Of a stretch of 64,000 bases of DNA, positions 1 to 64,000 are shown in pieces (position 1 is the first letter of the stretch; each line of letters starts with the position of its first letter). Position numbers and translations under genes: made by a program. The stretch is from Tardiphaga sp. 709 (GTDB taxonomy: Bacteria > Pseudomonadota > Alphaproteobacteria > Rhizobiales > Xanthobacteraceae), in the NCBI RefSeq assembly GCF_032401055.1, contig NZ_CP135529.1, positions 3,346,501 to 3,410,500 on the forward strand. Direction: 5' to 3'. The notes under the pieces were generated by a model that was not told the DNA's origin, made no database searches, and was given only the letters and a program-made list of their open reading frames with translations.

Positions 1-1095
1 TTCGGTCCTGTGACGCTGGTCCTCATGGGGTCGGTTTTTGCCGCACTACTCGCCGGCACATCCTGGTACTTCTACACGAAACATCGCCTGCTGATCGACT
101 TCACCTATCCCCTGTTCTCGACCACGCTGATCTATCTCACGCTCATCTTCAGCAATTTCGTGCGCGAGCAGGCGCAGCGCCGCCGCATCCGATCCGCTTT
201 CAGTCAGTATCTGTCGCCGGCGCTGGTGGCTCAGCTCGCCCAGTCGCCGGAGAAACTGGTGCTTGGCGGCGAGGAACGCGAGATGACCATCATGTTCTCG
301 GACGTACGCGGCTTCACGACCATCTCCGAGTCCTACAAGCACGATCCGCATGGCCTGACCACGCTGATGAACCGCTTCCTCACGCCGCTGACCAATGCGA
401 TCCTCGATCGCAAGGGCACCATCGACAAATATATGGGCGACGCCATCATGGCGTTCTGGAATGCGCCGCTCGACGACGGTCAGCACCAGATCAATGCCTG
501 CCACGCCGCCCTCGACATGCTGGAGCGCATCGACGCGCTGAACAAGCTGCGCCAGACCGAGGCCGAGAATGGCGGCCATGTCTACATCCCGATCAATGTC
601 GGCATCGGCCTCAATACCGGCATTTGCGTCGTCGGCAATATGGGATCGGACCTTCGTTTCGACTATTCGGTGCTCGGCGACAGCGTCAATCTGGCCTCGC
701 GTCTCGAAGGCCAGTCAAAGGAATACGGCTTTCCGATCATCGTGGGCTCGAAGACCGCACTCGCCGTCAGGGACAGGTTCGCCATTCTCGAACTCGATTT
801 CATCATGGTGAAGGGGAAGAAAGAACCGGAAGTGATCTACGCCATCGCCGGACGTGAGGACGTGACGCATTCGGAACGCTTCCAGACGCTGCGCAACCTG
901 ACCATCGAGATGCTGGCCTGCTATCGTAGTCGCGACTGGGACGACGCGTTGTACGCCATCGAGCGCGGTCGCAATTCCGATGTCGCGAATGCGCTCGAGA
1001 AGCTCTACGAGCTCTATGAGAAACGCATCCGCGCCTATCAGGAGACCCCGCCACCAGCGGACTGGAACGGCTCGTTTGCATTGCTGACGAAGTGA
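1..1095 (+). CDS. Class III adenylate/guanylate cyclase, CHASE2 type, 5' end missing
   Basis: The frame is open from the first base, so the N-terminus lies outside the window. The visible part begins with two hydrophobic helices (about residues 1-25 and 34-50), as expected for the membrane end of a CHASE2 sensor. A class III cyclase domain follows. The first metal aspartate is in FSDVRGF and the second in DKYMGDAIMAFW. A substrate-type aspartate lies in RFDYSVLGD, the transition-state Asn and Arg in DSVNLASRLE, and an adenine-type lysine in VKGKK. All catalytic positions look intact, so an active enzyme making cAMP is likely; cGMP cannot be excluded. The extracellular ligand is unknown because the sensor is cut off. 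Confidence 0.9.
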   Translation, partial: FGPVTLVLMGSVFAALLAGTSWYFYTKHRLLIDFTYPLFSTTLIYLTLIFSNFVREQAQRRRIRSAFSQYLSPALVAQLAQSPEKLVLGGEEREMTIMFSDVRGFTTISESYKHDPHGLTTLMNRFLTPLTNAILDRKGTIDKYMGDAIMAFWNAPLDDGQHQINACHAALDMLERIDALNKLRQTEAENGGHVYIPINVGIGLNTGICVVGNMGSDLRFDYSVLGDSVNLASRLEGQSKEYGFPIIVGSKTALAVRDRFAILELDFIMVKGKKEPEVIYAIAGREDVTHSERFQTLRNLTIEMLACYRSRDWDDALYAIERGRNSDVANALEKLYELYEKRIRAYQETPPPADWNGSFALLTK

Positions 1096-1737
1096 GCCGT
1101 CATTTCGGAACGCGACCCCTGGCTCAGTAATCGTTTGAACTTCAGGCAGCCACGCGCTTCAGACATGCGACATCGCCCCTGTTGTTTGCGGCGCGGGGGC
1201 GCCGTCGTGTCTTGCATTCCCACCCCCTGTTGAGAGGGCGTGCGGAACGCCGGGTGCCCGTTGCACCCTTGGGCCTGATGCCATGCGGTCTTCCGCAGGG
1301 GTAATGCATCAGGACTTTCGGAGGCGCCGAGCAAGTGCCCGACGTTCCGCATACGGTGTTTTTTCGGTTGCTTGCGCGTTGCCATGGCGAACGATCCGAT
1401 CACCAAAATTACAGTCCCAAGGCGAAGGGACAAGGTGCCTCAAGCGAGAAAGCCGGACGCATTTCAATTTGGTCGTCCGTCACACTGTCCAGGGGTCTTT
1501 CCATCCCAAGGTCGGCCGTCTCCTTGCCAGTGGCAGTGCTGGCGCAGATCCGTCCTGCCCGAAGACAGACGTCACCCATGAACCGCGTAACGCCGCATCT
1601 CCGGCGTCCACCGCACCCTGCCCCGCGAACGTGACGATCGCGATCGCCCCTCTCGGTGGGGCAGGACAAAGGGGAATATAAACCTGATGGAGATGCTGTC
1701 AACGGGGGATAGGAAAAAATGTTTGACGCAACCTCGG
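1096..1737. other. Gap without convincing gene; several frames open at once
   Basis: No frame here has a credible start, domain or ribosome binding site, although frames on both strands stay open for 90-137 codons. The open frames are low-complexity and rich in Arg, Ser and Pro, as in translated non-coding GC-rich DNA. The stretch may be a multicopy intergenic element or hold a non-coding RNA. It ends against the palindromic repeats that start near 1745. Confidence 0.5.
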
Positions 1738-1744
1738 CCACACC

Positions 1745-1940
1745 CGTCATTCCGGGGCGCGAGGAGACGCCGAAGGCGGCGTATCGCGAACCCGGAATCC
1801 CGACCTGTTTTGCGCTGAACACTCCCGGATTCCGGGTTCACACTTCAGCGGCTTCGCCGCTTTCGTGTGCCCCGGAATGACAGTGGAAACTCAGGGTTCG
1901 CGCTCTGCCGGCTTCGCCGGCGACGCGCCCCGGAATGACG
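1745..1940. repeat. Cluster of extragenic palindromic repeats
   Basis: The motif GTCATTCCGGGGCG at 1745-1758 recurs inverted as GCCCCGGAATGAC at 1869-1881 and again at 1927-1939. Inside is a 12-bp perfect inverted repeat, GAACCCGGAATC (1788-1799) with GATTCCGGGTTC (1828-1839). Two GC-rich mini-hairpins with CTTCG loops lie at 1847-1861 and 1907-1921. Such mirrored elements are common between genes in Bradyrhizobium and relatives. The function is unknown; transcript stabilisation or IS-related amplification is possible. Confidence 0.75.
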
Positions 1941-2019
1941 ATGGGGATGAACATGTCAGGCTTCCCCGCTCCCCCACTCAGAGTGTTTGAGAACGACGAA
2001 ACGGGACAACGGCGGCGCG

Positions 2020-2622
2020 TCAGATCTCCCGGAGCGCCCGCATGCTGGGCACGCTGACTTCGGCCAGCTTCAGATTGTCTTCGTTCTGGTCGATCGCCAC
2101 ATATTGCCCGTCCCAATAGGTCAGCGCGGTATGCGGGACGGAGGTGATGACATCACGGACGCGGCCTATGACGATGGCGTGGGAGTGGCGCTCGATGACT
2201 TCCTCGACGTCGCAATCGATCGCCGTAAGGCTGCCGGTCAGCAGCGGCACGCCGGTTGCCCGGGTCACCCACTGCGCGCCGACGAAACGTTCTGCACCCT
2301 TCAATCCGCCCTTGCCCGAAAACCGCTCAGCCACGTCGAGCTGATCGGCCGACAGAATATTGACACCGAAGGCGCCGTAGCGCTGTAGCAGCGGCCAGGA
2401 CGACGACTCCCGGTTGACGCTGACAATCAGCGTCGGCGGATCGACCGACAGCGACGAGACCGACGTCACCGTCATGCCGGTGATATCCTTGCCGCGCCCT
2501 ACGGTGATCACGCTGACGCCGCCAGCCAGCACCCGCATGGCGCCGCGGAATTCCTGCGAAGAGACCTCACGACCAGAGGAAACCTCACGATCGACAACGA
2601 TGTTACGAACGACGGAATTCAT
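2020..2622 (-). CDS. Flavin reductase (split-barrel family), partner of SsuD
   Basis: This 200-residue protein has the FMN-binding split-barrel flavin reductase pattern, with conserved stretches such as GVSVITVG, GMTVTSVSSLS, PPTLIVSVN, FGVNILS and HSHAIVIGRV. It would reduce FMN with NAD(P)H and supply FMNH2 to the sulfonate monooxygenase. It is not of the flavodoxin-like SsuE type found in E. coli. The ATG at 2622 was chosen because homology begins just after it; upstream codons run into ssuB. It is last in a minus-strand operon, 25 bases after ssuB. Its role as SsuD partner is inferred from position. Confidence 0.88.
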   Translation of the reverse strand: MNSVVRNIVVDREVSSGREVSSQEFRGAMRVLAGGVSVITVGRGKDITGMTVTSVSSLSVDPPTLIVSVNRESSSWPLLQRYGAFGVNILSADQLDVAERFSGKGGLKGAERFVGAQWVTRATGVPLLTGSLTAIDCDVEEVIERHSHAIVIGRVRDVITSVPHTALTYWDGQYVAIDQNEDNLKLAEVSVPSMRALREI

Positions 2623-2647
2623 GGCAGCCTCGCAGGTCACAATGGTC

Positions 2648-3505
2648 TCACAAGCCAGTGGCGTCGGCTCCCGGGCCGAGCAGATTGCGCAGGATCGAAC
2701 CTTCCAGCGCCGCAAGATCTGCCGAGCCGCGCTGCCGCGGCCGGGCGATATCGACATTGATATCGTGTGCGATACGGCCATCTTCAATCACCAGCACGCG
2801 ATCCGCCAGCGCCACGGCCTCGGACACGTCATGCGTCACCAGAATCGAGGTGAAGGTCTGGTCGTGCCACACGCGGCCGAGCAACTGCTGCATCGAAATA
2901 CGCGTCAGCGCATCGAGTGCACCGAGCGGCTCGTCGAGCGCCAGCACGCGCGGATGACTAACAAGTGCGCGAGCCAGCGCGACACGCTGCTTCTGGCCAC
3001 CAGACAGAACGGACGGCCATTGATCGCGCTTCTCGGCGAGGCCGACTTCCGTCAATGCACTTTCAGCGCGCGCCTTGGCATCGGCCGATGTCCGGTCGGT
3101 ACCCAGGCCAACTTCCACATTCGAGAGCACGCTGGCCCATGGCAACAGGCGCGGTTCCTGGAACATCACCCGGATGTCCTCCGCGCGGGTTTCCTCACCA
3201 AAGCTGATCGTGCCGGCGGTCGGCGCGTCGAGGCCTGCGATCAGGCGGAGCAGCGTGCTCTTGCCGCAGCCACTCTGCCCGACGATGGCCACGAACTGGC
3301 CGTCAGGAATATGCAGATCGACGCCGCGCAGCACTTCATTGCTGCCGAAGGATTTGCGGAGACCGCGGATGGTGAGCGACAGACCGCGCGACTTCTGCTC
3401 GGACGGACGCCGCGCCTGCGTGGCAAGGGCCTGTTCGAAATCGACGGGCGCATCGATGACCTGAGCATCGGCATGGCTGAGGCGAAGAGACTGTTGCACT
3501 GTCAT
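2648..3505 (-). CDS. ssuB: Aliphatic sulfonate ABC transporter, ATP-binding protein
   Basis: This 285-residue ATPase energises sulfonate import at the inner membrane. It shows Walker A GQSGCGKS (76-83), Q-loop [13 protein letters not shown] (about 114-126), the signature LSGGQKQR (about 167-174), Walker B VLALDEP and the H-loop ILVTHD. The first 40 residues are a poorly conserved extension. ATG 3505 is used because upstream in-frame codons overlap ssuC in another frame. It follows ssuC by 26 bases. Assignment to sulfonates rather than nitrate or taurine relies on the adjacent ssuD. Confidence 0.9.
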
Positions 3506-3531
3506 TTCAAATTCTCGCTTCCGAATTTCGC

Positions 3532-4338
3532 TCAGTGTTTCTGAAAGGCCGGATGCCAGGACAATGTCAGCCGTTCCAGCGCGCGCGAGGCGCTGTCGGC
3601 GACCTTGCCCAGCAGGGCATAGATCAGGATGCTCAGCACCACGACGTCGATCTGCATGAATTCGCGCGCCTGCATCGCCATGTAGCCAAGGCCCGACGAG
3701 GCCGCGATGGTTTCGGCCACGATGAGCGTCAGCCACATAATGCCGAGCGCAAAGCGCACGCCGACGAAGATCGACGGCAGCGCGCCCGGGAAGATCACCC
3801 GGCGGAACAGTTCGCTGTTGCGCATGCCATAGATGCGGCCCATCTCGATCAGCTGCGGATCAACCGTGCGAATGCCGTGCAGCGTGTTGAGATAGATCGG
3901 GAAGAATACGCCAAGCGCGACTAGGAACAGCTTGGCCGATTCATCGATGCCGAACCACAGGATCACCAGCGGGATCAGCGCCAGATGCGGCACGTTGCGC
4001 ACCATCTGCAGCGTCGTGTCGGTGAGCTTGCTGCTGAGCTGGGACAGACCGTTGGCCAGACCGAAGGCAAAGCCGATGGTGCCGCCGATCAGGAAGCCGA
4101 CGGATGCACGCCAGAACGACACCCAGATATTCTGGGCGAGTTCGCCCGAGACCAGCAGCTTCCACCCGGCCAAGGCAACATCGGTCGGTGCCGGCATCAC
4201 CCGCGCCGGCACGTAGCCGGTGACGCACGCGGCCTGCCAGACGAGCAAGATGACCAGTGGCACGATCCATTGGGTCAGGCCATCGATGCGCGGCAAACGA
4301 AAGCTGCGAACGCGGGGAAGGATTTCAACGATGCTCAT
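3532..4338 (-). CDS. ssuC: Aliphatic sulfonate ABC transporter, permease
   Basis: This 268-residue membrane protein has about six hydrophobic helices, starting with [18 protein letters not shown] (about residues 25-42). A cytoplasmic EAA-type loop around [20 protein letters not shown] would contact SsuB. It belongs to the BPD-transporter inner-membrane family and forms the import channel. It sits 18 bases after ssuD and 26 before ssuB, so it is co-transcribed. No periplasmic binding protein (SsuA) is encoded next to it, so one must come from elsewhere in the genome. Confidence 0.9.
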
Positions 4339-4356
4339 GATGGGTGCCTGTCGGAA

Positions 4357-5514
4357 TTACGAGGCGCTCTGCGCGCGATGCTCATTGGCGACGATTTCGC
4401 CGATCGGGCCAGTGCGCGAACGTAGCGATGTGACGTTGTCGTGCTGTTGCAGCGACAGCAGCGGGAAGACCAGCTCGGCGAAGCGATAGGCTTCCTCGAG
4501 ATGCGGATAGCCGGACATGATGAAGGTATCGACGCCGACGTCCTGATATTCCTTGATGCGCGCCGCCACCGTCTGCGCATCGCCGACCAGCGCCGTACCG
4601 GCTCCGCCACGCACGAGGCCAACGCCGGCCCAGAGATTCGGGCTGATCTCGAGCTTGTCGCGACGTCCGCCATGCAGCTGCATCATGCGCTGCTGGCCGA
4701 CCGAGTCCTGCCGCGCCAATGTCTTCTGCGCGTTGGCGATGACGTCGTCGGTGACATATTGAATGAGTTCGTCGGCAGCCTTCCATGCCGCCTCATTGGT
4801 CTCGCGCACGACCACATGAAGACGGATGCCGAAAGACAGCTTGCGGCCGCGCTTCTCGGCAGCAGCCTTGACGCGCGCAACCTTCTCGGCGACCAGCGCC
4901 GGCGGCTCGCCCCAGGTGAGATATTTGTCGACGGTGTCCACCGCGACATCGATGCCGGCATCCGACGAGCCGCCGAAATACAGCGGCGGGCGCGGCGACT
5001 GCACCGGCGGGAAAATCAGGCGACCGTCCTCGATCTGGATGTGCTTGCCCTGGACATTGACGGTCTTGCCGGCCAACAGGTCGTTATAGACGTTGAGGAA
5101 TTCGCGGGTGACGGCATAGCGCTCGTCATGCGGCAGGAAGATGCCGTCGCCCTTGTTCTCGACGGGATCGCCGCCGGTCACGACATTGATCAGGAGACGA
5201 CCGTTGGTGACGCGGTCCAGGGTTGCGGTCATGCGTGCGGCGACGCTCGGCGATTGCAGGCCCGGTCGGACGGCGACGAGATAGCGAAGCTGTTCGGTCC
5301 ACGGAGCCACAGCGGATGCGACGACCCAGGAGTCTTCGCAGCTTCGCCCGGTCGGCAGCAGCACGCCGAAATAGCCCAGCTGATCGGCGGCCTGCGCGAT
5401 CTGACGGAGATATTTGAAGTCGATCTCGCGCGCACCATGGGTCGATGCCAAATAGCGTCCATCGCCGTGGGTCGGCAGGAACCAGAGAACATTGGCTTTT
5501 GATGGATTGCTCAT
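4357..5514 (-). CDS. ssuD: FMNH2-dependent alkanesulfonate monooxygenase
   Basis: This 385-residue luciferase-like TIM-barrel monooxygenase cleaves alkanesulfonates to aldehyde and sulfite for sulfur supply. Family segments are visible: [13 protein letters not shown] near the N-terminus, [24 protein letters not shown], and [17 protein letters not shown] near the C-terminus. Length matches the family. ATG 5514 begins the conserved region; an in-frame codon further upstream would add 13 unconserved residues. It is first in the ssuDCB-reductase operon, so the promoter should lie between 5515 and the divergent GGDEF-EAL gene. Confidence 0.93.
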
Positions 5515-6003
5515 CGGTGACGTCTCTCTCGCATCGGGCGACCATTGCGGCACCGCGAGAGGATGGTGTCATGACATAAGTCTGTCGAGTGGCCCGGGAA
5601 AATAGCGACGCGCGCACTGTGACTTACGTCAATGACGAGGCGTTCCTTTCAAACTTCCGGGCATATGCAGCGCATTTTTCTCCGCCAATCTTGCATCCCG
5701 CAGCGATCACAACCGCGTGGGTCGGAATGCAAGGGCCCGACCGGCGATCAGTGCGACCGAGTGGAGAATTTTATGCTGAGATCGCGGTGTATGACATTCA
5801 GATTGTTTTGCTCAAAGGCTCATCATGAGAATGATCGTGCAGGCCGTCATTGAGCAATCTGGCGCTTTCGCCGCCGTCGTTGACGCTTTGTTAATGACGT
5901 CAGCACCGCTACCGCTCCAAATCGTGCGGCATTTACACAACTACCCGCGTTTTGCGAACCGATTTAACCAAATCGACAAGGCGTTTTGCGAGGCTCGGCC
6001 ACC
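5515..6003. other. Divergent intergenic region, ssuD and GGDEF-EAL promoters expected
   Basis: About 490 bases separate two divergent genes. It is more AT-rich than the flanking genes, especially near 5870-5975. Short frames here lack good starts or family features. I see no clear operator, terminator or riboswitch; promoters for both neighbours presumably lie here. Confidence 0.5.
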
Positions 6004-7848
6004 ATGCAGAACGCATCCGCCCCAGGCTCGTCGGCCTCTCCAATGGACAGTGACCGCCCGACCGCAACCTCTTCCACCGAGGCTGCTACCGGATTCGCGG
6101 ATAGCGACGCCGCGCACGAATTGGAGATGTTGCGCGAGATCGTACGCATGCTACCGGCCTCCGTCACTGTGCAAGACGATCAGGGCGACTTTCTGCTGGT
6201 GAACGATGCCGCGGCAATCCAGTTCAATGCATCGGCAGACCAGTTCAACAGACCCGATCCGCAATCGGATTTTCTGGTGCAGGCACTGGCGCATCGACGC
6301 GCGACTGCACTCGACCTGCTGCAATCCGGCCGCTCCGCGGTGTTCGAGGAACGCGTCAATTCCGAACGCGACAGGCGGGTATTCCTGACCACACATCGCC
6401 CGGCGCGAATCGGTGACCGCAGCGTGATACTGTCCAGCGCCACCGACGTGAGCCGGCAGAAGGAGATGGAAGAAGAGCTGTTTCGCCGCGCTTATTACGA
6501 CGAATTGACCGATCTGCCGACGCGGCGCGTGATCGAGAAACATGTCGGCGACATCATTGGCCATTCCGGCGAGACATCACATTTCGCGCTGGCCTTCCTC
6601 GACATCGACAATTTCAAGCACATCAACGACTATTACGGTCACAGCGTCGGTGATGCGCTGCTGGTGCAGTTCGCCAAGCGGCTGGCGCTCGACCTGCGCG
6701 GCACCGACATGCTGTCGCGCATCTCCGGTGATGAATTCCTGCTGCTGCTGAACCCGATCCAGAGCCAGCAGGAGGTCGCCGAATATCTGGAACTGCTAGT
6801 ACAGCGGCTGCGCGCGCCGTTCTTCATCGACGGATCCGAAGTATTCGCCTCCGCCTCGATCGGTGTCAGCCTCTATCCCGAACACGGCCGCAACTACGAC
6901 GCGCTGCATCAAAACGCCGATATCGCGATGTATCGCGTGAAGAATGAGACCAAGGGCGCTGCGGTGTTCTTCGACTCCAGCATGGAGAGCGAGGCGCTGA
7001 CCCGCATGGCCACCGAACAGTCATTGCGGCTGGCGATTCTCGACAAGCGGTTCTGCTGCGCGTTTCAGCCGAAGGTCGATATCCGCAGCCTGGAGATCAA
7101 GGGTATCGAGGCCCTGGTGCGGCTGCGTAACGACGATGGCGTGATCCAGGCGCCCAGCACCTTCATCAATCTGGCCGTCGAACTCGGCCTGATTGACGAG
7201 CTCACCCATCTGGTGCTCGCCGAGATCATGAAGTCGATCGACCTGATCGACGAGACCTTCGGCGCCACGGCCAGTATCAGCATCAATGTTGCCGCCAAAC
7301 AGGCTGGCAATCCGGAATTCATGCGCGCCTTTGCGAGGGCGATCGAGGAGACAGGCTGCCCGACGCGCTTCATGGTCGAAGTGACCGAAGACGCATTCGT
7401 CGCCAAGACGCATTTCCAGGACGACATCCTGCCGATGTTCCGCGCGCTCGGCGTCGGCATCTCTATCGACGATTTCGGCGTCGGCTATTCGTCGCTGTCG
7501 GCGCTGGCGGATATCACCGCCGACGAAATCAAGATCGACCGCTCCTTCATTACGGACATTCACAAGCGCCCGCGCAGCCGGGGCATCCTCCGCGCCATCG
7601 AGTCGCTCAGCGAAGCGCTGGGCATGACGGTGATCGCCGAAGGCGTCGAGACCTTCGAGGAACTGGCCTATCTTCAGGCCGCAACCAAGATCCGCTATGC
7701 GCAGGGCTATTATTTCTCCAAGCCGATTTTTCTGGAAGAACTGCAGCCCCAGGCGCGCACCAGTAGCGACGTGCGCAGCGCACCATCGGCTCGCCCGGCA
7801 GCAGATGCCCGCCCGGCCTATTCCCGCTCCGGTGGACGGGGCTCCTAG
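6004..7848 (+). CDS. PAS-GGDEF-EAL cyclic-di-GMP enzyme
   Basis: This 614-residue cytoplasmic protein has a PAS-like domain (about 40-150), a GGDEF domain (about 160-325) and an EAL domain (about 335-590). The cyclase signature is SGDEF (241-245), a tolerated variant of GGDEF. An RxxD product-inhibition site, RGTD (232-235), sits at the usual five-residue spacing before it. The EAL domain keeps EAL (369-371), NVAAKQ, EVTED, DDFGVGYSS, the KID lysine and EGVE, so the phosphodiesterase half also looks active. It may make or break c-di-GMP depending on the PAS signal. ATG 6004 is preferred over an in-frame TTG at 5986. The C-terminal 30 residues are low-complexity. Confidence 0.92.
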   Translation: MQNASAPGSSASPMDSDRPTATSSTEAATGFADSDAAHELEMLREIVRMLPASVTVQDDQGDFLLVNDAAAIQFNASADQFNRPDPQSDFLVQALAHRRATALDLLQSGRSAVFEERVNSERDRRVFLTTHRPARIGDRSVILSSATDVSRQKEMEEELFRRAYYDELTDLPTRRVIEKHVGDIIGHSGETSHFALAFLDIDNFKHINDYYGHSVGDALLVQFAKRLALDLRGTDMLSRISGDEFLLLLNPIQSQQEVAEYLELLVQRLRAPFFIDGSEVFASASIGVSLYPEHGRNYDALHQNADIAMYRVKNETKGAAVFFDSSMESEALTRMATEQSLRLAILDKRFCCAFQPKVDIRSLEIKGIEALVRLRNDDGVIQAPSTFINLAVELGLIDELTHLVLAEIMKSIDLIDETFGATASISINVAAKQAGNPEFMRAFARAIEETGCPTRFMVEVTEDAFVAKTHFQDDILPMFRALGVGISIDDFGVGYSSLSALADITADEIKIDRSFITDIHKRPRSRGILRAIESLSEALGMTVIAEGVETFEELAYLQAATKIRYAQGYYFSKPIFLEELQPQARTSSDVRSAPSARPAADARPAYSRSGGRGS

Positions 7849-7860
7849 ACACCCAACTTT

Positions 7861-7947
7861 CGTCATGCCCGGGCTTGTCCCGGGCATCCACGTCTTGGCT
7901 GTAAATGAAGGAAGGCGTGGATGGCCGGGACAAGCCCGGCCATGACG
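7861..7947. repeat. Long extragenic palindrome of Bradyrhizobium type
   Basis: CGTCATG at 7861-7867 returns as CATGACG at 7941-7947. The arms carry GCCCGGGCTTGTCCCGGGC and its near-mirror, and each holds its own small palindrome. The inner arms ATCCACG and CGTGGAT flank a spacer. The whole unit could fold into a long hairpin. Elements like this are abundant between genes of Bradyrhizobium and Rhodopseudomonas. It may also act as a weak terminator for the GGDEF-EAL gene. Confidence 0.8.
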
Positions 7948-8065
7948 GAGCTTTCATACAACCGCCAGCGAGGGCATCACGGCTGGGCGAACTGACCGCC
8001 ATCTTCCGCTTGTTATGCAGGCTATCTATATGACGGTGGCAGCTACGCATCACCAGGGAGCCCCC

Positions 8066-8470
8066 ATGCCCGTCGTCCCGCTGTTTCTGAATATCCTCTG
8101 GATCGTGTTCGGCGGATTGGGAATGGCGGTCGGCTGGCTGATCGCAGCCGTTGTCATGGCCATCACCATCATCGGCCTGCCCTGGGCCCGCGCCGCCTTC
8201 AATATCGCCGCCTATACGCTGCTGCCCTTCGGCCAGCGCGCCGTTGACCGCGAGGCTGTCACCGGCCGCGGCGACATCGGCACGGGCGTGTTCGGCCTGA
8301 TCGGCAATATCATCTGGCTGGTGCTGGCCGGCTGGTGGCTGGCGATCGGCCATCTGCTCGCTGCACTGGCACTGGCCATCACCATCGTCGGCATTCCCTT
8401 TGCCTGGGCACATCTGAAGCTCGCCGGCATCGCGCTCTGGCCGATCGGCAAGGTCATCGTACCGGCCTAA
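8066..8470 (+). CDS. YccF-family inner membrane protein
   Basis: This 134-residue protein has a duplicated YccF domain. Each half has a hydrophobic helix, then the pattern ITIIGLPWARAAFNIA (first) or ITIVGIPFAWAHLKLAG (second), then a short PFG or WPIG segment. The function of the family is not established. ATG 8066 follows CAGGGA at a good distance, so the upstream in-frame ATGs were not used. It stands alone between an intergenic palindrome and the polysaccharide deacetylase. Confidence 0.85.
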   Translation: MPVVPLFLNILWIVFGGLGMAVGWLIAAVVMAITIIGLPWARAAFNIAAYTLLPFGQRAVDREAVTGRGDIGTGVFGLIGNIIWLVLAGWWLAIGHLLAALALAITIVGIPFAWAHLKLAGIALWPIGKVIVPA

Positions 8471-8585
8471 CGCGCATTGCGTTGAACAAATTCAAATTTT
8501 CTCGTTGAGAGTGCGCCGCGCATACGCGTGATTAACTATTTCGCTCAATGGTGAAACGAGGTGGGCCTCGGGCGCCGGAGTGATT

Positions 8586-9647
8586 ATGCGTAAACTTCCT
8601 TTTTTGATCGTTGCAGGTTCTTTCACGGCGGTCGTCGCTGCAGGTGCTGGCGCCTGGCATTTCTTCGGGCCCGCCGGCGCTCAGACCAGCGCGAAAGCGG
8701 ATAAAAGCGAGCTCACCACCGCCTCGATCGACACGCGCGCGCCGAAATCGAATTCGACCGCACCGACCGAACCGCCGCCGCGCGTGCAGGCTGTCGCAGC
8801 CGCACCGGCTGCCGCGCCGATGCCCGCCGCTCCGGCCGTGGAGAAGCGCCCAACCATCGCCAAGCCGGTCTGCAACAATCCGAACGCGCTCGGCGTGTCC
8901 CGCACCGTACAGATCGACACCACCGGCGGCCCCGGCCTCGGCATGTCGCAATATCGCGATTATGACTTCCTGCAGCCCGGTGAAGTCGTGCTGACCTTCG
9001 ATGACGGCCCGTGGCCGGTGACGACGCCTGCCGTGCTGGCTGCGCTCAGCGCGCAATGCGTGCAGGCCGTGTTCTTCCCGATCGGCAAGCATGCCACCTG
9101 GCATCCCGCGGTGTTGAAGCAGGTGATTGCAGCCGGTCATTCGGTTGGCACCCATACCTGGTCGCACCAGAATCTGGCGACCAAGACCCCGCAGGAAGCC
9201 AAGGACGAGATCGAGCGCGGCATCAGCGCCATCACTCTGATGGCCGGCCAGCCGCTGTCGCCCTTCTTCCGCTTCCCGCAATTGCGCCAGAATGCGGAAC
9301 TGAAGGCCTATCTCGCCGAGCGCAATATCGCCGCCTTCTCCATCGACATCGATTCCGAGGACTTCCGCATCCACAATGCCGGCAAGCTGGTCGCCTCGGT
9401 GATGGAAAAGCTGAAGAAGAAGGGCAAAGGCATCATCCTGATGCATGACCTGCACAAGTGGTCTGCGGCTGCCGTGCCGGACCTGCTCGCCCAGCTCAAG
9501 GCCGGCGGTTACAAGGTCGTGCATATCCGCGCCAAGGACACCCTGCCGACGATCGCAAGCTACGACGCCGCCATCGCCGCCGAGCTGCAGCCGGTGAAAA
9601 CCAGCAACGCCCGCCCGATTTCCAACGTGATCCAGACGGTCGACTAG
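8586..9647 (+). CDS. Polysaccharide deacetylase (NodB homology domain), exported
   Basis: This 353-residue protein has an N-terminal hydrophobic segment (about 4-24) that could be a signal or anchor, then an Ala/Pro-rich linker to about residue 95. A carbohydrate esterase 4 domain follows. Motifs are TFDDGP (metal and base aspartates), HTWSHQ (metal histidines), FRFPQLR and ILMHD (catalytic histidine). It should remove acetyl groups from a cell-wall or surface polysaccharide; the substrate cannot be read from sequence. GGAG at 8577-8580 supports ATG 8586. A strong terminator follows at 9679. Confidence 0.9.
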   Translation: MRKLPFLIVAGSFTAVVAAGAGAWHFFGPAGAQTSAKADKSELTTASIDTRAPKSNSTAPTEPPPRVQAVAAAPAAAPMPAAPAVEKRPTIAKPVCNNPNALGVSRTVQIDTTGGPGLGMSQYRDYDFLQPGEVVLTFDDGPWPVTTPAVLAALSAQCVQAVFFPIGKHATWHPAVLKQVIAAGHSVGTHTWSHQNLATKTPQEAKDEIERGISAITLMAGQPLSPFFRFPQLRQNAELKAYLAERNIAAFSIDIDSEDFRIHNAGKLVASVMEKLKKKGKGIILMHDLHKWSAAAVPDLLAQLKAGGYKVVHIRAKDTLPTIASYDAAIAAELQPVKTSNARPISNVIQTVD

Positions 9648-9678
9648 CGCCTGATTCACTCGAGTTGAACCCAATCGA

Positions 9679-9710
9679 GGCCGGGGCGGCACCGCTGCCC
9701 CGGCCTTTTT
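9679..9710 (+). terminator. Rho-independent terminator after the deacetylase
   Basis: GGCCGGGGC (9679-9687) pairs perfectly with GCCCCGGCC (9697-9705) around a 9-base loop. TTTTT follows directly. It ends transcription of the deacetylase gene. Confidence 0.92.
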
Positions 9711-9855
9711 GTGTTTCGTGGCAAGGCGCGCGGCGAAACAAAACGATCCCCCGACGAAACCATTATCCACCTCGACGCAGACCGCCTGAAACCGGGCTTG
9801 GTTATCCATCTGTCCAACGAAGCGGCACACAGCGCCGCCCAACAGGGACAGTCAC

Positions 9856-10032
9856 ATGCGCATCATCGGTTTCATCGTCGCCTTCTCGTTCGCCTTTGCC
9901 GGCCCGTCATTCTCCGGCACCGCGATGAACGACCTGCCGGGCATCGGCACCTTTTCCTACAACGGCGCGCAGATCGCCTCTGATACGGCGACGGCGAAAT
10001 TCGCCTATCTGACGCTCACGCGTCGTGCCTGA
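9856..10032 (+). CDS. Small predicted secreted protein, 58 residues
   Basis: The frame begins at ATG 9856 after AGGGACAGTCAC. It encodes a hydrophobic signal-like start, IIGFIVAFSFAFAGPSFS, then about 38 polar residues, and stops at 10030-10032. No family is recognised. The ribosome binding site and signal-like N-terminus argue for a real gene. It lies 46 bases before the next secreted-protein gene and may be co-transcribed with it. It could be a chance frame. Confidence 0.5.
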   Translation: MRIIGFIVAFSFAFAGPSFSGTAMNDLPGIGTFSYNGAQIASDTATAKFAYLTLTRRA

Positions 10033-10078
10033 TCGCACCCCTCCCCTCCGACATCCCCAGACACAGAAAGCCATCACC

Positions 10079-10579
10079 ATGACCTCATTCAGCGCAAATC
10101 TGATCGGACACACGCTCAAGGCCGCCACTGTCGGCGCCATCCTGATGCTGTCGGCGACAGCGAGCCAGGCCCAGTCGGCGAGCCCTTTTGCCGGCTTTGA
10201 CGGATCGTGGAGCGGCAGCGGCACCGTGTCGCTGTCGGATGGCTCCTCGGAGCAGATCCGTTGCCGCGCCACCTACAACGTTGTCGGCGGCACCGCGCTG
10301 AAACAATCCCTGCGTTGCGCCAGTGACAGCTACAAGTTCGAGCTCAGCAGCGACGTGAAGAGCCAGGGCAATCAGGTCACCGGCACCTGGGGCGAGGCCA
10401 GCCGCAATATCTTCGGCAATCTGCAGGGCAGCGCCGGCGGTGGCCAGATCGATGTCTTCGTCGAGGCCGCCGGCTTCGCCGCCAACCTGACGCTGACGAC
10501 CAAGGGCAACAAGCAGCTGGTCTCTATCAGCTCCAAGGGTCAGATCCGCGACGTCTCGATCAATATGATCCGGAGCTGA
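10079..10579 (+). CDS. Conserved secreted protein of unknown function
   Basis: This 166-residue protein has an N-terminal signal peptide (hydrophobic segment AATVGAILMLSATASQA, probable cleavage after ASQA). The mature part is a small beta-rich domain with FAGFDGSWSGSGTVSL, two cysteines (in EQIRCRATY and SLRCASDS) and repeated Gly/Ser strands. A lipocalin-like periplasmic fold is possible, but no function is established. ATG 10079 is used because the signal peptide starts there; an upstream in-frame start adds 18 unconserved residues. The gene converges on the acyltransferase gene, 8 bases away. Confidence 0.75.
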   Translation: MTSFSANLIGHTLKAATVGAILMLSATASQAQSASPFAGFDGSWSGSGTVSLSDGSSEQIRCRATYNVVGGTALKQSLRCASDSYKFELSSDVKSQGNQVTGTWGEASRNIFGNLQGSAGGGQIDVFVEAAGFAANLTLTTKGNKQLVSISSKGQIRDVSINMIRS

Positions 10580-10587
10580 CGCAGGAC

Positions 10588-11676
10588 CTATGCGGCTTGA
10601 TGCTGTCGACCCACGGCATCAAGCCCACAGCCTGATGCGAGCGTCTTGATGCCCGGCTGCCGCCTGCGCCTGATCACGCGAAGCAGCGGGTTTTCAATGG
10701 CGAGATGCACGATGATGCCTGCGCCGCCGGCTATGGCGACATAACACAGCATCATCATTGTGGATGCTTCGGGCGTCGGCAGCTGAAGCCATCGCTCATT
10801 ACCTGTTTTCATGACGTCGAAAACGATCGGATGCGTGAGATAGATGGCGTAGGACGCATTGCCGATCAGAATCAGCGGCTGCCAGGTTATGGCACCGCCG
10901 GCATATTCAGCAAACAGCGCACTCGCCACGATCACGACCGGCGCAGCTGCGGCGAGCGCCATATAAACCGACGGCGTGACGCTGTTTGCCCATAGCGGCC
11001 CCACGAATTGCGACCCATAGCAGAGTGTGACGAGCGTGGCGCCGATCCAGACAATGAAGCGTTGTGGTGCAGCGGGAGCAAAAACCTGCAGTGCATAGAA
11101 GATCGCGATCCCGGCGATGAAGAACTTTGTATAGTCGAAGGACAGATAGTGGCAGGCGGCCGCCGTGCAGACGATGGCCGCGGCATAGTTCAACGCCACC
11201 AGGCCTCCGACAACGATCAGCGGCGCCAGACGGCGGCTGATCGCAAGCGCTGCTGCGAAGATCAGATAAAAATACACCTCGTAATTCAGCGACCACCCGA
11301 CATTCAGGATCGGATACTTGTCGCCGATCGGCGCGAACATCAGGCTGCGGCCGACATAGGCCCAGAGCGGCTCGGACGAGCGGCCATCCAGCGGCTTTGC
11401 CCATGTCGCTGCCTCAAGCAACGCAGACCCGAACATCACGACAAGAAGCACGGCTGTGCACAGCCAATAGAGCGGTGCGATCCGCTCCAGGCGCTTGGTG
11501 AGAAAATCGTCATCCCCCTTCCGGGTGATGAAACACATGATGAAGCCGGAGATGACAAAGAAGGTGGAGACCCCGAAGAATTCGGTGTGCCAATCGCCCG
11601 CGAACTTGTAGCCGGTGTGGAAGAACACAACGCCAAGGGCAGCTATGCCGCGTAACACCTGCAGATTTGACAGCAT
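10588..11676 (-). CDS. Acyltransferase-3 (OafA/YrhL-like) membrane protein
   Basis: This 362-residue integral membrane protein has about ten hydrophobic helices. Family hallmarks are the N-terminal LQVLRGIAALGVVFFHTGY, with the conserved arginine and histidine, and FGVSTFFVISGFIM shortly after. Such proteins acylate surface or periplasmic sugars, such as O-antigen, exopolysaccharide or Nod-factor-like glycans; the acceptor is unknown. ATG 11676 follows GAGGGA at normal distance. A longer frame would begin inside the neighbouring amidohydrolase gene and is not preferred. Confidence 0.9.
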   Translation of the reverse strand: MLSNLQVLRGIAALGVVFFHTGYKFAGDWHTEFFGVSTFFVISGFIMCFITRKGDDDFLTKRLERIAPLYWLCTAVLLVVMFGSALLEAATWAKPLDGRSSEPLWAYVGRSLMFAPIGDKYPILNVGWSLNYEVYFYLIFAAALAISRRLAPLIVVGGLVALNYAAAIVCTAAACHYLSFDYTKFFIAGIAIFYALQVFAPAAPQRFIVWIGATLVTLCYGSQFVGPLWANSVTPSVYMALAAAAPVVIVASALFAEYAGGAITWQPLILIGNASYAIYLTHPIVFDVMKTGNERWLQLPTPEASTMMMLCYVAIAGGAGIIVHLAIENPLLRVIRRRRQPGIKTLASGCGLDAVGRQHQAA

Positions 11677-11789
11677 GGGGGGTCCCTCGACCGCCCGTCG
11701 CGGTCGAGGGCAAACCTCTGGCAGAGACGAGAGTTCCGCCGATCCGGAACTCTTGCGGGACAAAGAAGGCGGCGAGGTGACGCCAGCGG

Positions 11790-12755
11790 TCAGAAGCCGT
11801 AGAGCCGCGCGGGATTGTCGACCAGGATTGTCTTGCGAAGTGCCGCGTCGGGCGCCCACACCGCAAGCTGGTTCAGCAGGCGGCCATCGTCGATCTGATA
11901 GAGCGGCGTGACATCGGTCGGCTTCCTGCCGGGCGGTGTCACCGAATCCGGATGCGGCCAGTCGGTGCCCCAGATGATCCGTTCCGGATTGGCTGCGATC
12001 AGCGCCTTCGCCAGAGGTGCAACGTCGGGGAAATCCGGCCCTTGCGTCGAAGCGCGATAGGCGCCGGAAATCTTCACATAGGCCTTGCCGGATTTGACGA
12101 GGTCGAGCAGGTCCGCAAAGCCTGGCTGATCCAGCCCGAGCCTGGCTTCCGCACCGCCGAAATGATCGAATACCAGCGGCATCGGCGCACTGGCAACGAC
12201 ATCCTTGATCGCGGATACCAATGGCAGATTGGTGAACATCTGGATGTGCCAGCCACGCATCTTCATGCGCTCGATCGCGCCCAGAAGACGCTGCTTGCCG
12301 ATGGCGGGATCGCGCACGCCGCTGGTCGCAAGATTGATCCGCATGCCGCGAATGCCGGCGGTCTTCATGGCGTCGAGCTCGCTCTCCGATGTCTTGTCAT
12401 CGATGACCGCAACGCCGCGCGCATCGTTGCCGCGCGCCTTCATGCCGAACAGGGTCGCCGAATTATCCGTGCCGTAGATGCTGGGCGTGACGATCACCAC
12501 GCGTTTGACGCCGAGTGCCTTGTGCAGCACCGCCATTTCCTCCGGCGACGCCAGTTCCGGCGTGTAGACGCGGCCCGCAAAGAACGGAAATTTTTCGGGA
12601 TCGCCATGAATATGGGTATGACAGTCGCAAGCGTCTGCAGGCACCTGGAAATTCACCGGCGTCGCCGGCTGCGCGGCCTTGCCAACCGCAAATCTGTTGC
12701 TGAGCACCACCGCTCCCGCGATTGAAGAGAGCAGAACACCGCGTCTTGTGAACAT
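11790..12755 (-). CDS. Tat-exported amidohydrolase, LigI/PDC-lactonase-like
   Basis: This 321-residue protein begins with a twin-arginine-like signal (RRGVLLSSIAGAVVLS) and so is probably periplasmic. The rest is an amidohydrolase-2 TIM barrel: metal-binding CDCHTHIHGD near residue 45, VFDHFGG in mid-barrel and GTDWPHPD near residue 255, where the catalytic aspartate lies. Relatives hydrolyse lactones such as 2-pyrone-4,6-dicarboxylate, but the substrate here is unknown. ATG 12755 follows GGGAGGAA. It is followed by the acyltransferase gene after 113 bases. No aromatic-degradation genes are adjacent. Confidence 0.85.
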   Translation of the reverse strand: MFTRRGVLLSSIAGAVVLSNRFAVGKAAQPATPVNFQVPADACDCHTHIHGDPEKFPFFAGRVYTPELASPEEMAVLHKALGVKRVVIVTPSIYGTDNSATLFGMKARGNDARGVAVIDDKTSESELDAMKTAGIRGMRINLATSGVRDPAIGKQRLLGAIERMKMRGWHIQMFTNLPLVSAIKDVVASAPMPLVFDHFGGAEARLGLDQPGFADLLDLVKSGKAYVKISGAYRASTQGPDFPDVAPLAKALIAANPERIIWGTDWPHPDSVTPPGRKPTDVTPLYQIDDGRLLNQLAVWAPDAALRKTILVDNPARLYGF

Positions 12756-12949
12756 TAGTTCCTCCCTGATGTCGCGACGCCATTTTGGGCCGGCGTTCAC
12801 TTGATTGAGGCCAACGTGATCGTTTCGCGATGCATGTCAAGTGTACTTCCACATGCTGCAAAGCAAACACGGTGGGCATTGCCCGCCTGCTGCACAGCCC
12901 CACGTTAAATTGGCTGTTTAAATTGGCTGTGCAGCAGCTCGCTCGCGCG

Positions 12950-13762
12950 TCACGGTTTGCGAACGGTCACGCGCAGGAACGTCGCCTTCACCGATGTTGT
13001 CGAAGGGTCAGAGCTTCTGTTCTGACTCTCGAACAGCTTTACAAGCTCGCCCTTCAAGGTGTCGGCGCGACCGTCTTTTTCAGCCGCATCGAAGGCATTC
13101 ATGGTCGGACCGTAATAGGCCCTGAACTGATCGACGAACTTTGCCGGCGGTCCAGCAAAGTTGAATTCGTAGGAGTCACGCGCGAATGAGATATTTGGCT
13201 TGGGAATGCCGGCCGACGTGAAGCGCTCGACAACATTGTCCTCGAGACCCCAGGTCATGGGACTTACGAACCCTTCCGGCGGAGGAGGCGAATAGGACGA
13301 GCTGATCTTGAGGATCTGCGCCACCAGAGTGGGATCGTTCGGGATCCAGTTTCCCATCACAATCCGGCCGCCTGGCCGCGTGACGCGAACCATTTCCCTG
13401 GCAACATCCGATGGCCTGGGCGCGAACATCGCGCCGAAGATGCTGATGACAAAATCGAAACTGCCGTCCTTGATATCTTTCAGATTTGACGCGTCGCCTT
13501 CCTGAAAACGACACGTAAGCCCTTCCGCCATCGCGCGCCTGTTGCCGGCCTCCACCAGATTGCGTGCAATATCGACACCCGTGACGTTTGCCCCGGCTCT
13601 TGCTGCTGGAAGCGCTGTCGTGCCGTCCCCACATCCAAGATCGAGCACATCACTTCCGCGGGTGATCCCGATCGACGCGACGAGCGCCTCGCCGCTGGCG
13701 CGCATCGTCTCCGCGATACGGGTGAAATCGCCTTTCTCCCAAAGAGCCTGGTTGGGATTCAT
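12950..13762 (-). CDS. SAM-dependent class I methyltransferase
   Basis: This 270-residue protein has the SAM-binding motif VLDLGCGDGTTALPAA (about 38-53), a motif II acidic position in VTGVDIARN, and the post-core FDFVISIFGAMFAPRPSD with GGRIVMGNW. It resembles the UbiE/Methyltransf_11 group acting on small molecules. ATG 13762 is supported by GGAGG eight bases upstream; the open frame extends further but without conservation. It is separated from its neighbours by more than 190 bases on each side and appears monocistronic. Confidence 0.87.
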   Translation of the reverse strand: MNPNQALWEKGDFTRIAETMRASGEALVASIGITRGSDVLDLGCGDGTTALPAARAGANVTGVDIARNLVEAGNRRAMAEGLTCRFQEGDASNLKDIKDGSFDFVISIFGAMFAPRPSDVAREMVRVTRPGGRIVMGNWIPNDPTLVAQILKISSSYSPPPPEGFVSPMTWGLEDNVVERFTSAGIPKPNISFARDSYEFNFAGPPAKFVDQFRAYYGPTMNAFDAAEKDGRADTLKGELVKLFESQNRSSDPSTTSVKATFLRVTVRKP

Positions 13763-14143
13763 AGGACATCCTCCAATGTTCGACATGGGAACGGCCGGCG
13801 CCTGGGTCGGTTCGCAGAACGGCGCCGGGGTAGCCGGAGTTATGTCACTCGGCTCCTGTTCTAGGTTCAGCATTCGCGATCGGACGATGTCTCGCTGCCA
13901 AACACAGCGTGATTGAGCAAATGGGCGAGGTTCCGGGACAATCACGGGCGCAACCTGATCCCTTGCCCGCGCGAAATACCCGTCACGTCTGCGGCGCGAG
14001 CGCTTCTGCGCATCCCGGCACGCTTCGAACGTGTAACCGTCGCCTGAAAGAGGGCGCCGCGCCCTCCAGCCGGGTCATTTTCGCCGAATCCCGCCCCGGC
14101 CAGCCGTTGCCGCCGCCCGGCCAATCGGCTAAATGGACCCTAA
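13763..14143. other. Intergenic region before tRNA-Arg
   Basis: No convincing gene lies here. The promoter of the minus-strand methyltransferase should be near 13790-13900 and the promoter of the plus-strand tRNA just before 14144. A short minus-strand frame is open but has no start signal or family features. Confidence 0.5.
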
Positions 14144-14220
14144 GCACCCGTAGCTCAGCTGGATAGAGCGTTGCCCTCCGAAGGCAAAGGTCACACGTTC
14201 GAATCGTGTCGGGTGCGCCA
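14144..14220 (+). tRNA. tRNA-Arg (anticodon CCG)
   Basis: The acceptor stem GCACCCG pairs with CGGGTGC, followed by G and an encoded CCA. The D-arm is TAGCTCAGCTGGATAGAGC. The anticodon stem TTGCC/GGCAA holds the loop CTCCGAA with anticodon CCG at 14178-14180, and the T-loop is GTTCGAATC. It reads the CGG codon. tRNA-Arg genes are common integration targets, and the gene-poor region downstream fits that. Confidence 0.97.
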
Positions 14221-14766
14221 GTGATTTCAGGTGCCTAAGATTCACTGGCATTCCTCCTCGCAATGCGAGCGGAGCACCGTCGCCAGGCTTTATTTCCAGC
14301 AGACAGTCATAGTGCCATCGCAATGGCTCGGGCACGAGATAGTGCGCGATCGACACAGCGAGTCTGGATCAATGGATCGGAGGCTGGCGCAAAAGCCGTC
14401 TTGATTTGACCGGGAGGGAAATTCTGGCTGGTCAGAGCGTACGTCGCCGGCCCGAGCGAAACGCGCAAGTCTCCATAGACAATCGCAAAGACAATATTCT
14501 TAAGCCATAGGCTGGTTATCACCGTTGAGTTTTGGCGATCCGGCGAGTTGCCAAGCGCTTCCGTTATTATCCTTTTGGAACGACGCAACGGGACGCAGAC
14601 TGACGACCGACGGATATAGACCCGCTCGGGTTGCTAACAGGGCCATCACCCCACAGAGGATGAGGCTGCTTCCTCAAGGTGCGCCTGAGGCGCCTAGCCC
14701 ACCAAACGTTACATTAAATGGACCTGTTTGTCTGATACGGTACTGGGCAAACGGAGGAGCTCGACG
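14221..14766. other. Gap between tRNA-Arg and the acetolactate synthase gene
   Basis: About 545 bases contain no credible gene. Open frames of up to 93 codons lack start signals and family resemblance. No integrase remnant and no copy of the tRNA 3' end were found by eye. A possible promoter (TTACAT near 14709, TGATAC near 14733) lies before the next gene, but support is weak. Confidence 0.45.
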
Positions 14767-16422
14767 ATGAACAACGAGGACCGTGAAATGAAAGGCTCCG
14801 ATCTGCTAGTGGCGGCTCTCGAAAACGAGGGCGTCGACCGCATCTTTGGCGTGCCTGGCGAGGAGAACCTGGACGTCGTCGAGAGCTTGCGCAAGTCTTC
14901 CATCGAACTGGTCGTCACTCGTCACGAGCAGCCCGCCGCCTTCATGGCTGCGACCCATGGGCGCCTCACAGGGAGGCCAGGTGTCGCGCTCAGCACTTTG
15001 GGACCCGGAGCCCTGAATCTCTCTACGGGGGCTGCCTATGGGCTCCTGGGCGGTATGCCGATGGTCCTGATCACTGGCCAGAAGGCGATCCACGCCAGCC
15101 GGCAGGCCCACTTCCAGATCGTGGATGTCGTCGCGAGCATGAAGCCGCTCACGAAACTGTCGCAGCAGATCGTAAGTGCGTCTTCCATCGCGACCGTCGT
15201 CCGGAACGCTTTCCGGATTGCGATGGAGGAGCGTCCCGGACCCGTGCACCTGGAGCTTCCGGAAGATGTCGCGGCGGAGAAGGTTTCCGGCGTTTCGGTC
15301 GTCCCGGTCCACCCCACCGATCTCCCGGCGCCTTCGGCGGACGCCGTCCGGAAGGTCGCCGAGCTCATCCTTTCGGCGGAATACCCGCTGCTCATGTTCG
15401 GTGCCGGTGCCAGCAGGCCCAGGCTCGCACCCGCGCTCTCCGAATTCGTCCGCGGGGTGAAGATCCCATTCTTCAACACGCAGATGGGGAAGGGTGCCGT
15501 CGGCGGGGCGTCCGACTACTATTGCGGCACGGCGGCGCTCAGCGAACGCGACTACGTCCATCGCGCGATCGATTGCGCCGACCTGATCATCACCATCGGC
15601 CACGACACCATCGAAAAGCCGCCATTTATTATGGGGCGTGGCCGCCATCAGGTGCTCCACATTGGCTTTACGCCGGCGACGGTCGAGGAGGTGTACTACC
15701 CGCAAGCAGAACTTATCGGCGATATCGCGAAAGGTCTCGACATGCTGGCGGCCGAGCTCGAAGGGAAGCTCAAGCAGACCACGCAGTGGGACGGCGTGCG
15801 CGCGGACATCCTGCGCCATATCGGCGACCGCGCTAACGAAGACCGCTTTCCACTGACGCCGCAGCGGATCGTCCACGACGTCCGCCAGGTCATGCCACCC
15901 GACGGCATCGTCGCGTTGGACAACGGGATGTACAAGATATGGTTCGCGCGCAACTACCGCACGGACGTCGCCAACACGCTGCTGCTCGACAATGCACTTG
16001 CAACGATGGGAGCGGGGCTTCCGTCGGGCATGATGGCGGCACTGCTAAATCCGACGCGCCGTGTGCTCGTTGTCGCCGGCGACGGCGGTTTTATGATGAA
16101 TTCGCAGGAACTGGAGACCGCGCAGCGTCTGAAGCTAAATCTCGTCGTGCTCGTAATCGAGGATCACGCCTACGGGATGATCAGATGGAAGCAGGCCGTC
16201 GACGGTTTCGCCGACGCCGGGATGACTTTCGGCAATCCGGATTTCGTCGCCTACGCGCAGTCTTACGGTGCCCAGGGTCATCGCGTGACCGAGGCGGGCG
16301 GTCTGGCACCGACACTGGAGAGAGCCTTCGCGGCCGGTGGCCTCCACCTCGTGATGGTGCCGGTGGACTACAGCGAGAATGTTCGTGTTTTGGTGAACGA
16401 ACTAGCGGACATGCAGCGATAG
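14767..16422 (+). CDS. Acetolactate synthase, catabolic (AlsS-like) type
   Basis: This 551-residue thiamine diphosphate enzyme condenses two pyruvates to acetolactate. It has the N-terminal FGVPGEENLD, the cofactor-activating glutamate in RHEQPAAFMA (E54), a central domain, and the C-terminal ThDP/Mg motif starting GDGGFMMNSQE (about 438). The ending VPVDYSENV is like catabolic AlsS of Bacillus. No small regulatory subunit (ilvN) or acetolactate decarboxylase lies next to it, so it is an orphan. ATG 14767 follows GGAGG at eight bases. A related ThDP enzyme with another substrate is possible. Confidence 0.87.
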   Translation: MNNEDREMKGSDLLVAALENEGVDRIFGVPGEENLDVVESLRKSSIELVVTRHEQPAAFMAATHGRLTGRPGVALSTLGPGALNLSTGAAYGLLGGMPMVLITGQKAIHASRQAHFQIVDVVASMKPLTKLSQQIVSASSIATVVRNAFRIAMEERPGPVHLELPEDVAAEKVSGVSVVPVHPTDLPAPSADAVRKVAELILSAEYPLLMFGAGASRPRLAPALSEFVRGVKIPFFNTQMGKGAVGGASDYYCGTAALSERDYVHRAIDCADLIITIGHDTIEKPPFIMGRGRHQVLHIGFTPATVEEVYYPQAELIGDIAKGLDMLAAELEGKLKQTTQWDGVRADILRHIGDRANEDRFPLTPQRIVHDVRQVMPPDGIVALDNGMYKIWFARNYRTDVANTLLLDNALATMGAGLPSGMMAALLNPTRRVLVVAGDGGFMMNSQELETAQRLKLNLVVLVIEDHAYGMIRWKQAVDGFADAGMTFGNPDFVAYAQSYGAQGHRVTEAGGLAPTLERAFAAGGLHLVMVPVDYSENVRVLVNELADMQR

Positions 16423-16464
16423 CCGCGAAGAACCGTTCGACAAATGAAAACGGGGCAGAATAGC

Positions 16465-16827
16465 CTAAGATTTTCGTGCTTTTCGGTCGACGCGGACATG
16501 TTGAAACTCTTCGGGGCCTTTGAGCAGTCGCCGCTTTCGGGTCGCTTGATCATCAGAGGTGGCATTCTCGTCTGCTTGAAAATCAAGTTCTGTGGCAGCC
16601 ATCTCACTTGCACGGGTGCGTTGTGACGCACTGTTCTTCCGGACGCCTTTGACACTCAGGCCGAGCTCGACGAGTTGGCGAATAGCTTCCGGTCTCGTTG
16701 GCTTTGAATCCGGGCGGGATAGCGTCCAACGGTCCACCGCTGCCATTTCGGCAGAGGACATCTTTACCAAAACTGGCACAGTGCTGACCGGATGTCGTTC
16801 GCCAAGTGATTTTATCTTTGATTTCAC
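16465..16827 (-). CDS. Ribbon-helix-helix-like DNA-binding protein
   Basis: This 120-residue protein has an N-terminal half like ribbon-helix-helix regulators: a strand VPVLVKMSS, a helix AEMAAVDRWTL and a second helix TRPEAIRQLVELGL. The C-terminal half is basic and polar with no recognised domain. It starts at GTG 16827 preceded by AAGGGGGC. It could be an antitoxin-like or plasmid-type repressor, but no toxin gene is adjacent. The gene converges on the acetolactate synthase gene. Confidence 0.72.
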   Translation of the reverse strand: MKSKIKSLGERHPVSTVPVLVKMSSAEMAAVDRWTLSRPDSKPTRPEAIRQLVELGLSVKGVRKNSASQRTRASEMAATELDFQADENATSDDQATRKRRLLKGPEEFQHVRVDRKARKS

Positions 16828-16857
16828 CAGCGCCCCCTTAGGAAGTGCGCGAAGATG

Positions 16858-17088
16858 CTATTGACCGTGATCAACCAGGACGCGGTTGCAACTCTGTGAG
16901 AGTTTCGAGCGGTTCTGTTGGAGGCAACTGAGGACCACGAGGTCGCCCTGATCGATAACGGAAGCGCAGTATTTCTTCACGTCAGGAGCACAGGCTTGCC
17001 GCTCCTGTTCGGTTCCTCCCTGCTGCGCCAAAGCTTGTCCTGAGAAGATAATAATGGTTGTCAGAGCCGCGGTGAATAATCTGAGCAT
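16858..17088 (-). CDS. Small secreted Cys-rich repeat protein
   Basis: This 76-residue protein has a signal peptide (LFTAALTTIIIFSGQALA, probable cleavage after ALA). The mature domain has four cysteines, in RQACAPDVKKYC, VVLSCLQQN and SQSCNRVL. The spacing matches the Cys-rich repeat family (PF00839-like), which is frequent as tiny periplasmic proteins in Bradyrhizobium. The function is unknown. It lies 30 bases upstream of the ribbon-helix-helix gene and could be co-transcribed with it. Confidence 0.8.
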   Translation of the reverse strand: MLRLFTAALTTIIIFSGQALAQQGGTEQERQACAPDVKKYCASVIDQGDLVVLSCLQQNRSKLSQSCNRVLVDHGQ

Positions 17089-17375
17089 GTTGGTCCTTTT
17101 GTTGCCGGTTCAAGCGATAGGATTGCAGGTTGTTCCGGACGAGAACGACTTGCGAGAGCTAAACCGTTATTTGTCTAGATAAACCGGATCGCTAATGCCC
17201 AAGACCGTGATCTTTAGGAGCTTAGACTGGAAACAGCCGCTTCGCAGTCCGGCGCGCGCTCCCAAGGAATCATTGAGCATTTGGTTAGGCGGAACTTCGC
17301 GGAAGCGGATGTGTTGCTCTATGGCTTGCGGCCAGCTTGGGCAACGGCGCCACTCACAACATGTCAGGAAATGAA

Positions 17376-17774
17376 ATGATCCTCCCAACGGATACCATCG
17401 TTGCTGTTGCCGACGGTGAAAAGCTGAATCTTTTCCGCAACGTCGGCACCGAAACCGAAATGAGCTTGGTCGTTGCTCCCGGTGACGATGTCGAGCCGGT
17501 CAGCGGCAGTGGTGGACAGAACAGCAGCTCGGCCAACCCCGATCAAAGTCGGGCGGATGAGGACGGTTTTGCGTCCGGGATCATCGAAATGCTGAATGCT
17601 CAGGTGCTAACGAATAAATTCAGCAATCTCGTGATCATCGCTGCGCCGAAGACGCTTGGTGAGATGCGCAAACATTACCACAAAAAGCTCGATGAGGCTC
17701 TGGTCGGCGAAATCGCCAAGGACCTGACCGGTCATTCGATAGCGGATATCAAGAAGACGATACTTGCTGCGTAG
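17376..17774 (+). CDS. Host-attachment-protein family (PF10116-like)
   Basis: This 132-residue protein matches the family named for attachment to host cells. It has an N-terminal strand TIVAVADGEKLNLFRN, a variable acidic Ser/Gly-rich middle, the helix FASGIIEMLNAQVL, the segment NLVIIAAPKTLGEMRKHY, and the ending EIAKDLTGHSIADIKKTI. The fold resembles eRF1/Dom34-type domains; a molecular role is not established despite the name. ATG 17376 is preferred because AGGA lies seven bases upstream; ATG 17361 in frame is the alternative. It stands alone in the gene-poor region. Confidence 0.85.
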   Translation: MILPTDTIVAVADGEKLNLFRNVGTETEMSLVVAPGDDVEPVSGSGGQNSSSANPDQSRADEDGFASGIIEMLNAQVLTNKFSNLVIIAAPKTLGEMRKHYHKKLDEALVGEIAKDLTGHSIADIKKTILAA

Positions 17775-18198
17775 CTTTTGACGCTCGTCCGATCAATCCG
17801 CCGTTCTGCCAAGCGGTGGATCTTAGTATCGTACTCCTCAAGATCGCGAGCAGGTCGTTTCTTGGAACGATGCGCCTAAGGTCGTGCTCAACTTATGACC
17901 AGCTCTGATCATGCGACGGAGCGGAGTTAGATATACTGGCATCGACCATCGTCACTATGACTGAATTCACTACTCTGGCCGGACTCGTCCGCACGACAGC
18001 CGGCCGTTTTACTTCACACCCCTTTGCCAGCACCCCATACGCAGCCGCTCCAGCGCTTGCGATCCTCGCCCCTCTGATGCGGTCCTAAAAAGTGGTAATG
18101 CAAAATATATAGAGCAGCGCACATGCCAGCACGGCGGTCCATGTGGTCGATGCCGCCAGAAGCACAGACTCGCTGGTTATTCGCCGGGCCATGGCGAC
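17775..18198. other. Gap in the island, possible terminator
   Basis: No convincing gene is present. GGCCGG and CCGGCC arms around 17980-18010, followed by GTTTTA, could be a weak terminator for the host-attachment gene. A 43-codon frame from ATG 17957 has no ribosome binding site. Confidence 0.4.
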
Positions 18199-18405
18199 TT
18201 AGCCCGAAATCGATTTGGGCGGCTGCAACCCCGGCGATGAAATCCAGTTGTCAATATGAAGCGCGATTTCGACCTGACGCAACTCGCGCTCAAGGACATC
18301 GCGCTGTTGTCCGCGGTTCTCGCATTCCAGCCGCGCGTGAATGCGAGCTTTCTCAGCGTTCAGTCTGCTGTCGTATCTATAGGAATGCGAGCAAGGGCGC
18401 CTCAT
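18199..18405 (-). CDS. Small protein of unknown function, 68 residues
   Basis: The frame starts at ATG 18405, preceded by a strong AAAGGAG six bases away. The protein is polar, with a probable amphipathic helix over NAEKARIHARLECENRG and LERELRQVEIALHID. No family is assigned. Similar short helical proteins occur as uncharacterised genes in Bradyrhizobium. The ribosome binding site is the main support; the coding pattern alone is not decisive. Confidence 0.5.
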   Translation of the reverse strand: MRRPCSHSYRYDSRLNAEKARIHARLECENRGQQRDVLERELRQVEIALHIDNWISSPGLQPPKSISG

Positions 18406-18964
18406 GGCGCGCTCCTTTCCTGCGTATAAGGCGGGAGCGCAACACTCTCAGTCACCGATAGCTGCCAAGGTCCGGCCGGTGATGGCGCAAGTGTACGCTC
18501 GCTATGTCCGGTTGTCGACATACCTCAAGCGGCGACTGCGTTTCCTCTAAGGCCGTTAGGGTTGGAATAAGCGAGTACCTTTCTCCGTGCGCGATCGCAG
18601 GCGAACTGTGAAGCGGCTTAATCGCTGGTTTCATCGGGAGCGTCGACGTTTCCCGCATCGGCGGCCGTGAGCTGGCCTTCTGACGTCGACTGCGAGCGCC
18701 CTGGAAGCGAGCCGGTTGACGCGCAGCGTCGCTCAGCTTCATGAACGCTGCCGGCATCGTCGGGAAAGTTGTAGATCGGAGGAGCTACGGGAAGACGTTT
18801 GGCGAGGTCTTCATCCATTTAAATGATGGCGGAGTGCGCCGCGCGGAAATTGGGCACTGACCCTGTTTCCGGCGGCAGTGGCCTGATTTGGTTTTTTGGC
18901 ACGAAGTGCACAGGACTTTCCCGGACGCGGGCCTATAAATGCTCCCACATCTTGGGGAGCTGCC
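18406..18964. other. Gap in the island, only weak short frames
   Basis: Two overlapping minus-strand frames (18452-18757 and 18618-18818) are open but lack ribosome binding sites and domains. I see no repeat or mobile-element signature. The stretch looks non-coding or decayed. Confidence 0.4.
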
Positions 18965-19084
18965 GTGTCAAAAGAGCACCTTTATAGCGCCTTCGTCATC
19001 GTGGCGGGGCTAATCCCCGTCGTGATAGTCGCAGCCCCTTCCGTTAAGCCGTTCGATCAGCGGCCCGCAGCGTCTCGTCGATGA
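18965..19084 (+). CDS. Possible 39-residue membrane peptide
   Basis: A GTG start at 18965 follows TTGGGGAGCTGCC. The peptide has one hydrophobic helix, FVIVAGLIPVVIVAAP, and a basic tail. It would overlap the 3' end of the minus-strand glycosyltransferase-like gene by 41 bases. The start signal and helix make it plausible, but nothing else supports it. Confidence 0.3.
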   Translation: MSKEHLYSAFVIVAGLIPVVIVAAPSVKPFDQRPAASRR

Positions 19085-20135
19085 CATAATCGACCATCGC
19101 GTCCTGCAGATGATATTTGCGAACATGCTCGCGCAGATCCAATGCCATCTGGCGTAGAAGCGGCTTGTCGCTCAGTCCGCGCTCAATCACGGACGACAGA
19201 CTGCCCGGGGTTACGTCGTACAACAGGACATGCTCGTGTTCTCGAACGGGCGCGTGACGCTCGACCGTCGGATAGTTGAGAACCGGCACGGTCAGGCATT
19301 GCGCCGCCTCGGCAGTTCGATAGCACTCCCAGCTATAGCCCGACGGTGACCACGCCAGCCATGCGCTCGAAAGCCGCCGCAGGAATTCGTCATGCGGTAG
19401 TCTTTCGTGCGGAATATCGATCTTGAGGCCTTTGCTTCTCAACGCCTCGAGTTCTGACAGACCGACACGGCGCACCCACGAATTTTCCGCGACTTCGCCC
19501 ACGAAAAACACGTCAGACGTCTTTTCCGGAGATTCGCCATCGGTATCGATCCTCGCTGCGGGAAGCGAAATGGGGCGTATCTTCGCCAGACGTTCGTTCC
19601 AGCGCCGATTGCGCCTTATGCGTCGCGTCGGAAGTGCCGGATGGGCCGAGTGGCAGAGAATATGCCACCGATCGACGGGAAGCTCGCGTTTGAAAGCCGC
19701 GGTAGCCTTGTCGAGCAGAAAGAAATTATGCGAGCCGACGATGAAGGCGTCGTTCATATCCAGAACGGCGATCGGCACGGGAAGCTTCACGAATCTTAGC
19801 CAGGAGACGCCGAAGACTCTTGTCATCGCGGACAGCGGACGAAGCGGCTGCCGGAAGAAAGCGCGCAGCCAGTAGCGCGGATGCCATGCCGGGCGTAGTG
19901 GCATATAGACGATGATCAGGTCGTATGTCCCGCGTCGCGCCTCACGCATCGCCTTAATGAATCGCCAGGGCGTGCAGTCGGCGAAGCCTTTCGCCGCTCG
20001 CCCGCGAGGGATCGGACGTTCCCCCGTCCAGAGCACATCCGTCTCTTCCGGATAGATATCCTTGCAATAGTGCCAGGAGCCCAATTCGAGGATTCTCGGT
20101 CTGGTCCTATTTGGGCTTTCTGCCGTCGCACTCAC
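19044..20135 (-). CDS. Glycosyltransferase-like protein
   Basis: This 363-residue protein has the layout of a GT-B type transferase. An N-terminal half has ILELGSWHYCKDIYPEETD and YDLIIVYMPLRP. The C-terminal half has DVFFVGEV, LSSAWLAWSPSGYSWECYRTAEA and a closing helix in which the sugar-nucleotide site would lie. The segment WSPSGYSWECYRTAEAAQ resembles the acidic-loop region of family 1 transferases. Donor and acceptor are unknown. It starts at GTG 20135 after AAGGAA. No polysaccharide genes are adjacent, which is unusual for such an enzyme and fits a mobile or decayed setting. Confidence 0.65.
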   Translation of the reverse strand: MSATAESPNRTRPRILELGSWHYCKDIYPEETDVLWTGERPIPRGRAAKGFADCTPWRFIKAMREARRGTYDLIIVYMPLRPAWHPRYWLRAFFRQPLRPLSAMTRVFGVSWLRFVKLPVPIAVLDMNDAFIVGSHNFFLLDKATAAFKRELPVDRWHILCHSAHPALPTRRIRRNRRWNERLAKIRPISLPAARIDTDGESPEKTSDVFFVGEVAENSWVRRVGLSELEALRSKGLKIDIPHERLPHDEFLRRLSSAWLAWSPSGYSWECYRTAEAAQCLTVPVLNYPTVERHAPVREHEHVLLYDVTPGSLSSVIERGLSDKPLLRQMALDLREHVRKYHLQDAMVDYVIDETLRAADRTA

Positions 20136-20878
20136 CGATGGAATTCCTTAACAGACGAGGCCAGCTCACTGGAGTTGCAGTAGAACGGATATCACCATCA
20201 TGGATTGATGCGCGACACGACATGAATGCAACAAAAAAGCGCGCCTGACGAGGGCGAAGAGGGCTGCAACATGCCCGTTTATAAGCGTTTCTGGCGAGTT
20301 GGCCCAAGGCGCCTTTTAGCCTCTCCCAGAGCCGTCTGCGATCAGACACCGGCTGTCCGCTTGCTGCACTGGCTGCAGTTTCTACGACATTCGGCGTGGA
20401 CCGCCCTTCAACCTGTTGAAGATCGCCGGGCATTCCAATTTTCACTTTCCGCGCCCGGCGACCGTTGACGCTGCAGGATCAGTCGATGAGCGACCCCCGC
20501 GCCACCACCCATATTCCATGTCGTCAACCGGGTGCACCACGCGCTGTAGCCACATCCTCTACAGGACAGGATGAAGCATAACATCCTGAGCGCGCGGCGG
20601 ACTGGATCCAGACCTGGCTGGTCATGAAGCTGATCACGTATCAGGTGGACAAGGCCGAGCGTCAGCACGTCAGATAACCGAACGGTCGGCGCCGAAGGAC
20701 GTGCGCCGGGCAAGACAATCAACGTCGAGCGAATGCCAAAGAACAGAGCCCATACCGCAATGCGGCGGGAGCACCATGCCGGTCCTCTTTCAAATCGATC
20801 CCAACGACCTTGGTGACAGAAAGTCGTCAACAAGGGACTCATTTTGAATGGATCGAATTTGACAATTCGCAACGTGAC
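20136..20878. other. Long gap in the island
   Basis: About 740 bases hold no credible gene. The minus-strand frame 20408-20872 and two shorter ones have low-complexity products and no start signals. No inverted repeats of insertion-sequence type were seen. Confidence 0.45.
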
Positions 20879-21226
20879 TCAGTCGGCAGTGCCTTGTGGC
20901 TCGGGCGGCTCCTGATCAGACGCATCACCAAGCGCCTTTCCCCGGGCGAGACTCCGTTCTTCCTGCACCCTGATATTATGCATCAGAGCTGTAAGGCGAC
21001 GGCCAGTGATGGGTTGGCCATCACCCTGGGTAACGCCCTGCGCAGCAAGACCCGCAGCAATCTCGGTCCACGTCGCGCCGTCTTCACGGTGCATCCGTTC
21101 CAATTCCCGAAGGTTCTTTCGAATAATTTCAGTCGCGCCAGATTTGATCTTGCCGATCGGCGAATCCTGCCGCTCGGCTTTCAACAATTTCACGTAATCG
21201 CGAAGGCTTTTGAGATCGATATCCAT
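20879..21226 (-). CDS. Small helical, HTH-like protein of unknown function
   Basis: This 115-residue protein is rich in Lys, Arg and Glu and mostly helical. It has LKSLRDYVKLLKAERQ, then IIRKNLRELERMHREDG, then a helix-turn-helix-like TWTEIAAGLAAQGV followed by a wing-like ITGRRLTALMHNIR. The last 20 residues are acidic. Similar proteins occur in mobile elements of Rhizobiales, but the role is not known. The start may be ATG 21226 or GTG 21232; neither has a strong ribosome binding site. Confidence 0.6.
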   Translation of the reverse strand: MDIDLKSLRDYVKLLKAERQDSPIGKIKSGATEIIRKNLRELERMHREDGATWTEIAAGLAAQGVTQGDGQPITGRRLTALMHNIRVQEERSLARGKALGDASDQEPPEPQGTAD

Positions 21227-21748
21227 GGCCACGGCAATAGTGTCGGTTTCTTAAAACGCCACTTCATCAACCGATGAATAGCCCCTATCGATCTATTATC
21301 AAGATTTACGGCATTTAACTCAATGCGCGGATTTACCGATTTGATCTGATAGACTTTGGAGTGAGGCAGCTCGAATCATTTATATTTTTACGAATCAATT
21401 TCAATATTCTTTGGGTCGACTTTGATTTGATTGTCTCGCATCTCGTTGATCGTGCCTGCGCCATTTTCCATTCTTCGATCAAATCGCCGCCCCGTGACGG
21501 TCGAGAGATGACCGGCTAGCAGTTGGTGACCACACGAAGACCACACCAATAACTACACAACCACTATGCGCTCTTGTGCACGATATATCGGCGCGGACAG
21601 CACCCGATCATCGTTCAAACGATCTGCATCGTCGCGCGATGGAGATCGACCGTCGGTTGATCGTTAGCGCACACATCTATCTCGACGGCTTCGCGCAAGC
21701 TTCGCTTGTTACGCCGCTCGTACGATTTGATTGCCACTGCAGACAGTC
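21227..21748. other. AT-rich gap before the coiled-coil membrane protein
   Basis: This stretch is visibly more AT-rich than the window average, especially 21240-21440. No gene is supported. It may carry promoters for the two divergent neighbours. Confidence 0.45.
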
Positions 21749-22633
21749 ATGACCAATGCAAAGATCAGCATGACGATGTCCAAGATACCGTCGGATTCAC
21801 GGTCAAGCGCTGTGGAAAACGGCAGCCTGTTTCGTGAGCAATCACCGAATTCACACTCCACGCCAAGACCTCATATTGCTGCTGCCGCCGCGATCGACGA
21901 GCTTCTCGCCAGCGAAGCGCGCGCAAATATGCAACGCGCTCGCATTTCCACCCGCGAAGAGCCAATCAAGGCAAAGGTGCGCTTCACTGTGCCGCCGGCC
22001 CGTATTGTCGCAAGACCGTTACAATCGCCGGCATGGAAAGCTCCGTTCTTCTCCCTGGCAATGGTCGTCGGCCTGTCAACGCTCGTTTCCGCTGGCGCGA
22101 TTGCCTATCTGTTCCTGCGGCCGATGACATCTTCAGCCGTATCTGATGCAGATCTTCGCAGCATTCGCGATTCCGTCACGCAGCTGCGACGGCAAGTTGC
22201 GGAGATTACCGGCGACGTGGCTAGCAGTCGCGCTGCCGTTGAAGCTGCCCGTACGCAGGCCGCCGAACAGGCAAGCCGCGCACAAGATCGCGCCGAGCGT
22301 GAACAGGCGGCCCTGGCTGCGAAATTTGCACGCATTGCTGACGAGAAAACGCAAGCGATACAGGTCGCGGCCACTCTGGCGAATACTCCCGATATCACCG
22401 GCACGGTGCAGTCTCAGGCGCAACGGCCGGCAAGTACGTCACGCGAAGTTATTCCCGGTTGGCACGTGCGCCGCGCCTATGATGGCGTCGCGGTGCTTGA
22501 GGGAAAGACCGGTGTGATTGAGGTCGTGCCGGGGCAGGATGTCCCTGCTCTCGGGCGAATCCAGGAAATCAAGAACGAAAACAACCGCTGGCAGGTTCTG
22601 ACCAGCAGAGGCGTCATCCTTTCAGGTCGCTGA
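21749..22633 (+). CDS. Single-pass membrane protein with periplasmic coiled coil
   Basis: This 294-residue protein has a polar cytoplasmic N-terminus of about 95 residues and one hydrophobic helix, FSLAMVVGLSTLVSAGAIAYLFL. An Ala/Gln/Arg-rich coiled coil follows (about 135-210), then a C-terminal domain starting PGWHVRRAYDGVAVLEG. That domain, with IEVVPGQDVPALGRI, is typical of uncharacterised Bradyrhizobium envelope proteins. No function is established. The start is uncertain: ATG 21749 is used, but other in-frame Met codons follow within 10 residues and no strong ribosome binding site is visible. Confidence 0.7.
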   Translation: MTNAKISMTMSKIPSDSRSSAVENGSLFREQSPNSHSTPRPHIAAAAAIDELLASEARANMQRARISTREEPIKAKVRFTVPPARIVARPLQSPAWKAPFFSLAMVVGLSTLVSAGAIAYLFLRPMTSSAVSDADLRSIRDSVTQLRRQVAEITGDVASSRAAVEAARTQAAEQASRAQDRAEREQAALAAKFARIADEKTQAIQVAATLANTPDITGTVQSQAQRPASTSREVIPGWHVRRAYDGVAVLEGKTGVIEVVPGQDVPALGRIQEIKNENNRWQVLTSRGVILSGR

Positions 22634-23534
22634 ATTGATGCCTCGATCTGACTGATTGATACTAACGGCCACGCACAGGCAGGATGCTCGTGACACGCTG
22701 GATGACTACCCAGGACGACGCCGACAAGATCGGCAGCTTCGGATTCGCATCGAGCGATCCGAGTGCCCTATATGGCACGCTCTTGAGAGTGGATATCAGT
22801 ATTGGCCGATGCCGGCTGATATCGGGCCTACGTAATCGCATGTTGCTGCCCCGCACATGACGAAAAGACTTTCGCTCCATATGCCCGCGCACGACAATCA
22901 ACGCGTTTTGCCGTGTGGTACTGCACTGGTTCAAACCAGCGCAGTCGCGATTGCATCTATGCCGGCACGCTGTGAGATAGTTGGGTGCAAAAAGGGTCCG
23001 ACAAAATCGTCGCACCTTATGAATTATCCACTTGTTAGTTTGCTTCAACTGCATGGTTTGCAAGCACGACTCTTTGCAAATTTGTGCACCTCGACTACTT
23101 GATGATGCGGTATCATCTTGATGATCAGTATGCCGATTCGCGTGTGTGACAACTCGGGCAAGTCCAGCCGATCAAAGCGCCAGATATCGACGATACGGCA
23201 CGCGCTCGGCCACTTCCCCCGTTTTGACACTAGCGCTGGTTCGGTTCTGCCACCGACCGTGCACGACCATGAGATGTCATGTCGTGTTCACATAGCGAGA
23301 GGGAGCTCTCTGAAACTACGGATGAATGCAAGCCGGAGAACATGAGCTGACCGCATCACTGCACTGGGTATCCCGTAAAAGCGACCGGGCTCCCCATTGC
23401 AAGTCAGCACACCGCTCAAAGGCCCATCCATCCGCTCAAGTAACTGTTGTGTTGCGTCTTCAAGACAAAAATGGGGCGAGTGCGCCTAATTCGACCCCAT
23501 AACGATATCAAGGCGAAACACGCAGGGGATTAAA
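22634..23534. other. Long gap upstream of ftcR
   Basis: About 900 bases contain no convincing gene; open frames have low-complexity products and no start signals. The ftcR promoter should lie in the last 100-150 bases. No terminator, operator or repeat was recognised by eye. Confidence 0.45.
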
Positions 23535-24248
23535 ATGTTTGTTGTAATCGATGACCGAGAGGGCGTCACACAAGGCTATGCGGCCGGGTTTGATCGCGAA
23601 GGGGTTGTATCGATTGGCTTCACTTCTACAGACTTTCGCGATTGGCTGGAATGTGCCGTTGGTAATGATTTAACTGTCATTCGGGCCTTTCTGCTGGGCG
23701 ATTGTCCTGATCGGACGAGTATCCCATCCAGTATCCGCAACAGGTCACGGGCGCCGATCATTGCGCTCAACAGCCTGAAGCACCTCAAGCAGACTATTGA
23801 GTTATTCGAAGCTGGCGTGGATGACGTCGTTCACGCACCGGTTCACGTCCGCGAGATCATGGCACGAACGGCAGTTATTCGCCGCCGTACCATCGATCAG
23901 CATGAACCGGCACAAACGAGCGTGATTCGTGTCTTTCTCGATGGCCGCGACCCGGAGGTCGCCGGTCGCACTTTGATTCTGCCACGACGCGAACTACGCA
24001 TTCTCGAACACCTGGTCGGGCATCAAGGCAAATGGCTGACGAAGACCCAGCTCTTCAACGCCATCTACGGTCTGTTCGATGCCAGCTTCGATGAGAATGT
24101 GATCGAAAGCCATGTGAGCAAGCTGCGCAAGAAGCTACGTGATCATCTCGGCTTCGACCCGATCGAATCGAAGCGTTACATGGGTTACCGGTTGGACGAT
24201 CTGAAGTCTCGTCCCGCTAACGAAGCGCCTGTTTCAAAGGCGAACTAA
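23535..24248 (+). CDS. ftcR: Flagellar transcriptional regulator FtcR
   Basis: This 237-residue protein is an OmpR-like response regulator of the FtcR group, the flagellar master regulator described in Brucella. The receiver-like half starts MFVVIDDREG and includes LFEAGVDDVVHAPVHVREIMAR. The phospho-acceptor region reads AFLLGDCPD and does not match a normal phospho-aspartate site, as in other FtcR proteins. The C-terminal half is a winged helix with LILPRRELRILEHL, ENVIESHVSKLRKKL and GYRLD. AGGGG precedes ATG 23535. The gene converges on the flagellar array it should control. No sensor kinase is adjacent. Confidence 0.9.
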   Translation: MFVVIDDREGVTQGYAAGFDREGVVSIGFTSTDFRDWLECAVGNDLTVIRAFLLGDCPDRTSIPSSIRNRSRAPIIALNSLKHLKQTIELFEAGVDDVVHAPVHVREIMARTAVIRRRTIDQHEPAQTSVIRVFLDGRDPEVAGRTLILPRRELRILEHLVGHQGKWLTKTQLFNAIYGLFDASFDENVIESHVSKLRKKLRDHLGFDPIESKRYMGYRLDDLKSRPANEAPVSKAN

Positions 24249-24270
24249 GGCTCACGCCTTACGCGCAAGA

Positions 24271-24296
24271 GGACGCCGACCACGGCGTTGGCGTCC
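24271..24296. terminator. Weak bidirectional hairpin between ftcR and the flagellar array
   Basis: GGACGCC (24271-24277) pairs with GGCGTCC (24290-24296), with a nested alternative CGCCG/CGGCG. No T-run follows, so a terminator role for the two convergent transcripts is only suggested. Confidence 0.3.
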
Positions 24297-24417
24297 ACCG
24301 CCTCCTCGAATTGCTGTGCAAGACACAGAGCTTCTCGCGCAACAAGAAGTACCACACATCCACCACGCCAGATCATCGAGTATCACCGTACCACAGCGAT
24401 GACCACTCGCTGTAGTC

Positions 24418-24870
24418 TCAGCGGCGAATCTGATCCTTCGACACATAGTTGAAATCCTGCACCAGAACTTCCTGCAGCGCCTCCGTCTGCAGACGCTTGT
24501 TGACCTGTGCGCGCACCGTCTGCGCGAATTGTGTGAGGTCGTAACGACCAAGATTCTTGAAATCGAGCTTCTGGTCGCCATAGATCATACGGAATGCTTC
24601 ATCGACGACGAACGGCTCCGGCGGCACCGGCAGCTGACGCAGGACTTTGGCGTTAGCAGTGAAGACGAGCTGGGTGACAATATAGCCCTGAACGCTACCG
24701 TCGGCGATCATCGGCACATTGATCACCTTGACCTTTTCATAAACCAGCCCTTCAGGTTGGTCCTGCTTCGCGGGCAATGCGGCCGCAGTCTCCTTCCAGT
24801 AGGAGATCCCGAAACTGGTACCCACAGTGACGAGGCAGGCCCAAATGCCCGTGATCAGCAGCTTCATCAT
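24418..24870 (-). CDS. Flagellar-cluster membrane protein of unknown function, FliL-like layout
   Basis: This 150-residue protein has one N-terminal membrane helix (LLITGIWACLVTVGTSFGI) and a periplasmic domain. The domain has VKVINVPMIADGSVQGYIV, then VDEAFRMIYGD, and the ending VNKRLQTEALQEVLVQDF. That layout, a strand-rich domain ending in a helix and a final strand, is like FliL, although the true fliL is at 43573. It overlaps the upstream FlgN-like gene by four bases (ATGA), so it belongs to the operon and closes it. A role at the stator or basal body is inference. Confidence 0.75.
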   Translation of the reverse strand: MMKLLITGIWACLVTVGTSFGISYWKETAAALPAKQDQPEGLVYEKVKVINVPMIADGSVQGYIVTQLVFTANAKVLRQLPVPPEPFVVDEAFRMIYGDQKLDFKNLGRYDLTQFAQTVRAQVNKRLQTEALQEVLVQDFNYVSKDQIRR

Positions 24871-25376
24871 TTGCGCTTGCCTGCGATCGCCAGTGAGTAG
24901 GTGCCGTCCGATTCAACCTCCTGGATCGAACGCGCGATGATGGCCGAGACCTCACGCACTGCATCGAGATGGATCTGCAACGCAGCTTGATTACGGATCA
25001 GGCTGGCGCGCAACAGCGTGAGTTGCGGCGTGACGCGCGGATCATTCTTGATGTCCTGAGTCAGCCGCATTGCCCGAGTCAGCTCGAGCAGACCACGGTT
25101 CTTGCGCTGGCTGAAGCCGTCGAAATCCACTACCGCGCGAACCTCAAGCTTCTCCGTCTCCTCGTCGATGGTCGCTTTCAGCCGATCGATCGCGGTCAGC
25201 GCGCTGCTTTGGGTGCCGAGCCATTGGCCAGGCACATCGTCCGCCTCGCCGAAAATCGGGGTTTCCTGCGCAGCCGATTCCGGAAGGTCATTCTCAGGCA
25301 AAGCCAGAGCCTGCGCCTCGACGATGATGATTGAGGTCTGCTGTTCGATCTGTTCCATGTCGATCTCTACTGTCAT
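24867..25376 (-). CDS. FlgN-like flagellar export chaperone candidate
   Basis: This 169-residue protein is mostly helical. After a polar N-terminus it has ALTAIDRLKATIDEETEKL and then FSQRKNRGLLELTRAMRL, which resembles the FlgN pattern of a long helix followed by a conserved K-x-R-x-L-E-L-T-R stretch. A C-terminal helix follows, with LIRNQAALQIHLDAVREV. FlgN chaperones escort FlgK and FlgL to the export gate, and flgK and flgL are in the same array. The assignment rests on pattern and context. ATG 25376 lies 15 bases after flgJ. Confidence 0.65.
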   Translation of the reverse strand: MTVEIDMEQIEQQTSIIIVEAQALALPENDLPESAAQETPIFGEADDVPGQWLGTQSSALTAIDRLKATIDEETEKLEVRAVVDFDGFSQRKNRGLLELTRAMRLTQDIKNDPRVTPQLTLLRASLIRNQAALQIHLDAVREVSAIIARSIQEVESDGTYSLAIAGKRK

Positions 25377-25391
25377 GGCCGGAATCGGCCG

Positions 25392-25856
25392 TTAGCCTTC
25401 GGAAGTGGGAGCCGATGTCGGGCGCGATTTTGCCAGTTGCTTGGCGATGCCGACGCCGTTGCCCTTGGCCATTTCATTGCCGATCTGCTCGGCGAGCATC
25501 GAACGCCAGATATTGCCCGCGGTACCCTTGCCGAATACGTCCTCCGCATCCTTCGGCAGCATCGTTTCCACGAACATCTGCAGCACGAAAGCTTCGAACT
25601 TGCGATAAGTCGGATTGCTTCCCTCAGCCTTCCGGATGATCGGCGTTGACGCGATCTCTCCGCCGCTGACGGGGGCAGACTTCGCGCTCTGGGCGGCCTG
25701 CCCTGCAGCAAACTCGTCGGCGACCGCAGATGCGAAGTTCGCCTCGCTCGCCGGCGCCATACGCTCAAGCCTCGTTGCCGCGACACGTTGAGCGGCCGGA
25801 TCCGCCGCCTTCATGACATCCGCGATCAGATCGTTCGATACCGGGGCAACTGTCAT
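25392..25856 (-). CDS. flgJ: Rod-binding protein, FlgJ N-terminal type
   Basis: This 154-residue protein has the rod-binding domain only. The conserved core is FEAFVLQMFVETMLP, then FGKGTAGNIWRSMLAEQIG, then MAKGNGVGIAKQL. The muramidase domain that is fused to FlgJ in enterics is absent. It should cap or scaffold the growing rod in the periplasm. The peptidoglycan-cutting function is probably supplied by the separate lytic transglycosylase at 34578. It lies 36 bases after the FliJ-like gene. Confidence 0.82.
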   Translation of the reverse strand: MTVAPVSNDLIADVMKAADPAAQRVAATRLERMAPASEANFASAVADEFAAGQAAQSAKSAPVSGGEIASTPIIRKAEGSNPTYRKFEAFVLQMFVETMLPKDAEDVFGKGTAGNIWRSMLAEQIGNEMAKGNGVGIAKQLAKSRPTSAPTSEG

Positions 25857-25892
25857 GACACACCCTGCGCAACTGTCAGAATTCCCATCGGC

Positions 25893-26288
25893 CTATGCTC
25901 CCTCGATCGACCGCCGTACGGCCTTGTCGATTTCGTCGTCCAGAACCCGCTTTTCGTCGGCCCGAACCGTGCGTCCGACCGCCGACTTCACCATTTTCAG
26001 CGCATGTTTCAGCTTGCGGCCTTCGTCGCGCGCATGCGCCGCCAGTCTTTCCCTGGCCTTGGCTACGACGCCTTGCTCGATGCTGGCGGCGCGCAAACTC
26101 TGGCTCGCCGTCTGCACGGCGAGGTCCGGAAGCTTGCTCTCGTCATTGAAACCTTCGAGAATGACGCGCTGCTTTTCCTCGAGCTGGTTTTCCCGCGCCT
26201 GACATTCCATCAGCTGCCACTCGGCAATCCGATGCAGCCTGGCCTGCACGGCGGCGATACGACGAATCTTGCGGTCGCGCTTCTGCAC
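25893..26288 (-). CDS. FliJ-like flagellar export protein
   Basis: This 131-residue protein is a highly charged, nearly continuous helix, as expected for the FliJ coiled-coil stalk of the export ATPase. An N-terminal helix covers VQARLHRIAEWQLMECQA and a C-terminal helix covers RKLKHALKMVKSAVGR. It starts at GTG 26288, six bases after fliR. FliJ usually sits beside FliI, but here fliI is 29 kb away on the other strand. The identification is by shape and context, not by a clear motif. Confidence 0.62.
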   Translation of the reverse strand: MQKRDRKIRRIAAVQARLHRIAEWQLMECQARENQLEEKQRVILEGFNDESKLPDLAVQTASQSLRAASIEQGVVAKARERLAAHARDEGRKLKHALKMVKSAVGRTVRADEKRVLDDEIDKAVRRSIEGA

Positions 26289-26294
26289 TGCTCG

Positions 26295-27041
26295 TCACCC
26301 CGACAGCCAGGACGAGAAGGCGATGCTGAATTGCAGCACCATTTCGCGCCCCGTGAAATAAAGCAGCAATAGCCCCCCGGTGAGCACAAAGGGCATCGAG
26401 ATAAAGTAGACGGGAATGCTCGGCGTCAGCTTGTTGGCAAGGCCGACCGCGAAATTGACGATGACGGCATAGATGACGAACGGACTGGCGACCCGAAGCG
26501 CCAGCGTAAAAGCCTGGGAAAGGTGATCGACGAGCTGCGTCAACCCGCCCTCGGCGCTGATCCCGGTCGCGGGCAGCCAGATATGGTAGGAGCCGACCAG
26601 ACCGCGCAACAATTCCCAGTGCTGGTCGGTTACAAAGAAGACCACCGTCGCAGTCAGCGTGATCAGCGGCACCAGCGCCGGGACATGCTCGCCGTCGTCG
26701 GCGACACCCGGGAGGGTCAGACCGATCCCCGACGCGACGAATGTGGCCATCGTTTCCAGAGCCGCGAAGAACATCCGCGCGGTGAGCCCAATGACCAGGC
26801 CGACCATCAGTTCGGACATGATCAGGCGGAGGAGATCCGGCGCTGTCGCCACCTCCACGGCCGGCCGGACCGTGGACTCGAGCAGAGGTGTGAGCATCAG
26901 GGTGACGCTGATGGCGAGAAACAACCGGATCTGCGTCGGGATATTCACGCGGGAATAACCCGGCGCCACCATCATGCAAGTCCCGATGCGGCAAAAGATC
27001 AGGAACGTGGCCAGGATGGAGACGGAGCTGCTTGCGATCAA
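26295..27041 (-). CDS. fliR: Flagellar export gate protein FliR, TTG start
   Basis: This 248-residue inner-membrane protein has about six hydrophobic helices and the FliR pattern ([16 protein letters not shown] near the start, [18 protein letters not shown] in mid-protein). It forms the export gate with FliP and FliQ. No ATG is available near the homologous start. The TTG at 27039-27041 overlaps the flhA stop (TTGA), and GGAG lies seven bases upstream, so TTG is the likely start and translation is coupled to flhA. Confidence 0.92.
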
Positions 27042-29125
27042 GATACAGCTCCGAGCGACATCACCTCGGCCCCCCGCGCGATCTCCACATGCGACAGCAC
27101 CGGCAGCGTGGGGAACATACGTTCGGTGATCATGCGCACATAGGGGCGGACATCGGGCGGCGCCACCAACACCGCAGTGTCGCCATTGGCAGCCGCCTTG
27201 CGGACCGCAACCGACACGTCATCCGCGAATTGCTCGACCAGCCGCGGATCGGCGTCGAATTCCACGATCTCGCCCTTACCGTCGCGCTTGATGCTCTGAT
27301 GGAAGGCGAGATCCCAGCGATTGCCGAGGCGGAGCACCTTGAGCACGCCGTTGTCGGCGAAATCGCCGCAGATCTGCTGCGCAATGCGCATCCGTACATG
27401 CTCGGCCACATGCTCGGACCGACGCACATGCGGCGCGATCTCGGCGATGGCTTCCAGAATGAGATGCAGATTGCGGATCGAGATACGCTCTGCCAGCAGA
27501 AGCTTGAACACCGCCTGCAGTCCTGAATAGGAAATCTGCGATGGCACCATATCCTCGATCAGCCGCTTGTATTCGGGATCGAGCCGTTCGATCAGTGCGC
27601 GGGTGTCCTTATAGGTAAGAAGCTGGGCCAGATTGTTGCGGACGACCTCGCTGAGATGCGTGAGCAGCACCGAGATGTTGTCCGCGATCTTGAAGCCATC
27701 CTGTTTGACCTCGTCGATAAACGTCTCGGGAACCCACATCGCCTTCATGCCGAAAGCGGGCTCGATCGTCTCGTCACCCGGAACATCGGGCTTCCGGTCG
27801 CCGTCAAACAACACAAGGGACTCGCCAATACGTAATTCGTGATGGGCCACGACGGTGCCGTAGATCTTGATACGATATGACTTCGGTCCGATGGAGAGGT
27901 CGTCGGTCAGCTTGATCTCGGGAATGACGAAGCCATATTGGGCAGCGAAACGCCGCCGAACCTTGGCGACGCGATGCGCAAGTTCACCGTGGGCATTCAG
28001 CATCTGGATCGCCAACTGACTGCCAACGCAGAGCTCGACATCGGAGGTCTTGAGCAATTCCTTGACGGAATCCCTGTTCTCGATCTGCGCTTTTTCCTGA
28101 ACCTGCGCGATACGCGCCTGCTCGACCTTCGCGCGGGCAGCCTGCTGGCGCGGCAGCGTAAAGCTCATGAAGGCCATGGCGCTGCCAAGCAGCGCGAAGG
28201 GCAGGAATGGCAGGCCGGGAAGCAGACCGAGCGCGAACATCATCATCGCGGCAACTGACTGGGCGCGCGGATACTTGCCGAGCTGTTTCAGCACCATCTG
28301 CTCGGCAGAGCCGCGCGTGCCGCCCTTGGAGACGAGCAGGCCGGCCGAGAGCGACACGATCAGCGCGGGGATCTGCGAAACCAGACCGTCACCAACCGAA
28401 AGCTTGGTGAAGACGTCAGCGGCGCGTGACAGCTCCATGCCATGATGAGTGACGCCGATGATGATGCCGCCAAAGATGTTGATGGCAGTGATAATCAGGC
28501 CGGCGATGGCGTCACCGCGCACGAATTTCGAGGCGCCGTCCATGGCACCGAAGAACGAGCTCTCTTCCTCCAGCTCGTGGCGCCGACGCTGCGCTTCCTT
28601 GTCATCGATCAGACCAGCCGACAGGTCGGCGTCGATCGCCATCTGCTTGCCGGGAATGGCGTCAAGCGAAAATCGGGCGCCGACTTCGGCGATACGCGTC
28701 GCACCTTTGGTGATCACCACGAAATTCACGGTGACGAGAATCGCAAAGATGATGAGGCCGATGACGAAGTCGCCACCCATCACGAATTTGGCGAAACCGG
28801 CGACGACGTAGCCCGCGGCGTGCTCTCCCTCACCGCCATGCGACAAGATCACGCGCGTGGTCGCCACGTTCAGCGCCAATCGCAGGATGGTGGCGATCAG
28901 CAGCACGGTGGGAAATGCCGAGAAATCCAGTGGCCGCTGAATCCACAGCGACACCATCAGGATCAACGCGGACAACGCGATCGAGAAGGCCAGGCCGAGG
29001 TCGATCAGGATCGTCGGAACCGGCAGAACCAGCATCACCAGAATGGTGACGATGCCGAATGCAAAGGCGACGTCCGTACCGGCCCGCCGTTCGGCCGGCA
29101 GGGCTGAAATCATTACGTCGGCCAT
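27038..29125 (-). CDS. flhA: Flagellar export gate component FlhA
   Basis: This 695-residue protein has a membrane half of about eight helices (1-320) and a cytoplasmic half that docks chaperone-substrate complexes. The conserved linker region around [20 protein letters not shown] and the charged [19 protein letters not shown] loop mark the FHIPEP family. Length matches other FlhA proteins. It is separated from fliQ by 75 bases and overlaps fliR at its end. All family segments are present and no frameshift is seen. Confidence 0.96.
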
Positions 29126-29200
29126 GGCAATTCTCGCACGAATATCATGGCCGCACTGTGCAGCGCCGACCTTGCGTGAAGATGGTGGAGACGATGGCGG

Positions 29201-29467
29201 CTAGAAGCCGCGTTCGATCCGGCCGTAGAGCACTTCGGTGAAGGCGAAGATATGGGCTCCCATGAAAGAGCCGGTCACGGCGACCACGATCAACATCACC
29301 ACGATCTTGGGGATGAAGGTCAACGTCATTTCCTGCACCTGGGTCAGTGCTTGCAGGAGGGCAATAGCGATGCCAACGAACATCGCGGCGCCGACCGCCG
29401 GGCCGGCGGCAACGATGATGGTCCAGATCGCCTGCTGGGCGATATCGAGGGCGTCGCGCTCGTTCAT
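29201..29467 (-). CDS. fliQ: Flagellar export gate protein FliQ
   Basis: This 88-residue protein has two hydrophobic helices (AIWTIIVAAGPAVGAAMFVG and FIPKIVVMLIVVAVTGSF) joined by ALLQALTQVQEMTLT, the characteristic FliQ linker. It forms part of the FliPQR export channel. It starts three bases after flgD ends. Length and pattern are typical. Confidence 0.95.
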   Translation of the reverse strand: MNERDALDIAQQAIWTIIVAAGPAVGAAMFVGIAIALLQALTQVQEMTLTFIPKIVVMLIVVAVTGSFMGAHIFAFTEVLYGRIERGF

Positions 29468-29470
29468 GGC

Positions 29471-29881
29471 TCAGCTAATGGTAATGCCGGGCCCGAGCTG
29501 GACCTTCGTGCCGTTTTCGAGCGTGGCAACCGCACCGCCCTGGATGATATAGACTTCCTTGATCTTGCCGGTCGTGCTCGTTCCGCTTTCATCCGTGAAC
29601 GAAGCGGTGCGGCCGATCAACCCTTCTGCTTGGGTGATCGCGCTGGTCGACAGCAGCGTATCGAGCTTTGTATTGGTCTGAACCGCCTGCTCGACGGACG
29701 ACAGCTGCGCAAGCTGACTCATATATTCGGTTGAATCGGTCGGATTGGTGGGATCCTGGTTGCGCATCTGCGCGATCAGAAGCTGCAGGAAGCCGTTGTA
29801 GTCGATCATGTTGGTCGACGACGTCGGCGTCGTCGTCGTGCTTGTGGTGGATTTCGCGGTATCTACGCCGTTGACGATCAT
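29471..29881 (-). CDS. flgD: Hook assembly scaffold FlgD, short form
   Basis: This 136-residue protein carries the FlgD N-terminal core: a Thr/Ser-rich leader, then YNGFLQLLIAQMRNQDP, NPTDSTEYMSQLAQLSSVEQ and a short beta region. The C-terminal fibronectin/tudor-like domains found in enteric FlgD (about 230 residues) are missing, as is usual for rhizobial FlgD. It caps the growing hook. It lies 15 bases after flaF-flbT and 3 before fliQ. Confidence 0.93.
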   Translation of the reverse strand: MIVNGVDTAKSTTSTTTTPTSSTNMIDYNGFLQLLIAQMRNQDPTNPTDSTEYMSQLAQLSSVEQAVQTNTKLDTLLSTSAITQAEGLIGRTASFTDESGTSTTGKIKEVYIIQGGAVATLENGTKVQLGPGITIS

Positions 29882-29896
29882 CTCGCTCTCCCTGGG

Positions 29897-30661
29897 TTAG
29901 GCCACGACCGGCAGCAGCATGTCGGCGCCGCTCAGGATCGCCTGTTCGACTTCGAACAGAGCCCGGATCTTCCGCAACGCCTCGTAGTAACGTTTAGCCT
30001 CGACGAGCTCCTCGATCGCATCGAGGCCCTGCAACAATTCCTTGTTGTCGGCCGCCGCGTAGATCGCGCAGCGCTGATGCCCAAACACCGCGCGCGCCTG
30101 TTCGATATCGCCCGGGCTCATCAACATCAGTTGCACAACGAAATAGAGCTGCCGAAGCGGCGTTGTCGCATCGGCGACCTGCATGACCTGGCTTTCCAGC
30201 AGGAAAGTCACGTCGTTGATCAGTTCCAGCGTCACCTTGCGGTCGACCCGCAAAACTGCGCCGTTAATGTAGATTTTCTCGCCCGATCGCAGCGATATGC
30301 ACATTGGCTTCTTCATGCCAGCAGAATCCCGGATGACGATATTGATCGCAACGAGATCGCTCACGTCCGACAACTGCCCTTCCCGGAGGCGCTCGGCCTC
30401 CTTGATGACCCAGAGACCAATCGAAATCAGCTGCGCTCGCAACTGCTCGGGCAGGCCGTTTCGCGGATTCGACAGATCCTGTATGAAGAAAGTCCAGAGA
30501 TTACGGATATAGAGTAAGGCGTCTGTTTCTTCGGATGAAGCAAGCGCACCGCTCTGGATTTTCTGAAGTAGTTTAATTCCGTGATTCAGCGCTTGTTGTT
30601 CCCTGGATCGCGCCTCGCGGCCGCTATCCTCGATTTCCGCGTCGTAACCTGCCAGTGTCAT
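29897..30661 (-). CDS. flaF-flbT: FlaF-FlbT continuous reading frame (fusion)
   Basis: One uninterrupted 254-codon frame covers two flagellin regulators. Residues 1-115 match FlaF (ALLYIRNLWTFFIQDL, LPEQLRAQLISIGLWV, and a C-terminal DLVAINIVIRDSAG). Residues 116-254 match FlbT (ISLRSGEKIYINGAVLRVDR, TTPLRQLYFVVQLM, EAKRYYEALRKIRALF). FlaF promotes flagellin production and export, and FlbT restrains flagellin mRNA translation in Caulobacter. No stop separates the two. A methionine at 30316 could still start FlbT separately, but no good ribosome binding site precedes it. Either a real fusion or a lost stop codon fits. Confidence 0.85.
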   Translation of the reverse strand: MTLAGYDAEIEDSGREARSREQQALNHGIKLLQKIQSGALASSEETDALLYIRNLWTFFIQDLSNPRNGLPEQLRAQLISIGLWVIKEAERLREGQLSDVSDLVAINIVIRDSAGMKKPMCISLRSGEKIYINGAVLRVDRKVTLELINDVTFLLESQVMQVADATTPLRQLYFVVQLMLMSPGDIEQARAVFGHQRCAIYAAADNKELLQGLDAIEELVEAKRYYEALRKIRALFEVEQAILSGADMLLPVVA

Positions 30662-30701
30662 TTCAATCGATAACCTGTTGCTTCATAGATCAGCCCACCT
30701 A

Positions 30702-31745
30702 TCAGAGATAATTGAGGATGCTGAGGTTCTGAATTTGCGCGGTCAGCGCATGCGACATCTCCAACTGATTTTTCAGAGAGTTGACCCGGACGGATGCCTC
30801 TTCCGGATCGACCACTTCCATCGCGTTGATCTGCTTGTTGACGATGTCGGTCTGCACCTTGAGACGACTGGTTGCATTTGTTGTCTGTTCCTGCGCGGTG
30901 CCGAGGCGTGCACCGACACTCGCAAGGTCGGACACCGAACCGCCGACGAGCAGCAGCGCCTTGTCTGTAACGGCCTGGAACGCGCTCTGATTCAGAGTTT
31001 CCAGACCAAGCCCGCTGAGCATCGTGTAGGCCATCGCCAGGTTGCGGAATGCCTTGTCATTGGCGCTGGCGGAGGAATCGACGGTTTGTGTCGTAGAGAT
31101 GCGACTGCGCATGACCTGATCGGATGCCGAAGACCAGTTCGTTCCCCAGGCCGGATCGTCGAATTCGGTCGCAAACGCATTGTCGAGGAAGTTATTCATG
31201 GCGGCGGGGGTGATATTTACGGCAGCCACGTCACCGGGCGGAAAACCAAAAGCGGCAGTAAAAGCCGCATCGATCGCCGTCTTGCTGGCCGAACCGGTCT
31301 GATAAGGCGTCATCGGCTGTTGTGCCGTATTGATGCCGGCGAACAGATACTGTCCGTCCATCGACACATTGAGCGTCGTGAGAAGCGACTGGAGGTTCGA
31401 CGCTGCTGGCTGCGCGATGATGACGCCGCCATTTGCCGAATTGCGCGCCGCCAGCAGATCTTTCTGGAAGGACTGTGCCGTCTCGATCAATTGCGAAACA
31501 CGCTCCTGCGTGACGTCCAGGCGGGCACTCACGAGCGCATTGGTATCGACGATCTTCTCCATATCGAGAAGCTCCGCACGCAGGGTCACGTCGCGACCCG
31601 TGAGTGCACCCAGGCTCCCCCCGACGTCAGCGAGCCTTCCTGTCGTCGCCTCCTTGGTGGCCTTTGAGATCGCCACCTGGCTTTTCGACGCGGAGATGCG
31701 CAGGGTGGTCGAGATCGAGTTCGATGAAATGAAATTTGTAGCCAT
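30702..31745 (-). CDS. flgL: Hook-filament junction protein FlgL
   Basis: This 347-residue flagellin-like protein has the conserved N-terminal helix (SNSISTTLRISASKSQVAIS), the middle QYLFAGINTAQQP and a C-terminal helix ending QIQNLSILNYL. It is the second junction protein between hook and filament. It starts five bases after flgK. FlgK and FlgL are exported with a chaperone, for which the FlgN-like gene at 24867 is a candidate. Confidence 0.93.
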   Translation of the reverse strand: MATNFISSNSISTTLRISASKSQVAISKATKEATTGRLADVGGSLGALTGRDVTLRAELLDMEKIVDTNALVSARLDVTQERVSQLIETAQSFQKDLLAARNSANGGVIIAQPAASNLQSLLTTLNVSMDGQYLFAGINTAQQPMTPYQTGSASKTAIDAAFTAAFGFPPGDVAAVNITPAAMNNFLDNAFATEFDDPAWGTNWSSASDQVMRSRISTTQTVDSSASANDKAFRNLAMAYTMLSGLGLETLNQSAFQAVTDKALLLVGGSVSDLASVGARLGTAQEQTTNATSRLKVQTDIVNKQINAMEVVDPEEASVRVNSLKNQLEMSHALTAQIQNLSILNYL

Positions 31746-31750
31746 ATCGA

Positions 31751-33220
31751 TTACCCCACCGCCATCAGAAGTTCTTTCAGCATGTCGTCAATCGTTGAGA
31801 TCAGCTTCGACGATGCCGAGAAAGTGCGTTCGACCTGCAACATGAAGGTCATCTCATCATCCATGTTGACGCCATTGACGTTCGACAACGCATCGGCGCT
31901 GCGCTCCAGGAGCGTCTGGCTATAGGTGGCGTCGTCGCCCACGCTCTTGCGCTGCGATTCCAGCCAGCTCACCGAGGAGCCGGCAAAGTCGATGAGGCTG
32001 CCGCTAGGCTTGCCGAGCGCGGCCGGATCATAGGCTCGGGATGCCGCCATGCCATCGACGAGGCCCTGAATGCGAGCGAAGAAGCCTGCTTGGCCTCCGG
32101 CATTGTAAACGTAGTTGGCGCCATTGATGCCACCGTCGCGAATCAGGCTCGGATTGCCACCCAGCGCCTGATCGACCAGATTGGTGACCTTGATCGTGCC
32201 GGCGAGCCCGACGTTGATCACGCCCGCGGTTGGCATTCCGGGTCCACCGGCATAGGTGAAGAGGCCGGTTTGGTCTGGTCCAACGGCAGCGCTCTGATCC
32301 TTCTCGGAAAAAATCTCGATCACGGCGCGCGCAACTTCGTCGAGCTGATTCTGATAGGTCACCATCTTGTCGTCGCGAAGCGTCGCGAGACCAGCGAGCT
32401 TGCCGGAGCCGATCGGCATGATCGCGTTAGCGCCGGTAACGGGAACGCCATCGATGACCACAGCGTTACCCGTTGTGGCGGCCGTGTAGGAATTTGTCGG
32501 AGCAAAGGTTACGGAGCGAGCGGTACGCTCGAACAACGTGACCCCCGAATCCGTATAGACAACCATGTCATTGTTTGCGCGGGTGGCAAACGTGATCCCG
32601 ACCTCCTGGGACAGCTTCGACAGAATACTATCGCGCGTATCGAGGTAGTCGGTGACGTCGGAGCCGGAGATCGTTCCCTTGATGATCGCCGTATTGACCG
32701 TCTCGAATTGTGCCAGAAGCTGATTGATATTCCCGACCGACGTCGCCATTTCGGCGTCGGCATCCGCGCGAACAGTCTGCACGGTGTTGGTCGAATCGTT
32801 TAGCGATGCTGCAACATTTTTGGCTGCCGTGACGGCGGAATTCGCGAACGTCACGTTATCCGGCGCCGATGCATATTGCTGCAGGGCGCTTTTCAGCTTG
32901 GCCAGTTGCGCCGCGGCAGACTGATCGAGCTCGGGGTCGTCGATGGTGACGGCCGCAACCTTCTGCAGACCGTTATAAAGAGCATCCTGCTGTGCGGTGT
33001 TTGATACCGCCTTGACGACATTGTTGAACAAGCCGGCGCTGGCGGCCCGCTGAATACCACTGACATAGACACCGCTGCCCGGCTGGGAAACGATCAGAGC
33101 ATTCTTGCGGGAGTAGCCGTCCTGATGCAGGCCGGCGACGTTGCGCGAGATGACGGAAGACTGGACGCCCGACGCCATAAGCGACGAGCGGGCCGAATTG
33201 AGTGCGACCGTAAGTGACAT
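31751..33220 (-). CDS. flgK: Hook-associated protein FlgK
   Basis: This 489-residue protein has the flagellar rod/hook N-terminal motif (LNSARSSLMASGVQSSVIS with NVAGLHQDGYSRK) and the C-terminal FlgK/flagellin-type helix (NVNGVNMDDEMTFMLQVERT). The central domain is variable. It is the first junction protein on the hook. It lies 32 bases after flgE and 5 before flgL, so it is co-transcribed with both. Confidence 0.95.
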   Translation of the reverse strand: MSLTVALNSARSSLMASGVQSSVISRNVAGLHQDGYSRKNALIVSQPGSGVYVSGIQRAASAGLFNNVVKAVSNTAQQDALYNGLQKVAAVTIDDPELDQSAAAQLAKLKSALQQYASAPDNVTFANSAVTAAKNVAASLNDSTNTVQTVRADADAEMATSVGNINQLLAQFETVNTAIIKGTISGSDVTDYLDTRDSILSKLSQEVGITFATRANNDMVVYTDSGVTLFERTARSVTFAPTNSYTAATTGNAVVIDGVPVTGANAIMPIGSGKLAGLATLRDDKMVTYQNQLDEVARAVIEIFSEKDQSAAVGPDQTGLFTYAGGPGMPTAGVINVGLAGTIKVTNLVDQALGGNPSLIRDGGINGANYVYNAGGQAGFFARIQGLVDGMAASRAYDPAALGKPSGSLIDFAGSSVSWLESQRKSVGDDATYSQTLLERSADALSNVNGVNMDDEMTFMLQVERTFSASSKLISTIDDMLKELLMAVG

Positions 33221-33252
33221 TGGGAACTCCCGTCAGTGATCCGCGCTGTGCG

Positions 33253-34503
33253 CTAGCGCTTCAGGTTGACGAGTACGTCGAGCAGGTCAGCGCCGGTCTG
33301 GAACACCTTGGAATTCGCGGTGTAGCCACGCTGCGACTCGATCATCGCCGTGAGCTCGTTGGCCAGATCGACGTTGGATGCTTCGAGCGCCTCCGGCTTG
33401 ATGGTGCCGAGGCCGCTATTGCCCGCGAAATCGACCTGGATGTTGCCGGAATTGGTGCTGATCGAATAGACGTTCCCGACTTCGGGCGAGAGATTGTCGG
33501 GGCTTGGCACCGTCGCCAGCGGGATCTTGTAGCTCGCGATTCGCGTGCCATCGTCGAAGATCGAATACATGGTGCCGTCCGAGCTGACTTCGACACGGTC
33601 GAGCGCGCTCGGCGCGTTGCCGTTGGTCGTGGCCTTGAACTGGAATTCGTCCGCGACCTGCGTCATACTCGACATATCGAAAGTGACCGGCGAGCCGCCC
33701 GGGATTGTGAAGTTCATAGAAGTCGGGCTCGCGGCAGCGAGACGACCCTTGCCGGTGGCGCTGACGTCGAAGGTAAATGTCGTGGTGGCGCCTAGCTGCG
33801 ACCCGGCTGCATAGGGGAAGCCGCCGCCTGCTGCCGCGCCTGCGCTGTTGTAGATCTGCACATCCCATGTATTGGCGGCTGTCTTGAACATGTACATGTC
33901 AAGTTTCACCGCATTTCCAATATTATCGTAGGTGATGACCGACGTTTTCGACGTAAAGTTCGGCGGTCCGGCGCTGATCGCAGCATTGGAATCCAGGTTG
34001 GCGCTACTGATGCCCGCCTGGGTCGTCGGATTTCCAAGCAAGGACTGCTGCGCGATGTTCACGACCTCGAGATTGCCGAGGCCGTTGGCAACGACGTTCG
34101 GCTGGGCGCCATTCTTGATGTTGTAGCCCATCAGATAGTAGCCACCGGTATTGTAGAGATTGCCCTGGCCATCCGGAACGAAAGAGCCAGCGCGCGTGAG
34201 GTAAGGCGTGCCTCCTGCGTCGCTGACGACGAAAAATCCGTTGCCCTGGATCGCCAAATCGGTTGCGGACGTCGTGTAGTTCATCGTTCCGGGATCAGAG
34301 ATCGCATAACGAACCTGCGTCTCGACGCTGCCGGAATTGTAGTTTCCGGTTCCGCTGCGAAGGATAAGGGAGGAGAATTCCGTCGAGGCGCGCTTGTAGC
34401 CCGTGGTATTCACGTTCGCGATATTGTCAGCGACCGTTGCCAGCTTGTTCGATTGCGCGTTCATGCCGGAGCCGCCTGTGCGCATCACCCCATACAGACT
34501 CAT
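33253..34503 (-). CDS. flgE: Flagellar hook protein FlgE
   Basis: This 416-residue protein builds the hook. It has the rod/hook N-terminal signature (NKLATVADNIANVNTTGYKR), the middle FVVSDAGGTPYLTRAGSF, and the C-terminal signature (SNVDLANELTAMIESQRGYT with SKVFQTGADLLDVLVNL). Length is typical for Rhizobiales. It follows the lytic transglycosylase by 74 bases, which may carry a promoter starting the flgE-flgK-flgL group. Confidence 0.95.
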   Translation of the reverse strand: MSLYGVMRTGGSGMNAQSNKLATVADNIANVNTTGYKRASTEFSSLILRSGTGNYNSGSVETQVRYAISDPGTMNYTTSATDLAIQGNGFFVVSDAGGTPYLTRAGSFVPDGQGNLYNTGGYYLMGYNIKNGAQPNVVANGLGNLEVVNIAQQSLLGNPTTQAGISSANLDSNAAISAGPPNFTSKTSVITYDNIGNAVKLDMYMFKTAANTWDVQIYNSAGAAAGGGFPYAAGSQLGATTTFTFDVSATGKGRLAAASPTSMNFTIPGGSPVTFDMSSMTQVADEFQFKATTNGNAPSALDRVEVSSDGTMYSIFDDGTRIASYKIPLATVPSPDNLSPEVGNVYSISTNSGNIQVDFAGNSGLGTIKPEALEASNVDLANELTAMIESQRGYTANSKVFQTGADLLDVLVNLKR

Positions 34504-34577
34504 CGATTATCCTCCGTTTCACGTGTGAAGTATTAGAATTGAAGTTGCTTGTGTGAGGCTGGCGGTTATCCACAGGG

Positions 34578-35186
34578 TCATCGTGACGCAGTGCGTTCCG
34601 CGCAGAAGTCGCGTGCCTTGCTTGTCCATGACCCGAATCCGCTCGCGACAAGACTGCCGATAACGCTGCAGATGTAGCGTTTCTGGCCGACAATATTGGT
34701 CGGCCCGGCATTGTAGCGCGCGACGGCCATCGTCCAGTTGCCCTCGCGCTCACGCAAATCTTTCAGAAATCGTGCGGCGTAGTCGACATTGCGTGCCGGA
34801 TCGAACATCGCTTCCACACTGGGAAATTTCTCGCCGTGATAGCGGTGATTGATCTGCATGCAGCCGAGGTCGACTAATTTGGCGCCCTTGCTTTTCTCCT
34901 CGGCGAAGCGCGCAACGGCATTGCGCAGATCGGTGGCCAGCACCGTCCTGCCATCAACATTGAGCGCATAGGGATTCAGCACGCCCTTGCGCCCGGTCTC
35001 GCTGAGACCGACCGCAAAGAGAACGCCGAGTGGCACGTTGTGACGGCGTGCCGCGCGCGCCATCTCCCGTTCGCACGGCCCCTCGGCGCGTGCGTCCGTT
35101 ACAGCGCTAGATATAAACAGTGCTGCTGCGAACCCGATTGCTATTCTGGTCCTGCTGCCGTTCTGACGGCCTTGGCGATTGCTCAT
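34578..35186 (-). CDS. Flagellar lytic transglycosylase (SltF-like)
   Basis: This 202-residue exported enzyme has a hydrophobic signal segment (IAIGFAAALFISSAVTDARA, residues 15-34) and an SLT domain. The catalytic glutamate is E63 in GLSETG; conserved GCMQINHRYH (109-118) and AVARYNAGP (154-162) follow. It should open peptidoglycan for the rod, replacing the muramidase domain missing from FlgJ, as SltF does in Rhodobacter. ATG 35186 is preceded by AGGA. It overlaps the 3' end of fliK by 80 bases in another frame, a long overlap for this array. Confidence 0.88.
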   Translation of the reverse strand: MSNRQGRQNGSRTRIAIGFAAALFISSAVTDARAEGPCEREMARAARRHNVPLGVLFAVGLSETGRKGVLNPYALNVDGRTVLATDLRNAVARFAEEKSKGAKLVDLGCMQINHRYHGEKFPSVEAMFDPARNVDYAARFLKDLREREGNWTMAVARYNAGPTNIVGQKRYICSVIGSLVASGFGSWTSKARDFCAERTASR

Positions 35187-36336
35187 GATCCTGCCTGTTA
35201 TGCCGTGCGCCGCTCTGCGCATCACCGGACGACCGCCCCGAAGAACCACCGTCCGCCTGCGATCCGCCTGACGACGGCAGCGAAGAACGTTGATCGGACG
35301 GCGCTTGTTGTTGCTGTTGCTGCTGCCCGTTGTTCAGATTTGCGTCGGGGGTGCGGGTATGATCGATCGCCGCGATGTCGAACGTGTAGCCAGCCGACTG
35401 CATGGCGTCGGTGAGCGCGCCGCGTTCCTGCCGCAGCATTTGGGTGGTTTCGTAGCGATCCGCAGTGAGATGAATCTCCACGGAATCGCCGGCAAGCCGC
35501 ATCTTCACGGTGACAGAACCGAGATTGGGCGGATCGAGTTCGAGCGTCATCATACGCACCGGCCGGCTATCCGCAGCTTTGTGCGCTTCGAGCCCCGGCG
35601 CGTCGGCCGCGCGAGCCCCTTCAGGCGATGCGACGGCCGACAGATCAGTCGCCATCCGATCGACGATCTTTTGCAACGTCGTCACCTGTTGCACCGGTTC
35701 GAAATGCGTCTCTTGTTCACGAACGACCGCCTTGGCGGCTGGAAGCGGCTTGGTATCCGTCGTCTCGACCGTCAGCGTGAAACGTTGCGTAGTAGCCGCA
35801 TCGGCGTCAGGCACGTCGGCCGTTGTGGCCTGAATGAGCTTCGCGGGATCGCGCGGAACATCATCGGTCTTCACGTCCGGTACCGAGATGCGAGACGCCG
35901 CCTTGCCGTCGCTTGGCAAAGGTGAGTGTGCGTGATCGAGCTTGGCCATTACCGCGCTGAGCGCGGGGTCCGGTCCGCGCCAGGGGGCAGATTTTGTCGC
36001 CCCCTCGTCGCCCTCCGTGGCCTTTGCATCGTCATCATCGGCTTGATCATCGCTGACGTTTGGCTTTTGCGCGACTTCACCCGTCAATTCCGCAAGAACG
36101 GATGCCGCGTCGAGCACCGGCTTTGCATCAACGATTTTCGCGTCATCAGCTGTCTTGGGAACATGCGGCGTGACTGTTTTGCTCTCTTTTGAGACCAGCC
36201 GGAGCTGCTCGCGAAAATGATCGGCCTTCTCCTTGCCGTCCTTGGCATGGGCACCGCCGTTGAATCCGCCTTTCGCTCCAGCCTTTCCGGCCGCTGTCTG
36301 GCGAAGGGCTGCCATCAGGAGATCGGCATTGTTCAT
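35107..36336 (-). CDS. fliK: Flagellar hook-length control protein (FliK/MotD)
   Basis: This 409-residue protein has a long polar, Asp/Lys-rich N-terminal ruler part and a conserved FliK C-terminal core (about 255-330). The core contains LELDPPNLGSVTVKMRLAG, VEIHLTADRYETTQMLR and LTDAMQSAGYTFDI. After it comes a low-complexity tail with seven glutamines in a row and many Ser/Gly. In Sinorhizobium the equivalent gene was first called motD. Its start overlaps the motC stop (ATGA), and its end overlaps the lytic transglycosylase gene. Confidence 0.88.
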   Translation of the reverse strand: MNNADLLMAALRQTAAGKAGAKGGFNGGAHAKDGKEKADHFREQLRLVSKESKTVTPHVPKTADDAKIVDAKPVLDAASVLAELTGEVAQKPNVSDDQADDDDAKATEGDEGATKSAPWRGPDPALSAVMAKLDHAHSPLPSDGKAASRISVPDVKTDDVPRDPAKLIQATTADVPDADAATTQRFTLTVETTDTKPLPAAKAVVREQETHFEPVQQVTTLQKIVDRMATDLSAVASPEGARAADAPGLEAHKAADSRPVRMMTLELDPPNLGSVTVKMRLAGDSVEIHLTADRYETTQMLRQERGALTDAMQSAGYTFDIAAIDHTRTPDANLNNGQQQQQQQAPSDQRSSLPSSGGSQADGGSSGRSSGDAQSGARHNRQDHEQSPRPSERQQDQNSNRVRSSTVYI

Positions 36337-37520
36337 CGGGTTTTCTCCTTTAATTGCTCCTGCGACGCATCGAGCAGCTTTTGCGCGCGATCAACGGCGG
36401 CAAGAGAGCGGCTGAAATCAATGCGCGGCCGCATCGCCGTCTTCACTTCGCTGCTTCCGTCGCTTTTGGCCTTTGCCTCCGGCAGCGCTTTTCGAACATT
36501 CAATCCAATGGCAAGCGCCGCGGTTTGCAGTTCGACATCACGTTCGGACAGTTTTGCCTTGTCGATCTGCTCAAGCTCGGCGATTGCCGTACTGTGTGCC
36601 GATGTGGCAACGCGTGCCGCGGCACGGTACAGGCGCGCGCGCACGCGCTCGGCGCTGTCATCATCGGACAATGCAAATACACGGTCGGCGGCAAGCACTG
36701 TCATTTCAGTCTTGCCGCGAACCAATGCCGTTCTTGCAATTAGAAGATAGAGCGCACGCTGGCTCGCCCGATCGAGATGATCGAGCACGGCGACAAGACG
36801 CGGGAAACGATCAGGTCGCTGCACGAAGCTGAAGCGTGCCACAGAGAGCGCAAAGCGCTGGCGGAAATTCCCCGCATAGATGGAATGCCGATATCTGCGA
36901 AAGTAACGCACCGCGAGGGCTTCGAACTTGTCGAAGTCGTCGTCCTGTCCGACGATGAAAATCTCCCTACGCAGTGCCGCTTCCTCGACCAGCGTGCCCG
37001 GCATCATCAGCCGCACCTCGTCAAGCAATGCGATCGCGACCTTCAGGTCGTCCTGCGCAACCAGTGCCGATTGCACCAGCGCAATCTCCGCACCGAGCGC
37101 CGCAGGCAGACTACGTGGCTTGATATTCGCGAGCTTCGACTTCGCTTCGTCCGTACGCCCTTCGACGTAGGCGATAGCGCCATCGACAATGGCCTCGTCA
37201 ATATTCAGCACGTTGCGGGAACGGAGGCTCGCGACCACTTGCGGCGACCCGCCACTCAGGAGGAAGGTGACAGCTGCGCGCGAATTGCGCGGCTCCTTCC
37301 AGACGGCGGCATCGGCTTTCAGGAAATTCTCACCCAGGCGCTTCAGCAGGGCGGGTTGGGAATTGTGAGCATCGAGATCGCCGCGCGCGATCTGATCTTG
37401 CAGCATCTGCAATGAACGAACCATCTGATACGGTTCGCGCATTTGGTCGTCGGCCGGCTGCGCATGTGCGCTGCCAAGACAGGCTAGAAGCGTTGCTGCA
37501 ATGATCCTGGCGCTGGTCAT
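36333..37520 (-). CDS. motC: Periplasmic motility protein MotC
   Basis: This 395-residue protein has a signal peptide (ARIIAATLLACLGSAHA) and a helical periplasmic body with LVRSLQ-type repeats, including YQMVRSLQMLQDQIARGDL, YVEGRTDEAKSKL and YFRRYRHSIYAGNFRQRF. MotC binds MotB in the periplasm and tunes stator function in Sinorhizobium. ATG 37520 overlaps the motB stop (ATGA) and begins the signal peptide; a longer frame upstream lies inside motB. Its chaperone, MotE, is encoded at 44772. Confidence 0.88.
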   Translation of the reverse strand: MTSARIIAATLLACLGSAHAQPADDQMREPYQMVRSLQMLQDQIARGDLDAHNSQPALLKRLGENFLKADAAVWKEPRNSRAAVTFLLSGGSPQVVASLRSRNVLNIDEAIVDGAIAYVEGRTDEAKSKLANIKPRSLPAALGAEIALVQSALVAQDDLKVAIALLDEVRLMMPGTLVEEAALRREIFIVGQDDDFDKFEALAVRYFRRYRHSIYAGNFRQRFALSVARFSFVQRPDRFPRLVAVLDHLDRASQRALYLLIARTALVRGKTEMTVLAADRVFALSDDDSAERVRARLYRAAARVATSAHSTAIAELEQIDKAKLSERDVELQTAALAIGLNVRKALPEAKAKSDGSSEVKTAMRPRIDFSRSLAAVDRAQKLLDASQEQLKEKTR

Positions 37521-38854
37521 AGCACGGGAGCACGGATCAGAAGCTCGATCCGCCGGTTCTGCGCGGCAAGCGGGTCGTTCTGAATTTTCGGCCGGCGGTC
37601 TGCATAGCCCTCGATGCGCTCGACCCGCGCGGCGTCGAGGCCGCCGCGCACCAGCATGTGATACGCCATATGCGCACGCGCGGTCGAAAGCCGCCAATTG
37701 TCATATTCCGATGTGCGATAGACGCGGCTATCGGTGTGACCGCGCACGATGACCTGGCCACGGTTCTGCGCGATCATCGGCGTGATCTTGTCGAGCGCGC
37801 GAACGAGACCGGGCGTGGGCTCGGCCGAGCCGTTGGCAAACATTCCGTAATTCACGTCGTCCGTCAGATTGATCAGCAGTCCTTCGGGAGTCTCCCTCAC
37901 TTCGGCAACCGGACGCGCCGGTCCAATGGTGACCAATGCCGCCGAGATCGCGGCCTGGAGCTTGGCGGCGTCCATCGGCTGGGCCTTTTCAGCCTGGGCG
38001 GGCGCCTTGTCAGGCTGCGCCTGGGATTTATCAGCCGGTGCTGCGGTCTTGTCAGCCTGAGCCGGTTGCGGGCGACCCGCTGCCGGATTGGACTTGTCGC
38101 CATCGTCGGCAAACAACCCGGCGGGCTTCGGTGCCTCCTGCTTGTCGGATTTCGCGGGAGTTGAATTCGATCCCGACATCTCCTGACCCGGGGTGCCGGT
38201 GGCATCAGGCTTGGCATCGAGCGGGCGCGGCTCCTGGCCCTCGCTCGCCGCAGCAGCAACATCCTCGCCGAATGGAAGGCTGCCGGCGTCCTTGCGTCCC
38301 GACAGCTTCTTCTCGAGCGACGAGATCGACGCCATCGGCCAGTTGATCGGATCGAAGGGGTCCCGATAGGCCTCTCCGCCCTTCAGCCCTTCCTTACGAT
38401 TCGGGTCGAGCGCCGCGCTGGTCTGTCCCGGACGCGGAGGACCGCCGGCAATCTCCGACAGCACCGCATAAGGATCGCGAAACAACGTCGCCTCGCCATA
38501 GCGCGGTTGTGGAGGCTGCGGACGCGCAAGCGCATCGGTCGGCTGACCTGGCTCCGGATGCGGCCACTTGCTCTCGCCTTCCACGGCCTTGCCGGGGTCA
38601 ACCCTCCGGGCGTCGTTGATGCCCTTGCGATCCGGTGTTGAGTCGGTCAGCTTGATCGGATTGAAATAGGTGGCAACGCTCTCACGCGTTTCCTGATTGG
38701 TGGCATTGATCAGCCACATCACCAGAAAGAATGCCATCATCGCCGTCATGAAGTCGGCATAGGCGATTTTCCAGACACTGTTCTTCGTCTCGCCGCTCTC
38801 AAGCGAACTGCGACGGCGGATGATCACTATTTCTGGCGGAAGCGGATCGGCCAT
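37517..38854 (-). CDS. motB: Stator protein MotB with long linker
   Basis: This 445-residue protein has a single membrane helix (YADFMTAMMAFFLVMWLI, about 32-49) with the proton-carrying aspartate D34, and a C-terminal OmpA-like peptidoglycan-binding domain (about 335-440) with VIVRGHTDSR and RIEGYADRRP. Between them is an unusually long Pro/Ala/Lys/Asp/Gln-rich linker with repeated PADK and AQ units (about 255-290). It anchors the stator to peptidoglycan. Its partner motA is 14 kb away. It lies directly after the fliH gene, with a 1-base gap. Confidence 0.95.
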   Translation of the reverse strand: MADPLPPEIVIIRRRSSLESGETKNSVWKIAYADFMTAMMAFFLVMWLINATNQETRESVATYFNPIKLTDSTPDRKGINDARRVDPGKAVEGESKWPHPEPGQPTDALARPQPPQPRYGEATLFRDPYAVLSEIAGGPPRPGQTSAALDPNRKEGLKGGEAYRDPFDPINWPMASISSLEKKLSGRKDAGSLPFGEDVAAAASEGQEPRPLDAKPDATGTPGQEMSGSNSTPAKSDKQEAPKPAGLFADDGDKSNPAAGRPQPAQADKTAAPADKSQAQPDKAPAQAEKAQPMDAAKLQAAISAALVTIGPARPVAEVRETPEGLLINLTDDVNYGMFANGSAEPTPGLVRALDKITPMIAQNRGQVIVRGHTDSRVYRTSEYDNWRLSTARAHMAYHMLVRGGLDAARVERIEGYADRRPKIQNDPLAAQNRRIELLIRAPVL

Positions 38855-38855
38855 C

Positions 38856-39551
38856 TCAGCTCTGGACCGCCATCTTCAGTCGTTCGGTCCAGACCTTGAG
38901 CTGAGTCTCGAGCACGATCTGATCAACGACAATAGACGCTTCCGCTTCGGGGCCGGCACGCAATTCCGATGCGATGGCGCGGACGCCGAGCTTGCTGCGG
39001 ATCAGTTCGAGCAGCTCCGATGGGCCTGTGATACGCAGGACCGGGCGGCGGCTATCGGTTGTAATCGACGACAGATGCTCGATGAATGACGTAACTGCCT
39101 GTTTCTGCACGGCGTTACTGATGAGCGGCTCGAGGAGTCGAGCGACTACGCCGGCGATCCTTCCCTGCAACTGGTCGCCCATTTCGGCGATATCGCCGGC
39201 GAGCTTGGCCGCAGTCTCGTTGAGCAGTTGCTGCCGTTCTTCGGCGGCCTGCGCTGCAAGTGCCTGCTTCTCCTGCTCCAAGCGCCGTTCGAACTCGGCG
39301 AGTGCGCTCGCATAGCCTTCGGCGCGACCACGCTCATAGCCATCATCCTCCTGCACGACAGGCGGCTTTGGCTGCATCTGCGGCTGGGGTTGAAACGACG
39401 GCTGCTGCTTTGCCTTCTGCAGAAGTGGCTGATGCTGCGACTGCACGCTGGAGTGATGCAGATGGTCGAACGGAACGACGCGGCTGCGTGTTTTTGGCGG
39501 CTCCGGTCGATCGAAATCGGCGATCAGACGTGCGACTTGCTCTGCGCTCAT
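38856..39551 (-). CDS. fliH: FliH-like flagellar export regulator
   Basis: This 231-residue protein has a Gln/Pro-rich N-terminus and then the FliH pattern: YERGRAEGYASALAEFERR followed by a long coiled coil (LEQEKQALAAQAAEERQQL). The C-terminal domain includes LEPLISNAVQKQAV and ASIVVDQIVLETQL. FliH binds and restrains the export ATPase FliI. ATG 39551 overlaps the fliF stop (ATGA) and is preferred over the codon eight residues upstream. Its place after fliF fits fliF-fliH order. Confidence 0.85.
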   Translation of the reverse strand: MSAEQVARLIADFDRPEPPKTRSRVVPFDHLHHSSVQSQHQPLLQKAKQQPSFQPQPQMQPKPPVVQEDDGYERGRAEGYASALAEFERRLEQEKQALAAQAAEERQQLLNETAAKLAGDIAEMGDQLQGRIAGVVARLLEPLISNAVQKQAVTSFIEHLSSITTDSRRPVLRITGPSELLELIRSKLGVRAIASELRAGPEAEASIVVDQIVLETQLKVWTERLKMAVQS

Positions 39552-41191
39552 ACCGCTTCCTCTTGTCTGATCCATTGTTTCAGAATCGCCGCCGCCTGCT
39601 TCTCATCGAGCTGGATGATCTGTTCCAACCGCCTCTGCGGCGTATTCTGCATACTGCTCGAGACATCCTGGATAAGATTGGGCGGAGCCTCGCCTCCTGT
39701 CAGAGCCGCGGTCGCCATCGTGCTGCCGCCACCGAGAAGCGCATTCGTCTCCGCCTGGAACTGCATTGTCTCGTCCGTCTTCGCACTGGCCAGGATCGTA
39801 TTGATCGCTGGGCGCAGACCGAACCAGATCAGCATGCCGGCCACGGCCAGGATGGTGATGGCACTCACGAGACTGCCCGCCTGACGCATCATCACTTCTG
39901 TGAAGGTGATCGACGGCACCGGCGTGAGATCGCGCGCACCTTCCATGAATTCGACTGCCGAAACCTGAATCTGGTCGCCACGCGGGCGATCGATGCCAGC
40001 TGCGGTCGCAGCAATCTGCGAGATCTCCGCGACCTTGGCTTCGATCGCAGCATCGCTCACCTTGTCGCCGAGGCTCGCGATGAGACGCGGCCGGTTGACC
40101 AGAACGGCGAGGAACATCTTGTTCACCACAAAACCATCGCTCGTGGTCGTCACCGTCTTCGACGACACTTCGTAATTGGTGATGTCTTCGCGGCGCTGCT
40201 TCTCATCATTCTGATTCTTGGCACCGGTCGCATTGACCTGCTGATCTGGCAGGTTCTGCTGAACGGTTGTCGGCTGCTGTCGATCGAGGCTCTGCGATGT
40301 TTCCTTCTCTCGTACAGCGCGCACAGAGCGCTGCACCCGCGAATCTGGATCGTAGACCGTCTCGTTGGTCTGTTTCTTATCGGTCGACAGCTGGGTCGCA
40401 ACGCTGACCTCGAAGTTATCGAGCCCCAGATAGGGTGTCAGTGCCCGGCTCACATTCTCCTGGATCGAGCGGCTGACGACCTTCTGCAAATTGGCCATCG
40501 TGGTCGGCGTTGCCCCGAGGCTGCCGCTGCCGTCATCGTCCGAAAGCAGCGAACCGTCACTGTCGAGCACGGTGACCTTGTCCGCGGTCATTCCCGGCAC
40601 GGCCGCAGCTACGAGATGGCGCACCGAACGCGCCGTGCGTGCATCCGCCGGGCCATCCGTTCGCAGTACGACCGAAGCCGATGGCGGCGACTGCTCACGC
40701 CGGAATGAACCACGCGCAGGCATCACGATATGAACGCGGGCTGCCTTGACGCCTTTGAGAACCTGGATCGTTCGCGCAATCTCGCCCTCGAGCGCACGCA
40801 CGCGCGTGATTTCCTGCATGAACGAGGTCAGGCCGAGCGAGCCGATCTTGTCGAACAGCTCATAACCGCCGCCGGTGGTGCTAGGCAGGCCCTTGTCGGC
40901 GAGTAGTGTACGCGCCTGGGCGGTCTGTCCGGGACGAACATAGACGGTATCGCCCGCCGTATTCAGATCGAAAGCGATATTCGCGTCGCGCAGCACCGAG
41001 CTGACACGCGTCACGTCCTCGCGGCTAAGACCCGAATAGAGAACATTGTATTCCGGCCGGCTTATGTAGTACGCGCCGCCGCCAACACCGCCAAACACAG
41101 CGAGGCCAACCACCGCGAGCAGAATGAGACGCTTCGTACCCAGCTCAAGCAGATTGTTCCAGAGCTTCTGCGCGTGCTCGCGATTGACCAT
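39548..41191 (-). CDS. fliF: MS-ring protein FliF
   Basis: This 547-residue protein has two membrane helices (near residues 23-43 and about 435-455) enclosing a periplasmic region with FliF ring-building motifs (GLSREDVTRVSSVL, ALEGEIARTIQVLKGVKAAR). The C-terminal segment RRLEQIIQLDEKQAAAIL is the FliG-binding end. It forms the MS ring that seeds assembly. The 129 bases upstream, before the flagellin stop, hold a flagellin terminator and probably the fliF promoter; FtcR controls fliF in Brucella. Confidence 0.95.
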   Translation of the reverse strand: MVNREHAQKLWNNLLELGTKRLILLAVVGLAVFGGVGGGAYYISRPEYNVLYSGLSREDVTRVSSVLRDANIAFDLNTAGDTVYVRPGQTAQARTLLADKGLPSTTGGGYELFDKIGSLGLTSFMQEITRVRALEGEIARTIQVLKGVKAARVHIVMPARGSFRREQSPPSASVVLRTDGPADARTARSVRHLVAAAVPGMTADKVTVLDSDGSLLSDDDGSGSLGATPTTMANLQKVVSRSIQENVSRALTPYLGLDNFEVSVATQLSTDKKQTNETVYDPDSRVQRSVRAVREKETSQSLDRQQPTTVQQNLPDQQVNATGAKNQNDEKQRREDITNYEVSSKTVTTTSDGFVVNKMFLAVLVNRPRLIASLGDKVSDAAIEAKVAEISQIAATAAGIDRPRGDQIQVSAVEFMEGARDLTPVPSITFTEVMMRQAGSLVSAITILAVAGMLIWFGLRPAINTILASAKTDETMQFQAETNALLGGGSTMATAALTGGEAPPNLIQDVSSSMQNTPQRRLEQIIQLDEKQAAAILKQWIRQEEAV

Positions 41192-41266
41192 AAATACCCC
41201 TGCCCACTTCCGAATCGATCATCGATTGTGAAGCTTGTCCGAGGGTTACGGAGAGCTGGAAAGCGA

Positions 41267-41298
41267 AATGGCCGCGACCTATGACGGTCGCGGCCATT
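41267..41298 (-). terminator. Terminator hairpin after flagellin
   Basis: AATGGCCGCGACC (41267-41279) pairs perfectly over 13 bp with GGTCGCGGCCATT (41286-41298) around a 6-base loop. On the minus strand it lies 23 bases after the flagellin stop. The T-rich tract after it is weak, so it may also protect the abundant flagellin mRNA from decay. Confidence 0.82.
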
Positions 41299-41320
41299 CC
41301 CATTCACGATGTGAGAGCGA

Positions 41321-42619
41321 TTAGCCGCGGAACAGCGACAGGATGCTCTGGCTGCCGGCATTGGCGATCGACAGCGCCTGAATGCCCAGCTGCTGCTGCG
41401 TCTGCAAAGCCTGGAGGCGGGTCGATTCGGCGTTCATGTCTGCGTCGACGAGCTGGCCGATACCGCGATCGAGCGAGTCAGTCAGGGTCTTGACGAAGTC
41501 CTGCTGCAGACCGATGCGGTTCTTGATGGCGCCGAGGTTGGTGGCGGCATCGGTGATCTTGCTCAGCGCTTTGTCTGTACCCGAGATGTAGGTCTCGAGC
41601 GCAGTCAGATCGGAGGCGCTATCGGTGAACTTCGAGATGTCCAGATTAGCTACGCTGAAGGTGGTCCAGCCACCATTCTTGTAGACGTCGTAGGTCTGGT
41701 CGAGAACGCCTTTTTGGGTCGCCACGTTGGCGGTAGCCGCTGGCTGCAACGCAACGGTACCGCCGGTCGCGCCACCATTGGTGCTGGTGGTAGCGATCGC
41801 GGTCGTGCTGGCGTTCTTGATCTCGAGCGTCTTGCCATCGGCATTGACACCAACAGTAAGGCCCTGAATGCCCAGACCGTTAAGTGCCTTGGCGATGTCC
41901 TGAACCGTGGAGCTCTGCGACACGTTGATCGTGGTCGTCGTGGCAGTTCCACCAAGTGGCGTGACGGCGAAAGCAATCGTGCCCGTGGTCGTGGCGGGCG
42001 GACCAGCCGCACCGACGGTGGCCGGATCGAAAACGAGGGTCGTCGTCGTGGCGGCAGCGTGAGCCGTGATGTAGGCGGCGTCGAGCGTCGTATCGTAGAG
42101 CTTGATGGCGTCGAGGTCGATGGTGAGCGTGTCCACCGAAACGACACCGCCGGCGCGGGAGAAGGACGACACGACCGACTTCGTCGAGTTGTAGGTGGGG
42201 TCCTGTGAGTCGACCGAGATCCAGTTTTCACCGTTGAACACGGCCGAGTCGGCAGTATTCTTCAGCTGCTTCTGAAGTTCGGTGATTTCGCTCTGGATCT
42301 TGGCGCGGTCGACACCCGGGGTACGAGCAGCAACCAGTTTTTCCTTGATCGACGAGACGACGTCGACCGTGCCTTCGAGGCCAGTATACATCGTGTCGAT
42401 GGTCGCAGCGCCGAGACCGAGAGCGTCCTGCACGGCGCCCAGAGCCTGAACGTCCGAACGCATCGTGGTAGCGATCGACCAGTAAGCGGCGTTGTCCGAC
42501 GCGGTCGCCACGCGATAGCCGGTCGAAATACGGTTCATCGTGGTGGAGAGGTTGGCATCGACCGAGCGCAGGGTCTGCAGCGCGGTCATTGCCTGGGAGT
42601 TGGTCATCAAGCTAGACAT
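41321..42619 (-). CDS. Flagellin
   Basis: This 432-residue protein is the filament subunit. The N-terminal D0/D1 part (SSLMTNSQAMTALQTLRSVD, RISTGYRVATASDNAAYWSI) and the C-terminal D1/D0 part (GAIKNRIGLQQDFVKTLTDS, ALSIANAGSQSILSLF) are conserved. The centre (about 170-330) is a Thr/Ala/Gly-rich variable domain with a hook-IN-like TINVSQSSTVQDIAKALNG. Only one flagellin gene is in the window. ATG 42619 lies directly after a hairpin that hides its ribosome binding site. A longer frame upstream runs through the leader and is not used. Confidence 0.96.
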   Translation of the reverse strand: MSSLMTNSQAMTALQTLRSVDANLSTTMNRISTGYRVATASDNAAYWSIATTMRSDVQALGAVQDALGLGAATIDTMYTGLEGTVDVVSSIKEKLVAARTPGVDRAKIQSEITELQKQLKNTADSAVFNGENWISVDSQDPTYNSTKSVVSSFSRAGGVVSVDTLTIDLDAIKLYDTTLDAAYITAHAAATTTTLVFDPATVGAAGPPATTTGTIAFAVTPLGGTATTTTINVSQSSTVQDIAKALNGLGIQGLTVGVNADGKTLEIKNASTTAIATTSTNGGATGGTVALQPAATANVATQKGVLDQTYDVYKNGGWTTFSVANLDISKFTDSASDLTALETYISGTDKALSKITDAATNLGAIKNRIGLQQDFVKTLTDSLDRGIGQLVDADMNAESTRLQALQTQQQLGIQALSIANAGSQSILSLFRG

Positions 42620-42620
42620 C

Positions 42621-42659
42621 GTATGTCCCTTTAATTTGATTGATTTGCTGGGGACATAC
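42621..42659 (-). promoter_or_regulatory. Flagellin leader hairpin hiding the Shine-Dalgarno sequence
   Basis: On the flagellin mRNA, GTATGTCCC (42659-42651) pairs perfectly with GGGACATAC (42629-42621) over 9 bp, around an unstructured AT-rich 21-base loop. The Shine-Dalgarno core AAAGGGA sits at the loop edge and in the right arm, and the stem ends one base before the ATG. Folding would block ribosome entry. FlbT is known in Caulobacter to act on the flagellin leader, so this is a likely target region. The inverted repeat could also be a protein-binding DNA operator. Confidence 0.75.
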
Positions 42660-42675
42660 CGGACTTTCACCGGTA
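42657..42675 (-). promoter_or_regulatory. Competing small hairpin in the flagellin leader
   Basis: TACCGG (42657-42662) pairs with CCGGTA (42670-42675) around a 7-base loop. It shares bases 42657-42659 with the left arm of the Shine-Dalgarno hairpin, so full formation of both is not possible. This could make an on/off switch, though the larger hairpin is longer and probably more stable. Confidence 0.5.
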
Positions 42676-42799
42676 CGAGAGGGCGGCATCATGCCTTTGG
42701 AATGTCGATATCTGATCGACCCAACCTGTCGTGAACTGCAAGCTAGCCGCCAAACCTTACCCAAAGCTGAAGGGAGCGGCGGCTCGTATAGTTAACAGC

Positions 42800-42842
42800 G
42801 ATCATTTGATTCGTCACTTACCTTGTGATGAATCAAATGATC
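42800..42842 (-). other. Long near-perfect hairpin at the fliP 3' end / flagellin leader start
   Basis: GATCATTTGATTCGTCAC (42800-42817) and GTGATGAATCAAATGATC (42825-42842) form an 18-bp stem with one mismatch (a possible G-U pair in RNA) and a 7-base loop. It touches the last base of the fliP stop codon. No T-run follows on the minus strand, so it may be an mRNA-stabilising or processing structure, a Rho-coupled end, or a DNA operator for the flagellin promoter. Confidence 0.8.
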
Positions 42843-43576
42843 TAGAGAAACGACTTCACAAGACCAACTGCGAGCAAATTCCAGCCGTCGATCAACACGA
42901 AGAATAGTACCTTGAATGGTAGCGCGAATACCGTGGGCGGCATCATCATCATGCCCATCGACATCGTCAGTGTTGCGACGATCATGTCGATCACCAGGAA
43001 CGGCATGACGACAAGAAAGCCGATCTCGAATGCGCGGCGAAGTTCCGACACCATGAAAGCCGGGATGATAATTCGCAAATCGACCCGTTGCCCGTCGAGT
43101 TTGACCTTCATACTCTCGGCTGCGAGGTTCTCGAAGGTTTGCAGATCCTTTTCGCGCACGTGCTGCAACATGAAATCCCGGAACGGATCTGTGACCCGCG
43201 AATAGGCTTCCTGTTCGGTGATTTCATTCTTCATCAGGGGCTGAAGGCCGTTTACCCAAGCGCGATCGAAAGTCGGCGCCATCACATAGAATGTGAGAAA
43301 CAACGCGAGGCTGATCATCACGATGTTCGCTGGCGTAGTCTGCAGGCCAAGCCCTGTGCGCAGGAATGAGAGCGCGACGACGAATCGCGTGAAGCTCGTC
43401 ACCATGATGAGCAAGCCCGGCGCCAGTGACAGCACCGTCAGCAGCGCGACCATCTGGATGATTCGGCCGCTGGCACTACCCTCGCCCGGCGGAAGCAAGG
43501 TCGACAGATCCGGAACCTGCGCCATGGCAGCTGTCGGCAGAAGCGCCAGGAGCAGGATCGGAATGATACGCTTCAT
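42842..43576 (-). CDS. fliP: Flagellar export gate protein FliP
   Basis: This 244-residue protein has a signal peptide (IIPILLLALLPTAAMA) and four membrane helices. Family segments are MVTSFTRFVVALSFLRTGLG, the middle NEITEQEAYSRVTDPFRDFM, and the C-terminal MIVATLTMSMGMMMMPPTV. It is the core of the export channel. No fliO is encoded next to it. It overlaps fliL by four bases. A long hairpin begins at its stop codon. Confidence 0.96.
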   Translation of the reverse strand: MKRIIPILLLALLPTAAMAQVPDLSTLLPPGEGSASGRIIQMVALLTVLSLAPGLLIMVTSFTRFVVALSFLRTGLGLQTTPANIVMISLALFLTFYVMAPTFDRAWVNGLQPLMKNEITEQEAYSRVTDPFRDFMLQHVREKDLQTFENLAAESMKVKLDGQRVDLRIIIPAFMVSELRRAFEIGFLVVMPFLVIDMIVATLTMSMGMMMMPPTVFALPFKVLFFVLIDGWNLLAVGLVKSFL

Positions 43577-44058
43577 TGCACCACCAGCGTCTCGATAATC
43601 AACTCACGAACCCTGCCGCTCGAACGCGTAAGCGCGCGCTCATTCAGGTCTTCGCGCAAATATTGCAGGCCGCGGGCACCCTCGATCTGCGCGGGTGTGA
43701 GCGTGCGCAGATAGGCTGCAACATCTTCGCCGATGCGGGCGACCACGATACTCGCCTCCTCCTCGGTCAACTTGTCGGTCACGATCGACGCCTCCATGCG
43801 GATCCAGGCATTTGGCGGCGCCGCCAGATTGGTCACGACCGGTGTGATCTTGCGCAGACGATCATTGGGATTGAAGGCCGAGGAGATCGGCTTCTCCGGA
43901 ACTTCCTTCTGGCTTTCACTGATGCGTTGGAACGTCGACATCAAATGCAGGCTTGCCAGCGCTCCTGCGCCCACCGAGAGCGCAGTGACGAGCAGCAGGG
44001 CGCCAAACCACTGCATGACCCCCGGGCGCTGGCCTTCATTCGCGGTGTCATCGGCCAT
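43573..44058 (-). CDS. fliL: Flagellar basal body-associated protein FliL
   Basis: This 161-residue protein has one membrane helix (WFGALLLVTALSVGAGALAS, about 19-38) and a periplasmic FliL domain. The domain has NLAAPPNAWIRMEASIVTD, DVAAYLRTLTPAQIEGARG and the ending REDLNERALT with VRELIIETLVVQ. FliL strengthens stator output. It lies 12 bases after flgH and overlaps fliP. A second FliL-like protein closes the array at 24418. Confidence 0.92.
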   Translation of the reverse strand: MADDTANEGQRPGVMQWFGALLLVTALSVGAGALASLHLMSTFQRISESQKEVPEKPISSAFNPNDRLRKITPVVTNLAAPPNAWIRMEASIVTDKLTEEEASIVVARIGEDVAAYLRTLTPAQIEGARGLQYLREDLNERALTRSSGRVRELIIETLVVQ

Positions 44059-44070
44059 GAGCGATCCCCA

Positions 44071-44775
44071 TCAGAACGGCGCGACCTGGTCGTAGACCTG
44101 CTGGCCCCAGTTCGGCTGCTGCACTTCCATGGACCGGCCGCGCCCGCCATACGAAATGCGGGCTTCGGCGATCTTCTCATAGGCGATCGTGTTGTTGCGG
44201 CTGATATCGATCGGACGCACGATGCCGCCGACATTGACGATGCGCATTTCGTAATTGACGCGCATCTCCTGCGAACCGCTGACCAGGAGATTGCCGTTCG
44301 GGAGTACGTCGACAACGACTGCAGCCACCGAGAAACGTACTTCTTCGTTCCGGTCAATCTTGCCAGCGCCCTTGTTCGACGACTGGGACTTGACGTTGGT
44401 GTCGAAATTTCCCGCCGAGAGCCATTTGGCAATATTGGCCGAATAGTCGGACTCAACCTTGATCTGCGAGTCACGCGACCGATCCGTCTTGTTGTCGAGG
44501 ATCGCCTTGTCGTTCATCAGAATATTCACGGTCAGAAGATCGCCGACCCGCGTGGCCCGCGAATCGCGGTAGAGGTCCTTGCGGTCATTCCAGATCGAGT
44601 GAGGGCCTGCGCTACGATAGGCACGCCTCTCGATCGGGATTGCGCGCGCATCGACCTGCATGCCGTTGCCAATCGGCGACATGTAGGGTGCCTGGCCAAC
44701 CTCGGCGAGATTGCTGGCGCAACCGGTCAGGCACGACAGTGCGACCGGAATCAGAATCACTCTTAACCACATCAT
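44071..44775 (-). CDS. flgH: L-ring lipoprotein FlgH
   Basis: This 234-residue outer-membrane lipoprotein has the lipobox LTGC at residues 17-20 and FlgH motifs such as DLYRDSRATRVGDLLTVNIL, then VDVLPNGNLLVSGSQEMRVN and VGGIVRPIDISRNNTIAYEK. It builds the L ring around the rod. Its start overlaps the motE stop (ATGA). Length is typical. Confidence 0.95.
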   Translation of the reverse strand: MMWLRVILIPVALSCLTGCASNLAEVGQAPYMSPIGNGMQVDARAIPIERRAYRSAGPHSIWNDRKDLYRDSRATRVGDLLTVNILMNDKAILDNKTDRSRDSQIKVESDYSANIAKWLSAGNFDTNVKSQSSNKGAGKIDRNEEVRFSVAAVVVDVLPNGNLLVSGSQEMRVNYEMRIVNVGGIVRPIDISRNNTIAYEKIAEARISYGGRGRSMEVQQPNWGQQVYDQVAPF

Positions 44776-45428
44776 TTCTTGGCTTTCCCGTCGTCGGTGC
44801 GACGCATCCCGGCAAGCGTGTCGGCGAGGTGTGCGCCACGTGCCGGCTCCATTTCATTGAGGATCGCGCTGGCCACGCGAACGCGCAGCTTGGCGAGAAC
44901 AGCAGCTGCCGTGTCATCAGCCATGCTGGCAATCTGCTGCGCCGCGGCTTCCGGATTCATGCGCGAGTAGATTTCGACGACGTTATCTTCTGCCTTTTTG
45001 AGGAATTCTTCGCGCAACTTCAGCCATTCCTCATATTCGGCACGCTTGGCCTCAAGTTCCGCAATGCGCAGCTTCAGCTTGGATTCCGTCGCTTCCAGCT
45101 CTTTCTGCTGCCACGCCACACGGGCATCGAGTGCCTGGTCTGCAATGTTGCTGCAAAAGCGCGCGACGTCGGATTCCTGGGAGTTCGCGGCTGCGCTATC
45201 CTTTTTGTCGATTGCGCCCGTGATCAGCGCCGAATCGGCAGGCGGACGCACCACCGGGTCCTGCTTGTTTGCAGCTGGACGGGGGCGCGCGACTTGCGGC
45301 GTCTTTGCAAATTCACCGAGGTTCAGCGGCTTTGAGAGCTTCTGCTCGGGTTCGGCCGATGCCTGTGTGGACAGCACCATACCGACCAGCATGAGGAATT
45401 TGATCGATCGATTTGCGACGCGCGCCAT
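44772..45428 (-). CDS. motE: MotE, chaperone for MotC
   Basis: This 218-residue protein has a signal peptide (FLMLVGMVLSTQASA) and a Pro-rich stretch. A coiled coil (KELEATESKLKLRIAELEAK, then AEYEEWLKLREEFLKKAED) and the MgtE-N-like end MNPEAAAQQIASMADDTAAA follow. MotE folds and stabilises MotC in the periplasm of Sinorhizobium. It sits between flgI and flgH, as in rhizobia, and overlaps flgH. A 66-base gap separates it from flgI. Confidence 0.9.
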   Translation of the reverse strand: MARVANRSIKFLMLVGMVLSTQASAEPEQKLSKPLNLGEFAKTPQVARPRPAANKQDPVVRPPADSALITGAIDKKDSAAANSQESDVARFCSNIADQALDARVAWQQKELEATESKLKLRIAELEAKRAEYEEWLKLREEFLKKAEDNVVEIYSRMNPEAAAQQIASMADDTAAAVLAKLRVRVASAILNEMEPARGAHLADTLAGMRRTDDGKAKK

Positions 45429-45494
45429 TCGTGTTCTCGTGATTCAGCTGAGCGAGCGTTGCACGCTTTGGCTTGCGTGACGCTGACCCGCGCC

Positions 45495-46598
45495 TTACTG
45501 GATGACGAGTTCCGCCTGAAGCGCACCGGCCGCCTTGATCGCCTGTAAGATCGCGATGATCCCCTGCGGCTTCAGCCCGATCTGATTGAGACCACGCACC
45601 AGGCGCTGCAAATCTGCCCCGCGCAGAATGGCGATTTTGGCGCCGGGCTCATTCGCTTCGATGAAGGTCTGCGGCACCACCACGGTCTCACCGCGCCGCG
45701 CAAACGGTGACGGCTGCGATACGATAGGCGCCTCGGTGATTCTCACGGACAGATTGCCATGGGTCACCGCCACCGTCGAAATCTGTACATTCCGGCCGAT
45801 GACCACTGTTCCCGTACGTTCGTCGACCACGACCCGCGCCGGCGTATCCGGCTCGACCAGCAGTTCCTCGATCTCGGCGATAAAACGCACCGGCGAGGTG
45901 CCACGCGGCCGGGACAGTACGATAGTACGATAATCGCGTTCGAAGGCTACGGCCTTTTGGTAACGGCCACTGCCATGCGCATTGATCGCATCCATGATGC
46001 GCGTTGCGGTGACGAAATCCGGATTCTTTAGCTCAAGAATGAGCGATTCCATCTCGCTGAAACGCCCCTTGACCTCACGTTCGATCAGCGCGCCATTTGG
46101 GATGCGGCCAGCCGTGGCCACACCCTGGCTGAGCGTTTGTGCAGCGCCTTCGACGTTGTAACCGCCTACGGCGATAGCGCCTTGCGCGACAGCATAGGTT
46201 TCACCGTCGGCGCCGCGTAACTGCGTCATCACCAACGTTCCGCCAAGCAGGGATGATGCGTCGCCCAGCGACGAGATCGCGACGTCGATTCGCGAACCAC
46301 CTGCGACGAACGGCGGCAGATCGGCCGTTACGACGACCGCTGCCACGTTGCGCGTACGCAACGAAGTGCCACGGATATTGATGCCCATATTGTCGAGCAT
46401 CGATTGCAACGACTGTTCGGTGAACGGCGCGTTGCGCAACGTGTCACCGGTGCCCTTGAGGCCGATCACTAGGCCATAGCCGAGAATCTGATTCTCGCGC
46501 ACGCCCTTGAGATTGGCGATGTCTTTCACGCGCACAGCGGCATCTGCTGTCGAAAACGAAAGCGAAAGCAGGAGACCGCAAAGGAGACGCAGCATCAT
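45495..46598 (-). CDS. flgI: P-ring protein FlgI
   Basis: This 367-residue periplasmic protein has a signal peptide (LLCGLLLSLSFSTADA) and the FlgI pattern: VKDIANLKGVRENQILGYGL, GVATAGRIPNGALIEREV, RVVVDERTGTVVIGRNVQIS, and the ending LNQIGLKPQGIIAILQAIKA. It forms the P ring. Its start overlaps the flgA stop by four bases, so the ring chaperone and the ring protein are translated together. Confidence 0.96.
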   Translation of the reverse strand: MMLRLLCGLLLSLSFSTADAAVRVKDIANLKGVRENQILGYGLVIGLKGTGDTLRNAPFTEQSLQSMLDNMGINIRGTSLRTRNVAAVVVTADLPPFVAGGSRIDVAISSLGDASSLLGGTLVMTQLRGADGETYAVAQGAIAVGGYNVEGAAQTLSQGVATAGRIPNGALIEREVKGRFSEMESLILELKNPDFVTATRIMDAINAHGSGRYQKAVAFERDYRTIVLSRPRGTSPVRFIAEIEELLVEPDTPARVVVDERTGTVVIGRNVQISTVAVTHGNLSVRITEAPIVSQPSPFARRGETVVVPQTFIEANEPGAKIAILRGADLQRLVRGLNQIGLKPQGIIAILQAIKAAGALQAELVIQ

Positions 46599-47071
46599 CC
46601 GTTTTGAATCCGCACTGATCCGTCTTGCTGGACGATGCCCCGAATGGTGACCCCGGTATCGAGGTTGCGAAGCTGCACCATCATGCCAGCGCTGCCCGAC
46701 TGCAGGGACGTTGCATAGGTGACGATAATGAGCCCGTCATCCTCGACGAGCACCTTCACCACAGCGCCGCGGGTGACGGCCTTGAGATCCTCGAGCCCGT
46801 TGATCGGAATCAGGTGCCCTGCCAACAGAGTGCGACGCGCGATGCGGCCAACGAGCGACGCACGGTCGTTGATAAAGGCACTTGCACCCTGAATATTGGG
46901 CGCAAAGTTGCGATCCATGATCATTTCATCTCTGATGACGTCACCAGGATAGATCGCGGTGGCTGGCACGGGATAGCGAACGGCCTCTTCCGCCGCATCC
47001 GCGACGCCTGCGATGCCGGCCGCGAGCACGAAGCTCGCGACCCAGCGGGTGACAATGGTGACTGCGCGCAT
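46595..47071 (-). CDS. flgA: P-ring assembly chaperone FlgA
   Basis: This 158-residue protein has a signal peptide (VASFVLAAGIAGVADA) and a SAF/ChapFlgA domain: YPGDVIRDEMIMDR, RASLVGRIARRTLLAGHLIP, and VVKVLVEDDGLIIVTYATSL followed by GVTIRGIVQQDGSVRI. It assists FlgI polymerisation in the periplasm. It is shorter than the enteric form (about 219) because the N-terminal domain is reduced, as usual in alphaproteobacteria. Confidence 0.92.
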   Translation of the reverse strand: MRAVTIVTRWVASFVLAAGIAGVADAAEEAVRYPVPATAIYPGDVIRDEMIMDRNFAPNIQGASAFINDRASLVGRIARRTLLAGHLIPINGLEDLKAVTRGAVVKVLVEDDGLIIVTYATSLQSGSAGMMVQLRNLDTGVTIRGIVQQDGSVRIQNG

Positions 47072-47096
47072 CAGGCCGAGATCCCGTTCTGTGGAT

Positions 47097-47885
47097 TTAC
47101 CGCATACCCTTCGAGATGGTTGAGGCCATCTCGTCAGCCGCCTGGATGACTTTTGAATTCATTTCATAGGAACGCTGCGCCGAGATCAGCTCGGTGATTT
47201 CCTTCACCGGATCGACGTTCGAACTCTCAAGATAGTGTTGATGCAGCTTGCCGTAGCCAATATCACCTGCGAAGCCAACAACGGGCACGCCGGATGAAAC
47301 CGTCTCGCGATAGAGATTTCCGCCGAGTGGGTCCAAACCAGCTTCATTTGAGAAGTTCGCGAGCGAGAGTTGCCCGAGCTGAACTGGCGCAACGGTCCCG
47401 TCGACCTTCGCAAAGACCTGACCGGACTCGTTGACAGTGACATCCACAGCATTCTGCGGGACGATGATCGCAGGCGTCACCAGATAGCCGTCCGGCGTCA
47501 CGAGCTGGCGGTTTTCATTCAAGTTGAATGCACCGGCACGTGTGTAGAGTGTCTCACCATTGGGACCGGCAATCTGGAACCAGCCGCGGCCATTGATGGC
47601 CATGTCATAAGTGTTGCCAGTCTGCGCCATTGCGCCCTGCAGATGCAGCTTGCGCACGGCAGCCGAACGCACGCCGAGACCGAGCTTGGCGCCTTCCGGT
47701 ACCGCGCCCTCACCGCTTCGATTGGGCACACCCTGCGCACGGTCGATCTGATAGAACAGATCGGTGAATTCCGCGCGGGATCGCTTGTACGAGGTCGTGT
47801 TGATATTCGCGATATTATTCGCGATCACTTCGACATTAAGCTGCTGCGCGCCCATACCGGTGGCAGCAATGGCCAGAGCTCTCAT
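47097..47885 (-). CDS. flgG: Distal rod protein FlgG
   Basis: This 262-residue protein has the rod signature at both ends: [20 protein letters not shown] with [20 protein letters not shown], and [20 protein letters not shown] with [20 protein letters not shown]. The FlgG-type middle contains [19 protein letters not shown]. Its length (262) and its position by fliE and flgC support FlgG over FlgF, which is at 54732. It lies 9 bases after fliE. Confidence 0.95.
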
Positions 47886-47894
47886 GATTAAACC

Positions 47895-48215
47895 TCAAAT
47901 CGCCATTCGGCTGACTTCTTGATACGCCTGAACGACCTTGTCGCGGACGGCGACAGCCATCTGCAATGACCGTTCGGCAGACATGACCGCCTCGACCACC
48001 TTCTGTGCAGAGAGCTTGCCGTGAATGGACTGGATTGACGCGGCTTCGCCGGCCTTGATCGAACCGATGGCATCGGCTGCCACCTGTTCGAGGACGTTGT
48101 TGAAACCGACGGTGGCCGCACCGGGCTGCACCGCGGGTGTCGCGGAATTGATGACTTCGCTGGTTTTGGCGAGCTCACCAGCACTGCTGATGACTGAGGA
48201 TACCGCTTCAAGCAT
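47895..48215 (-). CDS. fliE: Rod/MS-ring adapter FliE
   Basis: This 106-residue protein is helical and ends with the conserved FliE stretch: VVEAVMSAERSLQMAVAVRD followed by VVQAYQEVSRMAI. It links the MS ring to the rod and is the first exported substrate. It sits between flgC (2-base gap) and flgG (9-base gap), a standard order. Confidence 0.94.
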   Translation of the reverse strand: MLEAVSSVISSAGELAKTSEVINSATPAVQPGAATVGFNNVLEQVAADAIGSIKAGEAASIQSIHGKLSAQKVVEAVMSAERSLQMAVAVRDKVVQAYQEVSRMAI

Positions 48216-48217
48216 GG

Positions 48218-48640
48218 TTAGCTCCTCAAGAGATCGATGGTCATCGACACCATGGATCTCACCTGTTTGATGACCTGTAGGTTGGCCTCGAAGGACCGGT
48301 TGGTTTCCCGCATGTCGCCCATTTCAATCAACGAGTTCACATTGGGCAGCTTTACATAGCCGGTTGAATCGGCAGCCGGATGGCCTGGTTCATAGTCCAC
48401 ACGGAACGGCGCCTGATCGGTTCCGACATCCTTCACCTTGACCATGCGCACGCCGGCGGCACGGTCCATCTCGGCCGTGAAGGTCGTGGTCTTGCGGCGA
48501 TACGGATCCGAGCCTGGCGTGCGGCCCGTCGAATTGGCGTTAGCAAGGTTCTCCGACACGACCCGCAAGCGGGTCGACTGCGCTTCGAGGCCGGAACTTG
48601 CGATCTGAACAGATGCTTGCAACGGATCAATCATCGTCAT
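48218..48640 (-). CDS. flgC: Proximal rod protein FlgC
   Basis: This 140-residue protein has the rod N-terminus ([40 protein letters not shown]) and the C-terminal FlgC end ([40 protein letters not shown]). Length is typical. It follows flgB by 5 bases. Confidence 0.95.
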
Positions 48641-48645
48641 CTCCC

Positions 48646-49023
48646 TCAGGTCTTCATGCTTGTCATGAACATGCGATGAAACGATTTGACGATCGCCGTA
48701 TTCAGTGAGTAGTCGCGATTGATATCGCCGGCCTTCAGCATTTCCTGCTCGAGGCTGACAGAGTTGCCGGAGTGCACGGTTTCCCAGCTCTTCTCCTTGC
48801 GCATGCCCTGGGCTTCAACTGAAGAACCGGTCGTGATGTGCGCCGGTGACGTCACCGTCACGGGCACGACCTTCGATTCAATGATCTTGTTGAACGGCTC
48901 GATATCCTGCGCGCGATAGCCCGGCGTGTTCGCGTTGGCGACATTCGCCGAGATTGCGGACTGCCGCAGCGACAGCCATCGCTCATGCGATGAGGCGACG
49001 TCGAAGAGATAGACGGGTCCCAC
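48646..49023 (-). CDS. flgB: Proximal rod protein FlgB
   Basis: This 125-residue protein has the rod pattern [20 protein letters not shown] followed by [11 protein letters not shown], and the FlgB C-terminus, with [20 protein letters not shown] and [11 protein letters not shown]. It is the first rod layer. It starts 93 bases after flhB; that gap may hold a promoter for the flgB-to-fliP group. Confidence 0.94.
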
Positions 49024-49116
49024 TTATCCCCCAGGCAAACATGATTCCTTCATCATGGTTTACAAATGGAAACTTGTCCGAGGCTGGAGATGCGCATCAC
49101 GACATGCGCCGAGCGC

Positions 49117-50193
49117 CTATACGTTCGTCTTCTGCTTTCGCGAATGCAGGAAGTAGATGATTTCTGCGACAGGGCGGAAGAACTCCGACGGAATCATCTT
49201 GTCGATGTATGCGACATCGTACATCGAGCGCGCCAGCATCTTGTCTTCCACCACCGGAACACCATTCTTCTCGGCGATTTCCCTGATCTTCAGCGCGATC
49301 AGGTCCTGCCCCTTTGCAAGCACCGTCGGCGCAGCGTCTTCGCCCTGCTTGTACTTCAGCGCAATCGCGTAATGCGTGGGATTCGCGATCACCAGCGTGG
49401 CGCGCGGCACGGCCGCCAGCATCGACTTGCGGGCGCGATCGCGCGCCAACGAACGCAACCGCGATTTGACGATCGGATCGCCTTCGGCCTGCTTGAACTC
49501 GTCCTTGATCTCCTGCTTCGTCATGCGCAGTTCGCGGCGCCAATGGAAGCGTGCCCAGACGAGATCGAGCGATACCAGGACGATGGTCGCAATGCTGATG
49601 GCGGAGACGAGCCGCATTGCGGTAGTCAACACCAATTCCGGAACGGCCGCCGGATCGCTAAACAATGCATTCACGGCCACGGCCTCCTCAGCCCGCAGGA
49701 CGATCATCACGACCAGACTGATAGCGGCGAACTTGAAGACCGACTTTCCGAATTCCACACGTCCCTGCGCACCGAAGATTCTGCCCCAACCTTTCGCTAT
49801 TGAGATGCGCGAGGCTTCCGGCTGGATGCGATCGAACACAATTCGCGGTGCGTTCTGCAGGAACGATGACGCCAGCCCCGCCAGCATCAGGACAATAACA
49901 ATCGGAATAACCAGTCCCGCCGCACTCATACCGACCGCGGAGAGCAACTCGATAGCATCCGTTCCATTACGGATGCGGATGCCCGACGGATCGTCGATCA
50001 ATCGGGCTAAAGTGATTGTCAGCTTTCTCACGTTGTCGGTGGTTAGAAAGCTCTGAATAATCAATAGCGCGAGCATAGAGGCGAAAATCGGCGCTTCGCG
50101 CGAGACCGGGATTTGGCCCTTCTCTACGGAATCACGAACCTTCTTCTCTGTCGCCTCTTCGGTTTTACTGTCCTTATCGGGTTCGTCAGACAC
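49117..50193 (-). CDS. flhB: Flagellar export switch protein FlhB
   Basis: This 358-residue protein has four membrane helices and a cytoplasmic domain with the self-cleavage motif NPTH at residues 271-274. Cleavage there switches export from hook to filament substrates, in step with FliK. The N-terminal SDEPDKDSKTEEATEKKVRD is typical. It lies 12 bases after fliG. Confidence 0.96.
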   Translation of the reverse strand: MSDEPDKDSKTEEATEKKVRDSVEKGQIPVSREAPIFASMLALLIIQSFLTTDNVRKLTITLARLIDDPSGIRIRNGTDAIELLSAVGMSAAGLVIPIVIVLMLAGLASSFLQNAPRIVFDRIQPEASRISIAKGWGRIFGAQGRVEFGKSVFKFAAISLVVMIVLRAEEAVAVNALFSDPAAVPELVLTTAMRLVSAISIATIVLVSLDLVWARFHWRRELRMTKQEIKDEFKQAEGDPIVKSRLRSLARDRARKSMLAAVPRATLVIANPTHYAIALKYKQGEDAAPTVLAKGQDLIALKIREIAEKNGVPVVEDKMLARSMYDVAYIDKMIPSEFFRPVAEIIYFLHSRKQKTNV

Positions 50194-50205
50194 AATGCTC
50201 TATCT

Positions 50206-51243
50206 TCAGGTGAATACTGGCTGATCTTCTTGATCGGGATTGAGTTCGATTTCGCCGCGTCCAGCCATATCGAGCGCAAGGTCGGTAATGGCGCGCCGCG
50301 CGTCCAGGATCTCGCGCTGATTCGCAGGAATACCGTTTGCCAGTTCGTGGTCCACCAGACGACGGGTCCGCGAGGCGAGCGACGACAGAATGAGCTCGCG
50401 GAACGTTGTATCCGATCCCTTGAGCGCCATCACCACGCGGTCGGTCGGCACCTGATCGAAGATCAGCATGCGTGCCTTGGCCGTGAGGTTGACGATATCG
50501 TCGAAGGTAAACAGCATGCCCTTCAGAATTTCGGCGGACTTCGGTCGCGATTCGGTGAGGTTCTTCAGCGATTCCTCCATCTGCGTCCGCTCCATCTTGT
50601 TGATGATGTCAGCCATGCGCGGATAGGTGTCGGACGCCAGGTTTCGAGCGAAATTGATCATGAAGTCTTCGTGCATCGTTTTCTCGATAATGCCCATGGC
50701 ATCCTCGACAACAGGCTTGAGGCTGAGCATGCGCCGCATCAGGTCGTGCCGGATATCCGGCGGAAGATGACTCATCACGCGGGCAGCACACGCCGGCTTC
50801 ACCCGCGAGAGAATGAGTGCAGCGGTTTGCGGATGCTCCTTGAGCAGATAGTTGGCGAGCAGGCTTTCCGAGACGAGAGAGATGCGCTCCCAAACTGACT
50901 TGGTCTTGTTGCCCAGAACTTCGGAAATGATGTCAGTAATCTGGTCCGGCGGCAGCACGCCGTTCAGCAGCTTCTCCAGCTCGCCGACGGTGCCGAAGAT
51001 ATTCGGACCTTCCGAGAAATTCTGAGCGAATTCCTCGATGATTGCCTCGAGCTCAGGCCCCGAGATGGGCTTGAGCTCAGCCGCAGCGCGCGTGACCAGT
51101 TTGATCTCTTCGGGATCGAACTCCCGAAGCAGGCCGCCCGAGAGCTCACGCCCCATGGCTAGCAGAAGAGCTGCCGCTTTCTCGGTACCACCCAGCGGTT
51201 TGACGCTGGTGCCGGCGCGCTTAGCAGGTGCATTGAAGGCCAT
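50206..51243 (-). CDS. fliG: Rotor switch protein FliG
   Basis: This 345-residue protein has the three FliG domains. Conserved parts include GGTEKAAALLLAMGRELSGG, LKEHPQTAALILSRVKPACA in the middle, and FDDIVNLTAKARMLIFDQVP with LKGSDTTFRELILSSLASRT in the torque domain. The charged residues that face MotA lie in this last part. It follows fliN by 12 bases. Confidence 0.95.
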   Translation of the reverse strand: MAFNAPAKRAGTSVKPLGGTEKAAALLLAMGRELSGGLLREFDPEEIKLVTRAAAELKPISGPELEAIIEEFAQNFSEGPNIFGTVGELEKLLNGVLPPDQITDIISEVLGNKTKSVWERISLVSESLLANYLLKEHPQTAALILSRVKPACAARVMSHLPPDIRHDLMRRMLSLKPVVEDAMGIIEKTMHEDFMINFARNLASDTYPRMADIINKMERTQMEESLKNLTESRPKSAEILKGMLFTFDDIVNLTAKARMLIFDQVPTDRVVMALKGSDTTFRELILSSLASRTRRLVDHELANGIPANQREILDARRAITDLALDMAGRGEIELNPDQEDQPVFT

Positions 51244-51255
51244 GGGAAAATCTCT

Positions 51256-51654
51256 TTAAGCGTCCGGATCCCCGGCCGCTCCTCCGACGATTTCCGTCAG
51301 CGATACACCGAAACGCGAATTCTCATCTTCCACGACCACGACTGCACCGCGTGCAACGATGCGTCCGTTGACGACGACTTCGACAGGTTCGCCCACACGG
51401 TGATCGAGCGGGATCACTGCGCCACGGCCAAGCTTCATCAGATCGGCGACCGGCATGGTCGCTGAACCAAGCAGCACCTGCACTGTGACCGGGATGCGCA
51501 GGATCGGCTCGAGATTTGTCAGCCGGCTGGTTTCCTCGGCAGCGCGAGCCGCGAGATCTGCCAGTTTGCCGAACGACGCGCCGTCAGCCTTGAGCGGGTC
51601 GCTAGCTGTAGCGGTCGCTGCGCTTACTGGATCGATATCGAATGGTTGCTTCAT
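51256..51654 (-). CDS. fliN: Rotor C-ring protein FliN
   Basis: This 132-residue protein has a variable N-terminus and the SpoA/FliN domain: LRIPVTVQVLLGSATMPVAD, LMKLGRGAVIPLDHRVGEPV and VVNGRIVARGAVVVVEDENS. It completes the C-ring with FliM. A DUF6468-type gene lies between it and fliM, a layout seen in Rhizobiales. Confidence 0.94.
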   Translation of the reverse strand: MKQPFDIDPVSAATATASDPLKADGASFGKLADLAARAAEETSRLTNLEPILRIPVTVQVLLGSATMPVADLMKLGRGAVIPLDHRVGEPVEVVVNGRIVARGAVVVVEDENSRFGVSLTEIVGGAAGDPDA

Positions 51655-51687
51655 ATCCCCTGCCTTCTTGAAAACTCAGATCTTGGC

Positions 51688-51972
51688 CTAAGCCGGATTT
51701 TGTGCCGCAGTGCGAGTATCGATTTCCGCGATAGCCTTGCGTGCCTCATCTATTTTGTCGCCAAGCGCCTGAACCATTTGCCGTCCGTCCGAACTGAACT
51801 CGCGTACCATCAATACCATGTCGTCCACCGTCTCATTGGTCTTGCCGACCACCGCAGTGAACTCCCCCTGATGCGCACGCAACTTGACGAGTTCACGATG
51901 CATCTTGGTGACGCGGATGCTCGTGAAGAGCAGGGCTGCAAAAAGGATGATGTCAACGAGCGAGGATACCAT
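51688..51972 (-). CDS. DUF6468-like membrane protein between fliM and fliN
   Basis: This 94-residue protein has one N-terminal membrane helix (LVDIILFAALLFTSI) and a helical tail: MHRELVKLRAHQGEFTAVVG, then NETVDDMVLMVREFSSDGRQ, then ALGDKIDEARKAIAEID. It overlaps the fliM 3' end by 20 bases in another frame, so the two are translationally linked. Homologues occur at this place in Rhizobiales flagellar operons. The function is unknown; C-ring or membrane attachment is a guess. Confidence 0.78.
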   Translation of the reverse strand: MVSSLVDIILFAALLFTSIRVTKMHRELVKLRAHQGEFTAVVGKTNETVDDMVLMVREFSSDGRQMVQALGDKIDEARKAIAEIDTRTAAQNPA

Positions 51973-52888
51973 CGATAAATTCCCGTTTTTGGTCGGCCGA
52001 TTCCTTGACCTGCAATGAATAGACGCCGTTCATCTGGCCGAGCTGACACCAGAACAGGCGTTGGTCATTGCATTCGAGGCGAACCATCGTGTCCGGCGTG
52101 GCATTGAGCTTGAGCACCTGGCCGACGTGAAATTTCGCGACCTCGCCGAGGGTAAACTGTCGCTCTTCGAGGACCGCCTTCAGAACGACTTCGGTCCGCT
52201 TGATCTCGCTGTGCAACTGACGGCTCCAGTTCGGATCGGTGGATGCCGACTCACCGGATACGATCTGCGACAACGCCTGCCGAATCGGATTGAGCGCTGC
52301 GTGCGGAATGACGATGAACATCTCGCCGCCGCGATCGAGACCCTGCAGCAGGATCTTCGCACACACGGCCATGTTGTTGAGGCGGCCGATCGCAAGATAG
52401 TCCATGCGCGTCTCGACGCGTTCCAGGTTGAACGTAACGTCCGAGGCGCGATCAAATGACGCCTGCAAAGCCTTGCCGAAGCGCTCGAACAGCGATTGCG
52501 CGACGTGCAGCTCCACGTTCGAGAATACCCGCGGCATATCCAGCGGCGGCTCCGCACCATCAGCACCGAACAGGAGTTCGATCATCGTATAGACGAAATC
52601 GCGATCAAACCCGATCAGGATACGGGCGTCCCATGCTTGCGCATAGAAGACCGCGGCAATGGCTTCGCCCTCATAGCGATCGAGGATATCGGAGAGGCGA
52701 TCACTGCCCACGCTGCTTAGCGAGAAATACGACTGCGAAGGCGACATGGATCGCAGGCTTTCGGCGCAAAGATTCGTCATCTGGTCGAAAATCACATGCA
52801 GCATCGGCATGCGTTCGACGGAGATTCCGGCAGCCCCTAGAAGTTGATCTGATCCTTGATCTGCGCGGCCTGACTTTACTTCTGACAT
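51953..52888 (-). CDS. fliM: Rotor switch protein FliM
   Basis: This 311-residue protein has the FliM middle domain (MLHVIFDQMTNLCAESLRSM, LIGFDRDFVYTMIELLFGAD, MFIVIPHAALNPIRQALSQI) and a C-terminal SpoA domain (VAKFHVGQVLKLNATPDTMV). The N-terminus, MSEVKSGRADQGSDQLLGAA, has no recognisable EIDALL-type CheY-binding motif. It begins where motA ends (1-base overlap at 52888). Confidence 0.93.
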   Translation of the reverse strand: MSEVKSGRADQGSDQLLGAAGISVERMPMLHVIFDQMTNLCAESLRSMSPSQSYFSLSSVGSDRLSDILDRYEGEAIAAVFYAQAWDARILIGFDRDFVYTMIELLFGADGAEPPLDMPRVFSNVELHVAQSLFERFGKALQASFDRASDVTFNLERVETRMDYLAIGRLNNMAVCAKILLQGLDRGGEMFIVIPHAALNPIRQALSQIVSGESASTDPNWSRQLHSEIKRTEVVLKAVLEERQFTLGEVAKFHVGQVLKLNATPDTMVRLECNDQRLFWCQLGQMNGVYSLQVKESADQKREFIDGILAR

Positions 52889-53799
52889 CAGGCCCGTGCT
52901 CCCGCTTTCGCCGAGGGTTCAGCGGGTGCTGCTTTTGCAGGCCCGCCGGAGATGGTTTCGCTTTCGACGACATCGATCGACGGGCGTTCACCCGGGCCGA
53001 TCATCTTGCGGCCGTGTTCGATCGCGATCTGCGGCAGGGCCCCGTTCATGAAGGCGAGCAGGGACTGCTTGACGATCACATACATCCGCGCGCGCTGCTC
53101 GCGCACCAGCTTGATCTTGTGGGCCAGCGGCGCGACAAGACCGTAGGACAAGAAGATGCCGGCGAATGTGCCGACCAAAGCCGCGCCGATGAAGCCGCCG
53201 AGCAATTTCGGGGATTGGTCGAGAGCGCCCATCGCCTTGATGACGCCGAGTACCGCGGCGACGATACCGAGCGCCGGCAGTCCTTCGGCGACCATCATCA
53301 ACGAGCCATATGGCTTCATCTTGCTGCGAATGATGGTTTCGATTTCCTCGTCCATCAGCGCTTCGATCTCATGCGGCCGCGCGCTGCCCATGATGATCAG
53401 GCGGAAGTAGTCGCAGATGAAGTGCAGAAGCGGCTCATTGGCGAGAACGGTCGGGAAGGCAGTGAATATTTCTGACGATGATGGATCGTCGATATGAGCT
53501 TCCACCTCGTTGCGACCCTTGTTTCGTACCTCGCGCATCAGCGAATGCAGAAGCCCGAGCAGATCGAGGTAATGGCGTTGCTTCGGCACCGCGACCGTCA
53601 ATGCCTGCACGGTGGCGCGGCCGGTGTCGACCACGGTTTTCCAGGGATTCGCAATGACATAGGTGCCCAGCGACATCCCCATGATGATGACGAACTCCCA
53701 GGGCTGCCATATCACGCTGAGATGCCCACCCATCGCGGTGAAGCCGCCGATCAGACTGGCGAGTGTGATAATGACACCAAAGAGAATGCTCAAGCGCAC
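52888..53799 (-). CDS. motA: Stator protein MotA
   Basis: This membrane protein of about 300 residues has four helices, with the first pair at LSILFGVIITLASLIGGFTA and PWEFVIIMGMSLGTYVIANP. Later parts include YGSLMMVAEGLPALGIVAAV and LGGFIGAALVGTFAGIFLSY. It conducts ions with MotB. The start is uncertain: GTG 53799 is used, but GGAG at 53802-53805 is only two bases from it and eight bases from an in-frame TTG at 53793, which fits better. ATG 53856 would add an unconserved N-terminus. It heads the minus-strand array. Confidence 0.92.
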   Translation of the reverse strand: MRLSILFGVIITLASLIGGFTAMGGHLSVIWQPWEFVIIMGMSLGTYVIANPWKTVVDTGRATVQALTVAVPKQRHYLDLLGLLHSLMREVRNKGRNEVEAHIDDPSSSEIFTAFPTVLANEPLLHFICDYFRLIIMGSARPHEIEALMDEEIETIIRSKMKPYGSLMMVAEGLPALGIVAAVLGVIKAMGALDQSPKLLGGFIGAALVGTFAGIFLSYGLVAPLAHKIKLVREQRARMYVIVKQSLLAFMNGALPQIAIEHGRKMIGPGERPSIDVVESETISGGPAKAAPAEPSAKAGARA

Positions 53800-53947
53800 C
53801 GCTCCAAATTGAGGATACGATTCACTTAGGCAACGATGCTTGCACGAGGCTGACATCGGCCTGCGGCGGCCAGCCCCGCGCAAGCTTGTGCGGGGAGTTT
53901 GAGGCCAGTCTCGCCGCATGCGCCCGCAGACTGGGAACCCACTGCCG

Positions 53948-54730
53948 ATGGTCTCGACAATCGCAAGCTACCAGCGGATCTCCAAGAATATCGTCAAATC
54001 GTTGCAGCAGACGATGGAGAAGCCGGACGTGTCGAAGGACACGGAATACTACCTGTCACACATCCGCGATGTGAAGACGATCGACGAATTCATCGGCGAC
54101 TATCGGTTGTTCAGCTATGCCATGAAGGCTTACGGGTTGAGCGACATGACCTATGCCAAGGCGTTCATGCGCAAGGTTCTTACGGAAGGCGTTGCCAGCT
54201 CGACCACGTTCGCCAACAAGCTTTCCGACGCCCGCTACCGCGAATTCGCCACCGCATTCGACTTCGCGAAGCTGGGTGACCAGGCGACGAGCACGACCGC
54301 CGCGCAGGTCGGCACCGTCGAGAAATACGTCCGGCAGCAACTCGAGGAAGACGCCGGATCGCAAAATGAAGGCGTTCGTCTGGCACTCTATTTCGAGCGC
54401 AAGGCGCCCAAGATCACCAGCATCTATCAGATTCTCGCTGATCCGGCGTTGATCAAGGTCGCCCAGATCGCGCTTGGCATCTCACCGATAACCTCGATGG
54501 CGGATGTCGACAAACAGGCGAATATGCTCAGCGCGAAAGTCGACATCGCGGATTTCCAGACCCCCGAAAAACTGCAGAAGTTCCTGCAGCGTTTTTCGGT
54601 GATGTGGGAGATGGAGAACGGAACGTCCACCGCCCAGTCGGCTTCAAGCACCCTCATCACGCAGCCGCTCGAAATGGGCCTCAGCACGGATGTGCTGACC
54701 ACCCTACAGAACCTGAAAATCGGACGATAA
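53948..54730 (+). CDS. DUF1217 flagellar-cluster protein
   Basis: This 260-residue protein matches the DUF1217 family, found in rhizobial flagellar clusters. It is helical, with VSTIASYQRISKNIVKSLQQ at the start, FLQRFSVMWEMENGT, and a final helix TDVLTTLQNLKI. The family may relate to rod or hook proteins, but its role is not established. ATG 53948 is used because similarity begins there. It diverges from motA and is followed after 1 base by flgF, so it heads a three-gene operon. Confidence 0.85.
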   Translation: MVSTIASYQRISKNIVKSLQQTMEKPDVSKDTEYYLSHIRDVKTIDEFIGDYRLFSYAMKAYGLSDMTYAKAFMRKVLTEGVASSTTFANKLSDARYREFATAFDFAKLGDQATSTTAAQVGTVEKYVRQQLEEDAGSQNEGVRLALYFERKAPKITSIYQILADPALIKVAQIALGISPITSMADVDKQANMLSAKVDIADFQTPEKLQKFLQRFSVMWEMENGTSTAQSASSTLITQPLEMGLSTDVLTTLQNLKIGR

Positions 54731-54731
54731 A

Positions 54732-55502
54732 ATGCAATCAGCGCTCTATGTCAGTCTCTCGGCCCAGGTCTCGCTTGAGAAGCGACTCGAAACCATTGCC
54801 AACAACATGGCCAATATGAAAACCGCCGCGTTCCGTGCCGACGCGGTGAAGTTCGAGACTGCAATGTCGCGCGCAGCAACGCAGGCGGTCGCGTTCTCCT
54901 CGCCCGGCGAGAACTTCATCTCGCGCAAGGAAGGCGCTATCACCCAAACCGGCAACACCCTGGACGTGGCGGTCACCGGGAATAGCATGGCTGCCTATCC
55001 CGGCGGCCCCGATCCCGGCAACACGACGTGGATGGCGTTTGCCGGCCCGAACGGCCCCGTCTATACGCGCGATGGCCGCATGCAGATCGACATCAACGGG
55101 CAGCTTCAGACCCTCACCGGCTATCCAATTCTCGATTCAGGCGGCACGCCGATCATCGTCGATCCCGATGCTGGCCCGCTGACGATCGTGCGCGACGGCA
55201 CCATTTCGCAGGGCCGAATCCAGGTCGGTCAGCTCGGCCTGTTCGATATCGCCCCGGACGCAAAGCTGGAACGATTCGGAACGTCAGGTGTGATTCCGAG
55301 CAAGCCGGCGACCACGGCGCTCGACTTTGTCACGGTCGGCTTTCAGCAGGGCTATGTGGAAGGATCGAATGTCGATCCTCTGACAGAACTCACACAGATG
55401 ATGACCGCACAGCGCACCTTCCAGAGCGTCAGCTCTTTGATAGACAATTCCGAAAGCACCATGCAGAGCGCCATTCGCACGCTGGGCGATCCAAAAGCCT
55501 GA
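54732..55502 (+). CDS. flgF: Proximal rod protein FlgF
   Basis: This 256-residue protein has the rod N-terminus (LSAQVSLEKRLETIANNMAN), the middle GPVYTRDGRMQIDINGQLQT, and the C-terminus VEGSNVDPLTELTQMMTAQR with SVSSLIDNSE. Similarity and the separate flgG at 47097 point to FlgF. It starts one base after the DUF1217 gene and lies 28 bases before fliI. Confidence 0.94.
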   Translation: MQSALYVSLSAQVSLEKRLETIANNMANMKTAAFRADAVKFETAMSRAATQAVAFSSPGENFISRKEGAITQTGNTLDVAVTGNSMAAYPGGPDPGNTTWMAFAGPNGPVYTRDGRMQIDINGQLQTLTGYPILDSGGTPIIVDPDAGPLTIVRDGTISQGRIQVGQLGLFDIAPDAKLERFGTSGVIPSKPATTALDFVTVGFQQGYVEGSNVDPLTELTQMMTAQRTFQSVSSLIDNSESTMQSAIRTLGDPKA

Positions 55503-55530
55503 TGCCTGATATGACCGGCGGGAGAGTTCG

Positions 55531-56862
55531 ATGAACGCGCTTGAAAAACTCGAATCGACCATCGCAACCCTGCGCCGTGACGTGCCCACGGTTCGTGTCG
55601 GCGGCATGGTGTCCGAGGTGACGCCAACGCTTTTTCGCGTCTCCGGCCTGTCGCGCTATGTCAGGCTCGGCGAATTGATCGGACTGGAGATCGACAAGCA
55701 GGTTCATCTCGGTGAGGTCGTGAGGATCGATAATGACGGCGTGACGGCCAAGCCGTTCGATTCCCACTTTGCTGCCGGCCTCGGCGTTCCCGCCTTCCGA
55801 ATGCCTCCCAAGACACTGTCCCCACATCCGGCCTGGAAAGGTCGCGTCATCAATGCCCTCGGAGAACCACTGGATGGCGCCGGCGACATGCCCGTCGGCG
55901 AGCGCGAGATGCAGACGGATGCAAATCCCCCGCCAGCGATGAGCCGCTCGCGCGTCAGCAAGCCGCTCCGCACCGGTGTCCGGGTCGTGGATCTCTTCAC
56001 ACCGCTCTGCATCGGCCAGCGCATCGGTGTTTTCGCCGGTTCCGGCGTGGGCAAGACCACCCTTCTTTCGATGCTGGCACGCGGCTCCGGCTTCGACACG
56101 GTTGTCACTGCGCTGGTCGGCGAACGCGGCCGCGAAGTGCGTGAATTCCTCGAAGAAGCGCTGGTGCATCACAAGTCCCGCGCCATCACGGTCGTCTCGA
56201 CCAGCGACGAAAGCCCGATGATGCGGCGGCTGGCACCGAAGACGGCCATGACCATCGCCGAATATTTCCGTGATCGCGGCGAATCGGTGCTGCTAATCGT
56301 CGATTCGGTGACGCGCTTCGCCCATGCATCGCGCGAGGTCGCGCTCGCCACCGGCGAGCCGGCGATCGCACGGGGCTACGCGCCGAGTGTCTTTAGCGAA
56401 CTCCCACGACTGCTGGAGCGTTCAGGACCGGGCCTCGAAGGCCAGGGCTGCATCACCGGTGTCTTTGCCGTGCTCGTGGACGGCGACGACCACAACGAGC
56501 CCGTGGCAGATACGGTACGCGGTACGCTGGACGGACACATCATGCTGGATCGTGACGTTGCCGATCAGGGCCGCTATCCGGCCGTCAACGTGCTGTCATC
56601 GGTCTCGCGCCTCGGCCAGCATGTGTGGTCACCGGAGGAAGCCAATCTGGTGCGCAAGCTGCGTGCCATGATCGCGCGTTTCGAGGACACCCGCGACCTT
56701 CGCCTGATGGGCGGCTATCAGCCCGGCCGCGACAGCGAACTCGATCAGGCCGTCCAGCTCGTGCCCAAGATCTACGACGTGCTGCAACAGCACCCGACCG
56801 ACCCGTCCTGCGCCGAGCCGTTCCAGGAGTTGCTCAGCGTGATCAAGACGGCAATCGGGTAA
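55531..56862 (+). CDS. fliI: Flagellar export ATPase FliI
   Basis: This 443-residue ATPase has Walker A GSGVGKTT at 170-177, Walker B in VLLIVDSVTR near 250, the FliI/F1-beta segment ATGEPAIARGYAPSVFSELP, and the C-terminal LRLMGGYQPGRDSELDQAVQ. It powers substrate unfolding at the export gate. Its usual partners are elsewhere: fliH at 38856 and a FliJ-like gene at 25893. It closes the DUF1217-flgF-fliI operon and converges on hutH, 15 bases away. Confidence 0.96.
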   Translation: MNALEKLESTIATLRRDVPTVRVGGMVSEVTPTLFRVSGLSRYVRLGELIGLEIDKQVHLGEVVRIDNDGVTAKPFDSHFAAGLGVPAFRMPPKTLSPHPAWKGRVINALGEPLDGAGDMPVGEREMQTDANPPPAMSRSRVSKPLRTGVRVVDLFTPLCIGQRIGVFAGSGVGKTTLLSMLARGSGFDTVVTALVGERGREVREFLEEALVHHKSRAITVVSTSDESPMMRRLAPKTAMTIAEYFRDRGESVLLIVDSVTRFAHASREVALATGEPAIARGYAPSVFSELPRLLERSGPGLEGQGCITGVFAVLVDGDDHNEPVADTVRGTLDGHIMLDRDVADQGRYPAVNVLSSVSRLGQHVWSPEEANLVRKLRAMIARFEDTRDLRLMGGYQPGRDSELDQAVQLVPKIYDVLQQHPTDPSCAEPFQELLSVIKTAIG

Positions 56863-56877
56863 CTGCGCTCCCGCGCT

Positions 56878-58404
56878 CTAGACACCCGGGATCGCGTCGA
56901 GACTCGCTGCCGCGACGATCGCGCCGGAACGCACGAGACGAAGCGATTTCTGGATGTCGTCGTGAAAATATCGATCGTCGTCGAGATGAGCCACCTCGGC
57001 CCGAATACGTTGGCGAACGCTTTCCAGATGATCGCTGGACCTGAGCGGCGCATGGAAATCACAGCCTTGTGCGCCCGCCAGCAGCTCGATGGCAATGACG
57101 GCCATCGCATTCTCGATCATCGGCAATAGCCGACGCGCCGCATGGGCAGCCATCGAGACATGATCTTCCTGATTGGCCGATGTCGGAATCGAATCGACGC
57201 TGGCCGGATAAGCCCGCTGCTTGTTCTCAGATACCAGCGCCGCGGCCGTCACTTGCGCGATCATGAAGCCGGAATTAAGCCCCGGCTTCGGTGTCAGGAA
57301 CGCGGGCACACCGGATAGCACCGGATCCACCAGCATGGCGATCCGGCGCTCAGAGATCGATCCGATCTCACAGATCGCAAGCGCCATCATATCCGCCGCA
57401 AAGGCAACCGGCGCCGCATGGAAATTGCCGCCGGAGATCGCGATATCGTCCTCGGCAAAAACCAGAGGATTGTCAGAGACGCCATTCGCTTCGGTGAGAA
57501 GTGTGGTGGCCGCCTGCCGCAAAACGTCCAGCGCAGCGCCCATCACCTGAGGCTGACAGCGGAGGCAATAAGGATCCTGAACGCGGACGTCGCCAGTGCG
57601 GTGCGACTCGCGAATCGCGCTGCCGGCGAGAAGTTCCTTCAATGCCTGGGCCGATACGATCTGCCCTTCATGCTTGCGCAGTTGATGGATGCGCGGATCG
57701 AACGGCGTATCCGAGCCACGCGCGGCATCGGTGGACAAGGCACCACTGACGAGTGCGGTCTTGAAAAGAATTTCAACCTCGAACAATCCCGCAAGTGCAT
57801 AGGCCGTCGAGAACTGCGTGCCGTTCAGCAGCGCCAGTCCTTCCTTGGCCTGCAGCTCGATCGGCTGCAGACCCGCGCTGGCAAGCGCCTCCGTCGCCGG
57901 CAACTGCCCGGACGTCGTCAGCGCCTCGCCGACGCCGATCATGACCGACGCCATATGCGCGAGCGGGGCCAGATCGCCGGAAGCGCCGACCGATCCCTGC
58001 GCGGGCACGATGGGCGTAATGTCATGCGCAATCATGGCGCTGAGCAACTGGACCGTCTCCATGCGGACGCCGGAGAAACCCTGTGCCAGGCTCGCTAGCT
58101 TGAGACACATCATCAGCCGCACCACCGGCGCCGGCGCCGGGTCGCCGACGCCCACACAATGCGACAGCACGATGTTTTTCTGCAGGGCCGTGATGCTTTC
58201 GGCTTCTATGCCGACATGAGCAAGCTTTCCGAAGCCTGTATTGATGCCATAGACAGGTTCGCCCTTGGCGACGATCCGGGCAACTGCCGCAACACTGGCA
58301 TTGATGCGGGGAATACAGCTCTCATCGAGAACGGGTACTGCCCCTCGATAGATCGACCGCCAGTCTGCCAGCGTCACCGCACCCGGTGTGAACCGCATCG
58401 TCAT
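56878..58404 (-). CDS. hutH: Histidine ammonia-lyase
   Basis: This 508-residue enzyme converts histidine to urocanate and ammonia. It carries the self-forming MIO cofactor triad ASG (141-143) in [14 protein letters not shown], with [10 protein letters not shown] at 52-61 and the later segments [16 protein letters not shown] and SADQEDH-type [12 protein letters not shown] 58404 follows GGAG eight bases upstream; ATG 58398 is a close alternative. No hutU, hutI or hutG is adjacent, so a role outside the normal hut operon is possible. Phenylalanine/tyrosine lyases share the fold, but the pattern favours histidine. Confidence 0.9.
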
Positions 58405-58482
58405 AAAAGTAACTCCAAGCCATCCCGTAGATGGCCCAAGGCAACACATCCAACGCTGCGCTTCAATGTTTGCGTGCAACAA

Positions 58483-58508
58483 AAAGGCCAGCCTTGCGGC
58501 TGGCCTTT
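58483..58508 (-). terminator. Rho-independent terminator, usable on both strands
   Basis: AAAGGCCAGCC (58483-58493) pairs perfectly with GGCTGGCCTTT (58498-58508) around a TTGC loop. On the minus strand it is followed by TTTTTG. It ends the small secreted-protein gene at 58559. Confidence 0.9.
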
Positions 58509-58558
58509 CAGCTGATCGACAGTCAGACCGTGCGCTGCGACGCAGCGTCACGTTTGGC

Positions 58559-58888
58559 TTATGGCTTCCAGCCGCCGCCCGGCAGATTGCCGTGATAGGG
58601 CGTGTTGCGGCAGTGGCCCCACGGACCGCGCCAGTAACCGGGAGGGCAGCCGTTCCCCATTACGGGAGCTTCCTGATAGTAGCCGCCCGGGAGTGGGCCG
58701 TAATAAGGTGTATAGCGGCAGCCACCATAGGGACCGCGCCAGCCGTTCGGACCGCAGCCACCCGCAACCGGGATCACGTGCGCTTCGACAGCGATGCTCT
58801 GGCCCATCATCGGCGCAGCGCTTGCCTGCGTCGAGACGATAAACATGGCGACGAGACATGCCGCCATCAGGTGCAGAATTTTGGTCAT
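58559..58888 (-). CDS. Small secreted Gly/Pro/Cys-rich protein (GCG_CRPN-like)
   Basis: This 109-residue protein has a signal peptide ([18 protein letters not shown]). The mature part has an unusual repeat of aromatic, Gly and Pro residues with paired cysteines: [20 protein letters not shown] and [20 protein letters not shown]. This resembles the GCG_CRPN family, common in Bradyrhizobium, with no known function. AGAGGAA precedes ATG 58888, so the longer upstream frame was not used. A strong terminator follows at 58483-58508. Confidence 0.82.
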
Positions 58889-59309
58889 TCTATTCCTCTC
58901 GATGAGTTGAAGATCACTCGGCCCCGACGAAAGCGTCTTCGCCTTGCCGCGCGATGCGCAACCCGAAGATGCGTTGGTCTCCATTCTGCTTAGAGGCACC
59001 AGATACCGTTTGCAATTCCGTTCTATCAATGCACCGGCACAACCCGTTCGGTTAGTTATCCGCCCGTTAAGACGGCGAACGGAGCTGCCGCGCGAAGTAC
59101 TTCATCAGTGTAGTTCCCTTAAACAAAGATGCAGCGACGTGTTGGAGCTATTCCAGAGACTGGAACCCCGCATCTGATCCCGCTGCGATCGAAGTGCTGC
59201 GACACGAGCGGCTTCAGTTGCTGTAAGGCCTTTGCATGAGCCGAGTTGCGTGGGGCTCGGTTCTCGCGCTACCACCGGCCGCCGTGCAATCGCTTGATGA
59301 AAGACACCC
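58889..59309. other. Intergenic region with no gene seen
   Basis: About 420 bases separate two divergent genes. No credible frame, RNA or repeat is seen. Promoters for the secreted protein and the methyltransferase-like gene should lie here. Confidence 0.45.
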
Positions 59310-59990
59310 GTGCTTCCCTGGAAACTGATCGATACGACCGAAGTCCCCGGCGGCGGCGTGCCGCTGCGCCTGATGCAGCGCGGGCACGAATTCACCATCA
59401 AGCTCGGCCAGAACGAATTGATGAGCAGTCGGCTGTTCGGCTCCGAGGAAGCGCTGGCGACGCTCACCTGCTTTCGCCTCAAGGACATGAAGGCGCCGCG
59501 GCTTTTGATCGGCGGCTATGGCATGGGCTTTACATTGCGCGCTGCGCTAAAGGTGCTCGGCCCAAAGGCGAAGATCACCGTGGTCGAACTGGTGCCCGCA
59601 ATCGTCGCCTGGGCGCGTGGCCCAATGGCTGAGCTGTCTGGCGACAGCCTGAGTGATCCGCGTGTGGAGATTGTCGAAGGCGATGTCGTTAAAGCCATCG
59701 CTGGTGCACGCGGCAAATATGATGCGATCCTGCTCGATGTCGACAACGGACCCGAAGGCCTGACGCGAAAATCGAATGATGCGCTCTATGACCTGAAAGG
59801 GTTGCGCGCGGCCCAGGCCGCGCTCAGTCCGGGCGGCGTACTGGCCGTCTGGTCGTCATTTCCATATGACAAATTCACGGCGCTCCTCGGCAAGGCAGGC
59901 TTCAACGCCGAGGAAATCAAGATCCGCGCCACCGGCACACGCGGCGGCGCCCGTCACGTCATCTGGCTGGCGACGAAGCCAAAAACATAG
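59310..59990 (+). CDS. Spermidine synthase-like SAM-dependent transferase
   Basis: This 226-residue protein has a short beta N-terminus and a Rossmann core: LLIGGYGMGFTLRAALKVLG (motif I), ITVVELVPAIVAWARGP, and the acidic catalytic-region motif YDAILLDVDNGPEGLTRKSN. It ends with LSPGGVLAVWSSFPYD. The order matches polyamine aminopropyltransferase-like proteins, though it lacks the full N-terminal domain. The substrate is unknown. It begins at GTG 59310 with GAAAG upstream. Confidence 0.83.
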   Translation: MLPWKLIDTTEVPGGGVPLRLMQRGHEFTIKLGQNELMSSRLFGSEEALATLTCFRLKDMKAPRLLIGGYGMGFTLRAALKVLGPKAKITVVELVPAIVAWARGPMAELSGDSLSDPRVEIVEGDVVKAIAGARGKYDAILLDVDNGPEGLTRKSNDALYDLKGLRAAQAALSPGGVLAVWSSFPYDKFTALLGKAGFNAEEIKIRATGTRGGARHVIWLATKPKT

Positions 59991-60014
59991 CCGTCGCCGC
60001 CATGAAGATGGGCC

Positions 60015-60275
60015 TTAATAGGCAACCGAACGCCGACTGCGGCGCGGTTCGGCATAGGGCTGCGGGCTGAACGCCAGACGCGGATTGACGATGCAGTCGA
60101 CGCCGCGACCCGACGCAGTGGCTTGGCACGCTTCATAGCTCGGATAGGAGCAATCGGTCCCGAAAGCCTGCGACTGGATACAATAGGGATAGGTCGGGGC
60201 GGCAGCTGCAGGGCTGGAAGCCATGGCCGAAACACCACCAACAGCCAGCACGGCCAGCATCAGATTACGCATCAT
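60015..60275 (-). CDS. DUF3551 small secreted protein
   Basis: This 86-residue protein has a signal peptide (MLAVLAVGGVSAMASSPAAA) and a small domain with four cysteines: YPYCIQSQAFGTDCSYPSYE, ACQATASGRGVDCIVN. That spacing is the DUF3551 pattern, abundant in Bradyrhizobium. The tail is Arg/Pro-rich. GGAGGAG precedes ATG 60275; the alternative ATG 60272 changes one residue. The function is unknown. Confidence 0.85.
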   Translation of the reverse strand: MMRNLMLAVLAVGGVSAMASSPAAAAPTYPYCIQSQAFGTDCSYPSYEACQATASGRGVDCIVNPRLAFSPQPYAEPRRSRRSVAY

Positions 60276-60320
60276 GTCTTCTCCTCCGCGGCAGCGGTCC
60301 TGTGACTCCCCAAAAAGCAA

Positions 60321-60354
60321 CGGAGCCCGCGGATGAACGTTCCCGCAGGCTCCG
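60321..60354 (-). terminator. Terminator hairpin after the TctC-like gene
   Basis: CGGAGCC (60321-60327) pairs with GGCTCCG (60348-60354), and GCGG (60329-60332) with CCGC (60342-60345) inside. On the minus strand TTGCTTTTTGG follows the stem. It would end the solute-binding protein gene at 60430. Confidence 0.72.
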
Positions 60355-60429
60355 GTACATCCCGGTCTCGTGATCACGCGTTAACACTGGCGCAATCACG
60401 AGGATTAGACACCATAGTGCCGCATGGGT

Positions 60430-61419
60430 TCATTCGACCTTAAGGCCTGCGGCCTTGACCACTTTCTCCCACTTCTCGGTCTCGGCGACGATCATCTTGC
60501 CGAAGGCTTCCGGCGGTCCGATCAGCGGTTCGCCGCCGAGATCGATCAGCTTGGCCTTGACGGCCGGATCGGCCAGCACCGCATTTACGTCCGCGTTGAG
60601 CTTGGCGATAATCTCCGGCGGCGTCTTCTTCGGCGCGCCCATGCCGAACAAGGCGCTGGCCTCATAACCCGGCACGGTTTCCGCGACGGTCGGCACATCG
60701 GGCAACAGCGACGACTTCTCGGTGGTCGTCACCGCCAGCGCACGAAGGCTGCCCGAGCGGATATGCTGGATGATTGACGGCATGTTGTCGAAGATCACCT
60801 GGACCTGACCGCCGAGCATATCAGTGATCGCTGGCGCGGCACCGCGATAGGGCACATGCTGCATCTTGGCGCCTGACAGCATCATGAACATCTCGCCGGA
60901 CAGATGCACCGAGGTGCCGTTGCCCGACGACGCCATGTTCACCTTGCCCGGATTAGCCTTCACATAGGCGATGAATTCACCGACGGTCTTCGCCGTGATG
61001 TCCTTGTTGACGGTCATCACATTGGCAGTGCGATGGAAGGCGGCGACAGGCGCGATATCACGCACGAAATTGAAGCTTAGCTTCCCATAAAGCGTCGCGT
61101 TGATGTAGTTCGCCGGATTGACCAACAGGATGGTGTAGCCATCGGGTTCCGCATTCACGACAGATTCGGTGCCGATATTGTTGCCGGCGCCCGGCTTGTT
61201 CTCGACGACGAATTGCTGACCAGTTCGCTCGGATAGCTTTTGCCCGATCAGGCGGGCCAGAATATCGGTTGCACCACCAGCAGGATAGCCGACGACAAAG
61301 CGAACCGGCCGCGTCGGATAGTCCACGGCCAGCGCCGAGCTGACGGGAACGAGAGCGGTTGCAGTAAAAGCAGAAAAGCCAAGCGCAATCAGACCGATCG
61401 CGGCACGACGTGACGTCAT
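60430..61419 (-). CDS. Bug/TctC-family periplasmic solute-binding protein
   Basis: This 329-residue protein has a signal peptide (IGLIALGFSAFTATALVP up to about 31) and the Bug/TctC fold: YPTRPVRFVVGYPAGGATDI, FVVENKPGAGNNIGTESVV, and later SGNGTSVHLSGEMFMMLSG. It binds a carboxylate-like ligand for a tripartite tricarboxylate transporter or a signalling role. No tctA or tctB is adjacent, which is common for this large family. It diverges from the VOC gene. Confidence 0.88.
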   Translation of the reverse strand: MTSRRAAIGLIALGFSAFTATALVPVSSALAVDYPTRPVRFVVGYPAGGATDILARLIGQKLSERTGQQFVVENKPGAGNNIGTESVVNAEPDGYTILLVNPANYINATLYGKLSFNFVRDIAPVAAFHRTANVMTVNKDITAKTVGEFIAYVKANPGKVNMASSGNGTSVHLSGEMFMMLSGAKMQHVPYRGAAPAITDMLGGQVQVIFDNMPSIIQHIRSGSLRALAVTTTEKSSLLPDVPTVAETVPGYEASALFGMGAPKKTPPEIIAKLNADVNAVLADPAVKAKLIDLGGEPLIGPPEAFGKMIVAETEKWEKVVKAAGLKVE

Positions 61420-61562
61420 ATTTTATTCCCTCCGGCTGCCGCAACTTTGCGCGCGGTCAGCGTGTGTTGAATTGACAACGGCCGTATCTACCAAACAATT
61501 CAACTATCGACCAGTGCGACACTACTGCGGCACCAGCCCAAAGAAACGCCAAGGACCATTTC

Positions 61563-61976
61563 ATGTCCCTCACCGTCACGGCCCTTGATCATCTCGTCCT
61601 GAATGTCACTGACGTCCAGCGCTCCGCCACCTGGTATCAACGCGTCCTGGGCATGGAGGTGAAGGTGTTCGATCCCGGTCCGGGCAAGTTGCCGCGCACA
61701 TCGGTGAGTTTTGGCGCGCAAAAGATCAATCTGCGGCCGATCGGCGCCGATAAGATCGAGTGGTTCACGGCGGATCATGAGATGGCCGGCAGCGACGACC
61801 TCTGTTTTCTCACGGCATCGCCGCCCGATGCCGTGGTCGCGCATCTCGGCGCTTGCGGCGTCGCCATCGAGGAAGGCCCGGTGGCCAAACAGGGCGCGCG
61901 GGGCACCTTGCGCTCAGTCTATTGTCGGGATCCCGATGGCAGCCTGATTGAAATTTCGTCTTACGAAATAGGCTGA
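61563..61976 (+). CDS. VOC-family (glyoxalase-like) protein
   Basis: This 137-residue protein has a VOC fold with two beta-alpha-beta units. It starts VTALDHLVLNVTDVQRSATW with a metal-position histidine, and ends YCRDPDGSLIEISSYE with a metal-position glutamate. It could be a glyoxalase, epimerase or small-molecule detoxifier. No neighbour fixes the substrate. It precedes the acyl-CoA synthetase by 123 bases, with a hairpin between. Confidence 0.82.
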   Translation: MSLTVTALDHLVLNVTDVQRSATWYQRVLGMEVKVFDPGPGKLPRTSVSFGAQKINLRPIGADKIEWFTADHEMAGSDDLCFLTASPPDAVVAHLGACGVAIEEGPVAKQGARGTLRSVYCRDPDGSLIEISSYEIG

Positions 61977-62047
61977 TCCTACATGCCGGAGCGGTTTGCA
62001 CCGCGCGGTCGCCGATGGCACAACATCCTCCCTAAAAACAAGAATAA

Positions 62048-62087
62048 GAAAGCCGCCCCCGCGTAAGCGGTCGCTCCGGCGGCTTTC
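62048..62087 (+). other. Hairpin before the acyl-CoA synthetase gene
   Basis: GAAAGCCGCC (62048-62057) pairs with GGCGGCTTTC (62078-62087) across a 20-base loop that can form its own small stem. There is no T-run. It ends a few bases before the GGAGG at 62091. It may be a partial terminator or leader structure. Confidence 0.6.
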
Positions 62088-62099
62088 GACGGAGGATGC

Positions 62100-63692
62100 A
62101 TGCCCTACCCCGCGACGAATCCCGCCATGATTCCCGGCTCGATCGGCCCGTTCGACGGCATGGACGTGCCGTGGCTGCTGCGCATGCGCGCCGAGACGCG
62201 TCGCGATCACCCTTTCATCATCTGGTCGCCATTCGATGCGCCAGCGCGGCCATGGACTTATGGCGAGTTTCACGAGCGCGTCGGGGCACTTTCCGCAGGC
62301 CTCGCCAGACGCGGCATCGTTCAGGGCGACTATGTGCTGATCCATCTCGATAACTGCGTCGAGATGCTGCTGGCCTGGTTCGCCTGTGTCGAACTCGGCG
62401 CCATCGCGGTCACCACGAATACCCGTTCGTCGGCCAGCGAGATCGAATATTTCGCGGATCACTGCGGCGCGGTCGCGGCGATCACGCAACCATCCTATGC
62501 CGAGCTCGTCGCCGCCAATTGCCGGAAGCTGCGCTGGATCGCTGTGACCTCGCACAATGCCGGCGCATCGGCCGACGGCCATGCGATCGGCAAGGCTGAG
62601 CGGTTCGAATCCCTGTTCGCCGACAGCGCCGACCGTCCGCGCCGCCCTGTCGATCCTTGGGCACATTGCAGCGTGCAATATACGTCGGGCACTACGTCGC
62701 GGCCCAAAGCCGTACTGTGGACCCACGCCAATGCCTTATGGGGCGGCAAGGTGAACGCCGCGCATCAAGACCTGCATGCGTTCGATACGCATATGACTTA
62801 TCTGCCGCTGTTTCATACCAATGCGCTGGCCTATTCGATGCTGGCGACGTTGTGGGTCGGTGCCTCCCTAGTGCTTCAGCCGCGTTTTTCCGCGCGCCGG
62901 TTCTGGGACGTGGCGCTCGAACATCGCGCCACCTGGCTTTCGACGATCCCATTCTGCATGAAGGCGCTGCTCGAGCACGACGTACCGAAGCATCATTTCC
63001 GGCTGTGGGGTGCGTCGTTCTGCGATCCGCCGGCCTTCGCCAAATTCGGCGTCAAGATCATCGGCTGGTGGGGCATGACCGAAACCATTACTCACGGCAT
63101 CATCGGCGAGGTCGATCAGCCTAACACGCCGATGGCCATCGGCCGCGCCGCAACCGAATATGGCATCCGCGTCACCAATGACGACGGCACGCCGACCGCC
63201 GTGGGTGAGACTGGCAATCTCACGATCAAGGGCATTCCCGGCCTGTCGCTGTTCAAGGAGTATCTGCACAACGAGGCCGCGACTTCAGACAGCTTCGACG
63301 CGAACGGCTTCTTCATCACCGGCGACCGCGTCACGCTGCTGGAGCGCGGCCATATCAAGTTCGGTGATCGCGCCAAGGACATGCTGAAGGTCGGCGGCGA
63401 GAACGTGGCAGCGTCCGAGATCGAGCAGGTGGTCATCACCGTGCCCGGCGTTCGCGAGGCGGCCGTCGTCGGCAAGAAGCATCCGATGCTGGATGAAGTG
63501 CCGGTGGTTTTCATTATCCCCCATGCCGGCGTGGCGCAGACGCCACCGGCGCTGCATGACAATGTCATGGCGGCTTGCAAGAGCGGGCTGGCGGATTTCA
63601 AGGTGCCGCACGAAATCCACTTCGTGGACGAGATGCCGCGTTCGACGCTTGAAAAAGTGGCCAAGGCGGAATTGCGCAAGCTGCTGGCCTGA
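62100..63692 (+). CDS. AMP-dependent acyl-CoA synthetase/ligase
   Basis: This 530-residue ANL enzyme activates a carboxylic acid with ATP and CoA. Motifs are VQYTSGTTSRPKAV (P-loop, with S instead of the usual G), GWWGMTET (A5), FFITGDR (A7), KFGDRAKDMLKVGGENVAAS (hinge), and the C-terminal lysine in STLEKVAKAELRK (A10). The fold resembles fatty-acid or crotonobetaine-type ligases; the substrate is not predictable. ATG 62100 has GGAGG four bases upstream; ATG 62095 lies in a wrong frame. Confidence 0.9.
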   Translation: MPYPATNPAMIPGSIGPFDGMDVPWLLRMRAETRRDHPFIIWSPFDAPARPWTYGEFHERVGALSAGLARRGIVQGDYVLIHLDNCVEMLLAWFACVELGAIAVTTNTRSSASEIEYFADHCGAVAAITQPSYAELVAANCRKLRWIAVTSHNAGASADGHAIGKAERFESLFADSADRPRRPVDPWAHCSVQYTSGTTSRPKAVLWTHANALWGGKVNAAHQDLHAFDTHMTYLPLFHTNALAYSMLATLWVGASLVLQPRFSARRFWDVALEHRATWLSTIPFCMKALLEHDVPKHHFRLWGASFCDPPAFAKFGVKIIGWWGMTETITHGIIGEVDQPNTPMAIGRAATEYGIRVTNDDGTPTAVGETGNLTIKGIPGLSLFKEYLHNEAATSDSFDANGFFITGDRVTLLERGHIKFGDRAKDMLKVGGENVAASEIEQVVITVPGVREAAVVGKKHPMLDEVPVVFIIPHAGVAQTPPALHDNVMAACKSGLADFKVPHEIHFVDEMPRSTLEKVAKAELRKLLA

Positions 63693-63704
63693 GGCGAACG
63701 GCGC

Positions 63705-64000
63705 TTACGCGCCGAGCGCCACCGGGCGGAACACCTGTAGCAGTTGCTGGTCGATCTTGTCGCCCATCTGCTCCATGATTTCGAACGCCTTGGCATGCGT
63801 GAAGGCCATGCGATAGGCACGCCGCTCCACCAGAGCTGCGTGGATGTCGACGATGGTCATCAAGCGAACGATGTCGCTGATCTGGTCGCCGGCCAGCGCA
63901 TCGGGGTAGCCGCTGCCATCTAGGAATTCGTGGTGATGCAGCACCACGTCGAGCATCTCGCGCGGAAAACTGCCCTGCGCCACCAGTGCTTCGAAGCCGA
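63705..64000 (-). CDS. HD-GYP domain protein, C-terminal end only
   Basis: The frame continues past the window end, so only about 98 C-terminal residues are visible. They carry the HD-GYP signature LHHHEFLDGSGYPD and the following DIVRLMTIVDIHAALVERRA, typical of c-di-GMP phosphodiesterases that linearise the dinucleotide. The upstream part and the first HD pair are not visible. The glycine-tyrosine-proline motif is intact. Confidence 0.85.
   Translation of the reverse strand, partial: GFEALVAQGSFPREMLDVVLHHHEFLDGSGYPDALAGDQISDIVRLMTIVDIHAALVERRAYRMAFTHAKAFEIMEQMGDKIDQQLLQVFRPVALGA

Follow-up and report, generated by a model that had tools for sequence, protein, structure and literature searches.

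FlbT acts on flagellin 5' untranslated regions, as described in the cited sections of two papers (PMC4347634, PMC3930126). According to the same sections, in Caulobacter it promotes flagellin mRNA decay or represses translation, and in Brucella it is proposed to be an activator (PMC4347634, PMC3930126); a further paper describes, in the part cited, FlbT together with the flagellin FljJ as a repressor (PMC7591256). This action has been reported since 2000 and its mechanism was called unresolved in a passage of a 2015 review (PMC4347634). In the relevant section of PMC6406911, the three genomes of Tardiphaga available at the time are described as having both lateral and subpolar flagella, and a number of other Rhizobiales genera as having one flagellum only, of the lateral type.

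The locus described here lies in a window of 64,000 nucleotides (the whole stretch of DNA that was analysed) from Tardiphaga sp. 709 and is centred on a flagellin gene of 432 aa (41321..42619, minus strand; Pfam Flagellin_N and Flagellin_C). Two hairpins precede its start codon. The first is a perfect 9-bp inverted repeat formed on the minus strand by GTATGTCCC (42659-42651) and GGGACATAC (42629-42621) with a loop of 21 nt, which includes the GGG of the Shine-Dalgarno stretch AAAGGGAC (42625..42632, minus strand) and stops one base 5' of the ATG (42619-42617). The second, also on the minus strand, comprises 6 bp, TACCGG (42675-42670) and CCGGTA (42662-42657), with a loop of 7 nt, and has GTA (42659-42657) in common with the first. 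Both hairpins and their three common bases had been reported in a preliminary description of this DNA and are borne out when read on the minus strand. Among 20000 dinucleotide shuffles of the 114-nt leader, 40 gave a hairpin of at least 9 bp on the Shine-Dalgarno, and long frames in the window have such a hairpin at their first ATG in 3 of 80 cases (this one counted, and not every frame being a gene), so the 9-bp hairpin alone is only mildly unusual. It rises above chance because the leader is conserved with covariation in relatives.

The relatives comprise 76 loci from named genomes, found with the window flagellin as query, among them representatives of Tardiphaga, Bradyrhizobium, Bosea, Pseudovibrio, Salinarimonas, Labrenzia, Pannonibacter, Pleomorphomonas, Hyphomicrobium, Thermopetrobacter and Metarhizobium. 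The pattern common to the bases 5' of their start codons is far longer than the two hairpins, and the 9-bp hairpin forms the final helix, P5, of a more extensive leader RNA of about 115 bases and five helices, missed in the preliminary description. From P1 to the ATG it occupies 42617..42733 of the minus strand and is matched in the window by covariance model R1 with 93.0 bits and E 2.5e-23, the window row being itself part of the model. P1 encloses P2 and P3, and is followed by P4 and then by P5, which pairs the Shine-Dalgarno GGG. The positions of the helices, all on the minus strand, were taken from pair counts, with alignment A1 for the 5' arm of P1. P1 (8 bp in the consensus) is formed by a 5' arm at 42725..42732 and a 3' arm at 42675..42682, with one C-C mismatch in the Tardiphaga sp. 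709 genome. P2 (42697..42724) has five counted pairs, 42724-42720 with 42701-42697, and a variable tip. P3 (42685..42695) reads GGC-AUGAU-GCC in the window and GGC-AUGAN-GCC in the consensus; the A, U and A of its loop are invariant in all 55 aligned rows and its G is present in 54 of them. P4 (42658..42674; consensus ACCGG/CCGGU) is the hairpin that the preliminary description had called competing. P5 (42623..42657) pairs 42657-42651 with 42629-42623, 7 bp of the 9-bp hairpin being conserved (consensus AUGUCCC/GGGACAU), and holds the GGG of the Shine-Dalgarno stretch in the helix and its AAA in the loop.

Alignment A1 (MAFFT) contains 55 of 73 non-redundant leaders obtained from 109, the 18 left out by the author's choice being those with unclear P1, long P2 or near-duplicates. 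Standard pairs were found in 92.2% of the 1530 pair cells of these 55 rows. Double changes were identified at 20 of 28 pairs, in 185 cells, where the P1 count is tilted towards structure since a complementary 5' arm was chosen when trimming the rows; P2 to P5 were not selected by that trimming. Shuffled alignments gave a mean of 12.2 pairs and 52.0 cells with double changes, and none of 500 reached either observed value; slid versions gave at most 11 pairs and 34 cells. The same five helices were recovered by RNAalifold, with 25 pairs, 17 of them with double changes. Covariation among relatives, which the preliminary description had proposed as a check, is thus present (185 double-change cells vs 52 in shuffles). 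These changes also bear on the reading of the repeats as DNA-level sites for a regulator or promoter, with an incidental RNA fold. A conserved box just upstream is in its favour; it is nevertheless very improbable, given compensatory changes in RNA-type helices with G-U pairs, a fixed place between promoter and ATG and a Shine-Dalgarno within the helix.

P5 is paired in 93.8% of its cells across the 55 rows, and the Shine-Dalgarno reads GGG in 49 rows and GGA in 6. Its covariation is modest, with double changes at 2 of 7 pairs in 7 cells: pair 98-136 is C-G in 45 rows, U-A in 6 (four Bosea loci and two alphaproteobacterial bins) and U-G in 4; pair 94-140 is unpaired in 19 rows and doubly changed in one; in the remaining five pairs the changes are one-sided throughout. 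In the longer window leader the P5 pairs have probabilities of 0.53-0.82, the GGG being unpaired with at most 0.12, and the consensus fold has -29.3 kcal/mol with P5 and -20.9 without it, a contribution of 8.4 kcal/mol. The minimum-energy fold of the window leader (-35.5) differs from the consensus, being without P1, with a longer P4 and with the outer two P5 pairs lost, and in a 101-nt piece GACAU/AUGUC folds over the start codon in place of P5 (z -1.14); single-sequence folding of the window leader is therefore ambivalent. P4 and P5 occupy separate consensus columns and form together, and only their outermost pairs overlap in the window sequence. Being conserved side by side they are not alternatives, in spite of the overlapping helix ends. 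The preliminary description had presented the start site as a translation switch operated by competition between the two hairpins; that competition finds no support, P4 being a neighbour of P5, and what stands is a hairpin hiding the Shine-Dalgarno, conserved across the order and with some covariation of its own. A conserved helix pairing the Shine-Dalgarno is a feature of cis-regulatory RNAs that sequester this site, and it is present here.

Upstream of P1 the window contains a box, TTCAGCTTTGGGTAAGGTT, with a GCTAG-type -10-like site (42738..42771, minus strand), and a similar box was identified in 32 of 63 leaders with a loose pattern for a box like TTAAGCTTCGCGCAAGCTT (shuffled mean 1.5). 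A -10-like site of CTAG or TATA type was found upstream of P1 in 29 of the 63 (shuffled mean 14.9). Together they would put the predicted start at the 5' edge of P1; on this indirect promoter evidence the start does not fall downstream of the left arm of the 9-bp repeat, a position that the preliminary description had named as incompatible with its account. A sigma-54 consensus is present at 42752-42738 and, if used, would begin the RNA inside P1 and would count against the explanation preferred below. The exact consensus was found in only 2 of 63 leaders, the window included, and a sigma-54 promoter was rejected as the main reading. Further upstream, directly 3' of the fliP stop codon, a perfect 12-bp inverted repeat, GATCATTTGATT/AATCAAATGATC, with a 19-nt loop was noted by eye at 42800-42842 of the minus strand, possibly a terminator or a regulator site.

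The distribution of the leader was examined with R1, searches over more than 40 genomes being made under strict filters. In its own genome there is one strong match. A second one (C1:1211506, E 0.04) was rejected, and the two long subpolar-type flagellins of this genome have no R1 match. Of the 297 genomes of the order sample, 77 have R1 matches at E<=0.001, between one and six per genome. Of the 385 genomes of the class sample, 10 have a match at E<=0.01, a strong one being confined to the own genome and a second member of its family. The other eight (E 4e-4 to 7e-3) were judged chance, their number being about twice that expected over 385 genomes; the leader pattern is absent from the five read by eye (L121, L125 and L126 not being among these), and none of the eight has a flagellin-like frame by a simple pattern, a weak control since the window's own flagellin was missed as well. 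No Rfam family reached its gathering score in the window leader or in 20 related loci. Matches to DicF and COG2908 in the leader were far under theirs, and one to BASRCI27 in locus L045, under its own as well, lies upstream of the leader; all three were rejected. No description of this leader RNA was found in the covered parts of the open-access PMC literature, a scope that does not include subscription papers. The best reading is that of an uncatalogued cis-regulatory RNA that would control flagellin translation by hiding the Shine-Dalgarno.

The preliminary description had coupled the switch to a FlaF-FlbT protein, and this fusion is indeed encoded in the same gene cluster (29897..30661, minus strand, about 12 kb from the leader), with Pfam FlaF at residues 6-112 and a lateral-type FlbT at 120-243. 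It is the only fusion in 96 FlbT loci examined; elsewhere the two proteins have a frame each, or no FlaF was identified in the vicinity. A model of the window-type FlbT matched 77 genomes of the order sample with at least 136.7 bits, the next match having 62.3. R1 and lateral-type FlbT were identified together in 75 of the 297 genomes and neither in 218. Exceptions are two genomes with R1 only, G530 (a draft 86% complete) and G672, and two with FlbT only, G517 (where R1 has a match of E 0.0019 in a flagellin leader) and G536 (220 contigs). Another FlbT type alone is present in 133 of the 210 FlbT-bearing genomes of the order, none of which has R1 at E<=0.001. FlbT is thus encoded with the window's flagellar system, its lateral type accompanies 75 of 77 R1 genomes, and it is a plausible partner of the leader RNA. 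This co-occurrence fits a functional pair, and joint inheritance of the flagellar system would give the same; since flagellar systems are inherited whole, and since G672 contains P1-P4 without a FlbT match, the coupling is something we infer from the distribution.

The P1-P4 part was also modelled alone (R2), its alignment of 63 rows having double changes at 18 of 21 pairs. R2 was found at E<=0.01 in 104 of the 297 order genomes, weak and probably false matches counted, and once in the own genome. At E<=0.001 it was identified in 73 of the 76 named loci, many of which went into the model themselves; L051 and L076 start within the gene, and L086 has no R2 match. Of 40 copies inspected, which the author chose as odd (20) or for diversity (20) and whose shares are therefore not representative, 26 stand ahead of a flagellin frame, 10 of a methyl-accepting chemotaxis protein, 2 of a GGDEF-EAL protein and 1 of a cheA-like frame; the remaining copy (L284, in G621) is followed by a frame that is not a flagellin as read. 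Flagellins were recognised from N-termini read by eye, and the chemoreceptor of L313 by eye only. All 8 receptors tested with Pfam have the receptor signalling domain, and each of the two GGDEF-EAL proteins has both a GGDEF and an EAL domain. In four Rhizobiaceae-like genomes of one family P1-P4 stands without P5 ahead of a receptor heading a cheA-cheR-cheB-cheD cluster (gene names and assignment by reading of the cluster), and the two of these receptors tested with Pfam contain a protoglobin domain. In two other cases (L253/L309 and L257/L310, one genome each) the leader RNA, with P1-P4 and a P5-like pairing by eye, precedes a HAMP-type chemoreceptor adjoining cheA. The PAS-GGDEF-EAL proteins are preceded by P1-P4 in two genomes (L311, L318), the copy in G672, the genome lacking a FlbT match, having 41 bits and E 1.3e-7 and that in G663 being weaker (E 1.2e-4).

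R2 matches at L319, L320 and L321 lie beside or inside unrelated frames and were rejected. A contact of the P3 loop with the AUGU after P4 was considered and dropped because the four che leaders lack AUGU. Two further matches were noted, their neighbouring frames being read by eye: a weak one (L316; 25.7 bits, E 0.0013) ahead of a PilZ-like frame, which may be chance, and one between transposase-like and cheA-like frames (L307), where an insertion may have taken the place of the gene formerly downstream of P1-P4.

The gene set of P1-P4 brings in a metabolite riboswitch as an alternative, where P1-P4 would be the aptamer of an undescribed class that binds a small molecule of the motile-to-sessile change, most plausibly cyclic di-GMP or a related nucleotide, and P5 a plug-in translational expression platform. 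Flagellins, chemoreceptors and two GGDEF-EAL genes come close to the set described for c-di-GMP riboswitches in the cited part of PMC6366702, P1-P4 stands without P5 in the four che leaders and one GGDEF-EAL copy sits in a genome without a FlbT match. Against this, no Rfam riboswitch family is matched, c-di-GMP classes included, such switches rarely control c-di-GMP enzymes according to the same part of PMC6366702, and the GGDEF-EAL cases are just two, one of them at E 1.2e-4; the proposal is rather unlikely. If true, such a riboswitch would govern how flagellin is translated and chemoreceptors are expressed in Hyphomicrobiales, and some of their cyclic di-GMP enzymes as well.

The same copies also bear on a passive or temperature-sensitive structure, with P5 tuning or thermally gating translation and P1-P4 merely stabilising the mRNA. 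Conserved 5' structures often protect mRNA, and start-site hairpins of this length are not rare in the window, as counted above at first ATGs. This reading is improbable in view of the strong covariation of P1-P4, its near-invariant loop bases and the copies at other motility genes that lack P5.

The explanation preferred here, and held with good though incomplete confidence, is a leader RNA masking the Shine-Dalgarno in which P1-P4 would recognise a trans-acting input. Conservation, covariation, the placement of P5 on the Shine-Dalgarno, an occurrence nearly restricted to genomes with lateral-type FlbT and the reuse of P1-P4 were observed; the control of translation by P5 and the sensor role of P1-P4 we infer from them. 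The flagellin mRNA would begin at or just 5' of P1 and carry the conserved leader, with P1, P2 and P3 forming a putative three-way junction and P4 directly after it. P5, the presumed flagellin expression platform, would hide the Shine-Dalgarno by pairing its GGG with AUGUCCC, keeping translation low and leaving the AAA exposed in the loop, and P1-P4 would be a portable recognition module whose trans-acting input moves P5 from its closed to its open state or back. Lateral-type FlbT is the favoured input at the flagellin copies, tentatively and at somewhat less than an even chance; a small molecule, and likewise another protein or an sRNA, is each a lesser possibility, and it is unlikely that there is no input, the structure being passive. 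Both G672 and the range of genes beyond flagellins speak for an input more general than FlbT, and that range would, by analogy, suit a small molecule, cyclic di-GMP for example (compare the cited part of PMC6366702). A five-helix leader with covariation, whose distribution follows that of a single FlbT subfamily, provides the exact RNA to test in tractable rhizobia. Since P1-P4 also precedes chemoreceptor and GGDEF-EAL genes, a single RNA element may link the synthesis of the filament with chemotaxis and with the choice between motile and sessile life, a link that would concern a large soil- and plant-associated order.

Among the known systems, the c-di-GMP riboswitches (GEMM) are similar in forming leaders of motility and chemotaxis genes, as given in the section of PMC6366702 used here. 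They differ in that their covariance models have no match, with the Rfam c-di-GMP models absent from the leader up to E 10, from 9 loci up to E 1 and from 20 loci at gathering score, and in that the present module is also found at GGDEF-EAL genes. The flg-Rhizobiales RNA (RF01736) is likewise a candidate structured RNA associated with flagellar genes in Rhizobiales, and is listed in the cited part of PMC2864571, but the leader differs from it in sequence and structure, and its covariance model has no match in 42560-42860 of the window up to E 10. A copy of RF01736 is present elsewhere in the own genome (C1:1576760-1576894, positions 2761-2895 of L157), in the subpolar flagellar cluster, with its end inside the frame of a basal-body rod-like gene, at the start of that gene, and the RNA was identified in 13 of 21 genomes searched, all of the window's genus. 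A third comparison is with the FlbT-controlled 5' untranslated regions of Caulobacter fljK and Brucella fliC, whose leaders were compared by description; no strong R1 match was found outside the window's family in the 385 class genomes under strict filters. As in those systems, in the sections describing them (PMC4347634, PMC3930126), the present RNA is an alphaproteobacterial flagellin leader in a genome encoding FlbT; unlike them, the FlbT belongs to the lateral subfamily and is fused to FlaF.
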